A stretch of DNA of 51,927 bases from assembly GCA_009691245.1 (NCBI GenBank), contig SHUM01000021.1, forward strand, positions 1 through 51,927, written 5' to 3'. Numbering within the stretch: position 1 is the stretch's first letter; each line of letters starts with the position of its first letter. This DNA is from Acidobacteriota bacterium. Lineage in GTDB: Bacteria > Acidobacteriota > Terriglobia > 2-12-FULL-54-10. A program made the position numbers and the translations under genes. Below the pieces are notes generated by a model. That model saw only the letters and a program-made list of their open reading frames with translations. It had not been told where the DNA came from and made no database searches. Positions 1 to 51,927 of this stretch are shown one piece after another.

Positions 1-108
1 CAGTACAACACCCGCAGGCCGCACTCGGCGCTCGGCTATAGGCCCCCGGCGCCGGGGGCCTATAGCCCTGTCAAAAACCCAGTTTCTCGGCCTCAGGTTG
101 TGATGTAA
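1..108 (+). CDS. IS3-family transposase OrfB, C-terminal end (partial)
   Basis: The reading frame is open from the window edge and stops at TAA 106-108. It encodes the final residues of a DDE-type integrase-core transposase. The segment YNTRRPHSALGYRPP is the familiar tail of IS3-family OrfB proteins, downstream of the last catalytic Glu. The catalytic core and OrfA lie outside the window. The GC-rich hairpin around 40-64 lies inside the coding end. Whether the element is intact cannot be judged from here. Confidence 0.85.
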   Translation, partial: QYNTRRPHSALGYRPPAPGAYSPVKNPVSRPQVVM

Positions 109-125
109 ACTCTCTCACAAGGATT

Positions 126-148
126 GGTACAAAATCTCGGGCGGGTCA
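126..148 (+). repeat. Probable right terminal inverted repeat of the IS3-family element
   Basis: Shortly after the transposase stop lies GGTACAAAATCTCGGGCGGG followed by TCA. It ends in CA, and its reverse complement starts TGACCCGCCC. IS3-family termini typically start with TG and end with CA, and GC-rich ends of this form are common. The matching left end is outside the window, so the boundary at 148 is inferred. Confidence 0.55.
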
Positions 149-149
149 C

Positions 150-359
150 TGCCGTCAAGAGATATGGCCGTATATTGTGAACGGCTACACACCGGAACAA
201 CAGCGAGAGAACATAAGAGGGGCTTCTAAGCTGATTGATAAGATTGCCGACCACTATCTGTGGGCCAGACCCGAAGGCGGAAGATTTTTTATAAATGACG
301 ATGGTGCGTTCTATAGGCCGGAGGATCGTAATATTCAATTTGTGTGGTTCATCGATTAG
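150..359 (+). pseudogene. 3' fragment of an unidentified gene, cut off by the IS element
   Basis: The frame encoding IWPYIVNGYTPEQQRENI and ending in FVWFID stays open upstream into the inferred IS end at 148. The only possible starts inside host DNA are weak, such as GTG 177, with no ribosome-binding site. This fits a gene whose 5' part was removed or separated by the insertion. The remaining ~68 residues look protein-like: amphipathic helices followed by an aromatic-rich strand region. I do not recognise the family. Base composition is AT-richer than the rest of the window, consistent with accessory DNA. Confidence 0.45.
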
Positions 360-527
360 TCATATCCGCAGCATTTACCCAAGATTTTCTAATGTCCCAG
401 ACGGGATGATCGCGTTGTGTCCAAATCCACATCAATATATTCGTTCCCTGGTTAAGTAGTTGCCGGCAGAAGATAAAGGCCCGTCCAGCAATGGGGCACT
501 TCGTGCTGAGCCGGAAGGCAGAAGACA

Positions 528-782
528 ATGAATGATCATATACGAAGAGGAAATGAGGCGATGAGAAACGGTGACTATAGAATAGCGCTGGCCGAGTATA
601 ATGCCGCGCTCGATGATCCCGACGAAAAAGTAAAGCAGATAGCCAAAAATCGTATACAGGAGATAGAACTCGATTTAACACCTGTCTTGACCGCTGCTTT
701 CAGCCGATGCTACCACAGAAAAGCGTGCTCTCATTTCGATCTTTCTAGAAACACAGATTTCAAACCGCAATACTGGTATTAG
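528..782 (+). CDS. Small TPR-like hypothetical protein
   Basis: An 84-residue ORF starts at ATG 528 with a purine-rich stretch (GGAAGG) about 11 nt upstream. Residues 5-45 (RGNEAMRNGDYRIALAEYNA) resemble one tetratricopeptide repeat helix pair. The last ~35 residues, after IQEIELD, look less protein-like and may be read-through into junk. It lies in the AT-rich accessory strip next to the IS end. It may be a decayed fragment of a larger TPR protein. No function can be assigned. Confidence 0.4.
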   Translation: MNDHIRRGNEAMRNGDYRIALAEYNAALDDPDEKVKQIAKNRIQEIELDLTPVLTAAFSRCYHRKACSHFDLSRNTDFKPQYWY

Positions 783-1019
783 TTTCAAGCACTATCCAGG
801 GGGTTCGATCCCTGTCCAATGTGTAAGCCACCATAGACGCACTTATGGGCGAGCTATAAATAATGACATGTGCCTGAAGCCCTGACCGTTTATCCAGATC
901 AGGAAAAACTGAAGCGGAAATACTCGGCGTGTGGGTCATCACGCGCTATGGTGTCCTGCGATTCGATGGCGTCTTCGGAGGGATTGTCACCCGTTGGACG
1001 TTGGAACCAAGCTGGTGGA

Positions 1020-1520
1020 TTACTTTCCTGTGGCCTTGAAGTCGAGGACCTTCAACTGGTAGGGGAGTTTCTTGTCGTTGACGATGTCGCCGCTGGCGAT
1101 CACTTCCTGGCCAAGCGCCAGCTTCGCGGAGTCGGCGGTCAGCGCGTATCTATCTTTCCCTGCCACCAAGACCAGGCCCGTTTCCTGCTTCTCCACTTTG
1201 CCGCGCGCCTGCACATGAAACTTCAAGACGGTGACGCTGGATTGGGCCACGGCTTCCCGCAGCAGAGCGGGCTGGAAGCTGGCGTTCGGTTTGTAGAGCA
1301 CCACGAACTGCTGGCGCTCGATGCTGATGGTTACTTTGTCAACGCCTTCCAGGCGTTTTAGCGCGATCTCCATGACCGCGGCGCAGCTGGGTCAGGTGAT
1401 GCCTTGCGCATCGGCGACCACTCGCTCCACTTGCGCGTGCGCTGCTGGGATGAGCGTGCCGCTGGCCAATACCATGAGCAACGCGAAAGTGGCGAGCGGG
1501 TTCCCGAATCGAAGCTGCAT
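1020..1520 (-). CDS. MerP-like periplasmic heavy-metal-binding protein with in-frame UGA (putative selenocysteine, UxxC)
   Basis: From ATG 1520 (RBS GAGGAG, 7 nt away) to TAA 1020 the frame is open except for one TGA at 1392-1394, giving 166 residues if decoded. Residues 1-29 are a signal peptide ending AHA. The mature protein begins as an HMA/MerP domain. The metal motif reads GIT-U-PSC, so the TGA is codon 43, at the first Cys of the usual GMTCxxC, and Cys46 is retained. Typical HMA sequence follows (LKRLEGVDKVTISIE). Residues ~105-166 form an extra, probably beta-rich, domain. MerP proteins capture Hg(II) in the periplasm and hand it to MerT, whose homologue lies 45 bp upstream. Selenocysteine is inferred from the codon position, the downstream hairpin and the neighbour. 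Without it the gene would be a nonsense pseudogene. ATG 1373 is the false start a gene caller would choose. Confidence 0.82.
1362..1380 (-). promoter_or_regulatory. Candidate bacterial SECIS hairpin in the MerP-like gene
   Basis: Eleven nucleotides after the TGA the sense strand forms CGCGGTC-ATGGA-GATCGCG. This is a 7-bp stem with one G-U pair and a 5-nt loop that starts 18 nt after the UGA. Bacterial SECIS elements have a loop roughly 16-37 nt after the UGA and usually a G early in the loop. Here the strict loop starts AU, but opening the G-U pair exposes GGUC, a motif also seen in the E. coli fdhF loop. SelB recruitment is inference. Confidence 0.55.
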
Positions 1521-1565
1521 GAATTTCTCCTCACTTCCATCCTACGCCCACAAGAACGCCTGCAG

Positions 1566-1898
1566 CTACCGGTAACGGAGCCAGAGCGCGATCCATGCGC
1601 CGATCACGGCTAGGTTGATCAGTACGCTGGTGAACAGAATGGCTTTGATGCCCCAGGTGCGAAGCGTCTTTGGCCGACGCACGTATATCGCAATCTGATA
1701 AGCCAGCGACCCCAGCGCCAGCACAAAGAACACCGGCTGCAGCTTCTCCAGCCAGAACAGACATCCGGCACTGAGCAATCCAAACATTCCAAGTCCTGCC
1801 AGGACTTGCGGGAGCACTCATCAGCTCGGCGTTAGCAGTCCTGCGAAGATCGCTAGAATCCCTACTCGTTTTGGATCCATGTTTTTCATCGATACCAA
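1566..1898 (-). CDS. MerT-like membrane metal transporter with tandem in-frame UGA-UGA (putative Sec-Sec)
   Basis: The frame runs from TTG 1898 (GGAG 8 nt upstream; ATG 1889 and 1880 are alternatives) to TAG 1566, 110 residues, close to the ~116 of MerT. Two consecutive TGA codons (1821-1823, 1818-1820) are the only interruption. The local sequence FAGLLTPS-U-U-VLPQVLAG sits exactly where MerT helix 1 has its vicinal Cys pair, which accepts Hg(II) from MerP and carries it through the inner membrane. Downstream, LEKLQPVFFVLALGSLAY matches the MerT region around helix 2, and residues ~84-107 form helix 3. The MerT second cysteine pair in the cytoplasmic loop is missing. The conserved frame on both sides of the UGAs argues against decay. 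An ordinary caller would start at GTG 1817, after the key residues. Confidence 0.82.
1790..1808 (-). promoter_or_regulatory. Candidate bacterial SECIS hairpin in the MerT-like gene
   Basis: Nine nucleotides after the second UGA the sense strand forms a perfect 8-bp stem, CAAGTCCT-GGC-AGGACTTG, with a GGC triloop. The loop starts 17 nt after the second UGA and 20 nt after the first, inside the usual bacterial SECIS distance. Its first base is G, as in the known consensus. It lies fully within the coding sequence. The role in directing Sec insertion is inferred. Confidence 0.68.
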
Positions 1899-1947
1899 GC
1901 TATCTACTCCACGACCTCGTCGATTATCAAATACAGGAAGCACATTC

Positions 1948-1977
1948 ATTCTAGGAACCGGCCGGAGCGGCTGTCAA
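1948..1977 (-). promoter_or_regulatory. Sigma-70-type promoter for the MerT/MerP-like pair
   Basis: The minus strand reads TTGACA (1977-1972), an 18-bp spacer, then TAGAAT (1953-1948). Transcription would start near 1941, giving a leader of ~40 nt before TTG 1898. The spacer holds the palindrome CCGGCCGG, which could be an operator. It is not a recognisable MerR site, and the spacer is not the 19 bp usual for MerR promoters. No regulator gene lies next to it. Confidence 0.7.
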
Positions 1978-2180
1978 GGAATGATCGAAAAGTGTTTCTG
2001 TTGCCAGCACCGGTGCGGGCGACATGCAACACTCATTCAGTTTAGTAGATGCGGATTTTCCTGAAATGGATTCCGCACGGCCCCCATCGGTATCCAGTCG
2101 TCACCCAATAGACAGAGGCTACGCAGAGCTGCTTTCGAGCCAGTTAAGAGCAGTCGGGAATGGTCCTGTGAGTGGATCGA

Positions 2181-2894
2181 TTACAAGGCGGAGAGTTCGT
2201 CGAGCACAGTGCGCTCTTCGCTGTTGAACTGGCTCTGATATTCTTCGCTGGTCATGCGCTTCCCGCGCACCTCCGGGGACATGTCACGCAAGCTGCGGAA
2301 CTCTTCGAGCACAGCCATCCGGCGTTGCGGCGAAAGAACGCGCCAGTGCTTCTCGTAAATTTCTCGCGCCTTGCGCTGCTGCTCGGGGCGCATGTTTCTA
2401 AACACGGAGAGCCGACGGTCCAATGCCCTGCGCTGATCAAGGGGCATTTCCAGCAGCATCCGCAGACGCTCGCGCAGTTCGGCCTGCCGCTCGGGGGTGA
2501 GTTCCTGGAAGCGGCGGTTATTTTCGAGCACGCGCTCGCGGTCCGCGGGCTTCATGTTGCGTAGCCGCTCCAACATGCGCGGTGGAAGCGGCGGGCGCGC
2601 GTCTGGACGATTATTGAGTCGGCCAGCCGGTCCACGAGGTTCGCGTTGGCCCCCTCCCCGCCTTTCGCCTGCACGAGTGTCGGGAGGCCCAGCTTGCCAG
2701 AAAGCCATCCACAGCGGCTCAGCCTGATCTGACTGCTGATCCGAAAAGTAGTAGGACAGAGTCAGGTCTTCAGCAGTCGGCAGCTCAGTTTGCGACTTGG
2801 GCTGAGCTGCAAAGAGAGGAGCCCCGAGGGAGACAACGAGGGAGACCCCGAGGACGGCAATGGCAATCGCATTGTAAATCATCCTCAGGGTCAT
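2181..2894 (-). CDS. DUF3106-like exported protein
   Basis: A 237-residue protein with an N-terminal hydrophobic segment (residues ~7-29, ending LFAA) that looks like a signal peptide. A low-complexity Arg/Gly/Pro linker (~75-105) leads into repeated helical units of the type LTPERQAELRERLRML and LSPQRRMAVLEEFRSL, as in DUF3106 and reminiscent of Spy/CpxP-like LTxxQ proteins. It overlaps the anti-sigma gene by ATGA and is third in a sigma/anti-sigma operon. It may therefore be a periplasmic sensor or effector of that system. The exact role is unknown. Confidence 0.7.
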   Translation of the reverse strand: MTLRMIYNAIAIAVLGVSLVVSLGAPLFAAQPKSQTELPTAEDLTLSYYFSDQQSDQAEPLWMAFWQAGPPDTRAGERRGGGQREPRGPAGRLNNRPDARPPLPPRMLERLRNMKPADRERVLENNRRFQELTPERQAELRERLRMLLEMPLDQRRALDRRLSVFRNMRPEQQRKAREIYEKHWRVLSPQRRMAVLEEFRSLRDMSPEVRGKRMTSEEYQSQFNSEERTVLDELSAL

Positions 2895-3472
2895 GGCGTT
2901 GGGCCTTTCATTTCCTGCAATACCTCATCCTGCAATACTTCGAAATTGCGGAGCATCTCCCAGTCCTCAAGGACCAGCAGGTCCTGATACAGGGCGATAT
3001 CTTCATAGCCGTCAAGTGTAGCGACCACGGGACCGCCTGTTTGCCCTGAATCATCCAGCGCTGTTGATCCAGGGAAATAGCGAACCACGGAAAATGCCGC
3101 GATCATCACAACGGCTAGAGCACTGGGCAGCGCAGGCCGGGCAAGCGGAGCGAGAAAGGCTGCCGCAAAACGGCTCCACATTGATGTTGCGGGGGATGTT
3201 GCGGGGGATGCTGTGGGGGATATTGTCGCAGGCTCCTCCGAACGAATGCGTTGCAGCACCATCTGGTCAAACGAGGTGGATGGCTGAATGGCGGGCCATG
3301 AATCGAGCAGGAGGCTTACGTGGCTCACGTCGCCGGAAAATTCGCGCAAGCGGGCAGTGCACGGAACGCATCCGGAGAGGTGAGCCTCCAGCGAGGAGCG
3401 GGCACCGGCAGCAAGCGTGCCATCCACATAGTCGATGGCCAGATTTTCAAGGTCAACGCATTTCATAATCAT
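2891..3472 (-). CDS. Zinc-finger anti-sigma factor
   Basis: A 193-residue protein. The N-terminal zinc-binding anti-sigma motif His31-x3-Cys35-x2-Cys38 (EAHLSGCVPC) is followed by a linker and one transmembrane helix at ~117-135. A periplasmic tail rich in acidic residues completes it. Such proteins sequester an ECF sigma factor at the membrane until a signal releases it. The start ATG 3472 overlaps the sigma stop as ATGA. ATG 3466 is 9 nt after GGAGG and may be used instead. The linker contains a short SPAT repeat encoded by a 12-15 bp tandem repeat near 3180-3225. Confidence 0.85.
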   Translation of the reverse strand: MIMKCVDLENLAIDYVDGTLAAGARSSLEAHLSGCVPCTARLREFSGDVSHVSLLLDSWPAIQPSTSFDQMVLQRIRSEEPATISPTASPATSPATSMWSRFAAAFLAPLARPALPSALAVVMIAAFSVVRYFPGSTALDDSGQTGGPVVATLDGYEDIALYQDLLVLEDWEMLRNFEVLQDEVLQEMKGPTP

Positions 3473-4110
3473 TTCCCTCCCACCAGATGAGCCAGACGCA
3501 CTCGCAAGGCCTCGTATGCGCGAAACAGGAGCGACTTGACCGCCGATTCCGAGCAGCCGAGCGCCGCGGCGATCTGTCGGTAATCAAGCTCCTGATACTT
3601 ATGCAGGATCACTGCGGTCCGCTGATTCTCCGGCAACTCCGCCACGGCTCTGCGCACTTCCCAACCAAGCGAGCCGGCGACAAGCTGCTCCTCCGCTGTC
3701 GGCTCGGGTGAGCGCAGGCTTCGCGATACGGCGTTCTCCGGATCGTCCAGCGGCTCCATGTTCCGGGCACGACGACCATCGCGCAGATGATTGAGCGCGA
3801 CGTTCGTGGCGATGCAATACAGCCAGGTGGTGAACTTGGCGCTGACTTCATACTTTTCCCGTGCGCGATAGACGCGCAGGAACACGTCCTGCGAAAGTTC
3901 CTCGGCGATGGCGGCGTTGTGAACCATACGATACAGAAAGCCCACAATTGGATCGCGGTGCCGGGACAGCAGTCCGGCGAAGGCAGCTTCGTCTCCCGAC
4001 TTTACCAGCAGCATCAACTCAGTGTCGTTGGGTGGTTCTCCGACGACAAGTTTCGCGACAGTCCCAGTTTTCACCACGGCGCTGACAGCGCCCACTGCCA
4101 CAGCTTCCAT
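3469..4110 (-). CDS. ECF-type RNA polymerase sigma factor (sigma-70 family)
   Basis: A 213-residue protein. Region 2 (~50-112) contains FLYRMVHNAAIAEELSQDVF and FTTWLYCIATNVALNHLRD. Region 4 (~152-205) contains LPENQRTAVILHKYQELDYR and a helix-turn-helix (IAAALGCSESAVKSLLFRA). There is no region 1.1 or 3, typical of group 4 sigma factors. The first ~25 residues are poorly conserved and ATG 4110 lacks a clear RBS, so the true start may be further in. It is co-transcribed with the anti-sigma gene. Target promoters are not identified here. Confidence 0.9.
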   Translation of the reverse strand: MEAVAVGAVSAVVKTGTVAKLVVGEPPNDTELMLLVKSGDEAAFAGLLSRHRDPIVGFLYRMVHNAAIAEELSQDVFLRVYRAREKYEVSAKFTTWLYCIATNVALNHLRDGRRARNMEPLDDPENAVSRSLRSPEPTAEEQLVAGSLGWEVRRAVAELPENQRTAVILHKYQELDYRQIAAALGCSESAVKSLLFRAYEALRVRLAHLVGGK

Positions 4111-4281
4111 ACAATGTATTAAACCCTATTCCTGACAGTAAGTTTCGAATCTTTTTGCTAGTTTGGTGTCCCGAGAGTAACGATGGATCGCAATGCCAGG
4201 GATGTTCGGGATAGAGGCGCGGAGGTATGTGAACCTACTCGACCGGACTCCTGTAACTTATTGGGAATACGACTGTTGTGG

Positions 4282-6492
4282 CTATCGGCTTTGCGCCTGA
4301 ATTTCCGCCAGGATGGTGTCCAGGCGTTTGAGCGACGCGGTGGCCCCTCCAAATCGTGACGCAAGGTAGAGGTCTGTAAAGCGATCCACAGGAATTCGCA
4401 GCGGGTCTGCAAGAGATTTGGCGAACTCTCGTGCCGTTTGATGCGGAGGTTTAGTCGATCCCCGTTCGGCCAAAGTTTGGAGCAGGCTCAAATAGACCAG
4501 TGTGGCATCCTCCGGTCTGGATTCCCCCAGCCGGGCGCGCCGACGCATGGACCAGTGCCGCCACATCCGAACGATGGCACCGCGACCAAACAGTATGGCC
4601 CAGGCTGCCGCAAGAATGGATACAACGACCGGAAGCCATCCGACCTGTGTCGCTCCTTGTTCAGCCTTGCCACGCAGGAAAGCAAGCAGATTCTTGTATT
4701 GATCGTTGAAATACTCCCGGGAATCCCGCCGAGCGCCGCGCGACGTGCGCTCAATCTGGCGAGCCAGGGTGGCCTGATGCACGAAATCGTAGTTGATTAC
4801 CCACTCCTCCCAGAAGGTTCGGAAGGCATCCATGTAGAGCGTGAGCCGCCCCAGCGTCGGTACTTCGGAAGTCCGTCCTGCTGCTGGAGTGGGATCGAAA
4901 CTGATCCAGCCATAGGTGGGGAAATAAACTTCCACCCAGCTATGCGCATCGCTGGCCCGGACCGTGTAATGATCGGATACGTCATTGTAACTGCCTTGCA
5001 GAAAGCCATTCACCAGACGAGTGGGTATGCCCTGAGAGCGCAGCATCACGGTCATGGCCGAGGCGAAAAACTCGCAGTGTCCGGCTCGGGATTCAAACAG
5101 GAAATAAGCGATTGGATCGTCCGGCGTCGCGGTCGGCAGGTTCAGCGTGTACCCATATTGGGATTGCAGATACTTCTCGACTGCACTGGCCTTATCAAAA
5201 TTATTTTCCGATGAGGCGGTAACTGTGGCTGCCAGCTCGCGCACGCGCGGATCCGTTTCAGGTAACTGTAGAAATGCCGCAGTGATTTCCGCTGGAATCC
5301 TCGATAGGGTTGGGGCGCGCAGCATATTCGCGGTGGGCTGCGCAATATCAGAGATAGCCGAGTAGCGCGTAATGGCGCCGGGATTGGGCGGCATGTAAAT
5401 ACTGCCGGATTCATCCTGTCGCAAAACTCTGAACGAGCCACTCACTTCGAGTGTCTGGGGAACCAGAAAAATCACATCCGTTGAAAGCGGCTGCAACTTG
5501 ATGGTGTAATCCAGCTGCTGCGGTGGCAGGCCAGGATGGGCAAGTTCACGGCGGAAAGTGAAAATACGGTTGCCAGGAATTGCCTGGGTGGCGTCGGAGG
5601 GATTGGACCATCGCTTTCCGTCAAAATTGCTCAATCCCACGCCACGCCATTTAACGCTTTGGAACGGATTCAGACCCGGCGCGCTGACATGCATCACGAC
5701 GTCGGAAGATTGCTTGATCCTGCCGATCTGTCCGAGTTCAACCTCATCGGAGAACCCGGTCATACGGTCGCCGGGGCGGGCCAGGGAACTGAAGTATCCG
5801 CGGCGGGCGCGAGGCAGGACGAAGAAGAGCGCTACCGAAAGCAGCGTTACCCCAAAACAGATCAACGCGGCGGTAGATCCCAGCGCGGTGCCCAGCCTGA
5901 CTTCGGTGGCCGTCAGTTGAGGTGCCGCTACGCGGTCCCGGGCGCGCTTGATCTCAAAACTGGTAAAGGTGCAAATCGCCAGAAACACAAATACGCAAAA
6001 CAGCACCAGGAACGAAGTCTGGATGGTCAGTGTGGATGCCGCCAGCATCTGGGCAAAGGCCAGAGCCGATAGATAGACATAGTCGCGCGTCTGATGGGCG
6101 GAGAACAACTTAACGGCGGCCAGAAAGAATAACAAGTGGATGGTGGCCAGCAGCACGCGTTCAAATATATTGACGGCTCCGGCTTCCAGCACGACGATAT
6201 CAATCAGGAAAAATGGGATGTAAGTGATCGCCAGAGTCTTGACGAGACCAGGGGAAAAACCCCAACATCGTCGGCGTGCGAGCATGATGGCCCGGATGGC
6301 GAGAGGGACCGCCATGACCGTTGTGGTGAAGGAGTCCAATTGACCCGTGAAGGTCAGCGTCAGGAATCCAGTGGCCAGCAGGCTGAAAAGGGAAATCGCG
6401 AAGAAGCGGTCAATCGGATCCGCACCAGCCTGAAGCGAGACCAGCGAAGAATAGGATTGCGGATGAGCGGGTTGTGCGATTGCGTGAGCCAT
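4282..6492 (-). CDS. TgpA-like membrane protein with transglutaminase domain (DUF3488/DUF4129)
   Basis: A 736-residue protein. Residues ~30-235 hold several membrane helices (DUF3488). A large extracytoplasmic part contains a transglutaminase-like core with the catalytic triad Cys473 (AGHCEFF), His517 (DAHSWVEV) and Asp533 (SFDPTP). A further membrane helix at ~622-640 precedes a cytoplasmic C-terminal DUF4129-like tail (LYLASRFGG). The architecture matches TgpA of Pseudomonas, an inner-membrane protein with periplasmic transglutaminase activity. The substrate in this organism is unknown. The usual partner genes (MoxR ATPase, DUF58) are not adjacent. Confidence 0.88.
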   Translation of the reverse strand: MAHAIAQPAHPQSYSSLVSLQAGADPIDRFFAISLFSLLATGFLTLTFTGQLDSFTTTVMAVPLAIRAIMLARRRCWGFSPGLVKTLAITYIPFFLIDIVVLEAGAVNIFERVLLATIHLLFFLAAVKLFSAHQTRDYVYLSALAFAQMLAASTLTIQTSFLVLFCVFVFLAICTFTSFEIKRARDRVAAPQLTATEVRLGTALGSTAALICFGVTLLSVALFFVLPRARRGYFSSLARPGDRMTGFSDEVELGQIGRIKQSSDVVMHVSAPGLNPFQSVKWRGVGLSNFDGKRWSNPSDATQAIPGNRIFTFRRELAHPGLPPQQLDYTIKLQPLSTDVIFLVPQTLEVSGSFRVLRQDESGSIYMPPNPGAITRYSAISDIAQPTANMLRAPTLSRIPAEITAAFLQLPETDPRVRELAATVTASSENNFDKASAVEKYLQSQYGYTLNLPTATPDDPIAYFLFESRAGHCEFFASAMTVMLRSQGIPTRLVNGFLQGSYNDVSDHYTVRASDAHSWVEVYFPTYGWISFDPTPAAGRTSEVPTLGRLTLYMDAFRTFWEEWVINYDFVHQATLARQIERTSRGARRDSREYFNDQYKNLLAFLRGKAEQGATQVGWLPVVVSILAAAWAILFGRGAIVRMWRHWSMRRRARLGESRPEDATLVYLSLLQTLAERGSTKPPHQTAREFAKSLADPLRIPVDRFTDLYLASRFGGATASLKRLDTILAEIQAQSR

Positions 6493-6533
6493 TCAGGATT
6501 CCATAGGCTTTCCAGGAATGATGAGACGATGCG

Positions 6534-7526
6534 CTAGTTGGATCTGGGAATCATTCCCCTGCTATATTCATACACACAATTCTTGCCGCTGCGCTTGGCG
6601 CTGTATAGGGCTTGGTCGCTGGATTCAAGCATATCCTGAAAGCTCGGGAAGTCCTGCAGCTCGGTGCTGGAAACTCCGATGCTGATGGAAGCGAGTGTCC
6701 GGTGACGGCCCTGGGTATAGGCTCCATCGGAGACGGCGGTGCGCAGACGTTCAGCAAGCACCAAGCCGGTCTCGGTGTCCGTATTGGGAGCAAGCAGAAC
6801 AAACTCCTCGCCGCCATAACGGGCTAGGATGTCCACGCGACGCGTGCGCGATTTCAGCCGGGCCGCTGTTTCCTTCAATACGTAATCGCCCAGCAAGTGC
6901 CCGAAGGTGTCATTGACCTCTTTGAAATTATCGAGATCGAGCATCATCAGTGTCGCTGGTTTCTTATAACGCCGGTATTCCTCCCAAATGCGTTGCGCCA
7001 CCTGGAAGAAATAGTAGCGATTGTAAAGTCCGGTCATTTGATCGGTCGCCGCCACTTGCTCCAGCCGCGTGTTGGCATCCGACAACTCTTTTTGCTTGCG
7101 TTCGAGCTCCAGGTTCAGATTGATGATTTCAAGCAGGGAGGCCAGGTCCGCGGACCGTTCCCGGGCAATTCCGCCGATTAGCTGTTGTCCAAAGATCTTT
7201 TCCGATAGCGGGAAAAACGTGTAGTTCAGCGTAGTTATTTTTCCATCGGGAGTAAGATGATGCAGCTCGGTGTGGCGACTGCCTTGGAGCAAGAAATCCT
7301 GGAGATCCTTAATACGGATCACGGAAACCTCATCCAATATGTCGAGTAGGCTACGGCCTTCCGCTTTCGTTTCCGGGCAGAAGCGCGCCTCAAAACTTGG
7401 ATTGGCGTAGAGGATTCTCCACTGAGTATCGAAAATGATGGCGTAGTCGGGACAGTTCTTGAAAAACTCAAGCGACGAAGGGGCTTGCTTGGACTCTGTT
7501 GTTTGTGGGTCAGGCATAACAACCAT
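6534..7526 (-). CDS. PAS-GGDEF diguanylate cyclase
   Basis: A 330-residue cytoplasmic protein. A PAS-type sensor (~18-130) is followed by a short coiled coil (~131-160) and a GGDEF domain (~163-325). The active-site loop reads GGEEF, which is functional in known enzymes. An inhibitory I-site RRVD lies exactly five residues before it, so product inhibition by c-di-GMP is expected. No transmembrane segment is visible. The signal sensed by the PAS domain is unknown. It ends about 40 bp before the start of the transglutaminase-like gene, which follows on the same strand. Confidence 0.9.
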   Translation of the reverse strand: MVVMPDPQTTESKQAPSSLEFFKNCPDYAIIFDTQWRILYANPSFEARFCPETKAEGRSLLDILDEVSVIRIKDLQDFLLQGSRHTELHHLTPDGKITTLNYTFFPLSEKIFGQQLIGGIARERSADLASLLEIINLNLELERKQKELSDANTRLEQVAATDQMTGLYNRYYFFQVAQRIWEEYRRYKKPATLMMLDLDNFKEVNDTFGHLLGDYVLKETAARLKSRTRRVDILARYGGEEFVLLAPNTDTETGLVLAERLRTAVSDGAYTQGRHRTLASISIGVSSTELQDFPSFQDMLESSDQALYSAKRSGKNCVYEYSRGMIPRSN

Positions 7527-7612
7527 TCGCCGAGCAATCCTCTGACTGTAAAGATATGCTTCGTATCAGCCAGTCTTGGTAACCATCTTTAGCTGGCACG
7601 GAGTGGAAGCTC

Positions 7613-7873
7613 CTACTGCACCTTTTCTGGCGCGAACTTCAGCTCCAGTTGCGCGAATACCTCGCTTTGCAGATCATCATCCGGCCGGCTGATGAAGTCA
7701 ATCCAGCCAAACTTAAGCAGCATCGGCCGGTCCTCGATCTGCGCCACTACACCGAGGAACTCGCGCGTCGAATCGACGAAGACAGTAATAAACTGCATGT
7801 CAGAATTAAACTTCTTGAGGATGGGAACCAAGCGACCGCGAACCCGGTCCAGCCGTTCGGAACTTAATTGCAT
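7613..7873 (-). CDS. Conserved-looking small hypothetical protein
   Basis: An 86-residue soluble protein. ATG 7873 is preferred because GAGG lies 8 nt upstream. GTG 7882 is an alternative. It has alternating strands and helices (MQFITVFVDSTREFLGVVAQ), no membrane segment and no known motif. It lies between the divergent rhomboid gene and the diguanylate cyclase. No function is assigned. Confidence 0.6.
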   Translation of the reverse strand: MQLSSERLDRVRGRLVPILKKFNSDMQFITVFVDSTREFLGVVAQIEDRPMLLKFGWIDFISRPDDDLQSEVFAQLELKFAPEKVQ

Positions 7874-8119
7874 TAAGGCCACCTCAGAGATAAGCTCTTA
7901 TGCGGAGCCTATACGGCAAAAGATCAATAACTGCCAGACTAATATAGGGTTAGATACACAAGACCCACGGATAAAATTCTAGCACACAATGTAACTGCAG
8001 TTGCATAGTTCAATTCTCCGGAGATAGATTAGGTAATGCGGTGCCAGTGGCTTCCCGCGCCATCGCCGCACTACGCAATATTCACAAATTGGCATAAGTC
8101 GAAAGTTACTAGAACTCGC

Positions 8120-8821
8120 ATGATTCCTCTGTGGGACAATGTGCCCCGAAAACGATTTCCCCTGGTTACCCTGGCGGTCATCCTGGTCAACTGCGCGGTG
8201 TTCTTACGCGAGATCGCCGTGCCGGCCGAGCAAGCCGGGATGGTAATCCAAACCTTCGCGCTGATTCCTGCCCGTACCGCCGGGTATCTTGTCGGCGAGC
8301 CAGGCAGCTTCAACACTTCCATCCTGACGCTGCTGACTTCCATGTTCATGCATGGCGGGTGGATGCATCTCATCGGCAATATGTGGTTCCTGTGGATCTA
8401 CGGCGATAATGTGGAAGATCGCATTGGCCAGGGGAGATACATTTTGCTGTATCTCGCCGGCGGACTGGCCGGTGGCGCGGCTCACGTTTATTTTCAACCC
8501 GATTCCACTGTGCCCACGCTCGGCGCCAGCGGTGCCATTGCCGCCGTGATGGGTGCGTATCTCATCACTTTTCCCAAAGCGAAGATTCTGACGCTGGTGC
8601 CACTATTAATCTTTCTGGTCCGCTGGGAGCTTCCCGCCTATGTCATTTTGATTTACTGGTTGGTGCTGCAGACGTTCAGCGGCGTCGCCTCGCTCGCCGC
8701 CGCGGACTCTTCCATGCAGGGCGGGGTGGCATGGATGGCGCACGTGGGTGGCTTTCTGGCGGGCATCCCCCTGATGATCCTGCTGCGCAGTCCCAGGCGA
8801 TCCAGCCGGAGAGCCGCGTAA
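8120..8821 (+). CDS. Rhomboid-family intramembrane serine protease
   Basis: A 233-residue membrane protein. The start MIPLWDNVP at 8120 is typical of this bacterial subgroup; the longer frame to 8036 is not needed. About six membrane helices are visible. The loop motif HGGWMHLIGNMWFLWIYG corresponds to the conserved rhomboid helix 2 region. The catalytic dyad is Ser137 in GASGAIAAVMG and His208 in MAHVGGFLAG. Rhomboids cleave single-span membrane proteins within the lipid bilayer. The substrate is unknown. The glutaredoxin-like gene follows ~20 bp downstream and may be co-transcribed. Confidence 0.9.
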   Translation: MIPLWDNVPRKRFPLVTLAVILVNCAVFLREIAVPAEQAGMVIQTFALIPARTAGYLVGEPGSFNTSILTLLTSMFMHGGWMHLIGNMWFLWIYGDNVEDRIGQGRYILLYLAGGLAGGAAHVYFQPDSTVPTLGASGAIAAVMGAYLITFPKAKILTLVPLLIFLVRWELPAYVILIYWLVLQTFSGVASLAAADSSMQGGVAWMAHVGGFLAGIPLMILLRSPRRSSRRAA

Positions 8822-8842
8822 CGAAATCATGAACCCGATGGA

Positions 8843-9172
8843 ATGGACCTGAAGGCAGGCATGAGCATCCACTGGCTTGGCAAATGGTTGGGATGGGAAA
8901 AGAATTTCGGTGATGCCTCGCGTGCTCCGGAGGTGCGCGTATACACCCGGGCGAACTGCCATCTCTGCGAGGAAGCCAAGGCCCTGCTCAAGAATTTACA
9001 GCGGGAAGAGCCGTTTGCTTTTGAAGAGGTTGATATAGATGGCGACCCCGAACTGCGCCAGCGCTACAATGACGACGTGCCTGTGATTTACGTTCACGGA
9101 CGAAAGGCTTTCAAACACCGCATTGATGGGAGGACATTTCTGAAGAGTCTGCGTGCGGGCCGTCGCGCATAG
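8843..9172 (+). CDS. Glutaredoxin-like protein (DUF836 type)
   Basis: A 109-residue protein. A thioredoxin-fold domain starts at ~31 with YTRANCHLCEEAKALL, a CxxC redox motif at the start of helix 1. It continues with the cis-Pro region DDVPVIYVHG. The size and motif match small glutaredoxin-family thiol-disulfide proteins. The first ~29 residues, including WLGKWLGWEK, are not part of the fold, and an inner start at ATG 8861 is possible. The neighbouring rhomboid gene may share the transcript. Both redox codons are normal Cys codons here. Confidence 0.82.
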   Translation: MDLKAGMSIHWLGKWLGWEKNFGDASRAPEVRVYTRANCHLCEEAKALLKNLQREEPFAFEEVDIDGDPELRQRYNDDVPVIYVHGRKAFKHRIDGRTFLKSLRAGRRA

Positions 9173-9214
9173 CGTAGCCAGAACTCAGCCCGGGCGAGCG
9201 GGCTAATAGCGGGA

Positions 9215-9430
9215 CTACATGCTGCTTTCGTCCTGAGTATAGGTGTAGCCGGGCAGCGTGGAGAGGTCGCCCTGCTTTTCCACCTTCACGCGCAGAACCT
9301 GCTCGCCTTTGGTGTTGCGCAGCATGGCATAGGTGGCGAATACTTCGCTGTATAGCTTGGTTACCAGATAGGTGTCACCGGTATCGTTTTTCCGCCACAC
9401 CTGGCCCAATAAAATTTTCTTGACCGCCAC
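9215..9430 (-). CDS. Small conserved hypothetical protein
   Basis: A 71-residue protein starting at GTG 9430, with GGAGGT about 3 nt upstream (sense strand). The longer open frame to 9574 has a Cys/Arg-rich unlikely N-terminus and is rejected. The sequence MAVKKILLGQVWRKNDTGDT followed by several strands suggests a small beta-barrel (SH3/KOW-like size), but I do not recognise the family. It is divergent from the outer-membrane protein gene at 9636. Confidence 0.6.
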   Translation of the reverse strand: MAVKKILLGQVWRKNDTGDTYLVTKLYSEVFATYAMLRNTKGEQVLRVKVEKQGDLSTLPGYTYTQDESSM

Positions 9431-9635
9431 ACGACCTCCGTTGCTTCGCGGTCCAAATCTTAAACTACAGCAGATTTTAACGAACTCAATTAATGTACCA
9501 CAACCGCACCTTGCGGGCCTTTGGTTCGGTGATGATAAGCCGTGATTCGCTGGCGCACAATGTTGAGAGCGCATATTCCCGTTGACTTGCGCGATGGACG
9601 GGACTGATGGAAGGGACTAATGGAAGGGACTAGCG

Positions 9636-10493
9636 ATGCGAAATAAATTGGCAAGCTTATTGGCGGTGGTTTTGGTTTGGATGGGCACCGTATCCGTTAG
9701 TCAGTCGCAGACTCCCGCGCCCGCGCAGGCAGAAGAAGAGAGTCCGATTCAGGACAACGGATTCCTGGTGGAAGAGGCCTACAATCAGGAGGACGGCGTC
9801 GTCCAACACGCCAGCCTGCTGAACTACTTCCGGGACAGCAAGGATTGGAACTACGGTTTCACGCAGGAGTGGCCGCTCCCCTTCGATTGGCGCCACCAGT
9901 TTAGCTACACGCTCTCGGCGGTCCGGCCCGGTGCGTTGCCAGATGATGGACCCGGCTTCGGCGATGTGGCGCTCAATTACCGTTACCAGCTAGTGGGCAG
10001 CGGGAAGGACCGTGTCGCCGTCGCCCCGCGATTATCCCTCTTCCTGCCCTCGGGCGATTCCAGGCAGGGAAGGGGATTCGGTGGCACGGGCTATCAGGTG
10101 AATCTGCCTCTCAGCATCCAGCACAACAAATGGATTGTCTCTCATTGGAATGTTGGCGGAACGCTGGTGCCCGACGCCAGGAACCTGGCGGGCGACCAGG
10201 CCCGAACTACCGGATTTAATTTCGGGAAAAGTCTCATCCTGCTGGCGCATCCGAACCTGAACTTAATGCTGGAAACGATTTGGACAGGGCAACAAGCCGT
10301 TGCTGGTCCAGGCAGAACTGATTCCGGCCATGCGCTGTTCATCAGTCCCGGCGTGCGCTGGGCGCATAATTTTGAGAGCGGATTGCAGATCGTCCCCGGC
10401 GTGGCACTGGCCTTTGGCGCAGGACCCAGCAAGGACGAAAAAATCCTGGTGTTCTACCTGAGCTTCGAACATCCCTTCAAGAGCGCGGATTGA
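9636..10493 (+). CDS. Outer-membrane beta-barrel protein (phenol MetA/transporter-like)
   Basis: A 285-residue protein with a signal peptide (residues 1-24, cut near SQSQT). Alternating beta strands such as RVAVAPRLSLFLPSG and FISPGVRWAHNF end in a terminal aromatic strand (ILVFYLSFEHPF). This resembles the MetA-pathway/transporter outer-membrane family of unknown substrate. The upstream region repeats a 13-bp unit (gatggaagggact / aatggaagggact, ~9606-9632) just before the ATG; its GGAAGG may act as RBS. It converges with the hydrolase gene across a long palindrome at 10522-10603. Confidence 0.7.
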   Translation: MRNKLASLLAVVLVWMGTVSVSQSQTPAPAQAEEESPIQDNGFLVEEAYNQEDGVVQHASLLNYFRDSKDWNYGFTQEWPLPFDWRHQFSYTLSAVRPGALPDDGPGFGDVALNYRYQLVGSGKDRVAVAPRLSLFLPSGDSRQGRGFGGTGYQVNLPLSIQHNKWIVSHWNVGGTLVPDARNLAGDQARTTGFNFGKSLILLAHPNLNLMLETIWTGQQAVAGPGRTDSGHALFISPGVRWAHNFESGLQIVPGVALAFGAGPSKDEKILVFYLSFEHPFKSAD

Positions 10494-10521
10494 TTCAGAC
10501 CATTTTTACAGTTGCCTGATT

Positions 10522-10603
10522 AGAGCCCCGACCGCCAGGGAGGGGACACGCTCGCCGATTCCCAGACCGTTGCAGGTGCCCCCTCCCTGGCGGTCGGGGC
10601 TCT
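10522..10603. repeat. Large REP-like palindrome or bidirectional terminator
   Basis: Two perfectly complementary 24-nt arms (10522-10545 and 10580-10603) flank a 34-nt spacer. The arms are GC-rich, starting AGAGCCCCGACCGCC. They lie between two convergent genes and would end transcription from both sides or protect mRNA ends. The arm sequence resembles intergenic REP-type repeats I associate with acidobacterial genomes. No second copy is visible in this window. Confidence 0.75.
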
Positions 10604-10626
10604 GATACACCCAAAGTAAATATTGG

Positions 10627-11946
10627 CTAGAAGCGAGCATTCATCCACTTCTGCAGATAATCAAAGAAATTTTTTACCGTGTTGGAATACTGGCCGGGCG
10701 TGGATTCGCATTCCACACAAGGTGTGATGCCGTGCGTGGCTCCCTCAATGATCACGAAATCCTTGTCTTTGCTGGCCGCCATCTCGTAGTGAATCTCGTT
10801 ATCGCGGATGAAGTAATGCCCGCCCATCGTAGTAATGAGCACCGGCACCGAAATCTGCCGCACCGCGCAAGGCACCGAGTTGTTGCTCGAACACCAGTCG
10901 ATGCCGTCCATGGCGTCTGTCGAGCGCACGGCGTTGGCGCCCAGGAATGACCGGATGGTCAGCAGTCGCGTGCCTCCCTGGAATGTACCGTTCGATTCCC
11001 GCATCCCCTTTGTCGGCTTCCGCACGCTCTCCACGATCTGCGTGGAAATGGTCCCATCGTTCTTCAAGAGCTTTTGCGGTTTGACCGTCGCGTGGTGGAT
11101 GCTGGAGTCCATCTCCATCAGCCGCGCGCCAATTCCGCGCACCACCAGGAAAGCATCGTCATCAGGGTAGATGTCCTTGCCGGCCTTCATTTGTTTCCGG
11201 CGCTCCAATGCCGTGGCGATCAAACGGTTCATCCGATCGGACTGTGCCTTGAAATATTTATTGCGAAACGCTTCCGAATAACTAGCCGAGCCATCGGGGC
11301 GATATCCATTGCGAGGATTGAAAGGATCCAGGTCGGGATTGATGCGCGCAGGGTCTTTTTCGTCCAGCATGGCGGGGTTCAGGCTGCGCACGGCGTTGGC
11401 TGGGTTCGACGGATGAGCATCGACGAAGATCATGCCATCCGCTTTGGGCAGTCCCGCCAGATTATTCCCGCACTCGAGTAATTTGTTCGCGCCCTGGCAG
11501 TAGGACGGCCCCTTCTCCGCCACCGCCTGATAAAAACTCATTGACGACCCGCCGCCGCTGTGTCCGAACAGAACAATCTTGGTGATGCCGGGCTGCTTCT
11601 TCAAGAACTCGACACCTTCTTTAATATCGAGCGGAATCTCCTCCCAATCCACGGCGGCCTCATTGTTGTCCGAGCGTGGATTCATCCCCAATACAAGGAA
11701 ACCTCGTTTGGCCAGCTCCTTGGTGCCCAAGTGTCCGAGGAAGTTAGAGGTGCGATGTATGAGGATCACGCCCACATGCGGCGCCGGCCCCGAGTCCGGC
11801 TTATAGAGCGCCCCCTTTGCCGCGCCGCGAAACTGAATGTATTGCGGATTGCTCTGACTCATCGCCAGCGGCGCGCCAGCAAGAATCGCAAATATCGCCG
11901 CCAGCAGCGAAAGCCTCCTGAACTGAAAGAGATTCCAAGTCGTCAT
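10627..11946 (-). CDS. Secreted alpha/beta hydrolase
   Basis: About 439 residues, starting at ATG 11946 with GAGG 5 nt upstream; the GTG at 11952 is less likely. An N-terminal signal peptide ends near AMSQS. The alpha/beta-hydrolase fold shows VGVILIHRTSN (oxyanion strand), the nucleophile elbow GHSGGG with Ser at position 130 of this start, and a C-terminal EGATHGITPC with the likely catalytic His. A long insertion (~140-310) between elbow and C-terminus may form a lid. Several Cys in the mature part could form disulfides in the periplasm. The substrate is unknown. Confidence 0.82.
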   Translation of the reverse strand: MTTWNLFQFRRLSLLAAIFAILAGAPLAMSQSNPQYIQFRGAAKGALYKPDSGPAPHVGVILIHRTSNFLGHLGTKELAKRGFLVLGMNPRSDNNEAAVDWEEIPLDIKEGVEFLKKQPGITKIVLFGHSGGGSSMSFYQAVAEKGPSYCQGANKLLECGNNLAGLPKADGMIFVDAHPSNPANAVRSLNPAMLDEKDPARINPDLDPFNPRNGYRPDGSASYSEAFRNKYFKAQSDRMNRLIATALERRKQMKAGKDIYPDDDAFLVVRGIGARLMEMDSSIHHATVKPQKLLKNDGTISTQIVESVRKPTKGMRESNGTFQGGTRLLTIRSFLGANAVRSTDAMDGIDWCSSNNSVPCAVRQISVPVLITTMGGHYFIRDNEIHYEMAASKDKDFVIIEGATHGITPCVECESTPGQYSNTVKNFFDYLQKWMNARF

Positions 11947-12071
11947 ATGCACCTCAATGAATGTGAAGTTGCCTGATTGCGTCGCGGGGGCATGATATCA
12001 GAACAAATGCGGCGACGGAGCCTATTCTAATATTTTTAATCGGAGAAATCGGTGTAATCTGCGGATCAGTC

Positions 12072-12809
12072 TTATGGTTTGCGAGCAACGATCATGAACC
12101 GATCGAGATGAACCTGCAGGCAATTGGCTGCAAAGCCTGCCGCTGACAACCACTCCAACTGTTTGGCCAGCGTCGCCGGAGAATGGCCCTTGGCGTGTTC
12201 GTGTTGTTGATGCTCATCGAAGTTGCGGCCTGTGCGCCACGCCGGATTTTGCTCCAGCGCGTTCCATGCCGCTCGGCAGGCATCCAACTCAGCATCCTCA
12301 AACGATCTCTTGTCCACAATTAGAAAGTAGCCGCCCTTCTCGATTGTGGCGTACACCCAGGCATAAAGTGCGCGCTGCGCGGCCTGCGGAAGATGATGCA
12401 GCACCTGCACCGAGACCGCGATTTGATAGCTGCCCGCCGGCACCATGACCGATGCGAGCTGGGTCAAATCATGTTGAATGGCTTGATATTGATTACTCCA
12501 TGGCCGCAAGCGATCGCGCGCCAGATTAATCATGGCGGCCGAAGAATCAATGCCCACAATGCGCATATCGCCGCGCTGCTGGAATATCTGCTCTTCCACT
12601 CGGCCCGAGCCAAAGCCCAGATCGACGATCCACTTGCCGGACTGGTAGAGGCCGCTCACCATGGCCACCAGCATGTTCACCTGCAATGCCCGCGAGGGAT
12701 TGGCGTCGGCGATGGCCCGATCCCAGTGGGCGGTGAATTCCGGCTCGTGCCAACGGTCTGCCATGTTCTCAGTCTCACCCCTAACCCAGCCGGATGTCGA
12801 GTGATTCAT
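12072..12809 (-). CDS. SAM-dependent methyltransferase (class I)
   Basis: A 245-residue soluble protein. The SAM-binding motif I WIVDLGFGSGRVEEQIF (~60-76) is followed by motif II RIVGIDSSAAMINLA and the post-motif LHHLPQAAQRALYAW. The C-terminus ends with a typical strand (DRFMIVARKP). The first ~15 residues are uncertain; ATG 12764 (MADRWHEPEF) is an alternative start. The substrate cannot be inferred. It is flanked by the convergently placed hydrolase tail and the toxin gene. Confidence 0.82.
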   Translation of the reverse strand: MNHSTSGWVRGETENMADRWHEPEFTAHWDRAIADANPSRALQVNMLVAMVSGLYQSGKWIVDLGFGSGRVEEQIFQQRGDMRIVGIDSSAAMINLARDRLRPWSNQYQAIQHDLTQLASVMVPAGSYQIAVSVQVLHHLPQAAQRALYAWVYATIEKGGYFLIVDKRSFEDAELDACRAAWNALEQNPAWRTGRNFDEHQQHEHAKGHSPATLAKQLEWLSAAGFAANCLQVHLDRFMIVARKP

Positions 12810-12870
12810 CCTGTTGGAGGCATTCTAGCGCCGCAGGTGAATCGGGTACATTGATGGTAGCCGTCAAGCC

Positions 12871-13287
12871 TTATGATGGGGAGCGAAACGGATTGAAAGT
12901 TTTCACACCAAGCGACGAAAAATCCTTCGCATTACGGGTGGCGATTTGCAAGCCATGGACGAGCGCGGTAGCGGCGATCATGGCATCCTCGGCCAAATGA
13001 TGCGGACGGCCCTCCATCAGTGTTGCCCATTGGCGGAAGCAGGGTGCGCTCATCGGAAGGATATTTGCGGATTGCTCCATTTGGTCGGCCCACTGTTCGA
13101 TTTCCTCCGCTTTTTCCGGATCGTTTTTTTTGGTTCTTTCGATTCCCCGCTGGATCTCTCCCAGAGTAACCGCGGAGAGGAACATTTGGTTCAAATGCAA
13201 TCCGCTGACCCAGTTCACCACACCGCCATGTGGACGAGGCTTGTGCAGCTCGGAAATCACGTTCGTGTCCAACAAGTAGCGGGTCAT
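12871..13287 (-). CDS. vapC: PIN-domain toxin (VapC-like ribonuclease)
   Basis: A 138-residue PIN-domain protein. The N-terminus MTRYLLDTNVISELHK gives the first catalytic Asp7. Further acidic residues lie in LGEIQRGIE and LAEDAMIAATA, followed by the Asn/Asp pair of RNAKDFSSLG. These coordinate Mg2+ in the PIN nuclease site. VapC toxins cleave specific RNAs and stop translation. The start overlaps the antitoxin stop as ATGA (13284-13287), so translation is coupled. The RNA target is unknown. Confidence 0.9.
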   Translation of the reverse strand: MTRYLLDTNVISELHKPRPHGGVVNWVSGLHLNQMFLSAVTLGEIQRGIERTKKNDPEKAEEIEQWADQMEQSANILPMSAPCFRQWATLMEGRPHHLAEDAMIAATALVHGLQIATRNAKDFSSLGVKTFNPFRSPS

Positions 13288-13541
13288 GAGAATTTAACGG
13301 GCGGACGGAGCTTCCAGCCGCGCCGTGGTGGAATCAGATTCTCAAACACGGGTAGCGGGCCCAGCAGCAACTCCTTCAGGTTCGGTCGAGCCCCCTGCTG
13401 CATTTGCCGCCACTCCGTGATCGGAACCAGCACCGCCGTTTCGACTCCCCGGCGCGTTACGATCTGCGGCCCCTTCTTGAGGGTGGCGTCGAGAAGCTCG
13501 CTGAAGCGCGCCTTCGCGTCCTGCACCTGCCACGAATTCAT
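13284..13541 (-). CDS. Phd/YefM-family antitoxin
   Basis: An 85-residue protein. Its N-terminal DNA-binding and dimerisation domain MNSWQVQDAKARFSELLD, with GPQIVTRRGVETAVLVPITE, is typical of Phd/YefM antitoxins. The C-terminal ~35 residues would wrap around the toxin. RBS AGGAG lies 10 nt before ATG 13541. The palindrome at 13574-13591 lies within the promoter and is the likely site of autorepression by the antitoxin or the complex. Confidence 0.88.
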   Translation of the reverse strand: MNSWQVQDAKARFSELLDATLKKGPQIVTRRGVETAVLVPITEWRQMQQGARPNLKELLLGPLPVFENLIPPRRGWKLRPPVKFS

Positions 13542-13564
13542 AACCTAGTTACTCCTTTCAGCAA

Positions 13565-13594
13565 GTTATACTAACTAGTCATCTGACTAGTCAA
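13565..13594 (-). promoter_or_regulatory. Promoter and operator of the toxin-antitoxin operon
   Basis: The minus strand reads TTGACT (13594-13589), an 18-bp spacer, then TATAAC (13570-13565). The spacer and -35 overlap a palindrome at 13574-13591: ACTAGTCA, two bases, TGACTAGT. A repressor bound there would cover the polymerase site. This matches conditional autoregulation known for Phd-type operons. Binding is inferred. Confidence 0.75.
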
Positions 13595-13672
13595 CCCAAT
13601 TGAGGTTATCCTTCTGCTGAAGTTTTGCTGGTTGACGCTTATCCACACATCGCTAGAAAGGCTTGGGGGCTT

Positions 13673-14002
13673 TCATGAAGAAGCCATTTGATGGCCTAAT
13701 TGGGATTTAGATTTCTTGTAAAAAAGTTCGAGCCGGATATCGTCGACCAGCCCTGCCAGCAAAAGAAGCAGGCCGGGAATAACAAGTGCAATTCGAAGGA
13801 AATTCCATGGCGGGCCAAACCCAATCGCCCAACCGGTAGCCAACGCCAAGAGAATTGACCAACCGGAACAATAGAGGGAATGAACCTGGGCACCCCATAT
13901 CACAAGATTATTTTCAACGGAACCGTTGTTCTCTCTGGCCCTCCACACTTGTACAATTCTCTCCACTTGCGTGTCGCTGAAATTGTAGGTTCTCCAATCC
14001 AA
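13673..14002 (-). CDS. Hypothetical membrane protein
   Basis: A 109-residue ORF with a soluble N-terminus (MDWRTYNFSDTQVERIVQVW) and two hydrophobic segments (~48-64 and ~69-86), followed by a basic tail. It has no recognised domain. Codon use is somewhat AT-richer than the neighbours, and it lies in the remnant-rich stretch between the toxin-antitoxin pair and tmRNA. It may be accessory cargo. Confidence 0.5.
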   Translation of the reverse strand: MDWRTYNFSDTQVERIVQVWRARENNGSVENNLVIWGAQVHSLYCSGWSILLALATGWAIGFGPPWNFLRIALVIPGLLLLLAGLVDDIRLELFYKKSKSQLGHQMASS

Positions 14003-14093
14003 TTTTTCGTGCCGATGGGCGAATTTAATTGCCAGATACCAAAGCAGTGGATAGGCTAGAGCGCGATGGAGCCGGTGAATCAGAACACCAAGG

Positions 14094-14313
14094 GCGAGAA
14101 CTGCTCACCCGCGGCGCGACGATGGAGGAAGTGGCCCGCGTGTTGGGCAATACGGCCAAGGTGGTGGCGGACCATTACGCGCCCTGGTGTCTGGCCCTGC
14201 AGAACCGCGTGCGCGACCTGATGACGCAGGTGCATGTGATGGAGGCCACTGAGTCGCGGTTACAAGGTGGTTACAAGAGCAAATCGAAGCTCGGAACCAA
14301 TTGGAAACAATAA
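14094..14313 (+). pseudogene. C-terminal remnant of a tyrosine recombinase/phage integrase
   Basis: Within an open frame (14029-14313), the segment LLTRGATMEEVARVLGNTAK followed by VVADHYAPW is the end of a tyrosine-recombinase catalytic domain, including the nucleophilic Tyr in DHYAPW. The preceding ~20 residues are unrelated, and the rest of the ~350-residue integrase is absent. It ends only 9 bp from the 3' end of ssrA, a classical integration site. It is therefore most likely the leftover of an integrated element. Confidence 0.75.
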
Positions 14314-14321
14314 AGAAAAAA

Positions 14322-14673
14322 TGGTGGAGGCGGGGGGAGTTGAACCCCCGTCCGAGTAGGCGCCTGATCGAGAGACTACATGCGTATTCGGTTCGTATTG
14401 CCTTCGCGGCTGCCCACATCGAGCCGACAACAGTGAGCAGCTGCTAGTCCGATAAGTCTCGCCCCAACTCCACGGACCGAGGAGCCAGCGCCAGCCTGCA
14501 AAAGTGTCGTTGTGTTCCGCCCTACAGGCGAAGCGGGCACAACGTCGCTAACAGTTAAGCAGCGAGGGCCAAATCATAATTGGCAATTAAGTTTGTTTCA
14601 CACGATTACGGGTGCGTGAACCCCGGCATGCCTCTCTACCCTGCTTCCTTCCCGTCGAACCCGTTTCGCCCCC
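14322..14673 (-). ncRNA. ssrA: Transfer-messenger RNA (tmRNA)
   Basis: A single-piece tmRNA of 352 nt. The 5' end GGGGGCGAAACGGGTTCGAC is the conserved tmRNA start. The 3' end has the T-arm GGGGGTTCAACTCCCCC and CGCCTCCACCA, which pairs with the 5' acceptor strand. The CCA is encoded. The tag frame at 14584-14555 encodes ANYDLALAA and stops at TAA; with the charged Ala the tag ends in the usual ALAA. A -10 box (TATAAT, 14715-14710) lies ~37 nt before the mature 5' end. The strand after CCA is T-rich, consistent with termination. It rescues stalled ribosomes with SmpB. Confidence 0.96.
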
Positions 14674-14770
14674 AGTTCGACCGCTTGCTTTCGGTCCATT
14701 ACAGTCTCCATTATACGCCCAATCCGCCGCACGCCGCATTCACCGATTCGATGCGCGGAGAAAATACCGT

Positions 14771-14799
14771 TTGACAAAAATATGGCGGGGGCATTAAGT
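14771..14799 (+). promoter_or_regulatory. Possible promoter for the GAF-like gene
   Basis: A perfect TTGACA (14771-14776) is followed after 17 bp by TTAAGT. The -35 is excellent and the -10 is poor, so this is a tentative call. It would drive the gene at 14906 with a leader of ~100 nt. Confidence 0.4.
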
Positions 14800-14905
14800 T
14801 CCATGTTGAGAGGATATTGGCGCGGATTCGTGTCAGCGTTCACCCACCCTGCAAAATGGGCTTCGGAGACGTGGCACTAGCCTCGGCCAGCGCGATCATA
14901 CTTTT

Positions 14906-16024
14906 ATGGCAAATAGCTCCGGCGGAAGCCTGGATAAGGCAGTTGAAGAACTAATACAGCGAGTCGTTGAGACCACCTTGTCCTCGGTTCGTGGCGACCT
15001 GGCGCGGCTCTCGGAATCTGCTCCTGCGTCCTCGGGAGCCGGTTCCGGGTCATTCTCCATGCTCAACCAATGGGTCAATTCCATTCTTCAGCCGACGGGA
15101 CAATCGGAAATCATGGCCGAAGCGCTCAAGTCAGCGGCGGTACTGGCTGGCGGAGCCGCTCTGTTTGTGCGTCGCGGAGACAACTTCACGACGTGGCGGT
15201 CCGAAGGACTTTCCGCGGAGAGCACCAACGCCCTGCGCGCCGTTACCGCCTCCTCCGCTCAGCCCGGAGCCTTCAAAGACATCTGTGACAATCAGGCGGC
15301 GGTTTGCCAGTCCCGTTCCTCGCAGGCCTGGCCCTCTGGTTTGGACGCGATTATTTCTTCCGGCCAGAAGTCATCTGAAATTTGTCTCTTGCCCGTGCGC
15401 GTTGGCGGCAAGGTGGTGGCGGCCATCGTTGCGTCGGCAGCCAACGGCTCGGACGCTTTTGCCGGGCTGGAGATCATTGCTCGTGTTACGGGCCTAAGCC
15501 TGGAAACATCCGGGACTCGGACGCAGGCTCCGCAGAAGGCCGCGGAGCCAAAGCCGGTCGCTGCGGAATCATTGCCCCAACCACTGCCCCAGCCAACTCC
15601 TCAGCCCGCACCATCGGTACCTCTATCGCCCATGGCACCTCCTATGGCCGCACCCACGCATGGGACATTTGGTGAGTCGGCACAGGGGCCTGCCATGGCC
15701 TCCACGCAGACGCCTCCTCCTGATGTCGAGACACTTCCTGAGGATGAAAAGGAAAGCCATCGCAAGGCGCATCGCTTCGCGCGCGTGGCGGTTCAGGATT
15801 TGCTGTCCTATCACAAGGGCAAGATTGCCGAGGGGCGCAACAATCGCAATCTCTACTCCGTGCTGCATGAGGATATTGAGAAGACACGGGAAAACTACCA
15901 GAAGAAATTCGCGCAAACCGCGGCAGGCTCCTTCGATTATCTGCACTACGAGTTGGTCGCCAAGCTGGCCGGAAACGACCCGGCGGTTCTCGGCGAGCAG
16001 CATCCCGGACCTGTCAGCAATTAG
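14906..16024 (+). CDS. GAF-like domain hypothetical protein with conserved C-terminal helical module
   Basis: A 372-residue protein. Residues ~65-200 look like a GAF-type domain (ALKSAAVLAGGAALFVRRGD, EICLLPVRVGGKVVAAIVA). A Pro/Ala-rich linker (~205-275) leads to a helical C-terminus (AHRFARVAVQDLLSYHKGKI) ending at ~355. The layout suggests a cytoplasmic regulator. It precedes the lytic transglycosylase gene by 31 bp and may be co-transcribed. I know no function for it. Confidence 0.65.
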   Translation: MANSSGGSLDKAVEELIQRVVETTLSSVRGDLARLSESAPASSGAGSGSFSMLNQWVNSILQPTGQSEIMAEALKSAAVLAGGAALFVRRGDNFTTWRSEGLSAESTNALRAVTASSAQPGAFKDICDNQAAVCQSRSSQAWPSGLDAIISSGQKSSEICLLPVRVGGKVVAAIVASAANGSDAFAGLEIIARVTGLSLETSGTRTQAPQKAAEPKPVAAESLPQPLPQPTPQPAPSVPLSPMAPPMAAPTHGTFGESAQGPAMASTQTPPPDVETLPEDEKESHRKAHRFARVAVQDLLSYHKGKIAEGRNNRNLYSVLHEDIEKTRENYQKKFAQTAAGSFDYLHYELVAKLAGNDPAVLGEQHPGPVSN

Positions 16025-16055
16025 CCCCGTCGCGTGAAGACGCAAAAGAAGATTT

Positions 16056-18317
16056 ATGGTCAGGCAAGTCTTTCAATTCGCCCGCGGACTTCTGGCGCTG
16101 TCGGTCTGCGCAGGTGGGCTCGACTATTTTTCCGCGTCTGGCTTGCTGGCCGCCAGTCCCGCGGCAGTCGTGAAAGCCACTCCCTTGCAGAGCAATGCCA
16201 AGGCGGCGCTGGAAGGGAAGGCGGTCGCCGATCGCAAGAAGCTCGAGACGTTCGCGGCGCAAAGCAAGGACAAAGCCCAGGCCGCGCTGGCCTACCTGGC
16301 CTTGGGCTACTCCAATTATCAGCAACAGAATTATTCCGCCGCCGCCGCCGCCTTTTTGAAGGCTCGCAATCCCGACAACCTGCTGCGCGACTATGCCGAT
16401 TATTATGCGGCGATGAATGCTCAGGCGAGCGGCGCATCGCAGGACGCGGAGAAATTCCTCGACGAATTTCAGCAGAATAATCCGGCCAGCCCGCTCGCGC
16501 CCAAGGCAGCGCTGGAACATGCCAAGCTGCTGATTGAGTTGCAGAAGCCGGAGGAGGCCGCCAAACGGTTGGAGGAAGCGCTCGGCCTGCCACAACCCTC
16601 TGCCACCTACTTTCTGGCGCGTGCTTACGATCTTGCTGGACGCCCGCTCGATGCCGTAGCGACATACCACAAAGTATTTTTTCAATACCCAGCCTCAGCG
16701 GAAGCCGCTGAAGCCAATATCCGTATGCAGAGCCTGCGCCTCAAGCTGGGCAAGCAATATCCAGTCGCCGAGGCCTCGTTGTGGCTGATGCGCGCCGACG
16801 CGCTGTTTGCCAAAAGTCGCTGGAAAGATGCCGAATCCGCCTACCGCAACGTGTCCACAACAACGTCCAACACGCCAGCGGCCGCCGCGCTGCGCCAGCG
16901 CGCCCATGTGCGCGTGGCCGTCTGCCAGTATCAGGCCGGGGCCACCTGGCCGGCGCTGAATGCGCTGCAGGCGATGGATTTTTCCCATGCCGGGGCCGAC
17001 GCCGAGGCCGACGCGGAACGCCACTATATCCTGTCGCTGGGCTATCGCAAGCTGCTGCGCATTGACCAGATGACGCAGCAATTAGAACTGCTCGGCAAGC
17101 GCTATCCCCAGTCGCCATGGTATGAGAAGGCGCTGATCTCTGCGGGAAACAATTATCTACTGGCCAAGGATTACAACCGCGCGGGCGATTATTACCGCCT
17201 GGCCTTCCAGAATTTTCCCGGTGGCGATGGCGCGGCCTACGGCCATTGGAAAGTGGCTTGGCAGGCCTATCGCGAGAGGAAACTGCCGCAGGCTCGCCAT
17301 CTGTTTGAGGAACATATCACGTCGTTCCCCAACAGTCCGCAGATATCGGCGGCGCTGTATTGGCTGGCCCGGCTGATGGAGCGCGAGTCTCCGGTGATTG
17401 CGTACCGCTACTACGCCAAGCTGCGCGAGGCCTTCCCCAATTATTATTACTCCCTGGTGGCCGCCGATCGCATCGCCGCACTGCCGCCACTTACTCCGGA
17501 GCAGGCCGCAGCCGTGCGCACGATTTCACTCGACAAAGTGCAACGCCGGACTGGCGTGTCATTGCCCGCAACGCTGACGCCGGTGGAATTGCGCGCTGGT
17601 GATCGCGTGCGACTGCTCGAGTCCGCCTGGTTGATCGATTGGGCCGTCAATGAACTGACTCCCATGCTTCCGCCCACGCCCAGCGCATCATGGGCCGGTG
17701 GCGAGATTGCCCGCATGGAAGAGCTGCGCGGCCGCCATCACGTGGCGCTGCGCCTTTCAAAAATTTATGTCCCCAGTTATTTTTCGCAGAGCATTGCCGA
17801 ACTTCCGCCCGACGTGTGGCGCCGTCTGTTCCCCATCCCGTACTGGGAGGACATCAAGAAGCGCGCGGCGGAATCCAATCTTGATCCGTACCTGGTGGCC
17901 GGATTGATTCGTCAGGAGTCCGAGTTCAACCCCGGCGCGCAGTCGCGCTCCAACGCGCGCGGCCTAATGCAGTTGCTGCCCTCCACGGCGCGTCTGGTGG
18001 CCCGCAAAGCGCCGGATCAGCGTTCCCGCAACTATCAACTCGGCCTGCTCTTCCAGCCGCAGTTCAATTTGATTTACGGAACCATGTATCTGAAGAGCGT
18101 GCTCGACCGTTTCGATGGAAGCATGGAGCAGGCCATCGCCAGCTACAACGCCGGCCCAGGCCGCGTGCAGCAGTGGATGAGCGAAGGCCCCTACACGGAG
18201 CCCGCCGAATTTGTCGAGAGCATCCCCTTCACCGAAACACGCGAATACGTGCAGGCCGTCCTGCGCAACGCGCAGATGTACCGCAAGATTTACGCCGAAC
18301 CTTCCGCCGCGAATTAG
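16056..18317 (+). CDS. Soluble lytic murein transglycosylase with TPR-type helical domain (Slt-like)
   Basis: A 753-residue exported protein. The signal segment (~1-35) is followed by a long superhelical region of TPR-like repeats (~60-520; e.g. YLALGYSNYQQQNYSAAAAA). The C-terminal SLT domain (~600-740) has the catalytic Glu621 in LIRQESEFNPGAQS. Further family motifs are ARGLMQLLPSTA and AIASYNAGPGRV. It cleaves peptidoglycan between MurNAc and GlcNAc, forming 1,6-anhydro ends, in the periplasm. The length is similar to E. coli Slt70 with a longer helical part. Confidence 0.93.
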   Translation: MVRQVFQFARGLLALSVCAGGLDYFSASGLLAASPAAVVKATPLQSNAKAALEGKAVADRKKLETFAAQSKDKAQAALAYLALGYSNYQQQNYSAAAAAFLKARNPDNLLRDYADYYAAMNAQASGASQDAEKFLDEFQQNNPASPLAPKAALEHAKLLIELQKPEEAAKRLEEALGLPQPSATYFLARAYDLAGRPLDAVATYHKVFFQYPASAEAAEANIRMQSLRLKLGKQYPVAEASLWLMRADALFAKSRWKDAESAYRNVSTTTSNTPAAAALRQRAHVRVAVCQYQAGATWPALNALQAMDFSHAGADAEADAERHYILSLGYRKLLRIDQMTQQLELLGKRYPQSPWYEKALISAGNNYLLAKDYNRAGDYYRLAFQNFPGGDGAAYGHWKVAWQAYRERKLPQARHLFEEHITSFPNSPQISAALYWLARLMERESPVIAYRYYAKLREAFPNYYYSLVAADRIAALPPLTPEQAAAVRTISLDKVQRRTGVSLPATLTPVELRAGDRVRLLESAWLIDWAVNELTPMLPPTPSASWAGGEIARMEELRGRHHVALRLSKIYVPSYFSQSIAELPPDVWRRLFPIPYWEDIKKRAAESNLDPYLVAGLIRQESEFNPGAQSRSNARGLMQLLPSTARLVARKAPDQRSRNYQLGLLFQPQFNLIYGTMYLKSVLDRFDGSMEQAIASYNAGPGRVQQWMSEGPYTEPAEFVESIPFTETREYVQAVLRNAQMYRKIYAEPSAAN

Positions 18318-18370
18318 GGGTTAGGGATTAGGTCCGGGTTCCCAATCCCTAATCCCCAACACCTAACCCC
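18317..18370. repeat. Nested inverted repeat between genes
   Basis: GGGGTTA (18317-18323) pairs with TAACCCC (18364-18370), and inside it GGGATTAGG (18324-18332) pairs with CCTAATCCC (18348-18356). It would form a strong hairpin just after the transglycosylase stop and may act as a terminator or mRNA end. There is no T-run. It resembles short dispersed palindromes of acidobacterial intergenic DNA. Confidence 0.6.
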
Positions 18371-18380
18371 CATTCGCATT

Positions 18381-18386
18381 TATAAT
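18381..18386 (+). promoter_or_regulatory. -10 box immediately before the aminotransferase start (leaderless transcript)
   Basis: A perfect TATAAT sits six bases upstream of ATG 18393. Initiation 6-7 nt after a -10 box would place the transcript start on the start codon. No RBS precedes the ATG. No good -35 is visible because the upstream DNA is the nested palindrome. Confidence 0.5.
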
Positions 18387-18392
18387 TCTGAA

Positions 18393-19595
18393 ATGACCAA
18401 TCGCAGCGAAGCAGCCATTCAATCCGCGCATCGCATCTTCCGGGCCGATCGCACCAAGGGGTTGGCCGAGTCCGTCATCCGTGAGATGACGCGGCTCGCG
18501 CTGCAACATGGTGCCGTGAATCTTTCGCAAGGCTACCCGGATTTTCCCGCGCCCGCGCTCATCAAGGAGGCGGCCAAGCGGGCCATCGACGCCGACGTTA
18601 ATCAGTACTCCATCACCTGGGGCGCGAAGAAATTTCGCGACGCGCTCTCGCGCAAGCTGACCGGCGAGCTGGGCTGGGAGGTGGACCCGGAGCGCGAGTT
18701 GACGGTGGTGTGCGGCGCGACGGAAGGCATGTTTGTGGCCTTCATGGCGCTGCTGAATCCCGGCGACGAGGTCATCGTTTTTGAGCCGTTCTATGAGAAC
18801 TACGGCCCCGACTGCGAACTGACCGGCGCGGTGCCCAGGCTGGTATCGCTGCATCCGCCGGATTTCCAGTTCTCGCGCGAGGCGCTGCGCGCGGCGTTTA
18901 ACTCGCGCACCCGCGCCATCATCATTAACTCGCCGAATAATCCCAGCGGAAAAGTTTTTAGCCGCGACGAGTTGGAATTGATCGCCGCGCTTTGCCGCGA
19001 ACATGACGTGTTGGCCATCACCGACGAAATCTACGAGCACATTTTATACGATGGTGCCGTGCACATTCCCATGTCCACGTTGCCGGGAATGCGCGAGCGC
19101 ACCGTAACTATCAACAGTTGCTCCAAGACCTATAGCGTAACGGGATGGCGCGTCGGATGGGTGGTGGCTGCGCCGGAGCTGACCAACAGCATCCGCAAAG
19201 TCCACGATTTTCTCACCGTGGGCGCGCCCGCTCCGTTGCAGGAAGCGGCGGCGGAAGCCGTCGCGCTGCCGCGCAGTTACTATGAAGAGCTTGCCGCTGA
19301 GTACGCGGTCCGCCGCACCAGGCTGTTGGGGATTTTGCAAGACACTGGTTTCCGGTGCTTCAAACCTTCCGGCGCCTACTACATCATGGCGGACATCTCT
19401 GCCTTCAGATTCCCGAACGATACGGAGTTCGTGAAGCACCTGATTACCACGATCGGAGTGGCCGCCGTGCCCGGCTCCAGCTTCTTCCGCAACCCGGTCG
19501 ACGGCGCGCACCTGGTGCGCTTTACATTTTGTAAAAAAGAAGAAACGCTGGACGAAGCGGGCCGCCGCCTGCTGAAACTTCGTCCACGCAAATGA
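18393..19595 (+). CDS. PLP-dependent aminotransferase, class I/II
   Basis: A 400-residue fold-type I aminotransferase. Seen motifs: NLSQGYPDFPAP near the N-terminus, NNPSGKVFSRDEL, ITDEIYEHILYD (Asp binding the PLP pyridine), and SCSKTYSVTGWRVG with the Schiff-base Lys245. The C-terminal Arg for the substrate carboxylate is expected in HLVRFTFCKK. It is similar to the YbdL/kynurenine aminotransferase-like group acting on methionine or aromatic amino acids. Exact specificity is unresolved. A TATAAT box lies six bases before ATG 18393, so the mRNA may be leaderless. Confidence 0.9.
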   Translation: MTNRSEAAIQSAHRIFRADRTKGLAESVIREMTRLALQHGAVNLSQGYPDFPAPALIKEAAKRAIDADVNQYSITWGAKKFRDALSRKLTGELGWEVDPERELTVVCGATEGMFVAFMALLNPGDEVIVFEPFYENYGPDCELTGAVPRLVSLHPPDFQFSREALRAAFNSRTRAIIINSPNNPSGKVFSRDELELIAALCREHDVLAITDEIYEHILYDGAVHIPMSTLPGMRERTVTINSCSKTYSVTGWRVGWVVAAPELTNSIRKVHDFLTVGAPAPLQEAAAEAVALPRSYYEELAAEYAVRRTRLLGILQDTGFRCFKPSGAYYIMADISAFRFPNDTEFVKHLITTIGVAAVPGSSFFRNPVDGAHLVRFTFCKKEETLDEAGRRLLKLRPRK

Positions 19596-19629
19596 CGGCC
19601 CCTGTTTCATGTCTCCGAAGGAGGCACAA

Positions 19630-20187
19630 TTGACGACGCCCAGTACTAATCCCCCCGATACTGTATCCATTCAACCGAGCGGTGCGTTCCGACTCCCGCA
19701 CCTGCTGATTTTCCTGCTGCTGGGGCTGCTCATCTGGCAGACCATGCACTACTACCCGCTGCTGCCAGAGCAAATTGCCGCGCACTTTGACGTCGCCGGA
19801 AACCCCAACGGATTCCAGTCGCGGACATTTTTCTTCGGCCTGATTTGGGCCGTGGTGCTGGTGGTGCTGCTGGCTTTCCTAGGCATCCCGCGTTGGCTGG
19901 GAAAACTGAATCCGCGCTTACTGAACATTCCCAACAAAGAGTATTGGCTTACGCCCGCGCGACTGGATCAGGCGATGAAAATACTTTCCACCGAGATGGG
20001 CTGGTATGGAGTCGTGGTGATCGGGTTCATCCTCTTCACCATGCAACTTGCACTGCAGGCCAATGTGGCCCGCGCCCCGCTCAACAGCCGATTGCTGATC
20101 ATGGGCCTGGTCGCCTTCCTCGCCTTCACGGTGATCTGGACCATTCGCATGTACCGCAAGCTGGCCGTCCCGAAAGCACAGCGATGA
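19630..20187 (+). CDS. DUF1648-type membrane protein
   Basis: A 185-residue membrane protein. TTG 19630 is preferred because AAGGAGG ends 5 nt upstream. ATG 19609 would contain that site inside its own coding sequence. About four helices are visible. The segment YYPLLPEQIAAHFDVAGNPN is the DUF1648 signature, found in SdpI-like and other membrane proteins of mostly unknown role. It lies 34 bp after the aminotransferase gene. Confidence 0.75.
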   Translation: MTTPSTNPPDTVSIQPSGAFRLPHLLIFLLLGLLIWQTMHYYPLLPEQIAAHFDVAGNPNGFQSRTFFFGLIWAVVLVVLLAFLGIPRWLGKLNPRLLNIPNKEYWLTPARLDQAMKILSTEMGWYGVVVIGFILFTMQLALQANVARAPLNSRLLIMGLVAFLAFTVIWTIRMYRKLAVPKAQR

Positions 20188-20303
20188 ACCCAGTAGCGTT
20201 TCATTTGGAGTAAACGTTTGCTCGCCGCTGCTTCGCTTTGCCCCTATGCTATACTGTTTGCTTCATTCCAGTTGCAACCGCTTTCTTAGGAGACGACGCA
20301 GAA

Positions 20304-20663
20304 ATGCTGGACACATTTTTATTGCCTGAGACGAACATTGAAAAAGCGGGCGAGAGCGCCGCGGTATCCATTCAGGCTGGCGCGGGCAAGAATTGCCTGA
20401 TGACCATGGCCATCACCAAAATTCTGGAACAGCAGTCCATTGACGTCAGCGTGTGGGGCTCCGCCGACGGCACGGAGTGGAGCGCGAAAGCGCTGACCAG
20501 CTTCCCGCAAAAGTTCTATCAAGGAATTCACCAGCAGCTACTGGACCTCTCAAAGAATCCAGAAGTGCAGTTTCTGAAACTGAAGTGGGCGGTCAGCCGC
20601 TGGGGTGTGGGCGATCCCACGCCTCGTTTCAGCATCCTGGTCAAGATTCAGGAACAAGCCTAA
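20304..20663 (+). CDS. Conserved hypothetical protein
   Basis: A 119-residue protein from ATG 20304 (AGGAGA about 11 nt upstream). The upstream part of the open frame to 20238 overlaps the leader and is rejected. The sequence alternates strands (IDVSVWGSADGTEWSAKAL, FLKLKWAVSRWGVG, RFSILVKIQEQA) in a compact beta-rich pattern. There is no signal peptide. I do not recognise a family or function. Confidence 0.65.
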   Translation: MLDTFLLPETNIEKAGESAAVSIQAGAGKNCLMTMAITKILEQQSIDVSVWGSADGTEWSAKALTSFPQKFYQGIHQQLLDLSKNPEVQFLKLKWAVSRWGVGDPTPRFSILVKIQEQA

Positions 20664-20779
20664 AATTAGCGGCGACTAGTCACGCCGCACGCAGAACAAA
20701 AAACAACTGAATAGCGTGGGGTTGCGCATTCTCAACTCTGAATCCGGGTTGCTGCAACTTCCGCAATGGGGAGGGACTC

Positions 20780-22285
20780 ATGCTTCGTACCGCATCGTTT
20801 CAACGCTTCGTGGCCGCTTCGCGCTCCGGAGTTCGTGCGTCATCATGCCTGCCATCATGCCTGTTGTCGTGCCTGTTGTCGTGCCTGTTGTCGTGGATGT
20901 TGCCGGCGCTCCTGTTGGCGCTCGCGTATCCGGCTGTTTCGCTTGCCCAGACCAGCGGCGTCCAGATCACATGGGTGGGGCAAGCCTGTTTCATTATTCA
21001 GGAAGCCGGCTCGAACGCCATCGGCCCCATCGTCATCACCGATCCGCCCAACGCCGCGCAGGGTTATGACCTGCCCACGCTGCCCGCCGATGTGGTAACC
21101 GTCTCGCACACTCACCAGGACCACAGCAACGTCGCCGCGATGCGCGGCAATTTCACGCTGGTGGATGGCCGCCCCATCTCGGCGCGCACGGAAGTGGCTG
21201 CTTCGGGGATGAACTTCGTCATGGTCCCCGGCTTCCACGACACCACTAATGGCTCGGTACGTGGGCCGAACGCCACCATTCGCTGGACGCAGGGCAACAT
21301 CCGCTTCGCGCACTTCGGCGATTACGGTCAGGACGCGCTGACTGCAACGCAACTCGCCGACCTCGGGACCGTGGATGTGATGTTCGTTCCCGCCGGTGGC
21401 GGACTGACGATCGACATCGCTGGCGTGGATGCGCTGGTGAATCAAGTGCGGCCCAAGGTAGCGGTGCTGATGCACTATCGCACCGCATTCGGCGGCGCGG
21501 GGGCGCCGTTTCAGTTCACGGAATTCTCCGGCACTGGCGCGCGGCCCATCCGCTACCGTCCGTCGCGCGTGCTGATCAATCTCGCGCAGCTTCCCGCCAC
21601 CACCGAGTACTGGGTGATGGAAGTGAATGCGCCGATGGCCGCGGTGAACTCCGCCACCTTCTCCGCTGGCCAGCCGGTGGCGCCGGGATCCCTGGTGTCG
21701 TTCTTCGGCAACTTTCCCGGATCGTCCACGAGCAGCGCAACGTCCACTCCACTGCCGCGGCAACTCGGCACCACCGAGGTGCTGGTGAATGGCGCGGCGG
21801 TGCCGCTGCTGTTCGCTTCGCCGCAACAGGTGAATGTGCAGTTGCCGAGCGCGACAATTGCGGGATCGTATGCCGTGGAGGTTCGCGTGGCGGGCGAGCG
21901 CGCCGCGCGCGGGCCGGTGTCTGTGTTGACGTATGCGCCGGGGCTGTTTGCCGCGCTGAATCAGGATGGGCGACCGAACACCGCGCTCGCGCCCGCGCGG
22001 CGGGGCGAGGTGTTGCAGATTTTCGCCACCGGGCAGGGGCCGGTTGCTCAAGACGTTCCGGATGGCTCGCTTGCGCCCGCCGCGCCGCTAATTAATTCCG
22101 TCCTGCCCAGCGTGGCTGTGGCGGGACGGCTGGCGCAGGTGCAGTTCAGCGGGCTGGCGCCCAATATGGTCGGCGTCTGGCAGATCAACATCGTGATTCC
22201 CGCCGATACTCCCGTGGGCACCAGCATCCCCGTGGTGGCCGCCTTAGGGCTGGTCAGCAACGTGATTACAGTCGCCATCCAATGA
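20780..22285 (+). CDS. Secreted MBL-fold metallohydrolase fused to a Solibacter-type C-terminal domain
   Basis: A 501-residue protein. A signal peptide (~1-57) contains the tandem repeat SCLPSCLLSCLLSCLLSW before the cleavage region VSLAQT. Residues ~60-275 are a metallo-beta-lactamase fold of the UPF0173/UlaG-like kind: ITWVGQACFII, the metal motif HTHQDH in VTVSHTHQDHSN, FAHFGDYG, VLMHYRT. Residues ~285-501 (VNSATFSAGQPVAPGSLVSF, LQIFATGQGPVAQDVPDG) match the Ig-like domain described from Solibacter (TIGR03437-like). The fused domain probably mediates surface binding or folding. The last codons overlap the next gene (ATGA at 22282). Confidence 0.85.
   Translation: MLRTASFQRFVAASRSGVRASSCLPSCLLSCLLSCLLSWMLPALLLALAYPAVSLAQTSGVQITWVGQACFIIQEAGSNAIGPIVITDPPNAAQGYDLPTLPADVVTVSHTHQDHSNVAAMRGNFTLVDGRPISARTEVAASGMNFVMVPGFHDTTNGSVRGPNATIRWTQGNIRFAHFGDYGQDALTATQLADLGTVDVMFVPAGGGLTIDIAGVDALVNQVRPKVAVLMHYRTAFGGAGAPFQFTEFSGTGARPIRYRPSRVLINLAQLPATTEYWVMEVNAPMAAVNSATFSAGQPVAPGSLVSFFGNFPGSSTSSATSTPLPRQLGTTEVLVNGAAVPLLFASPQQVNVQLPSATIAGSYAVEVRVAGERAARGPVSVLTYAPGLFAALNQDGRPNTALAPARRGEVLQIFATGQGPVAQDVPDGSLAPAAPLINSVLPSVAVAGRLAQVQFSGLAPNMVGVWQINIVIPADTPVGTSIPVVAALGLVSNVITVAIQ
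20842..20900. repeat. 12-bp tandem repeat in a signal-peptide region
   Basis: The unit tgcctgttgtcg (coding for a CLLS step) is repeated about three times after a related copy (tgcctgccatca). The period is a multiple of three, so copy-number change would lengthen or shorten the hydrophobic core without breaking the frame. Confidence 0.75.
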
Positions 22286-22920
22286 GTGATTTGATCTACG
22301 TCGCCAGCAGCAACGCGGGCAAGCTCACCGAAATCATGCTGGGCGTGGAGCTGTGGCAGCGCCATCGCAAGGAGATGCCCGGCGCACGCCTCGCCTGCAC
22401 GATTGAGCTGCTGCCCGGCTTCGCGCTGCTGCCGCGCTGCGCGGAGGACGCCGATACCTTCGCCGGCAACGCGCGCAAGAAAGCTCTGCACTACAGTCGG
22501 CTGACAAAGAGTCCGCGCGCCTGGGTACTGGCCGATGACTCCGGACTGGTGGTGGATGCGCTCGACGGCGCGCCGGGCATCTACTCAGCGCGCTACGCCG
22601 GGCCGAACGCCACCGATGCCGACAACAACCACATGCTGATCGATGCGCTACGTGATGTTCCGCCGCCGCGCCGCACCGCCCGCTTCGTCTGCGCGCTGGC
22701 GCTGGCCAATGAAGATGCGGTCGTCGCGGAGTTTTCCGGCGTGGCGGAGGGCGCGATTCTCGATACTCCGCGCGGCACGCATGGCTTCGGCTACGATCCG
22801 CTGTTCCTCGATCCACTCAGCGGCAAGACCTACGCCGAACTCACCGCTGAAGAAAAACTCGAACGCAGCCATCGCGGCCAGGCGCTGTTCGCGTTGCTCG
22901 ATTGGCTCGCAGTCCGTTAA
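22282..22920 (+). CDS. rdgB: RdgB/HAM1 non-canonical purine NTP pyrophosphatase
   Basis: A 212-residue protein of the Ham1 family. It begins LIYVASSNAGKLTEI (nucleotide-binding start), then VLADDSGLVVDALDGAPGIY and SARYAGP, and later GTHGFGYDPLFL and LERSHRGQAL. These are the family's hallmark motifs, with the catalytic Asp in ADDSGL. It hydrolyses (d)ITP and XTP to monophosphates and keeps damaged purines out of DNA. It overlaps the preceding gene by four bases, so the two are translationally coupled. The N-terminal region includes a ~15-residue insertion relative to E. coli RdgB. Confidence 0.95.
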   Translation: MSDLIYVASSNAGKLTEIMLGVELWQRHRKEMPGARLACTIELLPGFALLPRCAEDADTFAGNARKKALHYSRLTKSPRAWVLADDSGLVVDALDGAPGIYSARYAGPNATDADNNHMLIDALRDVPPPRRTARFVCALALANEDAVVAEFSGVAEGAILDTPRGTHGFGYDPLFLDPLSGKTYAELTAEEKLERSHRGQALFALLDWLAVR

Positions 22921-22929
22921 TCTACCAAC

Positions 22930-23499
22930 ATGTCCAATGCGGAACGCACCAAGTGGGACGAGCGCTATCGCGCCGGTGACCACGCGTCTGAAACACCTGA
23001 TCCATTGTTGCAACGCCTGCTGGACAACTCGTTGCCGCAGCCGCAGGGCCGCGCCGCGCTGGACGTGGCCTGCGGGGCGGGCCGGCACGCGGTGTGGCTG
23101 GCCGAACATGGGTGGGACGCGTATGGTTGCGATGTCTCGCTCGAAGGGTTGCGTGTCGCGGCGCAGTTGGCACGCACGCGAGGCGTAACGCTCAAACTGT
23201 TCTGCGCGGATATGGATGCGTCGTCGCTGCCGCCCAATCGTTTCGACTTGATTGTGGTGTTCTTCTATCTGCAGCGCAGTTTGTTTGAAGTTTTCAAATC
23301 CGCGTTGCGGCCCGGCGGGTTTATCATCTTCCGGACGTATGTCGCGGACGCGACGGCACCGGAAGGTGCTGGGGACAATCCCGCCCACGTGCTGCAGCCC
23401 GGCGAGCTGGCCGCGGCGTTCGCGGGCTTCCGCGTTCTCCACGAAAACAAGAAAGTGGGCAGCCGCGCCATCACCGAGTTCATCGCGCAGAAGCTGTAA
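22930..23499 (+). CDS. TehB-like SAM-dependent methyltransferase
   Basis: A 189-residue class I methyltransferase. It starts with WDERYRAGDHA, then the SAM motif ALDVACGAGRHAVWLAEHGW (~40-59) and DAYGCDVSLEGL (acidic ribose-binding residue). The sequence RFDLIVVFFYLQRSLF resembles the TehB/tellurite-resistance and thiopurine-like group. The gene follows rdgB by 9 bp and is probably in the same operon. The substrate is unknown; tellurite or thiol methylation is only a family-level guess. Confidence 0.82.
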   Translation: MSNAERTKWDERYRAGDHASETPDPLLQRLLDNSLPQPQGRAALDVACGAGRHAVWLAEHGWDAYGCDVSLEGLRVAAQLARTRGVTLKLFCADMDASSLPPNRFDLIVVFFYLQRSLFEVFKSALRPGGFIIFRTYVADATAPEGAGDNPAHVLQPGELAAAFAGFRVLHENKKVGSRAITEFIAQKL

Positions 23500-23527
23500 C
23501 GGAGTCGCGCGGCACTGTCATGTATTG

Positions 23528-24013
23528 TTAATTCAACTGGGATTGCAGACGGAACAGGGCCTTCTTCGCCAGACCATAGCCGGCGTTGTGCTCCAGCGAT
23601 TTTCGGTAGCTCTGCACCGCTTTCCCCCACTGACGCAGCTTTTCATAGACGCGGCCGAGATTGTAATGCGGAAAGCAGTAGCTCTCATAACGACTGGCGA
23701 GGGTAGCCTTCTCCAGCCACGGAATCGCTTCCGTGAACTGGCCCTGCTCGATCAGATAAGCGCCGATATCGTTGTAGGGATTGCCAAAATCGGGATCGAC
23801 CTGGATAGCCTGGCGGCACTCCGCGATGGCCTCGTCGTAACGATTTTGGAAACTGTAGGTCCAGCCCAGGAAGGTGTGGGCCTCGGCCGTGGGCGCAAGG
23901 GCGATGGATTGCTTGTATAAATCGATCGCCTGCTCCAGATCACCCTTCATCTGGTGCGAGTAGGCGAGGTGGAACAGCTCCGCAGCTTTCAATTGATCTT
24001 CGCTATCCTGCAT
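23528..24013 (-). CDS. TPR protein
   Basis: A 161-residue protein from ATG 24013 (MQDSEDQLKAAELFH). The longer frame to 24118 has an unlikely Arg/Trp-rich N-terminus and antisense overlap with the NAD synthetase promoter. It contains about four tetratricopeptide repeats, such as QMKGDLEQAIDLYKQSIALA and QNRYDEAIAECRQAIQVDP, covering nearly the whole length. No signal peptide or enzymatic domain is seen. It probably acts as a scaffold for protein interactions. It is divergent from nadE. Confidence 0.78.
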   Translation of the reverse strand: MQDSEDQLKAAELFHLAYSHQMKGDLEQAIDLYKQSIALAPTAEAHTFLGWTYSFQNRYDEAIAECRQAIQVDPDFGNPYNDIGAYLIEQGQFTEAIPWLEKATLASRYESYCFPHYNLGRVYEKLRQWGKAVQSYRKSLEHNAGYGLAKKALFRLQSQLN

Positions 24014-24125
24014 TCGCTTATCCAACTTCCATCCAGCGCGGCGGCTTCGAAGCCAACGCGTAGTCGTTATTCTGCATAGTCCATCGCTAAGATGCAACTT
24101 CATCGCTATCGGTCGCATGGCGATT

Positions 24126-24154
24126 TTGGCCCAGCGTCGATTGCCCGCTATAAT
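24126..24154 (+). promoter_or_regulatory. Probable promoter of the NAD synthetase gene
   Basis: TTGGCC (24126-24131), a 17-bp spacer and a perfect TATAAT (24149-24154) lie 36 bp before the ATG 24190. The -10 is consensus and the -35 matches at four positions. Confidence 0.55.
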
Positions 24155-24189
24155 TGGCCATTTATCGGTATGCTTTGATTGAGGGCTTC

Positions 24190-25863
24190 ATGAAGATCGC
24201 GCTGGCGCAGATGAATCCAACCGTGGGGGACTTCTCCGGTAATCGGGAGAAGCTCGTCCGTTATGCCCGCGAGGCGCAGGCCGCCGGAGCCGATCTGGCC
24301 GTATTTCCGGAGCTATCGCTGTGCGGCTATCCGCCACGCGACCTGGTCGAGAAGCCCAGCTTTGTGGAGCGCAACCAACTGGAGTTGGCGGCATTGGCCG
24401 CCGAGGTTCCCGGCATTGCGATCATTGTCGGCTTCGTCAGCCGCGTGCCGGGCGAGTCGGGAAGGCGTGTGGCCAATAGCGCCGCGTTGCTGTCGGGAGG
24501 GTTGGTGCGCTTCGTGCAATCGAAGATGCTCTTGCCCACCTATGACGTATTCGACGAGGGCCGCTATTTTGAGCCGAGCAAGAAGCAAAAGATTATAGAG
24601 TTGGGCAGCGAGCGGTTGGCGCTGACCATCTGCGAGGATATCTGGAACGACAAAAATTTCACGACCAATCGCCTCTATCCGCAGGACCCGGTGGAACAGT
24701 TGTTTCAGCAGGGGGCCACCGCGCTGGTCAATATTTCCGGCTCCCCGTTTGCGATGGGCAAACCCCGGTTCCGCGAAGAAATGCTGCGTGCGTTTGCGGT
24801 GCGCTATCGAGCGCCGGTTATCTTCGTCAATCAGGTGGGCGGCAACGACAGCCTGGTATTTGATGGATCGAGCTTGGCGCTCGACCGCGCCGGCAACGTG
24901 CGCGCGCGCGCCAAGGCGTTTGAGGAAGACCTCGTTTATTTCGATACGGCGGAGGGCGGGCCATCCAGCGCAGCGACTGCCCCGAGCGAGAGCGCAGGCA
25001 ATCTCGATGACGATCCATCCGTCTATGCCGCGCTGGTGCTGGGGACGCGCGACTACGTGCGCAAGTGTGGATTCGAGTCGGTGTTGATTGGCCTCAGTGG
25101 CGGCATCGACTCAGCGCTGACGGCGGCCATTGCCGTGGACGCGCTGGGGCGCGACAACGTGCTGGGCGTGGCCATGCCGGGCCCCTACTCCTCGCCGGAA
25201 AGCCTGGCCGATGCGCGTACCCTCGCCGCCAACCTCGGAATTCGCTTTGAGGTGGTTTCGATCACGGGCACCTTTGAGGCCTACCTCGCCTCGCTGCGGG
25301 AGCTGTTTGCTGGAACTCCCTCCGGCGTAGCGGAGGAGAATATCCAGGCGCGCGTGCGTGGCAATCTGCTGATGGCCCTCTCCAACAAGTTCCGCTCGCT
25401 GGTGTTGTCCACCGGCAACAAGAGCGAATTGTCCGTCGGCTATTGCACGCTCTACGGTGACATGGCCGGCGGGCTGGCGGTGATCTCAGACATTCCCAAG
25501 ACGCAGGTTTACAGACTGTGCGCGATCGTCAATCAGCGGGCGCAGCTGATCCCGCCCGCCATTCCCCAGGCGATCATCGACAAGGCGCCCACCGCTGAGT
25601 TGCGGCCCAATCAGAAGGACACCGACAGCCTGCCTCCGTATGAGGTTCTGGATATCATTCTAAAAAGTTACATCGAAGATGCCGAGACGGCGCGACAGAT
25701 CGCCGAGCGCACCGGCATCGCGCTGGAGCTGGTGGAGCGCGTAACGCGCATGGTGGATGGCAACGAATATAAGCGGCAGCAGGCAGCCCCGGGACTGAAA
25801 GTTACATCCAAGGCATTTGGCATTGGCCGCCGCTTCCCCATTGCCCAGCGGTATCGCGAGTAA
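24190..25863 (+). CDS. nadE: Glutamine-dependent NAD+ synthetase
   Basis: About 557 residues from ATG 24190 (GAGGG 5 nt upstream). An N-terminal nitrilase-type glutaminase domain has the triad Glu41 (VFPELSLCGYP), Lys112 (QSKMLLPTYDVFDE) and Cys148 (LTICEDIWND). A C-terminal synthetase domain has the PP-loop LSGGIDSALTAAIAVDALG and the later motif STGNKSELSVGYCTLYGDMA. It converts deamido-NAD to NAD using ammonia from glutamine and ATP, the last step of NAD synthesis. The domain order and size match the two-domain bacterial enzymes. Confidence 0.96.
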   Translation: MKIALAQMNPTVGDFSGNREKLVRYAREAQAAGADLAVFPELSLCGYPPRDLVEKPSFVERNQLELAALAAEVPGIAIIVGFVSRVPGESGRRVANSAALLSGGLVRFVQSKMLLPTYDVFDEGRYFEPSKKQKIIELGSERLALTICEDIWNDKNFTTNRLYPQDPVEQLFQQGATALVNISGSPFAMGKPRFREEMLRAFAVRYRAPVIFVNQVGGNDSLVFDGSSLALDRAGNVRARAKAFEEDLVYFDTAEGGPSSAATAPSESAGNLDDDPSVYAALVLGTRDYVRKCGFESVLIGLSGGIDSALTAAIAVDALGRDNVLGVAMPGPYSSPESLADARTLAANLGIRFEVVSITGTFEAYLASLRELFAGTPSGVAEENIQARVRGNLLMALSNKFRSLVLSTGNKSELSVGYCTLYGDMAGGLAVISDIPKTQVYRLCAIVNQRAQLIPPAIPQAIIDKAPTAELRPNQKDTDSLPPYEVLDIILKSYIEDAETARQIAERTGIALELVERVTRMVDGNEYKRQQAAPGLKVTSKAFGIGRRFPIAQRYRE

Positions 25864-25876
25864 CGAGCAACCATTT

Positions 25877-26018
25877 ACCACAGAGGACACAGAGGTACAC
25901 AGAGGATGCGGGAAGCACGGCATGGGGCGCCGCGGAAGGGTTGGGCACGCGCGTCGATCTGCACCTCAGCGCGGGCCTTTTGGTTTCAACCTCTGTGCGC
26001 CGCTGTGTCCTCTGTGGT
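25877..26018. repeat. Intergenic inverted repeat ending in ACCACAGAGG
   Basis: A perfect 16-bp inverted repeat (25877-25892 and 26003-26018) frames ~110 bp. The arms continue imperfectly inward (CAGAGG copies). The element lies between nadE and the S41 gene and carries no gene of its own. Elements with ACCACAGAGGACACAGAGG ends are frequent in several bacterial phyla; that is recollection, and no second copy is seen here. Confidence 0.65.
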
Positions 26019-26051
26019 TAAAAGTGCTGAGATCGCCAGGAAGAGGACAGG

Positions 26052-26060
26052 TGCTATAAT
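26052..26060 (+). promoter_or_regulatory. Extended -10 promoter of the S41-like gene
   Basis: TGCTATAAT combines the extended -10 TGn with a perfect TATAAT. No -35 match is present at the right distance, as is usual for extended -10 promoters. Transcription would start near 26067, about 40 bp before ATG 26106. Confidence 0.6.
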
Positions 26061-26105
26061 GGGGCGAGTAATTCAGGGACAACGGGAAATCAAACGGGAA
26101 ATCAA

Positions 26106-27323
26106 ATGAAGAGTAACCTCAAAGTCGGCCTGGTAACATTTTCGACGGCGCTGTCCGTGATCCTGCTGATCGGCGCCGTGCTGGGGCAGGACCGCGAGTC
26201 GAAGGAACCCTATCGCCCGCTCGCCGTGCTCTCCGAAGTGCTCTCGCGCATCCAGAGTGATTACGTGGAAGAGCCTAATTTCGACCGTGTTACCGAAGGC
26301 GCGCTGCAGGGAATGGTGGAGTCGCTCGACCCCTACAACAGTTATCTTTCGCAGGCCAATTACACGGAGTATAAAAAAGGCTGGCGCGGAGAAGCGTCCA
26401 TTGGCGCGGTGATCTCGAAGCGTTTCGGACTGCCGGGAATCGTTGCCGTGGTTCCGGGAGGGCCCGCGGATCGCGCCGGGCTGGTGGCGGGCGATATCTT
26501 TGAAGCCATTAGCGGCAAGAGTTCGCGTGAGATGTCCTACGAGGAAGTACTGGCGCGTCTGGATGGCCCGGTGGGCTCCACGGTCAGCCTGTCGGTGGTG
26601 CGTCAACGCAGCCAGCAGCCGCGTTCGATGGAGTTAAAGCGCGAAGTAGTCCAGAACCCAGAAATTGAATCGCGCGTGATTGACAAGGGCGTCGGCTACC
26701 TGAAAGTGCGCGCGATGCCCACGGGAATTTCCAAAGTTCTGGCCACTCGCATCGAAAGCCTGCGGCGCAGCGGCGCCACCAGGTTTGTTCTGGATATGCG
26801 CGATAATGCTTCCGGGGACATGCAGGAAGGCGCTGCGGTGGCTAATCTGTTCATTGGCCAAGGGCTGCTCGGTTACGTGGAAGGCCAGCAATATCCCCGC
26901 CAAAGTTTTTTGGCTGACAAGACGAAAGCCATCAGCGCGGAGCCGGTTACGCTGATTGTGAATGAGTCCACTGGCGGCGCGGCGGAATTTCTCGCCGCGG
27001 CCTTCATCGAGAATCATCGCGGCGACGTCGTCGGAGCACGCACCTTTGGCATCGGCTCCATTCAGAAAGTAGTCCCGCTGCCGAATGGTTCGGCGCTGGT
27101 CCTCTCTGTCGCCAAGTTTCACTCGCCCGTCGGCAAGGCCATTCAGGATACCGGCGTAACTCCCAACGAAGTGGTCGAACAGCCCCGCAACATCGCTTCG
27201 CTGACTCCCGAAGAAGATGTCGAGGAAGAGACTCCGCCGAGCAATCAGCCGCTGGAAGACCTGCAACTCAAGCGCGCCATCGAGCTGCTGAACGAAGCGC
27301 AAGCCCTGCCCCAAGCCGCGTAA
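26106..27323 (+). CDS. S41-family C-terminal processing protease homologue, apparently catalytically dead
   Basis: A 405-residue exported protein. The signal anchor (~7-27) is followed by a helical region, a PDZ domain (~95-170, IVAVVPGGPADRAGLVAGD) and an S41 core (~190-345). The layout is that of CtpA/CtpB. However, the nucleophile motif, normally S-A-S-A-S-E, reads NESTGGAAE with Gly291 at the Ser site. The Lys motif TFGKG reads TFGIG with Ile316. The spacing of 25 residues between the two sites is preserved. The protein probably binds C-termini or acts as a scaffold rather than cutting. Ser288/Thr289 could only serve if the site were rearranged. The acidic C-terminus (EEDVEEETPP) is extra. 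Confidence 0.88.
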   Translation: MKSNLKVGLVTFSTALSVILLIGAVLGQDRESKEPYRPLAVLSEVLSRIQSDYVEEPNFDRVTEGALQGMVESLDPYNSYLSQANYTEYKKGWRGEASIGAVISKRFGLPGIVAVVPGGPADRAGLVAGDIFEAISGKSSREMSYEEVLARLDGPVGSTVSLSVVRQRSQQPRSMELKREVVQNPEIESRVIDKGVGYLKVRAMPTGISKVLATRIESLRRSGATRFVLDMRDNASGDMQEGAAVANLFIGQGLLGYVEGQQYPRQSFLADKTKAISAEPVTLIVNESTGGAAEFLAAAFIENHRGDVVGARTFGIGSIQKVVPLPNGSALVLSVAKFHSPVGKAIQDTGVTPNEVVEQPRNIASLTPEEDVEEETPPSNQPLEDLQLKRAIELLNEAQALPQAA

Positions 27324-27328
27324 AGGCA

Positions 27329-27406
27329 GGGAGTGGGGCGTAGGGTGTGGTCAAACTCCCATTGCCCGATGCCTTTCCCACACCCAACACCCTACGCCCC
27401 ACTCCC
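27329..27406. repeat. Intergenic 20-bp inverted repeat between convergent genes
   Basis: Arms 27329-27348 and 27387-27406 are perfectly complementary over 20 nt (GGGAGTGGGGCGTAGGGTGT on the left), with a 38-nt loop. It sits between the stops of the S41-like gene and efp, and so may serve as a bidirectional terminator. It is probably a dispersed palindromic element. Confidence 0.7.
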
Positions 27407-27409
27407 CAA

Positions 27410-27967
27410 TTACTTGGCGCGTTCGAGGTACTTGCCTTCCGCGGTGTCCACGCGGATCTTCTCGCCGACGTTGATGAACGCAGGCACGCCCACTACCAGA
27501 CCGGTTTCCATGGTGGCGGGCTTGGTTACGTTGCTCACCGTGGCGGACTTCAGGCCCGGCTCGGTTTCCATCACCGTCATGTCCACGGTGATGGGCAGGT
27601 CGATGCCCACGGCGCGGCCCTCGTACATCTGGATTTTAATCTGGATGTTGGGGATCAGGTAGTTGGCGTTGTCGCCCAGCGTTTCCGCCGTCAGATGAAT
27701 CTGCTCGTAGGACTCGGTGTTCATGAAGTGGTAGTCGTCGTGTTCGCGGTACAGGAACTCCATCACCTGCTCATCGACGTGCGCCACATCCATCTTGTCT
27801 TCCGAGCGGAAGCGGTGCTCGATCATGGCGCCGGTGCGCAGGTTGCGCATCTTGGCCTGCACGAAGGCGCGCAGGTTGCCCGGCGTGCGGTGCGTTACCT
27901 GATGGATGGAGAACAGCTCTCCCTCGTGCTTGATGACGTTGCCGCGCCGCATCTGTGTTGCGTTCAT
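27410..27967 (-). CDS. efp: Elongation factor P
   Basis: A 185-residue, three-domain protein of the EF-P family (usual length ~185-190). The N-terminal KOW-like domain contains HRTPGNLRAFVQAK. The OB domains contain EHRFRSEDKMDVAHVDEQ and end with VPAFINVGEKIRVDT. EF-P enters the ribosomal E site and relieves stalling at polyproline. The tip residue is Asn31, where E. coli has a modified Lys34 and other bacteria have Arg32. The known modifying enzymes for Lys or Arg would thus have no target here. It converges with the S41-like gene. Confidence 0.95.
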   Translation of the reverse strand: MNATQMRRGNVIKHEGELFSIHQVTHRTPGNLRAFVQAKMRNLRTGAMIEHRFRSEDKMDVAHVDEQVMEFLYREHDDYHFMNTESYEQIHLTAETLGDNANYLIPNIQIKIQMYEGRAVGIDLPITVDMTVMETEPGLKSATVSNVTKPATMETGLVVGVPAFINVGEKIRVDTAEGKYLERAK

Positions 27968-28124
27968 GAAGTACTCCCCGAAAAATGTTGGTGTGATTCT
28001 GCCGAGAGCCGGCTAGAGCCGAGAAAAACCATCCCCACGACCGCAAGCGACCATCTGCTCATCCATTATAGGGAAGGCGCGCGAAAGCCGTCAACCTGTG
28101 GGCGCGGCTCTGTCACGCACACAC

Positions 28125-28158
28125 AAAAAAACCGCCGGGAGGTGGAAGCCTCCCGGCG
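28125..28158 (-). terminator. Rho-independent terminator
   Basis: On the minus strand CGCCGGGAGG pairs with CCTCCCGGCG (28158-28133) around the loop CTTCCA, followed by a run of seven T (28131-28125). It lies just after the stop of the secreted Ig-like protein gene and is the clearest terminator of the window. Confidence 0.92.
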
Positions 28159-28184
28159 CAAAATGTGATTAGGGTTTGCCAGGC

Positions 28185-29861
28185 CTACTGGAACGACACG
28201 GATTTGGAGATTGTTGAGATATAGCTGGTGTACCCAAAGTCCAGCCCCGGCGCGGTGAAGCGGCCTGGAGTTGTGTATGCTCCAACAAACATGAATCCAA
28301 AAGGCACACCCGCCGAGCTGCCACTGGGTGGGAGCGCCAGCAGAATCGAGGAGGGAATGTTGAATTGACCGGCGGAAGTCCGCTCCAGGCAAACGAAGGT
28401 GGCCTGGGCCGTGTTGGAGACGTTGATGGACGCTCCGGCGATGTATGTGAGTCCATTCGGATCGCCGCCGGTCCAGGTAACCAACTGCCCCGCCGCACGG
28501 TTGACGGTGGTAATCGCGGCCTGATTCGACCACACGGTTCCCGGCGGCACGGTGTGAGTCGTCGTGAACGCTCCCACATCGGACCCTCCGCCACCGTTGT
28601 TGAGCGTGTAGGTGCCAGGCACCAGATAGTCTGGTTCCGCAGCACCGAATGGAACAGTCTGGCTGAATACTCCGGAATAAATGCCCGTTGAGGCGGCCGC
28701 CATCTGCTTGGCGCCGGTCGGCCCGGAAACGTTGATCGCAGGTCCGGCATTCAGGGGGGTGAAAACAGGTCCGGTATTGCCGCCTGCGCCGACTCGGGAA
28801 ATGGACACGGCGCAAGCGCCCGGATTGGAAACATTCAGATCGCTGCCCGCATTGGACAGCAATTGGTCGAACGTATAGCGGAAGAACGCGGCGCCGCCGG
28901 CATCCGACTTAATATCAAACGACCCGACACCGGGAACTGAAAAACTGGAACTGGACTTACTCAGCGTCATGGAACCAATGCGCAGGCCGCCGCTGTTGCG
29001 CGCCTGCTCCAGCTCCGCGGGCGTGTAGCCGCCGGGGTCGGAGCATATGCCGCCATTGGGAGCCACGGACATGGTGGTGAAGTTGCTCACAATGTTGCCC
29101 ACCTGAAGACTTACCGGAGCGAAGCAGCCGCTCACGTCCTGCGGCACGGTGAAGACGACCTGGTCAATTCCCACGCAACAGCCCGAGCGCCAGCGATAGG
29201 TGATGGGCGTCTCACGCCCGCCCACAAACAATCGCGCGTTGACGTTGCTCAGGTTGCCGGGCAGCGGTTGACCCGCCTCATTGCCGGTTACCGGCCCCAG
29301 TCCTGTGCCCCACAGCGTTACCACCTGGCCGGGACGCGCCGACTCCACCAGCGTGTTGAACGGCTGATTGGCCTCGGTGATGAAGTTCTGAATGATGCTC
29401 GGGCCCGTGCCGCCCTGATTGCGCGTGAACGTTCCAAAGCTGCCCGCCAGCACGATGATCGGCGCGGCGTTGCTGGTGACGCCGTTGTAAGTAACCGTCA
29501 CCGTGCCCAGCGGCGTGCTCGACGGGAGCACCGCGGCCACCTGCGTTTTCAGCGTATACAGCATGATGGCGTTCACCACCGTGCCGCCCACGGTAACCCG
29601 GACGCTGGTCCCTGCCAGACCGGCGGTGGTGGGCAGCGGGAACGCGCTGACTTGCACAATGTTGGCCGGACCCAGGTTGTCGCCGAAGATCACGAAGATC
29701 GACCCTTGCGCGATGCCCTAGTTGGGCAGGCCCGCAACCGTATAGCTGCCGCCGTTGCGGATGCCGTCGGCGGCGATGGAGGGTACCTGGGCTTGGGCAG
29801 CCAGCGGTGCCAGCGCCATCAGGCCCAGCAGAAACGTGAGATGGAGGGTGCGTTTCATCAT
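28185..29861 (-). pseudogene. Secreted Ig-like/Solibacter-domain protein interrupted by an amber codon
   Basis: The frame starts at ATG 29861 or 29858 (AGGA 8-11 nt upstream) with a clear signal peptide (TLHLTFLLGLMALAPLAAQA). The mature start VPSIAADGIRNGGSYTVAGL is followed by PN and then TAG (29720-29718). After the stop the same frame continues to 28185 for ~510 residues. The frame then reads GIAQGSIFVIFGDNLG, the usual continuation of TIGR03437-like Ig domains. A second such domain follows (RPGQVVTLWGTGLGPVTGNE), then a C-terminal region without known match. Both halves are otherwise intact. Possible causes are a single C-to-T change (CAG to TAG), a sequencing error or readthrough. A start at GTG 29693 would leave the protein without its signal peptide. 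It is followed by a strong terminator. Confidence 0.72.
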
Positions 29862-30548
29862 TGGTTTTTCCTTTTCAAAGTAAGTTGGCGGGACATCGCC
29901 TCGGGGGTACGCATCCCGTGATTTTGCCCGCCTTGCGGCGAACAAGGAACGATCCTACCACCGCCCACTTTACGAAACAAGTAGACGCGTCTGTACCCAG
30001 CTGGTTTGATTGGCCTGGGGATTCCCGCCTAAACAATTCGCGGCGCAGGCGGCGGAAAATGATGCGTCACCCTCGATCGTGCCGGGGCACAATGGCATGG
30101 ACACTTCGGCACGCAGCAAGCGCGCGGGCTGATCGCGCAGGTGAGAAAAGTGTGGTAGGGCAGAAGTTAGAAGACAGAAGGCAGGAGACAGAAATCAGAA
30201 TGCGGGGAGTGGTCGGCGAGTCAATGGGAGAATTCGGAATCTTTGGGCGCTGCCCCGCATTCTGATTAATTAGAAAATTTGGACATTGTGGAATTTGTGG
30301 TCAGAGTGGTCAGGTTGGCGCTCCGGGTGGGGGCCATTATGCCCACTGCCGACACCCCATTGCTGGGCCATTTCCCAGTTTGTCAATCTGGTCAGAGTGG
30401 TCAGAACCGTGAACGTGTGCACTTTGGGCAATTTTTATTTTGCAATATAAGAGTTGTTTGTAGACGCTATTACTGATAAATTAATGTGTTACAGACTTCC
30501 ATCGGATTCAGCGTGCGAGCATCCCATATTAGGGTAGGAGAGCAAGCG
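29862..30548. other. 687-bp non-coding stretch with small repeats
   Basis: No convincing gene is found. Features seen: a perfect 15-bp inverted repeat AATCAGAATGCGGGG (30193-30207) with its complement at 30253-30267; a 14-bp direct repeat GTCAGAGTGGTCAG at 30300-30313 and 30391-30404; and an AT-rich strip (~30420-30490) before nuoA that is likely its promoter region, without a clear consensus. The short ORFs in this stretch have no protein-like sequence. Confidence 0.6.
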
Positions 30549-30905
30549 GTGCCTTCAGAGTATATCCCTGTAGTGATTTTCCTGTTGCTGGCCATTTCCT
30601 TCCCCGTGGTCTCGCTGCTGGCGGCAAAGTTGGTGCGTCCGGACTCTCCGTTTGCCGCCAAGTTGATGCCCTATGAGTGCGGCATCGATCCCGAGTCGAG
30701 TTCGCGCGGCCGCTACACCGTGCGCTTCTACATTGTGGCGATCCTGTTCGTCATCTTCGACGTGGAAACCATCTTCCTGTTTCCGTGGGCCGTGCAGTTC
30801 CGCATGCTGGGCCTGTTCGGGTTGATCGAGATGCTGGTGTTCCTAGCCATCCTCGTCGCCGGATACGTTTGGGTTTATCGCAAAGGCGCGCTCGACTGGG
30901 TGTAG
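30549..30905 (+). CDS. nuoA: NADH-quinone oxidoreductase subunit A
   Basis: A 118-residue membrane protein from GTG 30549 (AGGAG 8 nt upstream); the longer frame to 30486 is unlikely. Three helices are visible. The conserved loop KLMPYECGIDPESSSRGRYT, with its Cys, and FYIVAILFVIFDVETIFLFP are diagnostic for NuoA/ND3. It is a proton-pumping-arm subunit of complex I. Unusually, nuoB and the rest of the operon do not follow. The next gene is a glycosyltransferase 55 bp away. The remaining subunits must be encoded elsewhere. Confidence 0.94.
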   Translation: MPSEYIPVVIFLLLAISFPVVSLLAAKLVRPDSPFAAKLMPYECGIDPESSSRGRYTVRFYIVAILFVIFDVETIFLFPWAVQFRMLGLFGLIEMLVFLAILVAGYVWVYRKGALDWV

Positions 30906-30960
30906 TCCACCGCGCACAGATCATTACTTTTTCAGACGATAGGGACCAATAGATACAGAC

Positions 30961-32646
30961 ATGCCGAACCATTTTGCGATGATGCTCGCCGCAGAAAATC
31001 CGGTGCTGATCTTTATCACCCGTATCTTCACGCCGGACCCATTCCAGGGCATCTACAAGCCCAACAGCTTCGACCTGTTCGTGCTGGTCCCGTACTTCAC
31101 CATCCTGATTATTCTGGCCATCCTCGGCGTGCATCGCTATTACATGATGTACCTCTACTACCGCAACCGGACACCGCGCCTGTCGCCAATTCAAGACGTG
31201 CCGGTGCCGCTCGGGAAGTTCAGCGATCTGCCGCGCGTAACCATCCAACTACCCATCTTCAATGAGCGCTATGTTGCCGAGCGCATGATCGAAGAGGCTT
31301 GTAAGATCGAGTACCCGAGCGAGCGGCTGGACATTCAGGTGCTCGACGACTCGACTGACGAAACCGCCGCGCTGGCGCGTGATTGCGTGGAGCGCTACGC
31401 CGCGCTGGGCCACCCGATCACCTATCTGCACCGCACCAACCGCGAAGGCTACAAAGCCGGCGCACTGGCCGAGGGATTGTTGCAGGCCAAGGGCGAGTTC
31501 GTCGCCATCTTCGACGCCGACTTCCTGCCTCCCGCCGATTTCCTCGCGCGCACCATCGACCACTTCACCGACCCGAAGGTTGCGCTGGTGCAGACGCGCT
31601 GGACGTATCTCAACCGGCATTTCTCCTGGCTGACGGAAGTGCAGGCCATCCTGCTGGACGGGCACTTTGTCTACGAGCACATCGCGCGCACCAAGACCGG
31701 GCGCTTCTTCAATTTCAACGGCACGGCCGGCATCTGGCGGCGCGTGGCTATTGATCAGGCGGGCGGTTGGGAGCACGACACGCTCACCGAAGACGCCGAC
31801 TTGAGCTATCGCGCGCAACTGCTCGGCTGGAAGTTTGTCTATCGCCCCGACATCGAGTGCCTGAGCGAGCTGCCCGTTGAGATGAACGCCTTCAAGACGC
31901 AGCAGGCGCGCTGGGCCAAGGGCCTTATTCAGGTGGGCATGAAGATTCTGCCGCGCGTGCTGCGCAGTGATGCGCCGCGCCACGTGAAGACTGAAGCGTT
32001 CTATCACATGACCGCGAACCTCTCGTATCCACTGATGATCGTGCTGGCTCTACTGAGTTTTCCGGCGATGATCATTCGCTTCTATCAAGGCTGGTTCCAG
32101 ATGCTCTACATCGATCTGCCGTTGATGGCCGCCGCGACGCTCTCGGTCTCCGCGTTCTATATGGGCAGCCAGCGCGAGCTATTTCCCGATGACTGGAAGC
32201 GCAGTTTCCGCTACCTGCCGCTGATTCTGGCGACCGGCGTGGGCCTGACATTGACCAACTCCTGGGCGGTGTTCGAGGCGCTGATGGGCAAGCAGAGCGA
32301 GTTCGTGCGCACCCCCAAGTACAGCCTGGAAGCCCAACGCAACCAGACGGGCCGTTCCGTCGGCCCGCGCTTCTTCCGCAATGTCTATCGCAAGCGCGCC
32401 CACTGGGTAGCGATGCTCGAAGTCGCCCTCGGCGTGTACTTTCTCTACACCGTCTACTTTGCCATCGCCAGCGCCAACTACGCCACCGCCTTCTTCTTGA
32501 GCCTGTTCGTACTCGGCTATCTGGGCACCGGTCTGATCTCGCTCTTCCAAGGTAGATGGGACCGCTGGTCGGAAGCAGTTACGTCCGTCGCCGCATCCAT
32601 CCAAAACGCCGCCCGCTTCGCCCTGCGCCTCTTCCACCGCGCGTGA
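30961..32646 (+). CDS. Family 2 processive glycosyltransferase, membrane-bound
   Basis: A 561-residue protein. Membrane helices lie near residues 38-62 and, after the catalytic domain, near 355-375, 385-405, 420-440, 485-505 and 510-530. The cytoplasmic GT-A domain shows the D,D,D,QxxRW pattern of processive synthases: VLDDSTDET, FDADFLPPADF, TEDADLSYRAQLLGW and QQARWAKG. Similar proteins are the cellulose synthase/CslA-like beta-glycan synthases. The product polysaccharide cannot be told. No PilZ domain is seen. nuoA lies directly upstream. Confidence 0.9.
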   Translation: MPNHFAMMLAAENPVLIFITRIFTPDPFQGIYKPNSFDLFVLVPYFTILIILAILGVHRYYMMYLYYRNRTPRLSPIQDVPVPLGKFSDLPRVTIQLPIFNERYVAERMIEEACKIEYPSERLDIQVLDDSTDETAALARDCVERYAALGHPITYLHRTNREGYKAGALAEGLLQAKGEFVAIFDADFLPPADFLARTIDHFTDPKVALVQTRWTYLNRHFSWLTEVQAILLDGHFVYEHIARTKTGRFFNFNGTAGIWRRVAIDQAGGWEHDTLTEDADLSYRAQLLGWKFVYRPDIECLSELPVEMNAFKTQQARWAKGLIQVGMKILPRVLRSDAPRHVKTEAFYHMTANLSYPLMIVLALLSFPAMIIRFYQGWFQMLYIDLPLMAAATLSVSAFYMGSQRELFPDDWKRSFRYLPLILATGVGLTLTNSWAVFEALMGKQSEFVRTPKYSLEAQRNQTGRSVGPRFFRNVYRKRAHWVAMLEVALGVYFLYTVYFAIASANYATAFFLSLFVLGYLGTGLISLFQGRWDRWSEAVTSVAASIQNAARFALRLFHRA

Positions 32647-32658
32647 CAGTGCCGCGCG

Positions 32659-34587
32659 CTATTCCAGGTTCATGCGGCGCAGCAGGTCGTGGTAGCGCGG
32701 GTCGTTGCGCATTGAATCGAACCACGGGTGGAACTTTAGCAATGTCATCGAGCTGGCTCGCTCTTCGTAGGCCTTTTCCAGCCATTCAAATGCGCGGTCT
32801 TTATCGCCCAGGCCGCTGTAAACCACCGCCACCCAATATGGCTGAACAAATTTCGTTTTCGAGGCTTCAATCATGCGGTCCAGAATGCTTTGTGCCTCGG
32901 CTCTTTCCCCGGCTACGGCGTATGCATATCCCAAGGTGCCAAGGTTCTGGCTCGAACCCGTGGCGAGTTCCACAGACTTCTCCAATTCCCGGATCGCCTC
33001 GGGATACATCTTCTTGCCCAGGTACGACCGTCCCGCTTGCCGGCGCGCACCGGCAGATTCCGGGTCGAGTTCGATAGCTTTCCGATCCCAAATCATTGCC
33101 GCGTCGTATTGTCCCGCATATCCAAGAAGTTCTCCAACAACTCTGGTTATGGTGACAGAAAGCGGGTCTAGTTGCTGGGCGCGGTTCACCTCCGCCAGCC
33201 CCTCATCGAGACTACCAGCGCTTGCCAAAAACCATAGACCATACCATTGGTGGGCCAGCGAATAATTGGGGTCCAATTCCATGGCGCGCCTAAACTCTCG
33301 TTCCGCGGTCGGCCGATCGCGGTCATAAAGGAGTGCGATATAAGCGAGTGATGCATGTGCCTCGGCAAGAGTGTCATCCAGTTGGAGAGCTTTCAGCGCG
33401 GCCGCCTTCGCCTTGGGCATGACTTGCTTCGCAGAGGCGAAGGTATAATTTTCCTGAGAGCTGTATGTGTCGGCCAAACCGCTGAGGGCGAGAGCGTAGG
33501 TGGGGTCGTTCCCGACGGCCTGTTGGAAGTATTCGATGGCCTTGTTGAATCCTTCTTCCGACTTCTTGTTCCACCAGAAGCGGCCTTTGACGTACGCCTG
33601 ATACGCCTCCGTATTCTCCGTGCCGCGCTTGGCGAGCTTTTGCTGGTCCGCCCCGGTGAGCTTCAGTCTTAGTTTGTCGGAGATGTCGCGGGCGATCTCT
33701 TGTTGCAGGGCGAAGATGTCCGTGGCCTTGCGCAGGTATTGCTGCCCCCAGATTTGGTGATTGTCAGTCGCATCAATCAATTCAACGCTGACCATGATGC
33801 TGTCGCCCACCTGGCGCACCTGTCCTTTGAACACCGCGCCTACGCCGAGTTGCTGGCCGATCACGTTGGCGGTCACTTCCTTGCCTTTGTAGCTGAAGGC
33901 GGAGTCGCGCGACATGACTCGCAACTGCGGCAGTTGCGAGAGGCTGGAGATAAGCGACTCGGCGATGCCGTCGCCCAAATATTCAGCGTCCGCATCGCCG
34001 CTGCTGTTGACCAGCGGCAGCACGGCGAGCGAGTTGATGGCGTCGCCTGGTGTGCCCGTATTGCCGCCCGCGCCATTGCCGCCGGGGCCGCCACGGCGCA
34101 GGTAATACCCCGCACCAACTCCAATGGCCAGCGCGACCGTCGCGGCGATGCCGACCGCGACGTAGCGCCCGCGCCTTGCTCGCTCCGTGGCCCGCTCCGT
34201 GGCCGGCGCAGCGGCTGGCCCGGCGACACTGGTGGCACCCGTGGAGCCAGCAGTGCCGGGCGAAATTGTCCCGAACTGTTCACGGAGGTAGCGCACGAAG
34301 TGGACGGTGACCATCACGCCATAAAGCAGCAGGAAGAAGCCCGACGAGATGTTGAGGGCGACGCGGAAGGCGGGTTGGTCGGAGTGCATCCAGTGCTCGA
34401 AGACGAACTCGACGGCGAAGCCCACGACCAGGATGATGGCGTCCTGCAGCAGGATGCGCAGCAGGGCGAAGATTTCCTCGAGCATCCCGACGGTCTGGTG
34501 CCGCACGTTGCCGCGCAGATGCTCCCATTCCTCGGAGCCAGATGGGCGTTGTGACTTGTCAGGGGCGTTGTCGGGAGTAGGGTGCAT
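32659..34587 (-). CDS. TolB/FlgO-like domain protein with TPRs, membrane-anchored
   Basis: A 642-residue protein. Two hydrophobic segments near 50-66 and 81-102 are followed by an Ala/Gly-rich linker and a third helix near 144-165. Residues ~185-310 form the TolB N-terminal-like domain (INSLAVLPLVNSSGDADAEY, LRVMSRDSAFSYKG, VSVELIDATDNHQIW). Residues ~325-640 hold TPR repeats (AIEYFQQAVGNDPTYALALS, EFRRAMELDPNYSLAHQWYG). This architecture often follows a Ser/Thr kinase or winged-helix domain; here it is replaced by membrane helices. The role is unknown, possibly signalling at the membrane. Confidence 0.82.
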   Translation of the reverse strand: MHPTPDNAPDKSQRPSGSEEWEHLRGNVRHQTVGMLEEIFALLRILLQDAIILVVGFAVEFVFEHWMHSDQPAFRVALNISSGFFLLLYGVMVTVHFVRYLREQFGTISPGTAGSTGATSVAGPAAAPATERATERARRGRYVAVGIAATVALAIGVGAGYYLRRGGPGGNGAGGNTGTPGDAINSLAVLPLVNSSGDADAEYLGDGIAESLISSLSQLPQLRVMSRDSAFSYKGKEVTANVIGQQLGVGAVFKGQVRQVGDSIMVSVELIDATDNHQIWGQQYLRKATDIFALQQEIARDISDKLRLKLTGADQQKLAKRGTENTEAYQAYVKGRFWWNKKSEEGFNKAIEYFQQAVGNDPTYALALSGLADTYSSQENYTFASAKQVMPKAKAAALKALQLDDTLAEAHASLAYIALLYDRDRPTAEREFRRAMELDPNYSLAHQWYGLWFLASAGSLDEGLAEVNRAQQLDPLSVTITRVVGELLGYAGQYDAAMIWDRKAIELDPESAGARRQAGRSYLGKKMYPEAIRELEKSVELATGSSQNLGTLGYAYAVAGERAEAQSILDRMIEASKTKFVQPYWVAVVYSGLGDKDRAFEWLEKAYEERASSMTLLKFHPWFDSMRNDPRYHDLLRRMNLE

Positions 34588-34723
34588 AAGCGAGTCAGTT
34601 AGTGCGAGTGGTCAATTTGAGTTACATGGCCGCGCCGATTATAGACGGATTCGCGCCGAAGTTGGTAGGGTTTTGCGATGCGGATAGTGCCGCGGCACTG
34701 TCGCGCGGTGCCTTTGGTGAGGC

Positions 34724-34729
34724 TACAAT
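34724..34729 (+). promoter_or_regulatory. -10 box directly before the Xaa-Pro peptidase start
   Basis: TACAAT lies six bases before ATG 34736, the same spacing as at the aminotransferase gene. No RBS is present. Transcription probably begins at or next to the start codon. No good -35 is seen. Confidence 0.45.
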
Positions 34730-34735
34730 AGTGAA

Positions 34736-36130
34736 ATGACTCTTGCGCGATTCATGCCGGGTTGGCAGCGCTTCGTTGTGTGCGCCATCTGGTGCTCGCT
34801 GCCAGCGCAACTTTTTGGGCAATCGGCGGGGCAGTCAACCGCACCGGCTCTGTTAACTCCCGCCGACTATGCCGCAAGGCGCGCTGCGCTGCGTGCGCGA
34901 ATCGACGATGGGATTGTTGTATTGCACGGCAACGGGGAACCTTCCGGCTCTGAAGCATTCCGCGTCTTCCATCAGGACAGTAATTTTCTCTACCTCACTG
35001 GATACAATTCCCCTGGCGCGATGCTGGTGCTGACATCAGGCAATGAAGAGCGCCAGGGCAGGGAACGGTCTTCGGCGCCCGCAATTAAAGAGACACTATA
35101 CATTCCTTCGCGCGATCCGCAGTCCGAGGTTTGGACCGGGCCGCAGCTTGATCCCGACAAGCCCGAGACGGCTGCGCAACTCGCGTTCGAGTCCGTGCGG
35201 AGCGTGAAGCAGTTGGACGCGGACCTGCGCCGGATGTCCAAGAATGTCCGCAAGATTTTCACCACGCTGCCCAACCCGCACGCTGCCGAAGACGAATCCG
35301 CGTTCGACCGCTCGCGTCTGGAGCGGCTGAAGAAAGTCTTCAGCAAGGCCAGCATGCAGTCCATTGACAAGGAGACCACGCCGCTACGACAGATCAAGTC
35401 GGCGCTCGAAATCGAGATGACCCGCCGGGCGGTGGCTTGCACGATGGACGCGCATCGTCAGGCGGGCCGGGCGCTGCAGCCTGGCGTGCGCGAGTATGAG
35501 ATCGCGGCGCTGATGAAATACACGATGGAGCGGGCCGGGTGTACGATCACCGGCTTCGATCCCATCGTCGCCGCCGGTCCGCGCTCGACGATCCTGCATT
35601 ACACGCGCGGCGATAAGCGCGTGGAGCAGGGCGACCTGGTGGTGGTCGATGTGGGCGGCGAGTTCGCGGACTACTCGGCGGATATCTCACGCACGCTGCC
35701 GGCCAGCGGCAAGTTCACCGCGCGGCAGCGCGAGATATACGAGATTGTTTTGGGCGCGCAGGAAGTGGTACTGAAGGCCGTGCGGCCCGGCGCGTCGCTC
35801 TACGGACGCGGCGCCGACAGCTTGCACAACATCGCGCGGGAATATCTGAACACGCACGGGCAGGACCGCAATGGCCAGCCGCTGGGGAAATATTTCACGC
35901 ACGGCATCGGGCATCAGGTGGGTCTCGACGTGCATGACTCGGAAGACCGCGCCACGCCCCTGCGCGAGGGCATGATCCTGGCCATCGAGCCGGGTCTCTA
36001 TCTGCCCGATGAAAACATTGGCGTGCGCATCGAAGACATGGTGTTGGTTACCAAAGACGGCGGCGTGCTGCTGAGCACGGACTTGCCGCGCACGGTAGAG
36101 GATGTCGAGCGCTGGCTGGCGCTGGAGTAA
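34736..36130 (+). CDS. Xaa-Pro aminopeptidase (M24B), exported
   Basis: A 464-residue protein. The signal peptide (~1-29, ending LFGQS) precedes an aminopeptidase-P N-terminal domain (~38-185, with FHQDSNFLYLTGYNSPGAML). The pita-bread catalytic domain (~210-455) follows. Metal ligands are visible in VVVDVGGEFADYSADISRT (two Asp), HGIGHQVGLDVHD (His), AIEPGLYLP (Glu) and VRIEDMVLV (Glu). It removes N-terminal residues preceding proline using two Mn2+. Export suggests periplasmic peptide degradation. Another paralogue may exist for the cytoplasm. Confidence 0.92.
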   Translation: MTLARFMPGWQRFVVCAIWCSLPAQLFGQSAGQSTAPALLTPADYAARRAALRARIDDGIVVLHGNGEPSGSEAFRVFHQDSNFLYLTGYNSPGAMLVLTSGNEERQGRERSSAPAIKETLYIPSRDPQSEVWTGPQLDPDKPETAAQLAFESVRSVKQLDADLRRMSKNVRKIFTTLPNPHAAEDESAFDRSRLERLKKVFSKASMQSIDKETTPLRQIKSALEIEMTRRAVACTMDAHRQAGRALQPGVREYEIAALMKYTMERAGCTITGFDPIVAAGPRSTILHYTRGDKRVEQGDLVVVDVGGEFADYSADISRTLPASGKFTARQREIYEIVLGAQEVVLKAVRPGASLYGRGADSLHNIAREYLNTHGQDRNGQPLGKYFTHGIGHQVGLDVHDSEDRATPLREGMILAIEPGLYLPDENIGVRIEDMVLVTKDGGVLLSTDLPRTVEDVERWLALE

Positions 36131-36160
36131 CCATTCTCGACCCAACACCCCCAACTAGTC

Positions 36161-36247
36161 GTCATCCTGAGCGGAGCGAAGGACCTGCTTTTGTTTTACC
36201 CGTCGGCGCAACAGCAGGTCCCTCGTCTCTGCGCTTCTCGGGATGAC
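36161..36247. repeat. Dispersed palindromic element (GTCATCC...GGATGAC)
   Basis: The ends GTCATCC (36161-36167) and GGATGAC (36241-36247) are inverted. So are the inner arms GGACCTGCT (36181-36189) and AGCAGGTCC (36213-36221). The sequence GTCATCCTGAGCGGAGCGAA is, from memory, a very common start of interspersed repeats in acidobacterial genomes. It lies between the peptidase gene and the lipoprotein gene. The open frame extending into it from 36243 is not coding. Confidence 0.75.
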
Positions 36248-36401
36248 AACAATCGTAGCAGTGGGCGCGGGAGTGGGCGCTGCTCACTGGCGGAATTCGG
36301 GAGCGTCTGCGCCGCTGGCTGCTGGGTTTGTCTTGTGCCTGCGCGGTGTTTGCATTACTATGAACGATTCGGATCATGATGTGGTGCCCAGAGGCGTGAG
36401 G

Positions 36402-37157
36402 ATGCGTGGAGCTGCGCGATGCTGGCCTCGGCTGACGCTGATCGTTATGGCGCTAGCCGCGTCGCTGACTTTGGCGTTGGCCGTTATGGGGGTTTCCTGC
36501 AATCGGCGCTCACCGAATTGGGAACAGTTGAATCAGTCCGCGGCCGAGGCCATTGACGCTGGCCGCAGCATTAAGGCTGAAGAGCACTTGCTGGCCGCGC
36601 TGGAGCTGGCTCGCAATACGGAGAGCGAGGCATCGCGTATTCCGTTGAGCCTGCACAGGCTGGCGCGGTTCTACGAGGCACGGCAGCGCTACACAGCCGC
36701 TGCGGAGTATTTTTCACTGGCGTTTGACGCCGACAGTGAGCGGTTGGGGGCGGATGATCCGTCGCTGTACGACACGACGCAGCGGCTGGCTGGAATCTAC
36801 GAAAGCAGTCAGGAACTGACGGAAGCGAAGGAAGTTTACAAGCGCTTTCTGAAGCTGCAGGAAGTTGGTCTGGGCAAGGATGCCTTGCCGATTGCCTCAA
36901 CGCTGGTGCCGATTGGCCGGCTGGCGCGCATGCGCGGCGGATACGACGAGGCGGAGAAGGCCTTTCAGCGCGCGCTGGCGATTCGCATCCAGCATTTGGG
37001 GCAGGACAACGGGAAGTTGCCGGAGATTCTGGATGAGTATGTTGCCTTGCTGCGCGAGACGGAGCATCCCTACGAGGCCGACTTGATGGAAGAGCGATCC
37101 GCGGACCTGCGGATGCGCGAAACGGCGCGGAAAGTTCGGGAAGCGCAGCAAAAATAG
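36402..37157 (+). CDS. TPR lipoprotein
   Basis: 251 residues from ATG 36402 (GAGG 7 nt upstream); ATG 36360 is an alternative. A basic n-region and the hydrophobic LTLIVMALAASLTLALAVMG lead into VSC, with the lipobox Cys at about position 34. The mature protein has TPR-like helical pairs (AEEHLLAALELARNTESEAS, YTAAAEYFSLAFDADSERLG, YDEAEKAFQRALAIRIQHLG) of the kinesin-light-chain type. It is probably anchored in a membrane facing the periplasm. Partners are unknown. Confidence 0.78.
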   Translation: MRGAARCWPRLTLIVMALAASLTLALAVMGVSCNRRSPNWEQLNQSAAEAIDAGRSIKAEEHLLAALELARNTESEASRIPLSLHRLARFYEARQRYTAAAEYFSLAFDADSERLGADDPSLYDTTQRLAGIYESSQELTEAKEVYKRFLKLQEVGLGKDALPIASTLVPIGRLARMRGGYDEAEKAFQRALAIRIQHLGQDNGKLPEILDEYVALLRETEHPYEADLMEERSADLRMRETARKVREAQQK

Positions 37158-37218
37158 TTTGGATTTTCGGTTCCCCCAATTCATATCGAGTGGTTCATAT
37201 CGGAGCAGGGAGCAGCGC

Positions 37219-37434
37219 ATGGCGGAAACAGTAATCGCACCCATGGTGGGCAAGATATTGGCGATCAGTTGCAAGGTGGGCGACAAGGTCGCTGAAGACG
37301 ATACTCTGCTGACCATGGAAGCCATGAAGATGGAGATCCCCGTGGTCGCGCCTGTCTCTGGCGTGGTGAAGGAAATCACAGTCGCCGTCGGCGAGAGCGT
37401 GGATGCCGACGCCCCGCTCGTCATTATTGAATAA
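37219..37434 (+). CDS. Biotin/lipoyl carrier domain protein
   Basis: A 71-residue single-domain protein from ATG 37219; GGGAG lies about 8 nt upstream. The motif LTMEAMKMEI presents the biotinylated Lys37. The hammerhead fold is completed by VVAPVSGVVKEITVAVGESV. It matches the biotin carboxyl carrier domain of acyl-CoA, propionyl-CoA or oxaloacetate carboxylases. A free-standing carrier must work with a carboxylase encoded elsewhere, since no biotin carboxylase or carboxyltransferase gene is adjacent. Confidence 0.9.
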   Translation: MAETVIAPMVGKILAISCKVGDKVAEDDTLLTMEAMKMEIPVVAPVSGVVKEITVAVGESVDADAPLVIIE

Positions 37435-37509
37435 TCCACAGTCTCCCATGGGCCTCAGTGGCATCGTCGATGGTGTACGGCAAATCCCTTTGATTCAAGG
37501 AGCAATCGT

Positions 37510-38493
37510 ATGGAGCTGGAACTTTCTCTTGAATTATTGCGAGTGGTCGAGGAAGCTGCCATTGCAGCGGCGCGCACGATTGGAGTGGGTGACGCACACC
37601 ACTCTGATCAGATGGCGGTAGAGGCCATGCGCAAGGCCATGGACACAGTTCCCATGCGCGGCACCATCGTGATTGGTGAGGGCGAGCGCGACGAAGCCCC
37701 CATGCTCTACATCGGAGAAAAAGTTGGCGCGAAGAACGAGAACGGCGCCGCTTATGCGGCCATCGATATCGCCGTCGACCCGCTGGAGGGAACCAACCTC
37801 TGTGCCACCGGTGCCCCTGGCTCCATCGCAGTGCTGGCGGCCAGCGAAGAGGGCGGACTGCTCAATGCCCCGGACTGCTACATGGAGAAGATCGTCGTGG
37901 GGCCATCCTCCAAAGGCGTTGTCGATATCGATGCACCGGTGAAGGATAATCTGAAGGCCATTGCCCGGCGGCTGGACCGCGAGATTGAAGACCTGGTGGT
38001 GATCGTGCTGGATCGCCCGCGCCACAAAAAATTGATGGATGACATTCGCGCAGCCGGCGCGCGCATCCGGCTGATCGGCGATGGCGACCTCTCGGCGGGT
38101 ATCACGGCTGCGGTGGTGGGAACCGGCGTTCATGCGGTTATGGGCATTGGCGGCGCTCCCGAAGGAGTCATCACCGCCGCGGCGCTGCGCTGCCTGAACG
38201 GCGAGATTCAAGCGCGTCTGGTGCTGGACACTCCCGAACTGGTCGAGCGCGCGCAGGCGATGGGCATCCGTGATCCCAAGCGCATCTACTCCACTGCCGA
38301 GCTGGCCCCCGGCCGCAATATCATCTTCGCGGCGACGGGTGTAACCGAGGGTAACCTGCTCAAAGGTGTTCGTTCATTTGGCGACGGTGATCGCACCCAC
38401 TCTCTGGTCATGACCATGGCCTCGGCCAAGGTGCGCTTCATCGACACGGTTCACTTGGAACGCCGCCGCGACGTTAAGGTACGCTTCCAATAA
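37510..38493 (+). CDS. glpX: Class II fructose-1,6-bisphosphatase
   Basis: A 327-residue protein of the GlpX family. Motifs: [34 protein letters not shown] (the metal/phosphate-binding DPLEGT loop), VLDRPRHKK and [13 protein letters not shown]. It hydrolyses fructose-1,6-bisphosphate in gluconeogenesis, using Mn2+/Mg2+. The start ATG 37510 has AAGGAG 6 nt upstream. The length fits the family (~320-335). The next gene starts 13 bp downstream and is likely co-transcribed. Confidence 0.96.
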
Positions 38494-38506
38494 GATCCGT
38501 ATCTAT

Positions 38507-39466
38507 ATGAAAAACAAAATTAAATTTGGGTATCTTGTTCCCACGCGCGATGCCGTGATGCGCGCGCCGGACGGTCGCGCCGACATCCGCCGCATGATTG
38601 ATCTGGCGGTGAAATCGGAGCGCATGGGCTATGATTCGCTGTGGCTGGGCGACAGTCTGCTGGCGCGCCCTCGATTTGAAGCGCTCACCACGCTGGCGGC
38701 CATCTCCTCGCTAACCACAAAGATCGAGATGGGCACGGCGGTCTACATCACTCCGCTGCGGCATCCGGTTCCCTTGGCGCATACGGTGGGCAATCTTGAT
38801 CTGCTCACTGGCGGACGATTCATCTTTGGTATCGGCCTCGGTCCGGAGAGCCCTCCCGTGATAGCTGAGTATGTCTCCTCCGGCGTGGACTTCCACAAGC
38901 GCGGGCAATTGCAGGACGAAGCGATCCAGATCATGAAGGGCTTGTGGACCGGACGGCCAACATCTTTCGACGGACGTAACTACAAGATTGAAAATGTAAT
39001 GCTGCATCCACTGCCCGGACGTGCTGGCGGCCCGCCGATTCTGATGGCCGCCGCAGCAGAACCGGCGCTGAAGCGGCTGGCGCGGCTGGCCGATGGCTGG
39101 CTGCCGATCGTTCCAACTCCGCAAGAATACGCCAAGGACTGGGCGAAGATTTCGAGCTACTGCGCCGAGTTGGGCCGCGACCCGGCGAAGTTGCAAGTCA
39201 TCCACTATCTGACCCTGAACGTGAATCCAGATGAATCTGAGTCGGCGCGCGAGATGGAAGAATTCTTGCTCGCCTACTACGGCCCGCTCCATCATCACAT
39301 CAAGAAGACGCAAGCCATCTGCGCGGGCACGCCGGAGCGTGTGGCGGATTTCATTCGCGAATTCATTCAAGCGGGCGCGCCGCACTTTGTTGTCCGCTTG
39401 GCCACGGCTCATCAGGAGCAGCAGATGGAACGCTTCCTCTCCTCCGTCGTTCCGCTGCTTAGGTAA
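38507..39466 (+). CDS. LLM-class flavin/F420-dependent oxidoreductase
   Basis: A 319-residue TIM-barrel protein of the bacterial luciferase-like family. Features: a beta-strand start IKFGYLVPTRDA, then MGYDSLWLGDSLL, IEMGTAVYITPLRHP, GRFIFGIGLG and the glycine-rich phosphate region PPILMAAAAEPALKRLARLA. Many members use F420 rather than FMN. The sequence alone does not settle this, and F420 synthesis genes are not in the window. The substrate is unknown. It is probably co-transcribed with glpX, but no functional link is clear. Confidence 0.88.
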   Translation: MKNKIKFGYLVPTRDAVMRAPDGRADIRRMIDLAVKSERMGYDSLWLGDSLLARPRFEALTTLAAISSLTTKIEMGTAVYITPLRHPVPLAHTVGNLDLLTGGRFIFGIGLGPESPPVIAEYVSSGVDFHKRGQLQDEAIQIMKGLWTGRPTSFDGRNYKIENVMLHPLPGRAGGPPILMAAAAEPALKRLARLADGWLPIVPTPQEYAKDWAKISSYCAELGRDPAKLQVIHYLTLNVNPDESESAREMEEFLLAYYGPLHHHIKKTQAICAGTPERVADFIREFIQAGAPHFVVRLATAHQEQQMERFLSSVVPLLR

Positions 39467-39492
39467 AACTTCAACTCAAAAGGAAGCCTGCC

Positions 39493-40866
39493 TTGCTGCG
39501 AACGCACATAGCTGCCCTCAACTCCCCTAATCAATGGGCACCGCGTAAGCTGCGCTTCTGGACGCTGGTGGCGACTACGTTTTTTCTGGTTTCAGGCGGA
39601 ACCTATGGCACCGAGGAAATTGTGCAGTCGCCCGGTTATGCCCTGGGGCTCGTGATCCTCCTCATCACACCTTTGATCTGGAGCCTGCCTACAGCGCTGA
39701 TGGTGGGTGAACTGTCCAGTGCGCTGCCGCATGAGGGTGGATTCTATGCCTGGGTGCGGCGCGCGCTGGGGCCGTTCTGGGGATTTCAGGAAGCTTGGTT
39801 GTCGCTCGCCGCCAGCATCTTTGACATGGCGATTTATCCCACGCTGTTCGTCGAATATCTCTCCCGCCTCGTTCCGTGGTTTGGTGAAGGATACCACGGC
39901 ATCTTCGCCGGTTTGGCCGTCATCGCCGTCTGCACGATTTGGAATTTGGCAGGCATCCACGTTGTGGGTTGGACATCGCACTGGCTCTTCATCCTGCTTT
40001 CGGGGCCGTTCATCTTGATCGTCATTCTCGCGCCGCTGCATTGGGGAGAGTTGGCCGGAGTAACCAGTGCTTCCAACCCATCCGAGATCAGCCTGCTGGC
40101 GGGCATCCTAATCTGCCTGTGGAACTACATGGGCTGGGACAACGCCTCCACCATTGCGCGCGAGGTGGAGCAACCTCAGCGTGTCTATCCAAAAGCCATG
40201 CTGGCCACGGTGGCTCTGGTAACTGTAAGTTACGTCCTGCCGGTGCTCGCACTGTGGACCACGGGTCTACCAGCCGCCAACATGGAGACCGGCGCGTGGG
40301 CCGAAGTGGCGGGGTTGCTGGGAGGCGACTGGTTGCGCGGGTTTCTGGTTATCGGCGGAATGCTCAGCGCCTTCGGCATGTTTAATTCACTGGTGATGAG
40401 CTACTCGCGGCTCCCCTATGCGATGGCGCTCGATGGCATGGCGCCACGCGTGTTCGCGCGCGTGAATGCCAAAACCCGTATTCCGTGGGTCTCTGTTGTG
40501 GTGTTGGCCATCGCGTGGTCGCTGTGCCTGGGCCTGGGATTTGAGCGGCTGATCACACTGGACATTCTTCTCTACGGCGCCAGCCTGGTCCTCGAGTTCG
40601 TGGCGCTGGCCGTTCTGCGTGTGCGGGAGCCGAACTTGACGCGTCCATTTCGCGTCCCCGGCGGACTGGTGGGCGCCGTCGCCATCGGAATTCTTCCGAC
40701 TGCGCTGTTGACGTTCTCCGTGATTCAAAGCGAGCGCGAAGAAGTGCTGGGCATGAATGGGCTGCTCTTTGGTGTTCTGATCATGCTGAGTGGAGTACTG
40801 GTCTATAGCATCGCGCGATTCTGCCGGCGTCGTAGCGAACCCGCTCCCGAGCTTGGTGTGGACTAG
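39493..40866 (+). CDS. APC-superfamily amino acid permease
   Basis: A 457-residue membrane protein with about 12 helices, starting at TTG 39493 (AAGGA ~8 nt upstream). The first helix contains SGGTYGTEEIV, the unwound substrate-binding segment of the APC fold. Later NYMGWDNASTIAREVEQPQR (helix 6 region) and SRLPYAMALDGMAPRVFARV are typical of this family. It imports amino acids or polyamines coupled to cations. The substrate is unknown. It lies 27 bp after the F420-type gene. Confidence 0.88.
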   Translation: MLRTHIAALNSPNQWAPRKLRFWTLVATTFFLVSGGTYGTEEIVQSPGYALGLVILLITPLIWSLPTALMVGELSSALPHEGGFYAWVRRALGPFWGFQEAWLSLAASIFDMAIYPTLFVEYLSRLVPWFGEGYHGIFAGLAVIAVCTIWNLAGIHVVGWTSHWLFILLSGPFILIVILAPLHWGELAGVTSASNPSEISLLAGILICLWNYMGWDNASTIAREVEQPQRVYPKAMLATVALVTVSYVLPVLALWTTGLPAANMETGAWAEVAGLLGGDWLRGFLVIGGMLSAFGMFNSLVMSYSRLPYAMALDGMAPRVFARVNAKTRIPWVSVVVLAIAWSLCLGLGFERLITLDILLYGASLVLEFVALAVLRVREPNLTRPFRVPGGLVGAVAIGILPTALLTFSVIQSEREEVLGMNGLLFGVLIMLSGVLVYSIARFCRRRSEPAPELGVD

Positions 40867-40982
40867 CGTCACGCAGGAGCGTAAAGTTTACTGCTTGAGA
40901 ATATGAATCATCGCAAGTACGATTTCTTGAGCCCTTCACGAGAGGGCAATGGACCGTAACAGATGCGGGAGAGGCGAGCAAA

Positions 40983-41852
40983 ATGAACCACGATCAATTC
41001 GAGGCAGGCGCGCGCAGGAAGTTTTTGCGCTGCTGCGGAATGGCTGTTACCGGCACGGCGATCGCCACGCTGGCGGGGAAATCCTTGCAGGCCTTGGTAC
41101 AGCAGCCCTCCGTTGCTGCCGCTCCAGTCTCAGCCGGGCCCGCTGCGGCGGAGTTGATCGAGGACCTGGTCGCCGCCAACCGGATTCTAGCCAGCGAAGG
41201 CGTGCTCGATGGTTTTGGGCACGTCAGCGTGCGGCATGACAAGAATCCGCTGCGCTACCTCATTTCACGCTCACTGGCCCCTGCGCTGGTAACGTCCGCT
41301 GACATTCTGGAATACGATCTGGATAGCCGCGCCGTGGACGCGCGCGGACAGGCCGAGTACTCCGAAGTTTTCATACACGGCGAGATTTACAAGGCGCGTC
41401 CGGATATTAAGGCCATCGTCCACAATCATTCCCCCGCCGTGATTCCCTTCAGCGTAACCGGCATTCCCATCCGCCCCATCTACCACATGAGCGCATTCAT
41501 CGGCGGAGGCGTGCCGGTCTTCGACATCCGCAAGGAGATGAAGGAGGACACCGACATGCTGATCCGCACGCAGGCCCGAGGCAGCGCTCTGGCGCGCGTG
41601 CTGGGCAAGCATCCCGCCACGCTGCTGCGCGGACACGGCTGCGTGGTGGTGGCCGACAACGTCAAGCTGGCCACCTTCAACAGCTACTACCTGCAAACCA
41701 ACGCCGCGCTGCAACTGGAAGCCATGGGCATCAGCTCCGAAGTAACGTATCTAACTGACGCCGAGTCCGCGCGCGTGATGACCGACCTGTGGGGCAAGGG
41801 CCGCTACACCCGCGCCTGGGACATGTGGAAGCAAAAGGCCATGGCGAAGTAG
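40983..41852 (+). CDS. Tat-exported class II aldolase/adducin-family protein
   Basis: A 289-residue protein. The N-terminus ARRKFLRCCGMAVTGTAIAT has the twin-arginine motif and a hydrophobic core, indicating Tat export of a folded, metal-bound enzyme. The class II aldolase fold covers ~53-280. Zinc ligands are visible as two His in AIVHNHSP and one in LLRGHGCVVV. The acidic catalytic residue is probably in YSEVFIHGEIY. Family members cleave sugar phosphates or act as decarboxylases/epimerases. Export of such an enzyme is unusual. RBS GAGG lies 8 nt before ATG 40983. Confidence 0.85.
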   Translation: MNHDQFEAGARRKFLRCCGMAVTGTAIATLAGKSLQALVQQPSVAAAPVSAGPAAAELIEDLVAANRILASEGVLDGFGHVSVRHDKNPLRYLISRSLAPALVTSADILEYDLDSRAVDARGQAEYSEVFIHGEIYKARPDIKAIVHNHSPAVIPFSVTGIPIRPIYHMSAFIGGGVPVFDIRKEMKEDTDMLIRTQARGSALARVLGKHPATLLRGHGCVVVADNVKLATFNSYYLQTNAALQLEAMGISSEVTYLTDAESARVMTDLWGKGRYTRAWDMWKQKAMAK

Positions 41853-41900
41853 CAGTCTCCCTAATAGCCAAAACCCCGAGCGGCTTGAAAAGTAGGCGGC

Positions 41901-42437
41901 ATGCAACTGGAAACGAATCACTTAATCCTGCGCGATTGTGTCGAGGACGATTGGCTCCGGGTGCGGGAGTACCGCTCTGAGGTGAGCTATCTTCGCTACC
42001 ACACTGAGGAAACGTCGAGCGAGGAACGCGCCCGCGAGTTTGTCCGGATGGTGACGGACTGGGCCGCCGAGCAGCCCCGCCAGAAGTTTCAACTGGCCAC
42101 TACGCGCGCATCCGATGGCGTGCTCATAGGGAGTTGCGGCGTGCGCATCGCCTCGCCAGAGGACCGCGAGGCGGAATTCGGATGCGAGCTTGATCCGCGC
42201 GAATGGGGAAATGGTTTGGGGGCGGAGGCCAGCCGCGCCATAATCGATTACGGCTTTCGAATGCTAGGGATGCACCGCATCTGGGCGCACACCATCGGCG
42301 ACAATCTGGCCGCAGTGAAACTCGCTGAGCGCATGGGCATGCGTCAGGAAGGCCGTCTCCGAGAGAGCCGATTTTTCAAGGGTCGCTGGTGGGATCGTGT
42401 GATCTATTCCGTTCTGGAGCAGGACTGGCATCCGTAA
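41901..42437 (+). CDS. GNAT N-acetyltransferase (RimJ/RimL-like)
   Basis: A 178-residue protein. It starts with LETNHLILRDCVEDDWLRVR, the usual beginning of RimJ/RimL-type acetyltransferases. The acetyl-CoA-binding motif appears around ECELDPREWGNGLGAEASRA (in sequence GCELDPREWGNGLGAEASRA). The following helix and strand RIWAHTIGDNLAAVKLAERM and GMRQEGRLRESRFFKG complete the fold. It probably acetylates an N-terminal amine or small molecule. The target is unknown. It stands alone 49 bp after the aldolase gene. Confidence 0.88.
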   Translation: MQLETNHLILRDCVEDDWLRVREYRSEVSYLRYHTEETSSEERAREFVRMVTDWAAEQPRQKFQLATTRASDGVLIGSCGVRIASPEDREAEFGCELDPREWGNGLGAEASRAIIDYGFRMLGMHRIWAHTIGDNLAAVKLAERMGMRQEGRLRESRFFKGRWWDRVIYSVLEQDWHP

Positions 42438-42532
42438 ACAGCCTGTGGGCTCATTGACATTGCGCCGCGAGTCGCGCCAGTATAAATCATGCTTGTTAGT
42501 ATCCAACTCCGGCCTTGTACTTGTTGTTACGC

Positions 42533-42664
42533 TATAATGGTGTGCTTGCCGGGTGGGGTATTTTGTAAGAGTAGTTAAGCGGAAATCCTACATTTCATCC
42601 GGCCCACCAGGAGAATTGATCATCCGAGGTGGGCTTAGTTTTTGCCCTTTTTGATGGTGACACT
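42533..42664 (+). promoter_or_regulatory. Promoter -10 and structured leader of the nitrite/sulfite reductase gene
   Basis: A perfect TATAAT (42533-42538) without a -35 suggests an activator-dependent promoter. The ~120-nt leader has three segments: GGGTGGGG (42551-42558), GGCCCACC (42601-42608) and GGTGGGC (42628-42634). The middle one can pair with either outer one. Pairing with the last forms a 7-bp hairpin followed by TTAGTTTTT, terminator-like. Pairing with the first would prevent it. A small hairpin GAAAT-CCTAC-ATTTC sits at 42582-42596. The layout is that of an attenuator or riboswitch. No known riboswitch consensus was recognised. Confidence 0.5.
42616..42654 (+). CDS. Possible leader peptide before the reductase gene
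   Basis: AGGAG (42609-42613), two bases before TTG 42616, precedes a 12-codon frame ending at TGA 42652-42654 (MIIRGGLSFCPF). It spans the terminator-like hairpin, contains a Cys codon and stops 10 bp before the reductase start. A cysteine-responsive attenuator peptide is conceivable. The spacing of the RBS is short and the evidence is weak. Confidence 0.25.
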   Translation: MIIRGGLSFCPF

Positions 42665-44818
42665 ATGAGCGAAATGAATATACAAACATCCGCCACGCTG
42701 ACCGAGCGCTGGGCGCACCTGCCGGCGGCGACGCGCGAAGAGATTGACGTCTTCGAGGCGGAGCTGCGGCGGTTCCAGGCTGGGCAGATGCCGGAGAAGG
42801 TGTTCACTGAGTTTCGTCTGCGCAACGGCGTCTATGGGCAGCGCCAGAACGGCGTGCAGATGCTGCGCATTAAGATCCCCATGGGCATGATGACCACACG
42901 GCAGTTGGAGGTGCTGGCCGACCTCTCGGAAGAGTACGCCGACGGCATCAGCCACATCACCACGCGCCAGGACATTCAGTATCATTACATGGACATCAAC
43001 GACGCGCCCAACGCGTTTCGCCGCCTCGCTGAAGTGGGCATCACCACCAAGGAGGCCTGCGGCAACGTGGTGCGCAACGTGACGGCGTGCCCGCAGTCGG
43101 GCGTCTGCTCGGATGAGACGTTTGATGTAACCGCCTACGCGCAGGGCATGGCCTACTTCATGCTGCGCCACCCCGACGCGCAGAGCTTTGGGCGCAAGTT
43201 CAAGATCGCCTTCTCCGGCTGCGACGACCACGCCTGCGGCCTGGCCATGATGCACGATCTCGGCGCCATCGCCGCCGTGCGCGAAGTGAACGGCAAGAAG
43301 GAAAAAGGCTTCAAGGTGTACCTTGGTGGCGGACTCGGCGCCATCCCGCATCAGGCCAAGCTGTACTCCGACTTTGTTCCCGCCGATGAGCTGCTGCCGC
43401 TGATGCAGGCCGTGTCGCGCGTCTTTGCGCGGCTGGGCGAGAAGAAGAATCGCGCCAAGGCGCGCATGAAGTTTCTGATCGCCAAACTCGGCATGGACGA
43501 GTTCGCTAAGCTGGTGCGCGAGGAGCGCGAGAAGTTGCCGCTTGATCCGCGCTGGAAAGAGTATCAGGCAGAGGCTGAGAAGTTTAATGAGAAACCGTTG
43601 CGCCCAGCAGCGCAGTTGGATCTGACCGCTGCCGACGCTGAATTTTCAAAGTGGCACGCGACCAACGTACAGCCGCAGGCCCAGGCGGGTTATTCAATGG
43701 TAACGGTGTCGCTGCCGCTGGGCGACATCTCGGCGTGGCAATTGCGCTCGCTCGCCGGCGTCTGCCGCCGGTATGTAGGCGACGCGGTGCGCGCCACGGT
43801 GGATCAGAATCTGCTGATCCGCTGGGTGCCGAGCGGTGACTTGATGGCGTTCTACAACGAGTTGAAGAAGCTTGATCTAGCCGATGCCGGCGGCAACTCG
43901 CTCGGTCACGTTACGGCTTGCCCCGGCACGGATTCGTGCAAGCTGGGCATCGCCTCCTCGCGCGGCCTCGCCGCAACGCTGCACGAGAAATTCCACAACG
44001 GTATGAGTGACTACGCCACAAGGTCCGATCTGAAGATCAAGATCAGCGGCTGCTTCAACGCCTGCGGCCAGCATCACATCGCCGACATTGGATTTTTCGG
44101 CTCCAGCCGCCGCGTCGGCTCGCACGTCGCGCCTATCTTCCAGATCGTGCTCGGCGGCTCGACCAAAGGCAACGCACAGTCGTTCGGATTGTCGGTGGGC
44201 AAGGCCTCGGCGAAGGATGTTCCTGAAGTGGTGAAGACGCTGACGGACCTCTACACCGCCGAGCGCACAGGCAGCGAGACGTTCGCGGAGTATATGCAGC
44301 GCGTGGGCAAGGCGCACATCAAGAAGTCCGTGGATCACTTTGACAAGCTGCCCGACTACTCGGAGAAGCCGGAGTATTATCAGGACAACCGCCAGCCCTG
44401 GGACTACTTCATGACCACGGGCGTCGGCGAGTGCGCCGGCGAAGTGGTGACGCAATCCGAGTTCATGCTGGAGGACGCCGACCGCCACCTTTTCGACGCC
44501 GGCCTGCAACTGGAAGCCGGGAAGCGCGAAGCAGCCGCCACGACCGCCTTCACCGCGATGAAGTGCGCCGCCGACGGACTGCTTGCCACGCGCGGTCTGC
44601 TGCTCTCCGATCAGTACAACACCGTCGGCGAGTTCAAGAAACTGTTTGCCGACGCCGGCGAGTTTCTGCCCATGTGCGCTGATTATTTTTTCCGCGCTGC
44701 CGAAGAAGGCGCGAAAAATCTGAACGAAGAGCAGGCGCACCAGCGCGTGGAAGAAGCCACGCTGTTCGTGGAAGAAGCGCACGGACGCTACGCCCGCATG
44801 GGCGGCGCGCTCGCGTAG
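42665..44818 (+). CDS. Ferredoxin-type nitrite/sulfite reductase with C-terminal extension
   Basis: 717 residues from ATG 42665; the longer frame from GTG 42629 lies in the leader. It has two ferredoxin-like halves (~55-130 and ~335-400) and siroheme domains. The [4Fe-4S]-siroheme cysteines are Cys419 and Cys425 (ACPGTDSCKLG) and Cys463 and Cys467 (SGCFNACGQHH). Basic siroheme-binding residues lie in ITTRQDIQYHY. It reduces sulfite to sulfide or nitrite to ammonia with six electrons; the sequence does not decide which. About 125 C-terminal residues (LEDADRHLFDAGLQLEAGKR) form a helical HEPN-like extension not found in plain NirA/SirA. Confidence 0.92.
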   Translation: MSEMNIQTSATLTERWAHLPAATREEIDVFEAELRRFQAGQMPEKVFTEFRLRNGVYGQRQNGVQMLRIKIPMGMMTTRQLEVLADLSEEYADGISHITTRQDIQYHYMDINDAPNAFRRLAEVGITTKEACGNVVRNVTACPQSGVCSDETFDVTAYAQGMAYFMLRHPDAQSFGRKFKIAFSGCDDHACGLAMMHDLGAIAAVREVNGKKEKGFKVYLGGGLGAIPHQAKLYSDFVPADELLPLMQAVSRVFARLGEKKNRAKARMKFLIAKLGMDEFAKLVREEREKLPLDPRWKEYQAEAEKFNEKPLRPAAQLDLTAADAEFSKWHATNVQPQAQAGYSMVTVSLPLGDISAWQLRSLAGVCRRYVGDAVRATVDQNLLIRWVPSGDLMAFYNELKKLDLADAGGNSLGHVTACPGTDSCKLGIASSRGLAATLHEKFHNGMSDYATRSDLKIKISGCFNACGQHHIADIGFFGSSRRVGSHVAPIFQIVLGGSTKGNAQSFGLSVGKASAKDVPEVVKTLTDLYTAERTGSETFAEYMQRVGKAHIKKSVDHFDKLPDYSEKPEYYQDNRQPWDYFMTTGVGECAGEVVTQSEFMLEDADRHLFDAGLQLEAGKREAAATTAFTAMKCAADGLLATRGLLLSDQYNTVGEFKKLFADAGEFLPMCADYFFRAAEEGAKNLNEEQAHQRVEEATLFVEEAHGRYARMGGALA

Positions 44819-44916
44819 CTTTATCAGGGCCGCAACCGAAAGGGAGCGGTGGCGGGATTTCGGCTACCTACATTGGCCAGCTTCAGCACTACTCATTCAC
44901 CGAGCCGGAGATCGCA

Positions 44917-45489
44917 TTGACCATCGACCTGCAACGCATCAGCATAAAAATTATCAGCGAGGCCAAGGCGGATGTTTCGCTGAGTCCGTTTCTGGACATC
45001 TTCGGTCGCTGGCGCGCCGACAAGGCGCACGCCGCCGAGTGGGTTGATCTGGCCGACTACGCGCACGTGCCGCGCGGCCCCGGAATCGTGCTGGTGGGCC
45101 TGAAGGCCAATTTTGCATTCGACCTCGCCGACCCCGCTCCCGGCACGCTTTACGTCACGCGCAAAGGTCTCACCGGCACGCACGAGCAGCGCATCAAGGC
45201 CGCGCTGCGCGGGGCGTTCCACTTGTCGAAGCGACTCGCGGCGGAGAAAAATTATCCCGCCGCCCGCCTGCGCACCGATGCGTTGGAGCTGCACTTCCCC
45301 GACCGGCTGTTCACAGCCAATACCAAGGCCATAGATGCCGAGTTGCGCCCAGCCATTGACGCGGTACTGAAGGCGACGTTCGGCGCATGTCAACTGACGG
45401 CCGTAAGCGATGCGGGCGCAAGCTACGGCTACAACATCAAAGCGGCCAAGGCCGAGCCGCTCGACGCGCTGCTCGCGCGCCTCGGCTGA
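44917..45489 (+). CDS. Conserved hypothetical protein
   Basis: A 190-residue soluble protein from TTG 44917, with GGAG 6 nt upstream. Sequence blocks PFLDIFGRWRADKAHAAEWV, DLADYAHVPRGPGIVLVGLK and ALELHFPDRLFTANTKAIDA suggest a mixed alpha/beta fold without known motif. It lies ~100 bp after the sulfite/nitrite reductase gene and may be part of its operon. Similar proteins appear in many bacteria as uncharacterised families; that is recollection. No function is assigned. Confidence 0.7.
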   Translation: MTIDLQRISIKIISEAKADVSLSPFLDIFGRWRADKAHAAEWVDLADYAHVPRGPGIVLVGLKANFAFDLADPAPGTLYVTRKGLTGTHEQRIKAALRGAFHLSKRLAAEKNYPAARLRTDALELHFPDRLFTANTKAIDAELRPAIDAVLKATFGACQLTAVSDAGASYGYNIKAAKAEPLDALLARLG

Positions 45490-45558
45490 AGTATTTCCTG
45501 AGAATTCAGACTCGCGTATAGTTGCTGCATCTTCCTAAATCAACAAGGAGGCAGGACT

Positions 45559-46977
45559 ATGTTATTCGCCAAATTGATTCCACTAATTATGTTTTGCGCC
45601 ACGCTATCACCCATCGCCCGAGGGCAAACACTACCGGACTTTGCCAAGGCCCGTGATGAAGCCGTCCAGCGCCTGCAGGAACTCATTCGCATTGACACCA
45701 GCAACCCGCCGGGCAACGAGACCAAAGTCGCCGAGTATTTGAAGGCCATCCTCGACAAGGAAGGCATCCCGTCGGAGATCGTCGCGCTCGAACCGGCGCG
45801 CGGCAGTCTGATCGCTCGGCTCAAGGGCAATGGAAAGAAGAAGCCGCTCCTTCTGATGGCGCATACCGACGTGGTGGGCGTCGAGCGAGATAAGTGGCGT
45901 GTCGATCCCTTTGCGGGCGTGATTCAGGACGGCTATGTCTACGGCCGCGGTGCGACAGATGATAAGGATGATGTGGCTGCTATGCTGCAAGCCGTGCTGT
46001 TATTGCATCGCCAAAAAATCCCGCTTGATCGGGACATTATTTTCCTGGGCGCGGCGGGTGAAGAGGGTGGGGCGCCGGTAGGTGTGTTGTATCTGGTCGG
46101 GAAACATTTTCCGAAAATCGAAGCGGAGTTCGCGATCAATGAAGGCGGCACAACCGACGTGCGCAACGGGAACGTCCGGTACGTCGCAATTCAAACCGCC
46201 GAGAAGCTCCCGCGAGGAATTCGTGTTGTGGCGCGAGGCTTCCCGGGGCATGGATCAAGGCCACGCATGGATAATCCAGTCTACCGGTTGGCGGCGGCGA
46301 TCACACGCATCGCAGAATATCAGCCGCCCATGAGACTTAATGAAACCACGCGAGTATTCTTCCAGCGGATGGCCGGCATCAGTTCGCCGGAGGAAGCGCG
46401 CCAATTCAGGCTCCTGGAAGACCCCGTGGAGGGTCCGAAAGTTCAGGAGACATTCCGGCGCAGCACCAATCTCTCTCACTTGACCTATAATTCCATGTTG
46501 CGAGACAGCATCTCCCCGAACATCATCAAGGGAGGATTTCGCTTTAATGTCATTCCGGGCGAGGCCGAAGCCAGGCTCGACGTGCGGTTGCTGCCGGGAC
46601 AGACTCGGGAAGACCTGATGGCGCAACTCAAGCGTGTGATCGACGATCCCTCGGTGGAGTTGATCCCCGAAGACGATGCTTCCCCCATGGCCCCAAGTTC
46701 TCCGTCGCGATTGGACGAAGAACTTTTTCAGGCTTTAGAGCGGGCGCAGAAAATCGTGTTCCCCTCGGCGGTTACGACCCCGACGATGAGCACCTCCGCA
46801 ACGGACTCCTCGCATCTCCGCTCCAGAGGTATACCCGTCTTCGGGATTAGCCCGCCGGCGACCGACGAAAGTCGGGAAGGGGTTCACGGCAATAACGAGC
46901 GAGTGTCAGTTGAGGGTATGGGCCAGTATGTCGAGTTTATCTATCGGGCGGTTGTGGATGTGGCTGCGGCCAAATAA
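45559..46977 (+). CDS. M20-family metallopeptidase, exported (copy 1)
   Basis: A 472-residue protein. The signal peptide (~1-22, ending ARGQT) precedes an M20 catalytic domain. Visible zinc-site motifs are LLLMAHTDVVGVE (His, Asp), YGRGATDDKDD (bridging Asp), AAGEEGG (Glu-Glu), INEGGTTD and VHGNNERV (C-terminal His). The lid/dimerisation domain lies at ~215-340. RBS AAGGAGG lies 7 nt before ATG 45559. It is a dipeptidase/carboxypeptidase-type enzyme of the periplasm or exterior. The next gene is a paralogue. Confidence 0.92.
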   Translation: MLFAKLIPLIMFCATLSPIARGQTLPDFAKARDEAVQRLQELIRIDTSNPPGNETKVAEYLKAILDKEGIPSEIVALEPARGSLIARLKGNGKKKPLLLMAHTDVVGVERDKWRVDPFAGVIQDGYVYGRGATDDKDDVAAMLQAVLLLHRQKIPLDRDIIFLGAAGEEGGAPVGVLYLVGKHFPKIEAEFAINEGGTTDVRNGNVRYVAIQTAEKLPRGIRVVARGFPGHGSRPRMDNPVYRLAAAITRIAEYQPPMRLNETTRVFFQRMAGISSPEEARQFRLLEDPVEGPKVQETFRRSTNLSHLTYNSMLRDSISPNIIKGGFRFNVIPGEAEARLDVRLLPGQTREDLMAQLKRVIDDPSVELIPEDDASPMAPSSPSRLDEELFQALERAQKIVFPSAVTTPTMSTSATDSSHLRSRGIPVFGISPPATDESREGVHGNNERVSVEGMGQYVEFIYRAVVDVAAAK

Positions 46978-47005
46978 TGCTGACTGAGGGAGAGTAAACA
47001 CTTCT

Positions 47006-48400
47006 ATGAAACGGATGATTTGCCTGGGTTTCTTGAATTTGCTGCTGACGACGACGCTTAACGCACAAACCGCGCCCGATTTCGCCAAGGCGAAGGACGA
47101 GGCGGTCAAGCGGTTGCAGGAGATGATTCGCATCGACACCAGCAATCCCCCGGGCAATGAGACGAAGCTCGCGCAATATCTGAAAGCGTTGCTCGACAAG
47201 GAGGGCATCGCCTCGGAGATTCTGGAGAAGGAGCCGGGACGGGGCAATTTGCTGGCGCGGATCAATGGCAATGGGAGCAAGAAGCCGCTGCTGCTGATGG
47301 GGCACGCCGATGTGGTGGGCGTCGAGCGCGAGAAGTGGACCGTGCCGCCGTTCGATGGAATCATCAAGGACGGCTACGTCTATGGGCGCGGCGCGTATGA
47401 CGACAAGGGCGGCATCACCAGCATGTTGCAGGTGTTCCTGATGCTGCATCGCCAGAAGATTCCGCTCGACCGCGACATTATTTTTTTGGCCGAGGCGGGC
47501 GAAGAGGCCGGCGGCGGCGTGGGCATAGAGTTTCTGATCGAAAGTCACTGGCCGAAGATCGAAGCGGAGTTCGCGCTGAACGAGGGCGCGGAGATTCTGA
47601 TGAAGGACGGCAAGGTCCGTTATGTGGGCGTGGCCACCAGCGAGAAGTTGGTGCGGCGCATCAAGCTGACCGCGCGCGGGATATCCGGCCACGGCTCGAT
47701 GCCGCGCGTCGACAATCCTATCGTTCATCTGGCCGCGGCAGTGCAGAAGATCGGAACCTACCAGCCGCCGCTTCGATTCAACGACATTACCAAGACATTC
47801 TTCGAGCGGCTGGCAAGAGTAAGTCCGCCGGAAGAAGCTTATATTTACTCACATTTGGATGATCCAGTGGTGGGTTCGATGGCTCAGGAGAAACTTCGCC
47901 ACACCAATACTTTGTATAACTCGATGCTGCGAACCTCCATCGCGCCGACGATGATCAAAGGCGGGTTCCGCGAGAACGTGATTCCCGCTGACGCGGAAGT
48001 GATTGTGGATGTGCGCGCGCTGCCGGACGAAAATATGCCGGCGTTCATTGAGAATCTGCGCCGCATGATTGACGATCCGGCTGTCGAGATCACTCCAATT
48101 GGCGATCACACCACAGTTACTCCGCCCTCGCGCATCGACACGGACCTGTTCCGCGCGCTGGAGAAGGCGCAAGCCACCGTATTTCCTGGCGCGGTTACCC
48201 TGCCGATGATGCTGACCGGCGGCACCGACTCCGCGCCGCTAAGATTGAAGGGCGTGCAGGCCTACGGCATAGACCCCGTTGTTTCAGAGGAAGAGATCGC
48301 GCGAATGCACGGCAACGACGAGCGCGTTCCGATAGAGGGCATCGGAAAGTTTGTGGAGATACTCTATCGCGCGGTGGTAGAAGTAGCGGGAAAGCAATGA
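47006..48400 (+). CDS. M20-family metallopeptidase, exported (copy 2)
   Basis: A 464-residue paralogue of the preceding gene, starting 28 bp downstream. Signal peptide ~1-21 (ending LNAQT). The zinc-site motifs are LLLMGHADVVGVE, YGRGAYDDKGG, AEAGEEAGGG, LNEGAEIL and MHGNDERV. The first ~70 mature residues, e.g. IRIDTSNPPGNETK, are nearly identical to copy 1, while the lid domain has diverged. This indicates tandem duplication followed by change in substrate range. A terminator follows at 48418. Confidence 0.92.
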   Translation: MKRMICLGFLNLLLTTTLNAQTAPDFAKAKDEAVKRLQEMIRIDTSNPPGNETKLAQYLKALLDKEGIASEILEKEPGRGNLLARINGNGSKKPLLLMGHADVVGVEREKWTVPPFDGIIKDGYVYGRGAYDDKGGITSMLQVFLMLHRQKIPLDRDIIFLAEAGEEAGGGVGIEFLIESHWPKIEAEFALNEGAEILMKDGKVRYVGVATSEKLVRRIKLTARGISGHGSMPRVDNPIVHLAAAVQKIGTYQPPLRFNDITKTFFERLARVSPPEEAYIYSHLDDPVVGSMAQEKLRHTNTLYNSMLRTSIAPTMIKGGFRENVIPADAEVIVDVRALPDENMPAFIENLRRMIDDPAVEITPIGDHTTVTPPSRIDTDLFRALEKAQATVFPGAVTLPMMLTGGTDSAPLRLKGVQAYGIDPVVSEEEIARMHGNDERVPIEGIGKFVEILYRAVVEVAGKQ

Positions 48401-48417
48401 TGATTGATAAATGGGGG

Positions 48418-48447
48418 AGTGCTGAGAGAAGGCGAGCACTTTTTTTT
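48418..48447 (+). terminator. Rho-independent terminator after the M20 pair
   Basis: AGTGCT (48418-48423) and AGCACT (48435-48440) form a 6-bp stem around an 11-nt loop, followed immediately by a run of T (48440-48447). It ends the tandem peptidase operon. Confidence 0.75.
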
Positions 48448-48620
48448 CTCATGACTCAATACATCTTCCACTTGCGCGGTAGGTGCCGCCGCCGTTACAG
48501 TGCGTGTATGTAGTGGAATCGTGGGAGACTTTTCGCTTGTGGGACTCCTATAATCGGGAGAGGCCGCTGGTTATGCCGTGGTTAAGGCAATCAAAGACAG
48601 TTCCTGCCGGAGAGTTCCTC

Positions 48621-49640
48621 ATGACAGTTATGCCCGAGCGTGAGGGAAAAGCTGTTGGACAGCATGGGATGCTTGGCGGCATCCTACTGAGCGTGCTATT
48701 GCCCTGTCTACAGGCCAGAGCATCTGTGGTGTTTTCCGCGGCTGACCCCAAAGCCGATACGGTGACTGCTACCTGCTCGATCGAGCCTGCCGCGCTGGAG
48801 AAGGGCAGCATGGAATTGCTCCGTGTGAAGATGAGCGCCACGGATTCGCGAAAGCACTTGCTGGCGTTTGTGTGGTCGTCGGACGGTGGAGTGATTCAGG
48901 GCAGCGGCGCGGAGATCGCCGTGGACGCGAGTGGTCTGGCCCCGGGCCGCTACATGCTGACGGGGACAGTGCAGGATGCCTACCGCAATCGCGCCGAGTG
49001 CGTCGTTGCATTCCGCATGACGGCACCGCCGGAGACGCTTGCCGCAAAATGCAGCAGCGCACAGGAGCAAGTCGAGGCTGGCAAACCGGCGCGATTTCAC
49101 GTGGAAACATCGGGCACGATAGGCGGGCCACCGCGCGTCCAGTGGTTCACCAACGGCGGTACAATTCTAGGAGGACAACAGGCCGAATTGGATACTACGG
49201 GACTGCTTCCCGCCGAATACTCCATTACCGCGCGCGTGGAGGATGGTGCGGGTCGCGCAACGGATTGTACAGTCCATGTGCTCGTGTTAGCGGCACCGCC
49301 ACCGCTGCTTGAGCCGGAACTGCTGAATTTGGGACAGATTGTCTTTCCGCGGAATGTGGGGTTTCTGGCGGCGCCCGATGGCGTCAAGTTGGAGGCTGTT
49401 GCCCTCAAGATACGGTCGGACGGGAAGGGCGTTGTGTCGGTGGAGGCCTACGCCGCACCGGATGAGCGCGATGCCAAGCGGCTTGCCGAGTCTCGCGCTG
49501 CGGCGGTGAAACAGTTTCTGTTGGGCAATGGTGTGTCAGAAGAGCGCATCCGCGTGCGCGTGGGGCTAGGCGGGAGATTGGGCGGCGTGCGCAATCGCAC
49601 GCTTGATTTGGTTTGGGTGCCGGAGGGATTTGATTACTAG
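48621..49640 (+). CDS. OmpA-like C-terminal domain protein
   Basis: About 339 residues from ATG 48621 (GGAG 8 nt upstream); the frame upstream to 48483 is not protein-like. The signal segment (~15-35) precedes Ig-like/PKD-type strands (~45-220, e.g. LLAFVWSSDGGVIQGSGAEI). The C-terminal ~90 residues resemble the OmpA peptidoglycan-binding fold: VEAYAAPDERDAKRLAESRA, AAVKQFLLGNGVSEERIRVR, VGLGGR. It probably links the outer envelope to peptidoglycan. No beta-barrel is present. Confidence 0.75.
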   Translation: MTVMPEREGKAVGQHGMLGGILLSVLLPCLQARASVVFSAADPKADTVTATCSIEPAALEKGSMELLRVKMSATDSRKHLLAFVWSSDGGVIQGSGAEIAVDASGLAPGRYMLTGTVQDAYRNRAECVVAFRMTAPPETLAAKCSSAQEQVEAGKPARFHVETSGTIGGPPRVQWFTNGGTILGGQQAELDTTGLLPAEYSITARVEDGAGRATDCTVHVLVLAAPPPLLEPELLNLGQIVFPRNVGFLAAPDGVKLEAVALKIRSDGKGVVSVEAYAAPDERDAKRLAESRAAAVKQFLLGNGVSEERIRVRVGLGGRLGGVRNRTLDLVWVPEGFDY

Positions 49641-49701
49641 TTTGCAAGCCAATGCCTGAGGGCGCTTGGTGTGGCTTGGTAGTGGAGTAGATCACGTCGT
49701 A

Positions 49702-50085
49702 ATGGGAAATACAGAAAGATTGAAGCAGTGTCCGCAGTGCAAAAAATTGCGCGGTGTCCGTTCGCGTCGACGAACGGCATTGGATTATCTGTCATCCTGG
49801 ATTGGATTGTATCCATTCTACTGCGAGGGCTGCCATTCCACATTTCGCGCCCGGTATATGCAGGGCCGCCGATACCCCAGGCAGAGGTGGCGGAGTTGGG
49901 TGGTTTGCCCGCGATGCGGAGGCGATAGCCAAATAAACCGGATTGAAAGCAGTTCGGTGACTCCAAGCCGGAGCAACTACTTATGGCGGCAACTGGGGAT
50001 TCCCGGATATCGCTGCAATGAATGCCGCCGGCGCTTCTTTGATCTTCGCTCATTCAGGCGGCCTGCCAAGGATTCGCCGCAATGA
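49702..50085 (+). CDS. Twin zinc-ribbon hypothetical protein
   Basis: A 127-residue protein from ATG 49702. Four CxxC pairs are present: CPQC and CEGC in the first half, CPRC and CNEC in the second. They form two zinc-ribbon-like units (KQCPQCKKLRGVRSRRR...YPFYCEGCHSTF, then VVCPRCGGDS...YRCNECRRRFF). The Arg-rich segments between them suggest nucleic-acid binding. It is not in an obvious operon. The function is unknown. Confidence 0.65.
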   Translation: MGNTERLKQCPQCKKLRGVRSRRRTALDYLSSWIGLYPFYCEGCHSTFRARYMQGRRYPRQRWRSWVVCPRCGGDSQINRIESSSVTPSRSNYLWRQLGIPGYRCNECRRRFFDLRSFRRPAKDSPQ

Positions 50086-50282
50086 GGGCATCGCCAGATG
50101 AATTGCGAGGCGCGATTCGGAGCCTCTGGAAATCGTCTAGGATGCGCCACTTGAGTCGAGCGATAATGGACACTGTTGGTGCTCCACGGTTGGTGCTGCA
50201 TTGATAGGTGGAATTGGCGGAGGTCAACGTGCTGGAGAATGAGCAGAGCCGGGATTCATCGCCAGGAACAGGTGCTTGCTAG

Positions 50283-51575
50283 ATGGGAAACTCGCCAATT
50301 TCAAATGAAGGAACGCGATTGTCGTCATCGATCTCCTCGGCTTTCGCACCACTTTCCCGCTGGTCGTTGTTGGTTCGCGAGATGAGGAAGCAGGAATTCT
50401 CCCTGGATCTTTCCACCGCGCTTGAGCAGATATTGCACTTGATCCAAAACGTTTCAGATGGATATGCGGCGGGAGTCTTTCTGTTGGATGAGAACTCGCG
50501 CGTGGTGCATGGCGCCGTGACAGAAATGTTTGACCGTAGCTTGTACGCGGGCCGAGGCGGACTGGCGGAGACCATGCGCTCCGCGGCTCCCTACTTGCTG
50601 TCGGACCTGCCGGCGAAGACCCGAGTGGTCGTCGCAGGTGAGCCGCCGCTGCCGCAGCCACGGAGCCAAATTGTCATCCCCATTCATCTGACTGCCCAAG
50701 GACGCGGAGCCTTGGTGCTGCGCGCCACCGAACCAAAGGCTTTCTCCTCCGCCGATGGAGACGCGCTGGCTCGCTTCGCGCTGGCCGTTTCTCCACGGAT
50801 TGAGAACGCGGTGCTCCGCCGCAAGATGTTGCAAGTGGGCGATGCCGAGGTCGAGCGTGATTTGGTGATGGCGCAGGAGATCATGGCGCGGCTGATTCCA
50901 CGCACGCCGCCGTCAATCCCGCGCTTTGACATAGCCAGCGCCTATGTGCCCGCGAAAGTGGTGGGCGGGGACCTGGTGGACTATGTGTCCATGCGCGATG
51001 ACCATGACCACTACGGATTTCTGGTGGCCGATGTCTCCGGCAACGGCATCCCTTCGGCGTTGCTGATGACCGGCTTCCGCGCGCTGTTTCGCGGGCTGAT
51101 CAAGAACGACTTCACCATTCGCTCGGTGTTTCGCAAGCTGAATAATCAGCTCTACGACAGCACCGCGCCGCAGGAGTTCGTATCGGCCTTTTACGCGGGG
51201 CTGGATGTCAGCACGCACCGGCTTATCTACGTCAACGGCGGACACGTCGCGCCGCTGCTCTATCGTCCGCGCCACCCGGTGCGCATGCTCGATGTGGGCG
51301 GGCCGGTGCTGGGCATTCTGCCCACGGCTTCCTACCACGAAGATTCCGTGGTGCTGCATCCGCAGGATATTCTGGTGTGCTTCAGCGACGGGTTGAGCGA
51401 AGTCGAGAATGCCGCCGGCGATATGTTTGACTCATACCGCATCCTGCGCGTGGTGGAGGGCCATCGCGGCGACTCCGCTGATTCCATCTGCGGAGCATTG
51501 CAGGAGGAAGCGAGCAAGTTCGCGGGCCACCAATTGCGCGATGATCTGTCCATACTGGTGCTAAAATTCCCGTAG
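50283..51575 (+). CDS. GAF/SpoIIE-type serine phosphatase (RsbU-like)
   Basis: A 430-residue cytoplasmic protein. A GAF-like sensor domain (~38-180) is followed by a PP2C-type SpoIIE phosphatase domain (~200-430). Metal-binding Asp residues appear in VGGDLVDYVS, LVADVSGNGIPSALLM, VCFSDGLSEVE and LRDDLSILVLKF. Such proteins dephosphorylate anti-sigma-factor antagonists or similar partners in stress signalling. The start at 50283 lacks a clear RBS. No partner-switch genes (STAS or HATPase) are in the window. Confidence 0.88.
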   Translation: MGNSPISNEGTRLSSSISSAFAPLSRWSLLVREMRKQEFSLDLSTALEQILHLIQNVSDGYAAGVFLLDENSRVVHGAVTEMFDRSLYAGRGGLAETMRSAAPYLLSDLPAKTRVVVAGEPPLPQPRSQIVIPIHLTAQGRGALVLRATEPKAFSSADGDALARFALAVSPRIENAVLRRKMLQVGDAEVERDLVMAQEIMARLIPRTPPSIPRFDIASAYVPAKVVGGDLVDYVSMRDDHDHYGFLVADVSGNGIPSALLMTGFRALFRGLIKNDFTIRSVFRKLNNQLYDSTAPQEFVSAFYAGLDVSTHRLIYVNGGHVAPLLYRPRHPVRMLDVGGPVLGILPTASYHEDSVVLHPQDILVCFSDGLSEVENAAGDMFDSYRILRVVEGHRGDSADSICGALQEEASKFAGHQLRDDLSILVLKFP

Positions 51576-51619
51576 GTCAAAATTGTTCGATTCGCTCGCT
51601 GAGGGCTTGGCCAGTGATC

Positions 51620-51927
51620 ATGAAACTCCCCATCTCCATGAAGCGCCTGCTGCTGTTCGCAGGCGTGCTGCTGCCGCTGGCGGCGCCGGCGCAGACCATC
51701 GAATGGAGCCATCAATTCGGCGCCTTCGAGAGCGATGAGGCTCTTGCGGTCGCAACCGACTCGATCGGCATCTACGCGGCCGGATTCACCGGCGGCATCC
51801 TGCCTGATCTTGACAAGGTGGGCCGCAACGACGCCTTCATCCGCAAATTCTCCGCCGCGGGCAATGTACTCTGGACGCGCCAGTTCGGCACCGAATACGA
51901 CGATGAGGCCAGGGCCATCCTCGCCGT
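51620..51927 (+). CDS. Exported SBBP-repeat protein (5' part, runs off the window)
   Basis: An open frame from ATG 51620 to the edge. The signal peptide (MKRLLLFAGVLLPLAAPAQT within residues 7-26) is followed by beta-propeller-like SBBP repeats: WSHQFGAFESDEALAVATDS, DAFIRKFSAAGNVLWTRQFG and TEYDDEARAI. Such proteins are secreted and often very long. In this group they commonly end in the Solibacter-type C-terminal domain. The rest lies outside the window. Confidence 0.85.
   Translation, partial: MKLPISMKRLLLFAGVLLPLAAPAQTIEWSHQFGAFESDEALAVATDSIGIYAAGFTGGILPDLDKVGRNDAFIRKFSAAGNVLWTRQFGTEYDDEARAILA

Follow-up and report, generated by a model that had tools for sequence, protein, structure and literature searches.

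A MerP-like gene from a soil or groundwater Acidobacteriota genome very probably encodes a selenoprotein, in which an in-frame UGA is predicted from the sequence to be read as selenocysteine (Sec). It lies in the window, the whole stretch of 51,927 nucleotides that was analysed, beside a gene for a MerT-like membrane protein with two adjacent UGA codons. The presence of a UGA at a metal-ligand codon of this HMA gene is confirmed, and the apparent stops of the two genes most likely serve a metal relay that relies on selenium and are not signs of decay.

The MerP-like Gene and Its In-Frame UGA

The following features were recognized:
1020..1520, minus strand: gene of the predicted MerP-like HMA selenoprotein (166 aa; HMA domain, residues 30-100; C-terminal beta domain, residues 97-163)
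1392..1394, minus strand: TGA codon, predicted selenocysteine 43, first metal ligand of UPSC

The reading frame runs from 1520 to 1020 on the minus strand over 166 codons, with the TGA at 1394-1392 as the sole in-frame stop and the rest open. The ORF scan thus agrees with the original prediction of a single TGA in an otherwise open frame with its own ribosome-binding site: the start is preceded by an RBS-like GGAG (AGTGAGGAGAAATTC-ATG). The substitution of the first HMA Cys by UGA was also borne out. The TGA occupies the first Cys position of the HMA CxxC motif (GIT-U-PSC), and the protein reaches 32.1 bits against Pfam HMA (PF00403), above the cut-off of 24.8. The N-terminus, originally called a signal peptide, resembles one when judged by eye, and since pLDDT is low there the signal peptide is treated as putative. 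A plus-strand reading of 1020-1520 contains a stop, makes no sense, and was dropped.

The AlphaFold2 model of the MerP-like protein (mean pLDDT 87, about 95 across most of the mature part) predicts an HMA domain of beta-alpha-beta-beta-alpha-beta topology and, C-terminal to it, a small domain of the all-beta type, which extends the protein beyond the HMA part. Structurally, the model matches HMA proteins, among them MerP (1osd; Z 7.7, rmsd 2.3, 72 residues) and, at Z about 8, copper chaperones. For the C-terminal domain, Pfam gives no more than an OB-fold hint with an E-value of 0.14, and the structural match list is taken up by HMA proteins. The label "MerP-like" holds for fold and motif; it does not hold for the MerP equivalog score, the domain architecture, or membership in a mer operon with merA.

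The MerT-like Partner Gene

The gene adjoining on the upstream side has the following features:
1566..1880, minus strand: MerT-like membrane protein gene (104 aa; translation could also start from the in-frame ATG at 1889)
1818..1823, minus strand: TGATGA, predicted Sec20-Sec21, aligned with the Cys-Cys pair of MerT

The MerT-like protein (1880-1566) carries the motif PS-UU-VLPQVLAGLG, with TGATGA (1823-1818) where MerT has Cys-Cys. Profile-profile comparison aligned the UU with the CC of plasmid MerT at an hhalign probability of 96.4%, while the protein itself remains below the PF02411 cut-off (19.4 vs. 32.9 bits). Its structure model has low confidence (pLDDT 68) and was left out of the argument. 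It had been argued that three UGAs falling on metal-ligand positions are very unlikely to arise from random decay. The chance that all three TGAs (one in MerP, two in MerT), if placed at random, hit these Cys positions was indeed small, about 2e-6 by a crude positional estimate.

In a search of 151 relatives, TGATGA is kept in all 10 close MerT homologues; an eleventh match (G070), very weak and not reaching the motif, is outside this count. Scanning 84,980 named species with a query alignment that starts past the UU pair revealed 13 loci, all with TGATGA; several of these belong to genomes already represented among the 10 close homologues. UGA-UGA is present in every one of the 15 MerT loci examined, even though the search query was without the motif. 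A class-wide search of 399 genomes revealed ten MerT-like carriers. The MerP-like gene is next after the MerT-like gene in 12 of the 13 loci, and across the MerT/MerP loci this pair alone is kept, with no other conserved neighbours. No Cys-Cys version of this MerT subfamily was found among the loci searched, and the MerT-like protein had no match in viral contigs or in plasmids. The subfamily thus always has UGA-UGA, and its MerP partner has Sec or Cys depending on the lineage.

Several other features of the window were recorded. Upstream of the MerT-like gene (2181-4110, minus strand), genes for an ECF sigma factor, a zf-HC2 anti-sigma-like protein and a DUF3106 protein are arranged in a row. 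At its start (1-80), the contig appears to encode the C-terminal part of a transposase of the IS3 type (YNTRRPHSALGY). A tmRNA gene with the tag peptide ANYDLALAA is located at 14322-14673 on the minus strand.

Homologues and Selection

TGA at MerP codon 43 is shared by L025/L067, L026, L027, L066, and L077, and the other homologues have Cys. The same-codon TGA is found in three further genomes of the window's family, in a Luteitalea MAG (L077), and in an Acidobacteriota genome from groundwater that belongs to a class other than the window's (L066, with a sequence identical to G517). Bryobacterales and Sulfopaludibacter-type genomes have Cys there instead, in the form GISCGVC or GISCGTC. In the alignment with these homologues, Cys falls in the UGA column.

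Only TGA or Cys is observed at this codon, and no TAA, TAG, frameshift, or other stop was found in the close homologues. The sister genome G001 is without both the MerT-like and the MerP-like gene. Pairwise dN is lower than dS on either side of the MerP UGA codon (for the window versus L067, 3' of the UGA, dN is 0.42 and dS 1.21), although these figures are only indicative because the synonymous sites are near saturation. Conservation thus continues on both sides of the codon under purifying selection.

Predicted SECIS Hairpins

A hairpin was recognized downstream of the UGA codons in each gene:
1362..1380, minus strand: predicted bacterial SECIS of MerP, CGCGGUC-AUGGA-GAUCGCG, 7 bp, with its start 11 nt 3' of the UGA
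1790..1808, minus strand: predicted SECIS of MerT, CAAGUCC-UGGCA-GGACUUG, 7 bp, almost codon-for-codon conserved

Five of the seven UGA-type MerP genes, and none of the 12 Cys-type genes, have a 7-bp stem capped by a 5-nt loop that starts 11 nt downstream of the UGA. The loop is AUGGA, AUGCA, or CUGGA. The spacing of 11 nt is the same as in the fdhF element of Escherichia coli. The hairpin of the window MerP gene lies close 3' of the UGA and has a G in the apical loop, as the bSECIS criterion describes. The exceptions are L027 (G005; UEISGC), a UGA-type gene without the hairpin, and L002, a paralogue on contig 32 of the window's own genome, whose hairpin is shorter and shifted.

RNAalifold finds the MerP stem unguided, with three compensatory pairs in which both sides are changed. 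All 35 pair cells of the stem are standard, compared with 31-63% if the partner side is displaced by 1-3 columns. Synonymous-codon resampling was done because the hairpins sit in coding sequence, and it gave p = 0.01-0.06 per gene. As individual genes reach only this level, the case for the hairpin rests on the comparison between genes; single-sequence folding is likewise insignificant for the window genes (z = -1.3), and the comparison was therefore relied on instead.

The MerT hairpin is at a fixed distance in all 15 aligned loci. The codons are identical save for a CCGG...CUGG variant, which still pairs (one double change, plus one loop-base change in L077).

Selenocysteine Machinery and Genetic Code

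The machinery for Sec insertion is encoded in the window's own genome. SelA scores 462 bits, SelB reaches 361 bits and is over its cut-off, and tRNA-Sec scores 73 bits and is called SeC with the anticodon TCA (UCA) by ARAGORN. SelD (L021, G000 contig 9:54052-54990, minus strand) is also present and has one in-frame TGA, as do many Sec-containing SelD proteins. TGA is not reassigned genome-wide, because it terminates 8 of the 28 long ORFs of the window.

The relatives' genomes with an HMA match number 49, counted by hand with one partial SelA taken as present. Full-length SelA is found in all 16 of those with TGA in the match, and 12 of the 33 without TGA lack SelA (Fisher p = 0.005, with the kinship of the genomes not corrected for). 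The assembly consists of 96 contigs with 3.25% contamination, and the Sec genes and this contig might therefore come from different organisms, but almost every carrier among the relatives has SelA, which speaks against this.

Paralogues in the Same Genome

This genome encodes two further HMA proteins whose metal motif contains TGA. L002 (1486-2031, minus strand, contig 32) has a single TGA (ALUGSC), and a DUF411 gene (2241-2702) lies nearby. L003 (1330-1866, minus strand, contig 53) has UNFU with two TGAs, and its neighbours are an AhpC/TlpA-like gene and a multicopper oxidase gene. UNFU proteins like L003 are found in several genomes of family f6 (L036, L039, L041, and L042), with the hairpin CGGGGUG...ACACCUCG. 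The neighbouring genes hint at copper for L002 and L003, and are no evidence on the window pair.

Proposed Mechanism and Alternative Explanations

The interpretation of the original prediction, Sec in a UxxC motif, came through the comparisons of homologues, selection, hairpins, and machinery in every case. From these computational results we infer the insertion of selenium, export, and metal binding, as well as the direction of transport and the identity of the metal. tRNA-Sec(UCA), brought by SelB, would read the UGA at codon 43 as Sec, as directed by the downstream hairpin. In the periplasm, the exported HMA protein would use Sec43 and Cys46 to grip a soft thiophilic ion, for example Hg(II) or Cu(I). 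The metal may then be passed to Sec20-Sec21, located in transmembrane helix 1 of the MerT-like neighbour, much as in the relay from MerP to MerT. This metal-relay step is held with moderate confidence. It is somewhat likely that the pair as a whole constitutes a two-protein soft-metal relay on selenium, from the Sec-x-x-Cys of the carrier to the Sec-Sec of the transporter, with both transporter UGAs under one SECIS, selenium obligatory in the transporter, and Sec or Cys in the carrier by lineage. If the relay is real, selenium would be obligatory in the transporter, given that the searches revealed no Cys-Cys form of the subfamily. As no protein of the genome exceeds the MerA cut-off (the best scores 384.6 vs. 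454.45 bits), the classical route of mercury import and reduction is unsupported.

Nonsense mutation in a decaying mer-like pair would be compatible with the IS3-like transposase remnant at the contig end and the absence of both genes from G001, but the recurrence of identical TGAs at these codons in different genera and classes, the close homologues free of other disruptions with dN below dS past the TGA, and the covariation of the hairpin make it extremely improbable. Decoding of the UGA as Cys, Trp, or another residue by a suppressor tRNA or an altered code is hardly more credible. Opal-suppressing tRNA variants occur in nature and the homologues have Cys at this position, but the genome has the complete Sec machinery with tRNA-Sec(UCA) and uses TGA as an ordinary stop, and the hairpin goes with the UGA-type genes, not with the Cys-type genes. 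It could also be supposed that the stop is regulated, so that low selenium yields a truncated product and the switch itself is the function. To our knowledge, every bacterial SECIS-dependent UGA competes with termination. Nevertheless, termination at codon 43 would yield a product scarcely longer than the signal peptide plus the first beta strand, and the Cys-type orthologues produce the full protein constitutively, which renders such a switch very unlikely.

A selenoprotein whose Sec-x-x-Cys performs thiol/selenol redox chemistry instead of metal delivery is also unlikely, though less so. UxxC is a common redox motif among selenoproteins (PMC13188914), and the related UNFU paralogue L003 adjoins a TlpA/AhpC-like thioredoxin gene. 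Against this stand the domain itself, which is HMA and not thioredoxin, and the linked MerT-like partner with Sec at the metal-relay pair.

Selenoproteins are mostly read as redox enzymes, whereas Sec is predicted here at sites that correspond by homology to metal ligands, both in a carrier and in its membrane partner. Because related genomes hold natural Sec and Cys carriers, the question of selenium versus sulfur in metal handling is directly testable. Annotation that calls TGA a stop would truncate or miss both the MerP-like and the MerT-like protein.

Comparison with Known Systems

The window protein shares with MerP (TIGR02052) the HMA fold, the position of CxxC, a putative signal peptide, and the location directly after a MerT-like gene. 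It differs in the predicted Sec for the first Cys and in the additional C-terminal beta domain, and it misses the equivalog cut-off (31.6 vs. 92.55 bits). The window pair is without an adjoining merA and is not in a mer operon. The best NCBIfam match is NF041115 (UxxU metal-binding (seleno)protein), in which Sec likewise forms part of the metal motif of an HMA-type domain. Its motif is, however, UxxU with two Sec, against UxxC with one Sec in the window protein, which scores 44.5 bits against a cut-off of 95; the model covers 74 positions and does not include the C-terminal domain. NF045683 (MerT/CopZ fusion-like heavy metal transport selenoprotein) combines MerT, HMA, and selenocysteine, but in one fused protein instead of the separate genes of the window, whose products score 23.3 and 16.5 against a cut-off of 375.

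Sec in mer-type proteins is already known. The predicted selenoproteins of the GOS survey (PMC2398784) include MerP as well as a putative mercuric transport protein, and the Olavius symbiont survey (PMC13188914), a 2026 inventory of 119 families, includes a UxxU metal-binding protein and a MerT of the C/SxxU type with a single Sec. The MerT of these surveys has one Sec in C/SxxU, in contrast to the Sec-Sec of the window MerT; their MerP comprises two sequences, with no motif given. The 2026 inventory table has no entry for a UxxC HMA carrier or a Sec-Sec MerT (PMC13188914), and a literature search with partial coverage of the relevant papers gave nothing specific on tandem UGA-UGA Sec in bacteria. 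Within this partial coverage of the literature, three features appear to be new: an HMA carrier of the UxxC type that has an additional C-terminal domain, its predicted Sec-Sec MerT partner, in which a single hairpin serves both neighbouring UGAs, and the alternation of Sec and Cys among natural versions of the carrier.

Follow-up and report, generated by a model that had tools for sequence, protein, structure and literature searches.

A candidate selenoprotein pair with tandem selenocysteine codons in a MerT-like gene of Acidobacteriota

Can two consecutive UGA codons of one bacterial gene both be read as selenocysteine (Sec), and what would a membrane protein with such a pair do? The question is raised by a small frame on the reverse strand of an acidobacterial contig (SHUM01000021.1), of which a stretch of 51,927 nt, called the window here, was analysed as a whole. 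A first-pass annotation had described a MerT homologue between 1898 and 1566, intact save for TGA-TGA at 1823-1818, and had interpreted both codons as Sec. We consider it quite probable that the locus is a two-gene operon encoding a selenoprotein pair, in which a MerP-like Sec-x-x-Cys protein and a MerT-like Sec-Sec protein would form a soft-metal relay, a single hairpin decoding both UGAs of the latter.

A tandem UGA conserved among acidobacterial species

Frame and coordinates of the earlier description were matched exactly, apart from its start codon TTG 1898. A start at ATG 1889 is more likely, because the ATG of relatives stands shortly before a conserved DPKR. With UGA read as Sec, the predicted product has 107 aa (MKNMDPKRVGILAIFAGLLTPSUUVLPQ...) and ends at a TAG codon (1568-1566). 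The features of the locus are collected in Table 1. Upstream of merT in three relatives (G003, G036 and G183), a TTGAC(A/T)-18-TATAGT similar to the promoter of the window was read by eye.

Table 1. Features of the merT-like/merP-like locus (window coordinates).
Feature	Position	Strand	Basis
Sigma-70-like promoter upstream of merT, TTGACA-18-TAGAAT	1948..1977	(-)	11/12 matches
merT-like gene	1566..1889	(-)	frame kept in 11 species; profile match to MerT
UGA-UGA, two putative adjacent Sec codons (1823-1821, 1820-1818) at the MerT Cys-Cys site	1818..1823	(-)	TGATGA in 11/11 species; aligned to canonical CC
merT SECIS hairpin, 8-bp stem CAAGUCCU/AGGACUUG, loop GGC	1790..1808	(-)	frozen synonymous sites, pairing, covariation, published constraints
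merP-like gene; 166-aa product with an N-terminus like a signal peptide, an HMA domain and a beta domain at the C-terminus	1020..1520	(-)	HMA PF00403 match; model
Third in-frame UGA, first position of the HMA metal motif (GIT-U-PSC)	1392..1394	(-)	UGA in 4 species, TGC/TGT in 6
Candidate merP SECIS hairpin, 7-bp stem, loop AUGGA	1362..1380	(-)	all cells paired
Second conserved merP hairpin, CGCC...GGCG, loop GGA	1341..1357	(-)	covariation in Sec forms

Two other observations were made in the window. Its left end (1-67) encodes the fragment QYNTRRPHSALGYRPPAP, which we take to resemble the end of an IS3-type transposase, and a perfect 17+17 nt palindrome follows at 34-67; the metal gene pair may thus adjoin a mobile-element remnant. 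A tmRNA gene with the tag peptide ANYDLALAA was found at 14322-14673.

The string TGATGA is frequent (19 per strand in the window) and therefore carries little meaning alone; what goes beyond chance is its conservation. Whole genomes of the class were searched with stops read through, and seven further genomes carried the merT-like gene, each with exactly two TGAs; G183 and G446 were found as additional carriers afterwards. A single-sequence scan of genome contigs gave no merT-like match. An alignment-based scan of 84,980 genomes returned nine loci, all in acidobacterial MAGs and mostly from species already found, Luteitalea (L044) being the sole additional one. All nine displayed UU, though one of the two search patterns required Cys-Cys codons; in the close merT group, CC forms were not encountered. 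No merT-like relatives were found on plasmids or in viral contigs.

TGA TGA thus occurred at the same two codons in 11/11 acidobacterial species belonging to several families. Protein identity to the window was 56-69% among the 10 aligned members of these 11 species. While dS was near saturation, dN/dS lay mostly at about 0.1-0.35 on either side of the UGAs: purifying selection acts on both parts of the frame, including about 80 codons downstream. In a draft genome, a pair of neighbouring stops might suggest a sequencing error or a pseudogene, and the first-pass annotation had itself named random stop positions in relatives and read errors as findings that would speak against Sec. The stops of relatives were not randomly placed: the same two TGAs were present in 11 species, whose separate assemblies exclude a sequencing error. 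To this are added a dN/dS clearly below 1, synonymous sites that are frozen, a SECIS hairpin and a complete Sec machinery (see below). Error or decay of the gene was rejected on the separate assemblies and the purifying selection, and is extremely improbable.

Hairpin, Sec machinery and genetic code

Directly 3' of the UGAs lies a SECIS-type hairpin, which supports the Sec reading of the first-pass annotation. Its 8-bp stem is formed by codons 25-30, its GGC loop is enclosed by a U-A pair and starts 17 nt past the second UGA and 20 nt past the first, and its base follows the second UGA at a distance of only 9 nt. Codons 22 and 25-29 (alignment numbering) displayed no synonymous difference at all, against about 0.6 of same-residue pairs on average elsewhere. 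Of the about 28 columns whose residue is invariant, only the four of the hairpin were frozen in this way (1/C(28,4)=5e-5, by our own count). Pairing was likewise complete, with 100% of cells paired across the alignment, and was abolished by shifting the register. One pair was changed on both sides: in three species an A-U of the stem was replaced by C-G, and the adjoining A-U by G-U.

The published bSECIS model (PMC13188914) asks for a loop of 3-9 nt, a stem of 4-16 bp, a G in the first two loop positions, a distance of 16-37 nt from the UGA and an MFE <= -7.5, with a loop of the form N1-G[G/U]-N-N2. The merT hairpin (-10.6 kcal/mol) agreed with all four constraints for both UGAs, including the N1-G[G/U]-N-N2 loop. 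The folding energy of the window hairpin alone was unexceptional (z -0.5), and the case for a SECIS element therefore rests on conservation and covariation; single-sequence energy does not discriminate.

Bacterial SECIS hairpins are known for decoding one nearby UGA. Here one hairpin apparently serves two adjacent ones, which raises the question of how SelB could be loaded again once a single translocation has taken place. Bacteria usually decode a single UGA as Sec with low efficiency, and two adjacent codons depending on one hairpin should fare worse. Only one UGA might thus be efficiently read, the other mostly terminating translation, so that the tandem would act as a selenium-dependent switch releasing mostly a peptide of 22-23 residues; the short distance between the hairpin base and the second UGA would suit such a switch. 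Yet both codons and the long downstream part of the frame are under purifying selection in the 11 species, and the spacing of the hairpin fits both UGAs, which makes the switch improbable. The preferred reading is that SelB and tRNA-Sec would decode both UGAs as Sec, aided by the single downstream hairpin.

A search for selA, selB, selC and selD had been proposed by the first-pass annotation, and all four were present in the genome of the window: tRNA-Sec (selC) on C16, SelB on C2, SelA on C54 and SelD on C9, the last carrying an in-frame TGA of its own (Sec-containing selD). SelB was found in 10/10 checked genomes having the merT-like gene; statistically, this co-occurrence is not strong, since SelB was present in 54/64 genomes overall. 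Two full-length SelB genes were recorded in G003 (C197 and C17). In G030, SelB (17208-19094) and the tandem-Sec merT (31075) occurred on one contig (C43), about 12 kb apart.

The in-frame TGAs of two neighbouring genes and of selD could also suggest that the whole genome uses TGA as a sense codon, for Trp or another residue. This was rejected: TGA is the ordinary stop of 7/31 long frames in the window, so that the code is standard. Moreover, all three TGAs of the locus fall on Cys positions and selA, selB, selC and selD are all there. General reassignment is hence hardly conceivable, and on sequence grounds we regard the two proteins as real selenoproteins.

The MerP-like partner and the mer context

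The merP-like gene begins 45 nt downstream of the merT-like gene. Its HMA domain matched PF00403 (1.6e-7, 32.1 bits, above the cut-off of 24.8), and the fold neighbours of its model (pLDDT 87) were CopZ, MerP and other HMA folds. Its scores stayed below the cut-offs of both TIGR02052 (MerP; 31.6 bits, cut-off 92.55) and NF041115 (44.5, cut-off 95). The in-frame TGA of this gene (1394-1392) was absent from the earlier account of the locus. The partner was present in 10/11 species, with Sec in 4 and Cys in 6 at this motif, a difference corresponding to one change on a nine-species tree. The UU of the MerT-like protein was invariant in 11/11 species while its partner exchanged Sec for Cys, which points to a selenium-requiring function of the membrane protein.

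A candidate SECIS hairpin was also seen in merP. Its loop starts 18 nt past the UGA, three pairs were changed on both sides among the four Sec forms, and no such hairpin was predicted in the Cys forms (6 species). The first G of its loop is at position 3 (AUGGA), outside the first two positions of the bSECIS model. In the second conserved merP hairpin, about 40 nt separate the UGA from the loop, a distance beyond the range of the standard SECIS model.

The by-eye alignment to MerT in the first-pass annotation held at the level of profiles and failed for the window protein alone, which scored 20.0-20.4 bits against PF02411 (MerT), below the gathering cut-off of 32.9. All 10 members matched PF02411 (best E 3.8e-6), and these matches became much weaker once the UU positions were masked; a profile-profile comparison was therefore added. 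Against canonical acidobacterial MerT, it gave 96.4% with CC over UU, and 92.9% with the two UGA positions masked, the canonical MerT of other acidobacteria having Cys-Cys at the UU column. Against NF045683, the window protein scored 17 bits (cut-off 375). The vicinal pair in the first helix that characterizes MerT was present as Sec-Sec, and an extra Cys at position 43 was invariant. No Cys was found in the loop after helix 2 of any aligned member, where the cytoplasmic pair of MerT (Cys76/Cys82) would be expected. A weak AF2 model (pLDDT 64) placed helices at 6-30 (broken at 20-21), 36-71 and 79-106; no solved structure matching the protein by sequence was found.

A canonical mer operon was looked for around the pair and was not found: no MerA match exceeded the TIGR02053 cut-off in the 11 genomes, and no other mer genes were recognised beside the pair in the 11 loci, as read from sequence. 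Sub-cut-off matches occurred in all 11 genomes; the best one in the genome of the window (L052, G000:C15:20739-22136) is a MerA-like flavoprotein that lacks the Cys pair at the C-terminus, and a frame for a TVP38/DedA-type membrane protein shares its strand. Because of its sub-cut-off score and the lack of a cytoplasmic Cys pair, of MerA and of mer neighbours, the protein is named MerT-like on its sequence features and is not filed as MerT. As MerA and the cytoplasmic pair are absent, Hg(II) is put forward below as a substrate in conditional terms.

A putative soft-metal relay and its known counterparts

With tandem UGA conservation, SECIS, Sec machinery and gene pairing established, a relay may be proposed by analogy with MerP and MerT. 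The operon would supply two proteins, one in the periplasm that binds metal at a Sec-x-x-Cys site, and a small one in the membrane whose first-helix pair is Sec-Sec. The MerP-like protein would catch a soft metal ion, Hg(II) or another thiophilic ion like it being the most likely candidate, and hand it over to the Sec-Sec pair; from there, we infer passage across the inner membrane in the inward direction, to a receiver in the cytoplasm. The affinity of selenolates for Hg(II) far exceeds that of thiolates, and Sec would raise the affinity or keep the site reactive. A selenium-based soft-metal relay is the most likely function.

The lack of a MerA above the cut-off in the 11 genomes, of a surrounding mer operon and of the cytoplasmic Cys pair, together with an HMA domain equally close to copper chaperones, would also agree with a real selenoprotein pair acting on something other than mercury. 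Its substrate might be a different soft ion (Cu(I), Ag(I)), or a Sec-Sec/diselenide couple might serve as a transmembrane redox relay. The vicinal pair in the first helix and the MerP-like partner nevertheless reproduce the MerT/MerP layout, and no evident redox partner adjoined the pair in the 11 loci, read from sequence only; we hold a non-mercury role to be possible but not favoured. A bolder and still tentative reading, with a chance that we place not far below even, is that one short hairpin sets two consecutive Sec which, with the Sec-bearing MerP-like partner, would give organisms devoid of mercuric reductase a selenium-based path of very high affinity for mercury or an ion like it.

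In the known system, Hg(II) passes from Cys33/36 of MerP to Cys24/25 of MerT, then to MerT Cys76/82 and finally to MerA (PMC5715351). Compared with this relay, the present pair retains the first two stations, with Sec, and misses the last two. Like MerT (PF02411; Tn501/Tn21), the MerT-like protein displays a vicinal pair in the first helix with a comparable P-V-LG and LxxxxP-F pattern after it, an adjoining merP-like gene and a profile match of 96%. It differs from MerT by a Sec-Sec pair, a score of 20 bits against a cut-off of 32.9, one extra invariant Cys, and the absence of a Cys76/Cys82 pair and of MerA in the genomes.

Selenoproteins of related types have been described. A 'putative mercuric transport protein' of PF02411 (ABB16073.1) carries one Sec in a C/SxxU motif (PMC13188914); it is likewise a MerT-type heavy-metal selenoprotein, whereas here two adjacent Sec would occupy the Cys-Cys site. 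The NCBIfam MerT/CopZ fusion-like selenoprotein NF045683 is also of MerT type; ours is stand-alone and is set apart by score. On the MerP side, a MerP selenoprotein was noted in the GOS metagenome (PMC2398784), and NF041115 comprises UxxU metal-binding proteins. Both share with our MerP-like protein an HMA-type domain with Sec, while the latter displays UxxC and an added C-terminal beta domain.

No UU motif of prokaryotes is listed in the 119-family selenoprotein inventory of 2026. As far as found in NCBIfam, the GOS paper and the reviews of 2022 and 2026, the MerT-like protein would be the first bacterial Sec-Sec, and its hairpin the first single bSECIS to serve two adjacent UGAs. Two consecutive Sec are known from an algal PDI_e selenoprotein with a GUGUU motif, described as the first such case (PMC7539508). 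It resembles the MerT-like protein in its Sec-Sec, but is an unrelated protein disulfide isomerase of a eukaryote, whose SECIS is of the eukaryotic type and whose insertion mechanism is unlike that of the bacterial merT.

Follow-up and report, generated by a model that had tools for sequence, protein, structure and literature searches.

This study addressed whether a short hairpin located downstream of two adjacent in-frame UGA codons acts as a bacterial SECIS element (bSECIS), and whether a single hairpin of this kind may serve both codons. The locus lies in a 51,927-nt stretch of DNA (hereafter the window; contig SHUM01000021.1) from an Acidobacteriota bacterium whose genome is near Candidatus Sulfopaludibacter. 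The features of the locus are listed in Table 1.

Table 1. Coordinates of the features at the locus (positions in the window).
Feature	Position	Strand	Remark
MerT-like transporter gene with two in-frame TGA codons (UU gene)	1566..1889	minus	likely start at 1889 or 1880; stop 1568..1566
First TGA (UGA 1)	1821..1823	minus	aligned with the first Cys of the MerT Cys-Cys pair
Second TGA (UGA 2)	1818..1820	minus	aligned with the second Cys of the MerT Cys-Cys pair
Spacer, 9 nt, GTGCTCCCG	1809..1817	minus	its GTG codon is invariant in 11/11 UU homologues
Hairpin 5' arm	1801..1808	minus	CAAGTCCT
Apical loop GGC	1798..1800	minus	reads GCC on the plus strand
Hairpin 3' arm	1790..1797	minus	AGGACTTG
MerP-like HMA-domain gene with one in-frame TGA	1020..1520	minus	adjoins the UU gene, same strand
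In-frame TGA of the MerP-like gene (motif GITUPSC)	1392..1394	minus	

Hairpin geometry and its fit to the bacterial SECIS model

The original prediction placed a perfect 8-bp hairpin with a GGC loop at 1790-1808 inside a coding sequence. This was confirmed on the minus strand, where the stem-loop reads CAAGTCCT-GGC-AGGACTTG from 1808 to 1790, with a loop of 3 nt. The predicted spacing of 17 nt after the second UGA proved correct for the distance to the apical loop but not for the start of the hairpin, which lies 9 nt past the second TGA of the pair. The loop begins 20 nt after UGA 1, as had also been proposed.

Published bSECIS constraints comprise a loop of 3-9 nt, a stem of 4-16 bp, a G within the first two loop positions, a UGA-to-apical-loop distance of 16-37 nt, and an MFE of -7.5 kcal/mol or lower (PMC13188914 Fig. 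2). The hairpin agreed with the model in each respect and from both UGAs, as the original prediction had suggested for the loop G and the distance: the 8-bp stem and 3-nt loop fall within the limits, the GGC loop with its early G is present in 11/11 UU homologues, and both distances (17 nt for UGA 2 and 20 nt for UGA 1) lie within the permitted range. The MFE was -10.6 kcal/mol for the 31-nt piece of the window and ranged from -10.6 to -15.3 kcal/mol across the 11 UU sequences, although in three of them (L012, L018, and L019) a competing fold of the 31-nt piece was slightly better than the exact 8-bp hairpin.

We then considered how readily such a hairpin arises. The bSECIS model is permissive, and 401 of the 1460 TGA triplets in the window fit its loop and distance rules at a stem of at least 4 bp. 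A Watson-Crick stem of at least 8 bp fitting the same rules was found for 7/1460 triplets (both strands, the two TGAs of the hairpin included), and among the 38 TGATGA sites in the window, this one alone was followed by a stem of more than 5 bp. Perfect stems of at least 8 bp with a 3-nt loop occurred three times in the window, whereas 12 first-order Markov resamplings gave 1.5 on average. When the 57 nt of RNA from the first UGA were folded, the 8-bp stem was present at an unexceptional energy (z = -0.81). Because of these stem counts and this z value, the stem taken alone is not unusual in the window. Another perfect stem, of 10 bp with a 3-nt loop, is located at 33918-33940, and the only Rfam family found in the window at the gathering score was tmRNA.

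Homologues and the selenocysteine machinery of their genomes

UU genes were found in 11 cases, from two classes of the phylum. A search of 399 genomes of the class returned 12 matches at E 0.001, of which the ten strong ones contained exactly two TGA codons each and the two weak ones contained none. A search of 396 genomes across the phylum returned seven matches, namely the window's own gene, one UU gene of another class (in genome G517), and five weak matches without TGA. All 11 UU genes keep the tandem TGA, the distance, the GGC loop, and the stem; UU homologues lacking the stem, which the original prediction had named as counting against it, numbered 0/11. The hairpin is very probably a bSECIS in the mRNA of a MerT-like transporter, with Sec-Sec at the metal-binding pair and one hairpin serving two adjacent UGAs; the case was decided by the homologues, since these preserve the tandem TGA, distance, loop, and stem together.

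A UC, CU, or sense-codon form at the tandem TGA was not present among the 11 UU homologues, and the class (399) and phylum (396) genome searches revealed no close Cys-Cys form. No further UU genes were found in the family of G034 (7/11 matched), the class of G517 (1/38), or the window's own order (2/7). Five of the seven matches without TGA were aligned, to the exclusion of L033, whose frame we take to be mercuric-reductase-like, and of L036, whose frame seemed spurious. L037 entered the analysis at the protein level alone. Cys-Cys sites occur in five of these seven matches (L020, L021, L034, L035, and the doubtful L036), and none is followed by this hairpin, but these sequences are distant and do not constitute a strict control. 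A tblastn search for plasmid copies of the UU gene and a pattern search of viral contigs yielded no match. One additional fragment, L022 from Candidatus Sulfopaludibacter (Acidobacteriota), is 91-96% identical to the window; its contig ends inside the gene, so that only residues 1-15 are represented and the hairpin region is absent.

The host possesses SelA, SelB, SelD, and tRNA-Sec, as the bSECIS model expects: the genome of the window encodes a tRNA-Sec with anticodon tca, and SelB (360.6 bits), SelA (551.8 bits), and SelD (358.2 bits) all scored above their cut-offs. SelB was detected at E 1e-60 or better in 10/10 UU genomes of the class, compared with 286/399 genomes overall (Fisher p 0.034). 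One UU genome, G006, contains two SelB matches above the cut-off (C197 and C17, 432.9 and 380.7 bits).

SelD served as a yardstick from the same genomes. It was present in 11/11 UU genomes and contained one internal TGA in ten, the partial match in G060 being without TGA. The SelD gene of the window's own genome (L050, C9:54052-54990) is a UGA gene, and its hairpin, GTCCAAA-GGT-TTTGGAC, places a GGU loop 20 nt past the UGA. In six of the ten genes, the best SelD hairpin had a 3-nt GGN loop at 20 nt from the UGA; in the others, it was GGC at 17 nt in one (L052), lay at 18 and 33 nt in two, and in one gene no hairpin fitted the rule. Several SelD hairpins were by themselves weaker than -7.5 kcal/mol. 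The SelD hairpins reveal that single-UGA genes in these genomes also use a loop of this kind and either distance, most often 20 nt, the distance of UGA 1.

This yardstick bears on the most durable alternative, in which just one UGA has the hairpin as its bSECIS, and the other codon either is decoded by a near-cognate tRNA or restricts the yield. The 20-nt loop distance of 6/10 SelD genes is that of UGA 1 only and would fit such a reading. However, both UGAs are kept in all 11 genes, without the UC, CU, or sense-codon forms, and 17 nt is inside the published range and is also the position of the best SelD hairpin, a GGC, in L052. We consider insertion at a single UGA unlikely. Selenocysteine at both positions, with one hairpin driving both insertions, is the most likely interpretation of these sequences.

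Selection on the stem

In all 11 UU genes, GTG comes directly after TGATGA, and six further letters separate it from the stem with its GGC loop. The arms are CAAGTCCT/AGGACTTG in eight genes and CCGGTCCT/AGGACTGG in three (L015-L017). The original prediction called for compensatory changes in homologues, and these were found in the variant: one A-U pair has become C-G through changes on both sides, and another A-U pair has become G-U in the same three genes, so that 88/88 pair cells (11 sequences by 8 bp) remain standard. When the 3' arm was slid by 1-3 columns, 22.7 to 62.5% of the cells were paired and compensation was zero; the covariation score was reached by 5/500 shuffles. This support consists of pair counts on 11 sequences with two variable pairs. 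A structure kept by compensatory change, a further mark of a bSECIS, is present here, in effect through one evolutionary event: the three variants are related, the covariation amounts to one lineage event, and the cell counts are not independent.

Codon use provided a second line of evidence. The stem codons for Val (GTC), Leu (CTG), Ala (GCA), and Gly (GGA) are identical in 11/11 genes, and on the 3' side the compensating substitution leaves Leu unchanged (CTT to CTG), with the codon following its stem partner. Columns with an invariant residue had an invariant codon in 4/5 cases inside the stem versus 1/20 outside (Fisher p 0.0019); columns +1 (GTG, invariant) and +10 (Gly, variable) were placed in neither class, and counting them as outside gives 2/22. 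Third-position divergence was 0.145 in the hairpin codons, compared with 0.607 upstream and 0.538 downstream (codons of L018 containing N were skipped in both the codon and the third-position counts). Between the window and G517, which belongs to another class, the hairpin is identical in 19/19 letters and the remainder of the gene in 186/290. The Val codon at 1815-1817 (minus strand), just past the UGAs and outside the stem, is GTG in 11/11 genes, and this invariant GTG may be part of the signal.

These comparisons indicate that the hairpin is kept by selection and not by chance, because it is conserved in 11/11 homologues. A chance origin was at first kept open on the basis of the stem counts and folding energy in the window (3 versus 1.5 stems; z -0.81) and was ruled out by this conservation.

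Alternatively, conservation of the peptide VLAGLG together with codon usage might have produced the stem as a by-product, or the site might be a DNA operator rather than an RNA signal. The peptide is indeed conserved, the site is a DNA palindrome, and random synonymous codons give an 8-bp stem in register at a frequency of approximately 0.015-0.020 for the window peptide and 0.03-0.06 for the variant (1.5-6% of synonymous versions), so that the protein constraint makes the stem easier to obtain than free chance would. Against this explanation, the four stem codons are identical in all 11 genes while like residues elsewhere vary, the Leu codon changes together with its stem partner, and the distance to the tandem UGAs is fixed. 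A by-product or an operator is thus highly improbable.

The UU gene, its reading frame, and its neighborhood

With TGA read as U, the minus-strand frame encodes ...ILAIFAGLLTPSUUVLPQVLAGLG... in a protein of approximately 107 residues from the likely start. The Pfam MerT model (PF02411) matched the window protein at 20 bits, below the curated cut-off of 32.9, and matched 6/9 UU members at E 0.01 or better (best 2e-5). The NCBIfam MerT and MerTP models matched 7/9 and 8/9 members, respectively, albeit weakly. The alignment of UU members comprised nine of the 11 sequences; L018, which has a masked stretch, and L032, which was identified later, are not among them. In a profile comparison with hhalign, the UU family aligned to five Cys-Cys MerT-like proteins with a probability of 98.1 and E 7.7e-14 over 77 columns, and the UU lay opposite the invariant Cys-Cys. 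The gene is MerT-like, and Sec-Sec most likely replaces the metal-binding Cys-Cys pair of the transporter; a membrane placement and a metal substrate are likewise predicted. The predicted structure was of poor quality (mean pLDDT 61.4), and a PDB search with the model gave no match at E 0.001 or better.

The frame also bears on a further alternative, in which translation truly terminates at TGATGA and restarts at the GTG just past it or at an overlapping ATG, the hairpin being incidental: an automatic ORF finder does start at the GTG or ATG and the GTG is invariant in 11/11, but the codon-position bias typical of coding continues in one frame on both sides of the UGAs, the ATG frame ends early in some homologues (16 aa in L015, L017, and L018; 41 aa in L019), the MerT homology spans the site with UU opposite Cys-Cys, and the conserved first helix would be cut, so that re-initiation was ruled out on the frame evidence and retains scarcely any probability. 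The frame, codon, and covariation results speak against both re-initiation and a by-product.

An HMA-type gene adjoins the UU gene at 9/11 loci and was not seen beside L017 or L032. The first Cys of its motif is U in two of these nine loci (the window and L011) and Cys in seven; the TGA of the MerP-like gene lies at this first motif Cys. The hairpins that follow this TGA do not fully fit the bSECIS rule, with an AUGGA loop at 18 nt without an early G and a GGA loop at 41 nt. Inspection by eye of the ORFs around 10 UU loci revealed neither merA nor merR. In the window, the minus-strand stretch 2181-6492, which lies upstream of the UU gene and shares its strand, encodes a DUF3106 protein, a putative zinc-finger protein, a sigma-70 family factor, and a TgpA/transglutaminase-like protein.

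Relation to known selenoproteins and a proposed mechanism

The arrangement resembles the bSECIS consensus in having an in-frame UGA at a Cys site and differs from it in having two adjacent UGAs before one hairpin (PMC13188914 Fig. 2). A putative mercuric transport selenoprotein (PF02411, ABB16073) is known that carries one Sec in a C/SxxU motif (PMC13188914 Table 1); this protein and the NCBIfam family NF045683 (MerT_CopZ_Se) are likewise MerT-type transporters with selenocysteine, but the single Sec in C/SxxU contrasts with UU at a vicinal Cys-Cys pair here. The NF045683 model matched 4/9 UU members, weakly (best E 0.0023). The UxxU metal-binding (seleno)protein NF041115 is similar in being a bacterial metal-binding protein with two UGAs close together, but its two Sec lie three positions from each other, not side by side. 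It was matched by the window's MerP-like neighbor at 44.5 bits (cut-off 95), which has UxxC in place of UxxU.

Eukaryotic SECIS elements are located in the 3' UTR. Among eukaryotes, the algal PDI_e, with the motif GUGUU, contains consecutive Sec-Sec as the UU gene does and was claimed as the first such protein (PMC7539508), but it belongs to an unrelated protein family. A 2026 inventory of 119 prokaryotic families lists UxxU families with two Sec, and the UU motif is absent from its table (PMC13188914 Table 1). Our searches of the open-licence literature brought up neither a bacterial UU protein nor a bacterial UU MerT. The original prediction regarded one element for two UGAs as mechanistically unusual, which is a fair description, although bacterial UxxU families and the algal Sec-Sec protein had already been described. 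What is new is most likely the setting of a canonical bSECIS, a rare instance in nature in which one signal apparently serves two adjacent codons.

In the proposed mechanism, SelB with GTP and Sec-tRNA-Sec would dock on the GGC-loop hairpin and deliver Sec when UGA 1 is in the A site and the loop is 20 nt away. The ribosome would then advance by one codon (three nucleotides), and SelB would be recharged or rebind, or a second SelB would arrive. UGA 2 would be read in the same manner at a loop distance of 17 nt, which the 16-37 range still covers, and the hairpin would be unwound and its own codons translated only after UGA 2 has been read. The product would carry a vicinal Sec-Sec at the end of the first membrane segment, suited to soft-metal handling, and the transporter may work with the MerP-like partner encoded next door.

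Recoding of a UGA in E. coli has been given as 30-40% (PMC4513850). Two UGAs in a row would be costly, because two independent recodings at this efficiency would arithmetically leave approximately 10-16% full-length protein. We consider it likely, though less firmly than the assignment of the hairpin itself, that the locus represents a dedicated design of one bSECIS for two UGAs (at 20 and 17 nt) that provides a membrane transporter with an obligate Sec-Sec soft-metal site, and that the UU genes form the first prokaryotic Sec-Sec family.

The locus offers a natural test for SelB, namely whether one SECIS can drive two successive insertions when the hairpin stands three nucleotides nearer to the ribosome for the second of them. 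A further point of interest is a transporter family whose whole metal-binding thiol pair would have turned to selenium. A Sec-Sec transporter would bear on bacterial soft-metal handling and on why selenocysteine repays its cost.
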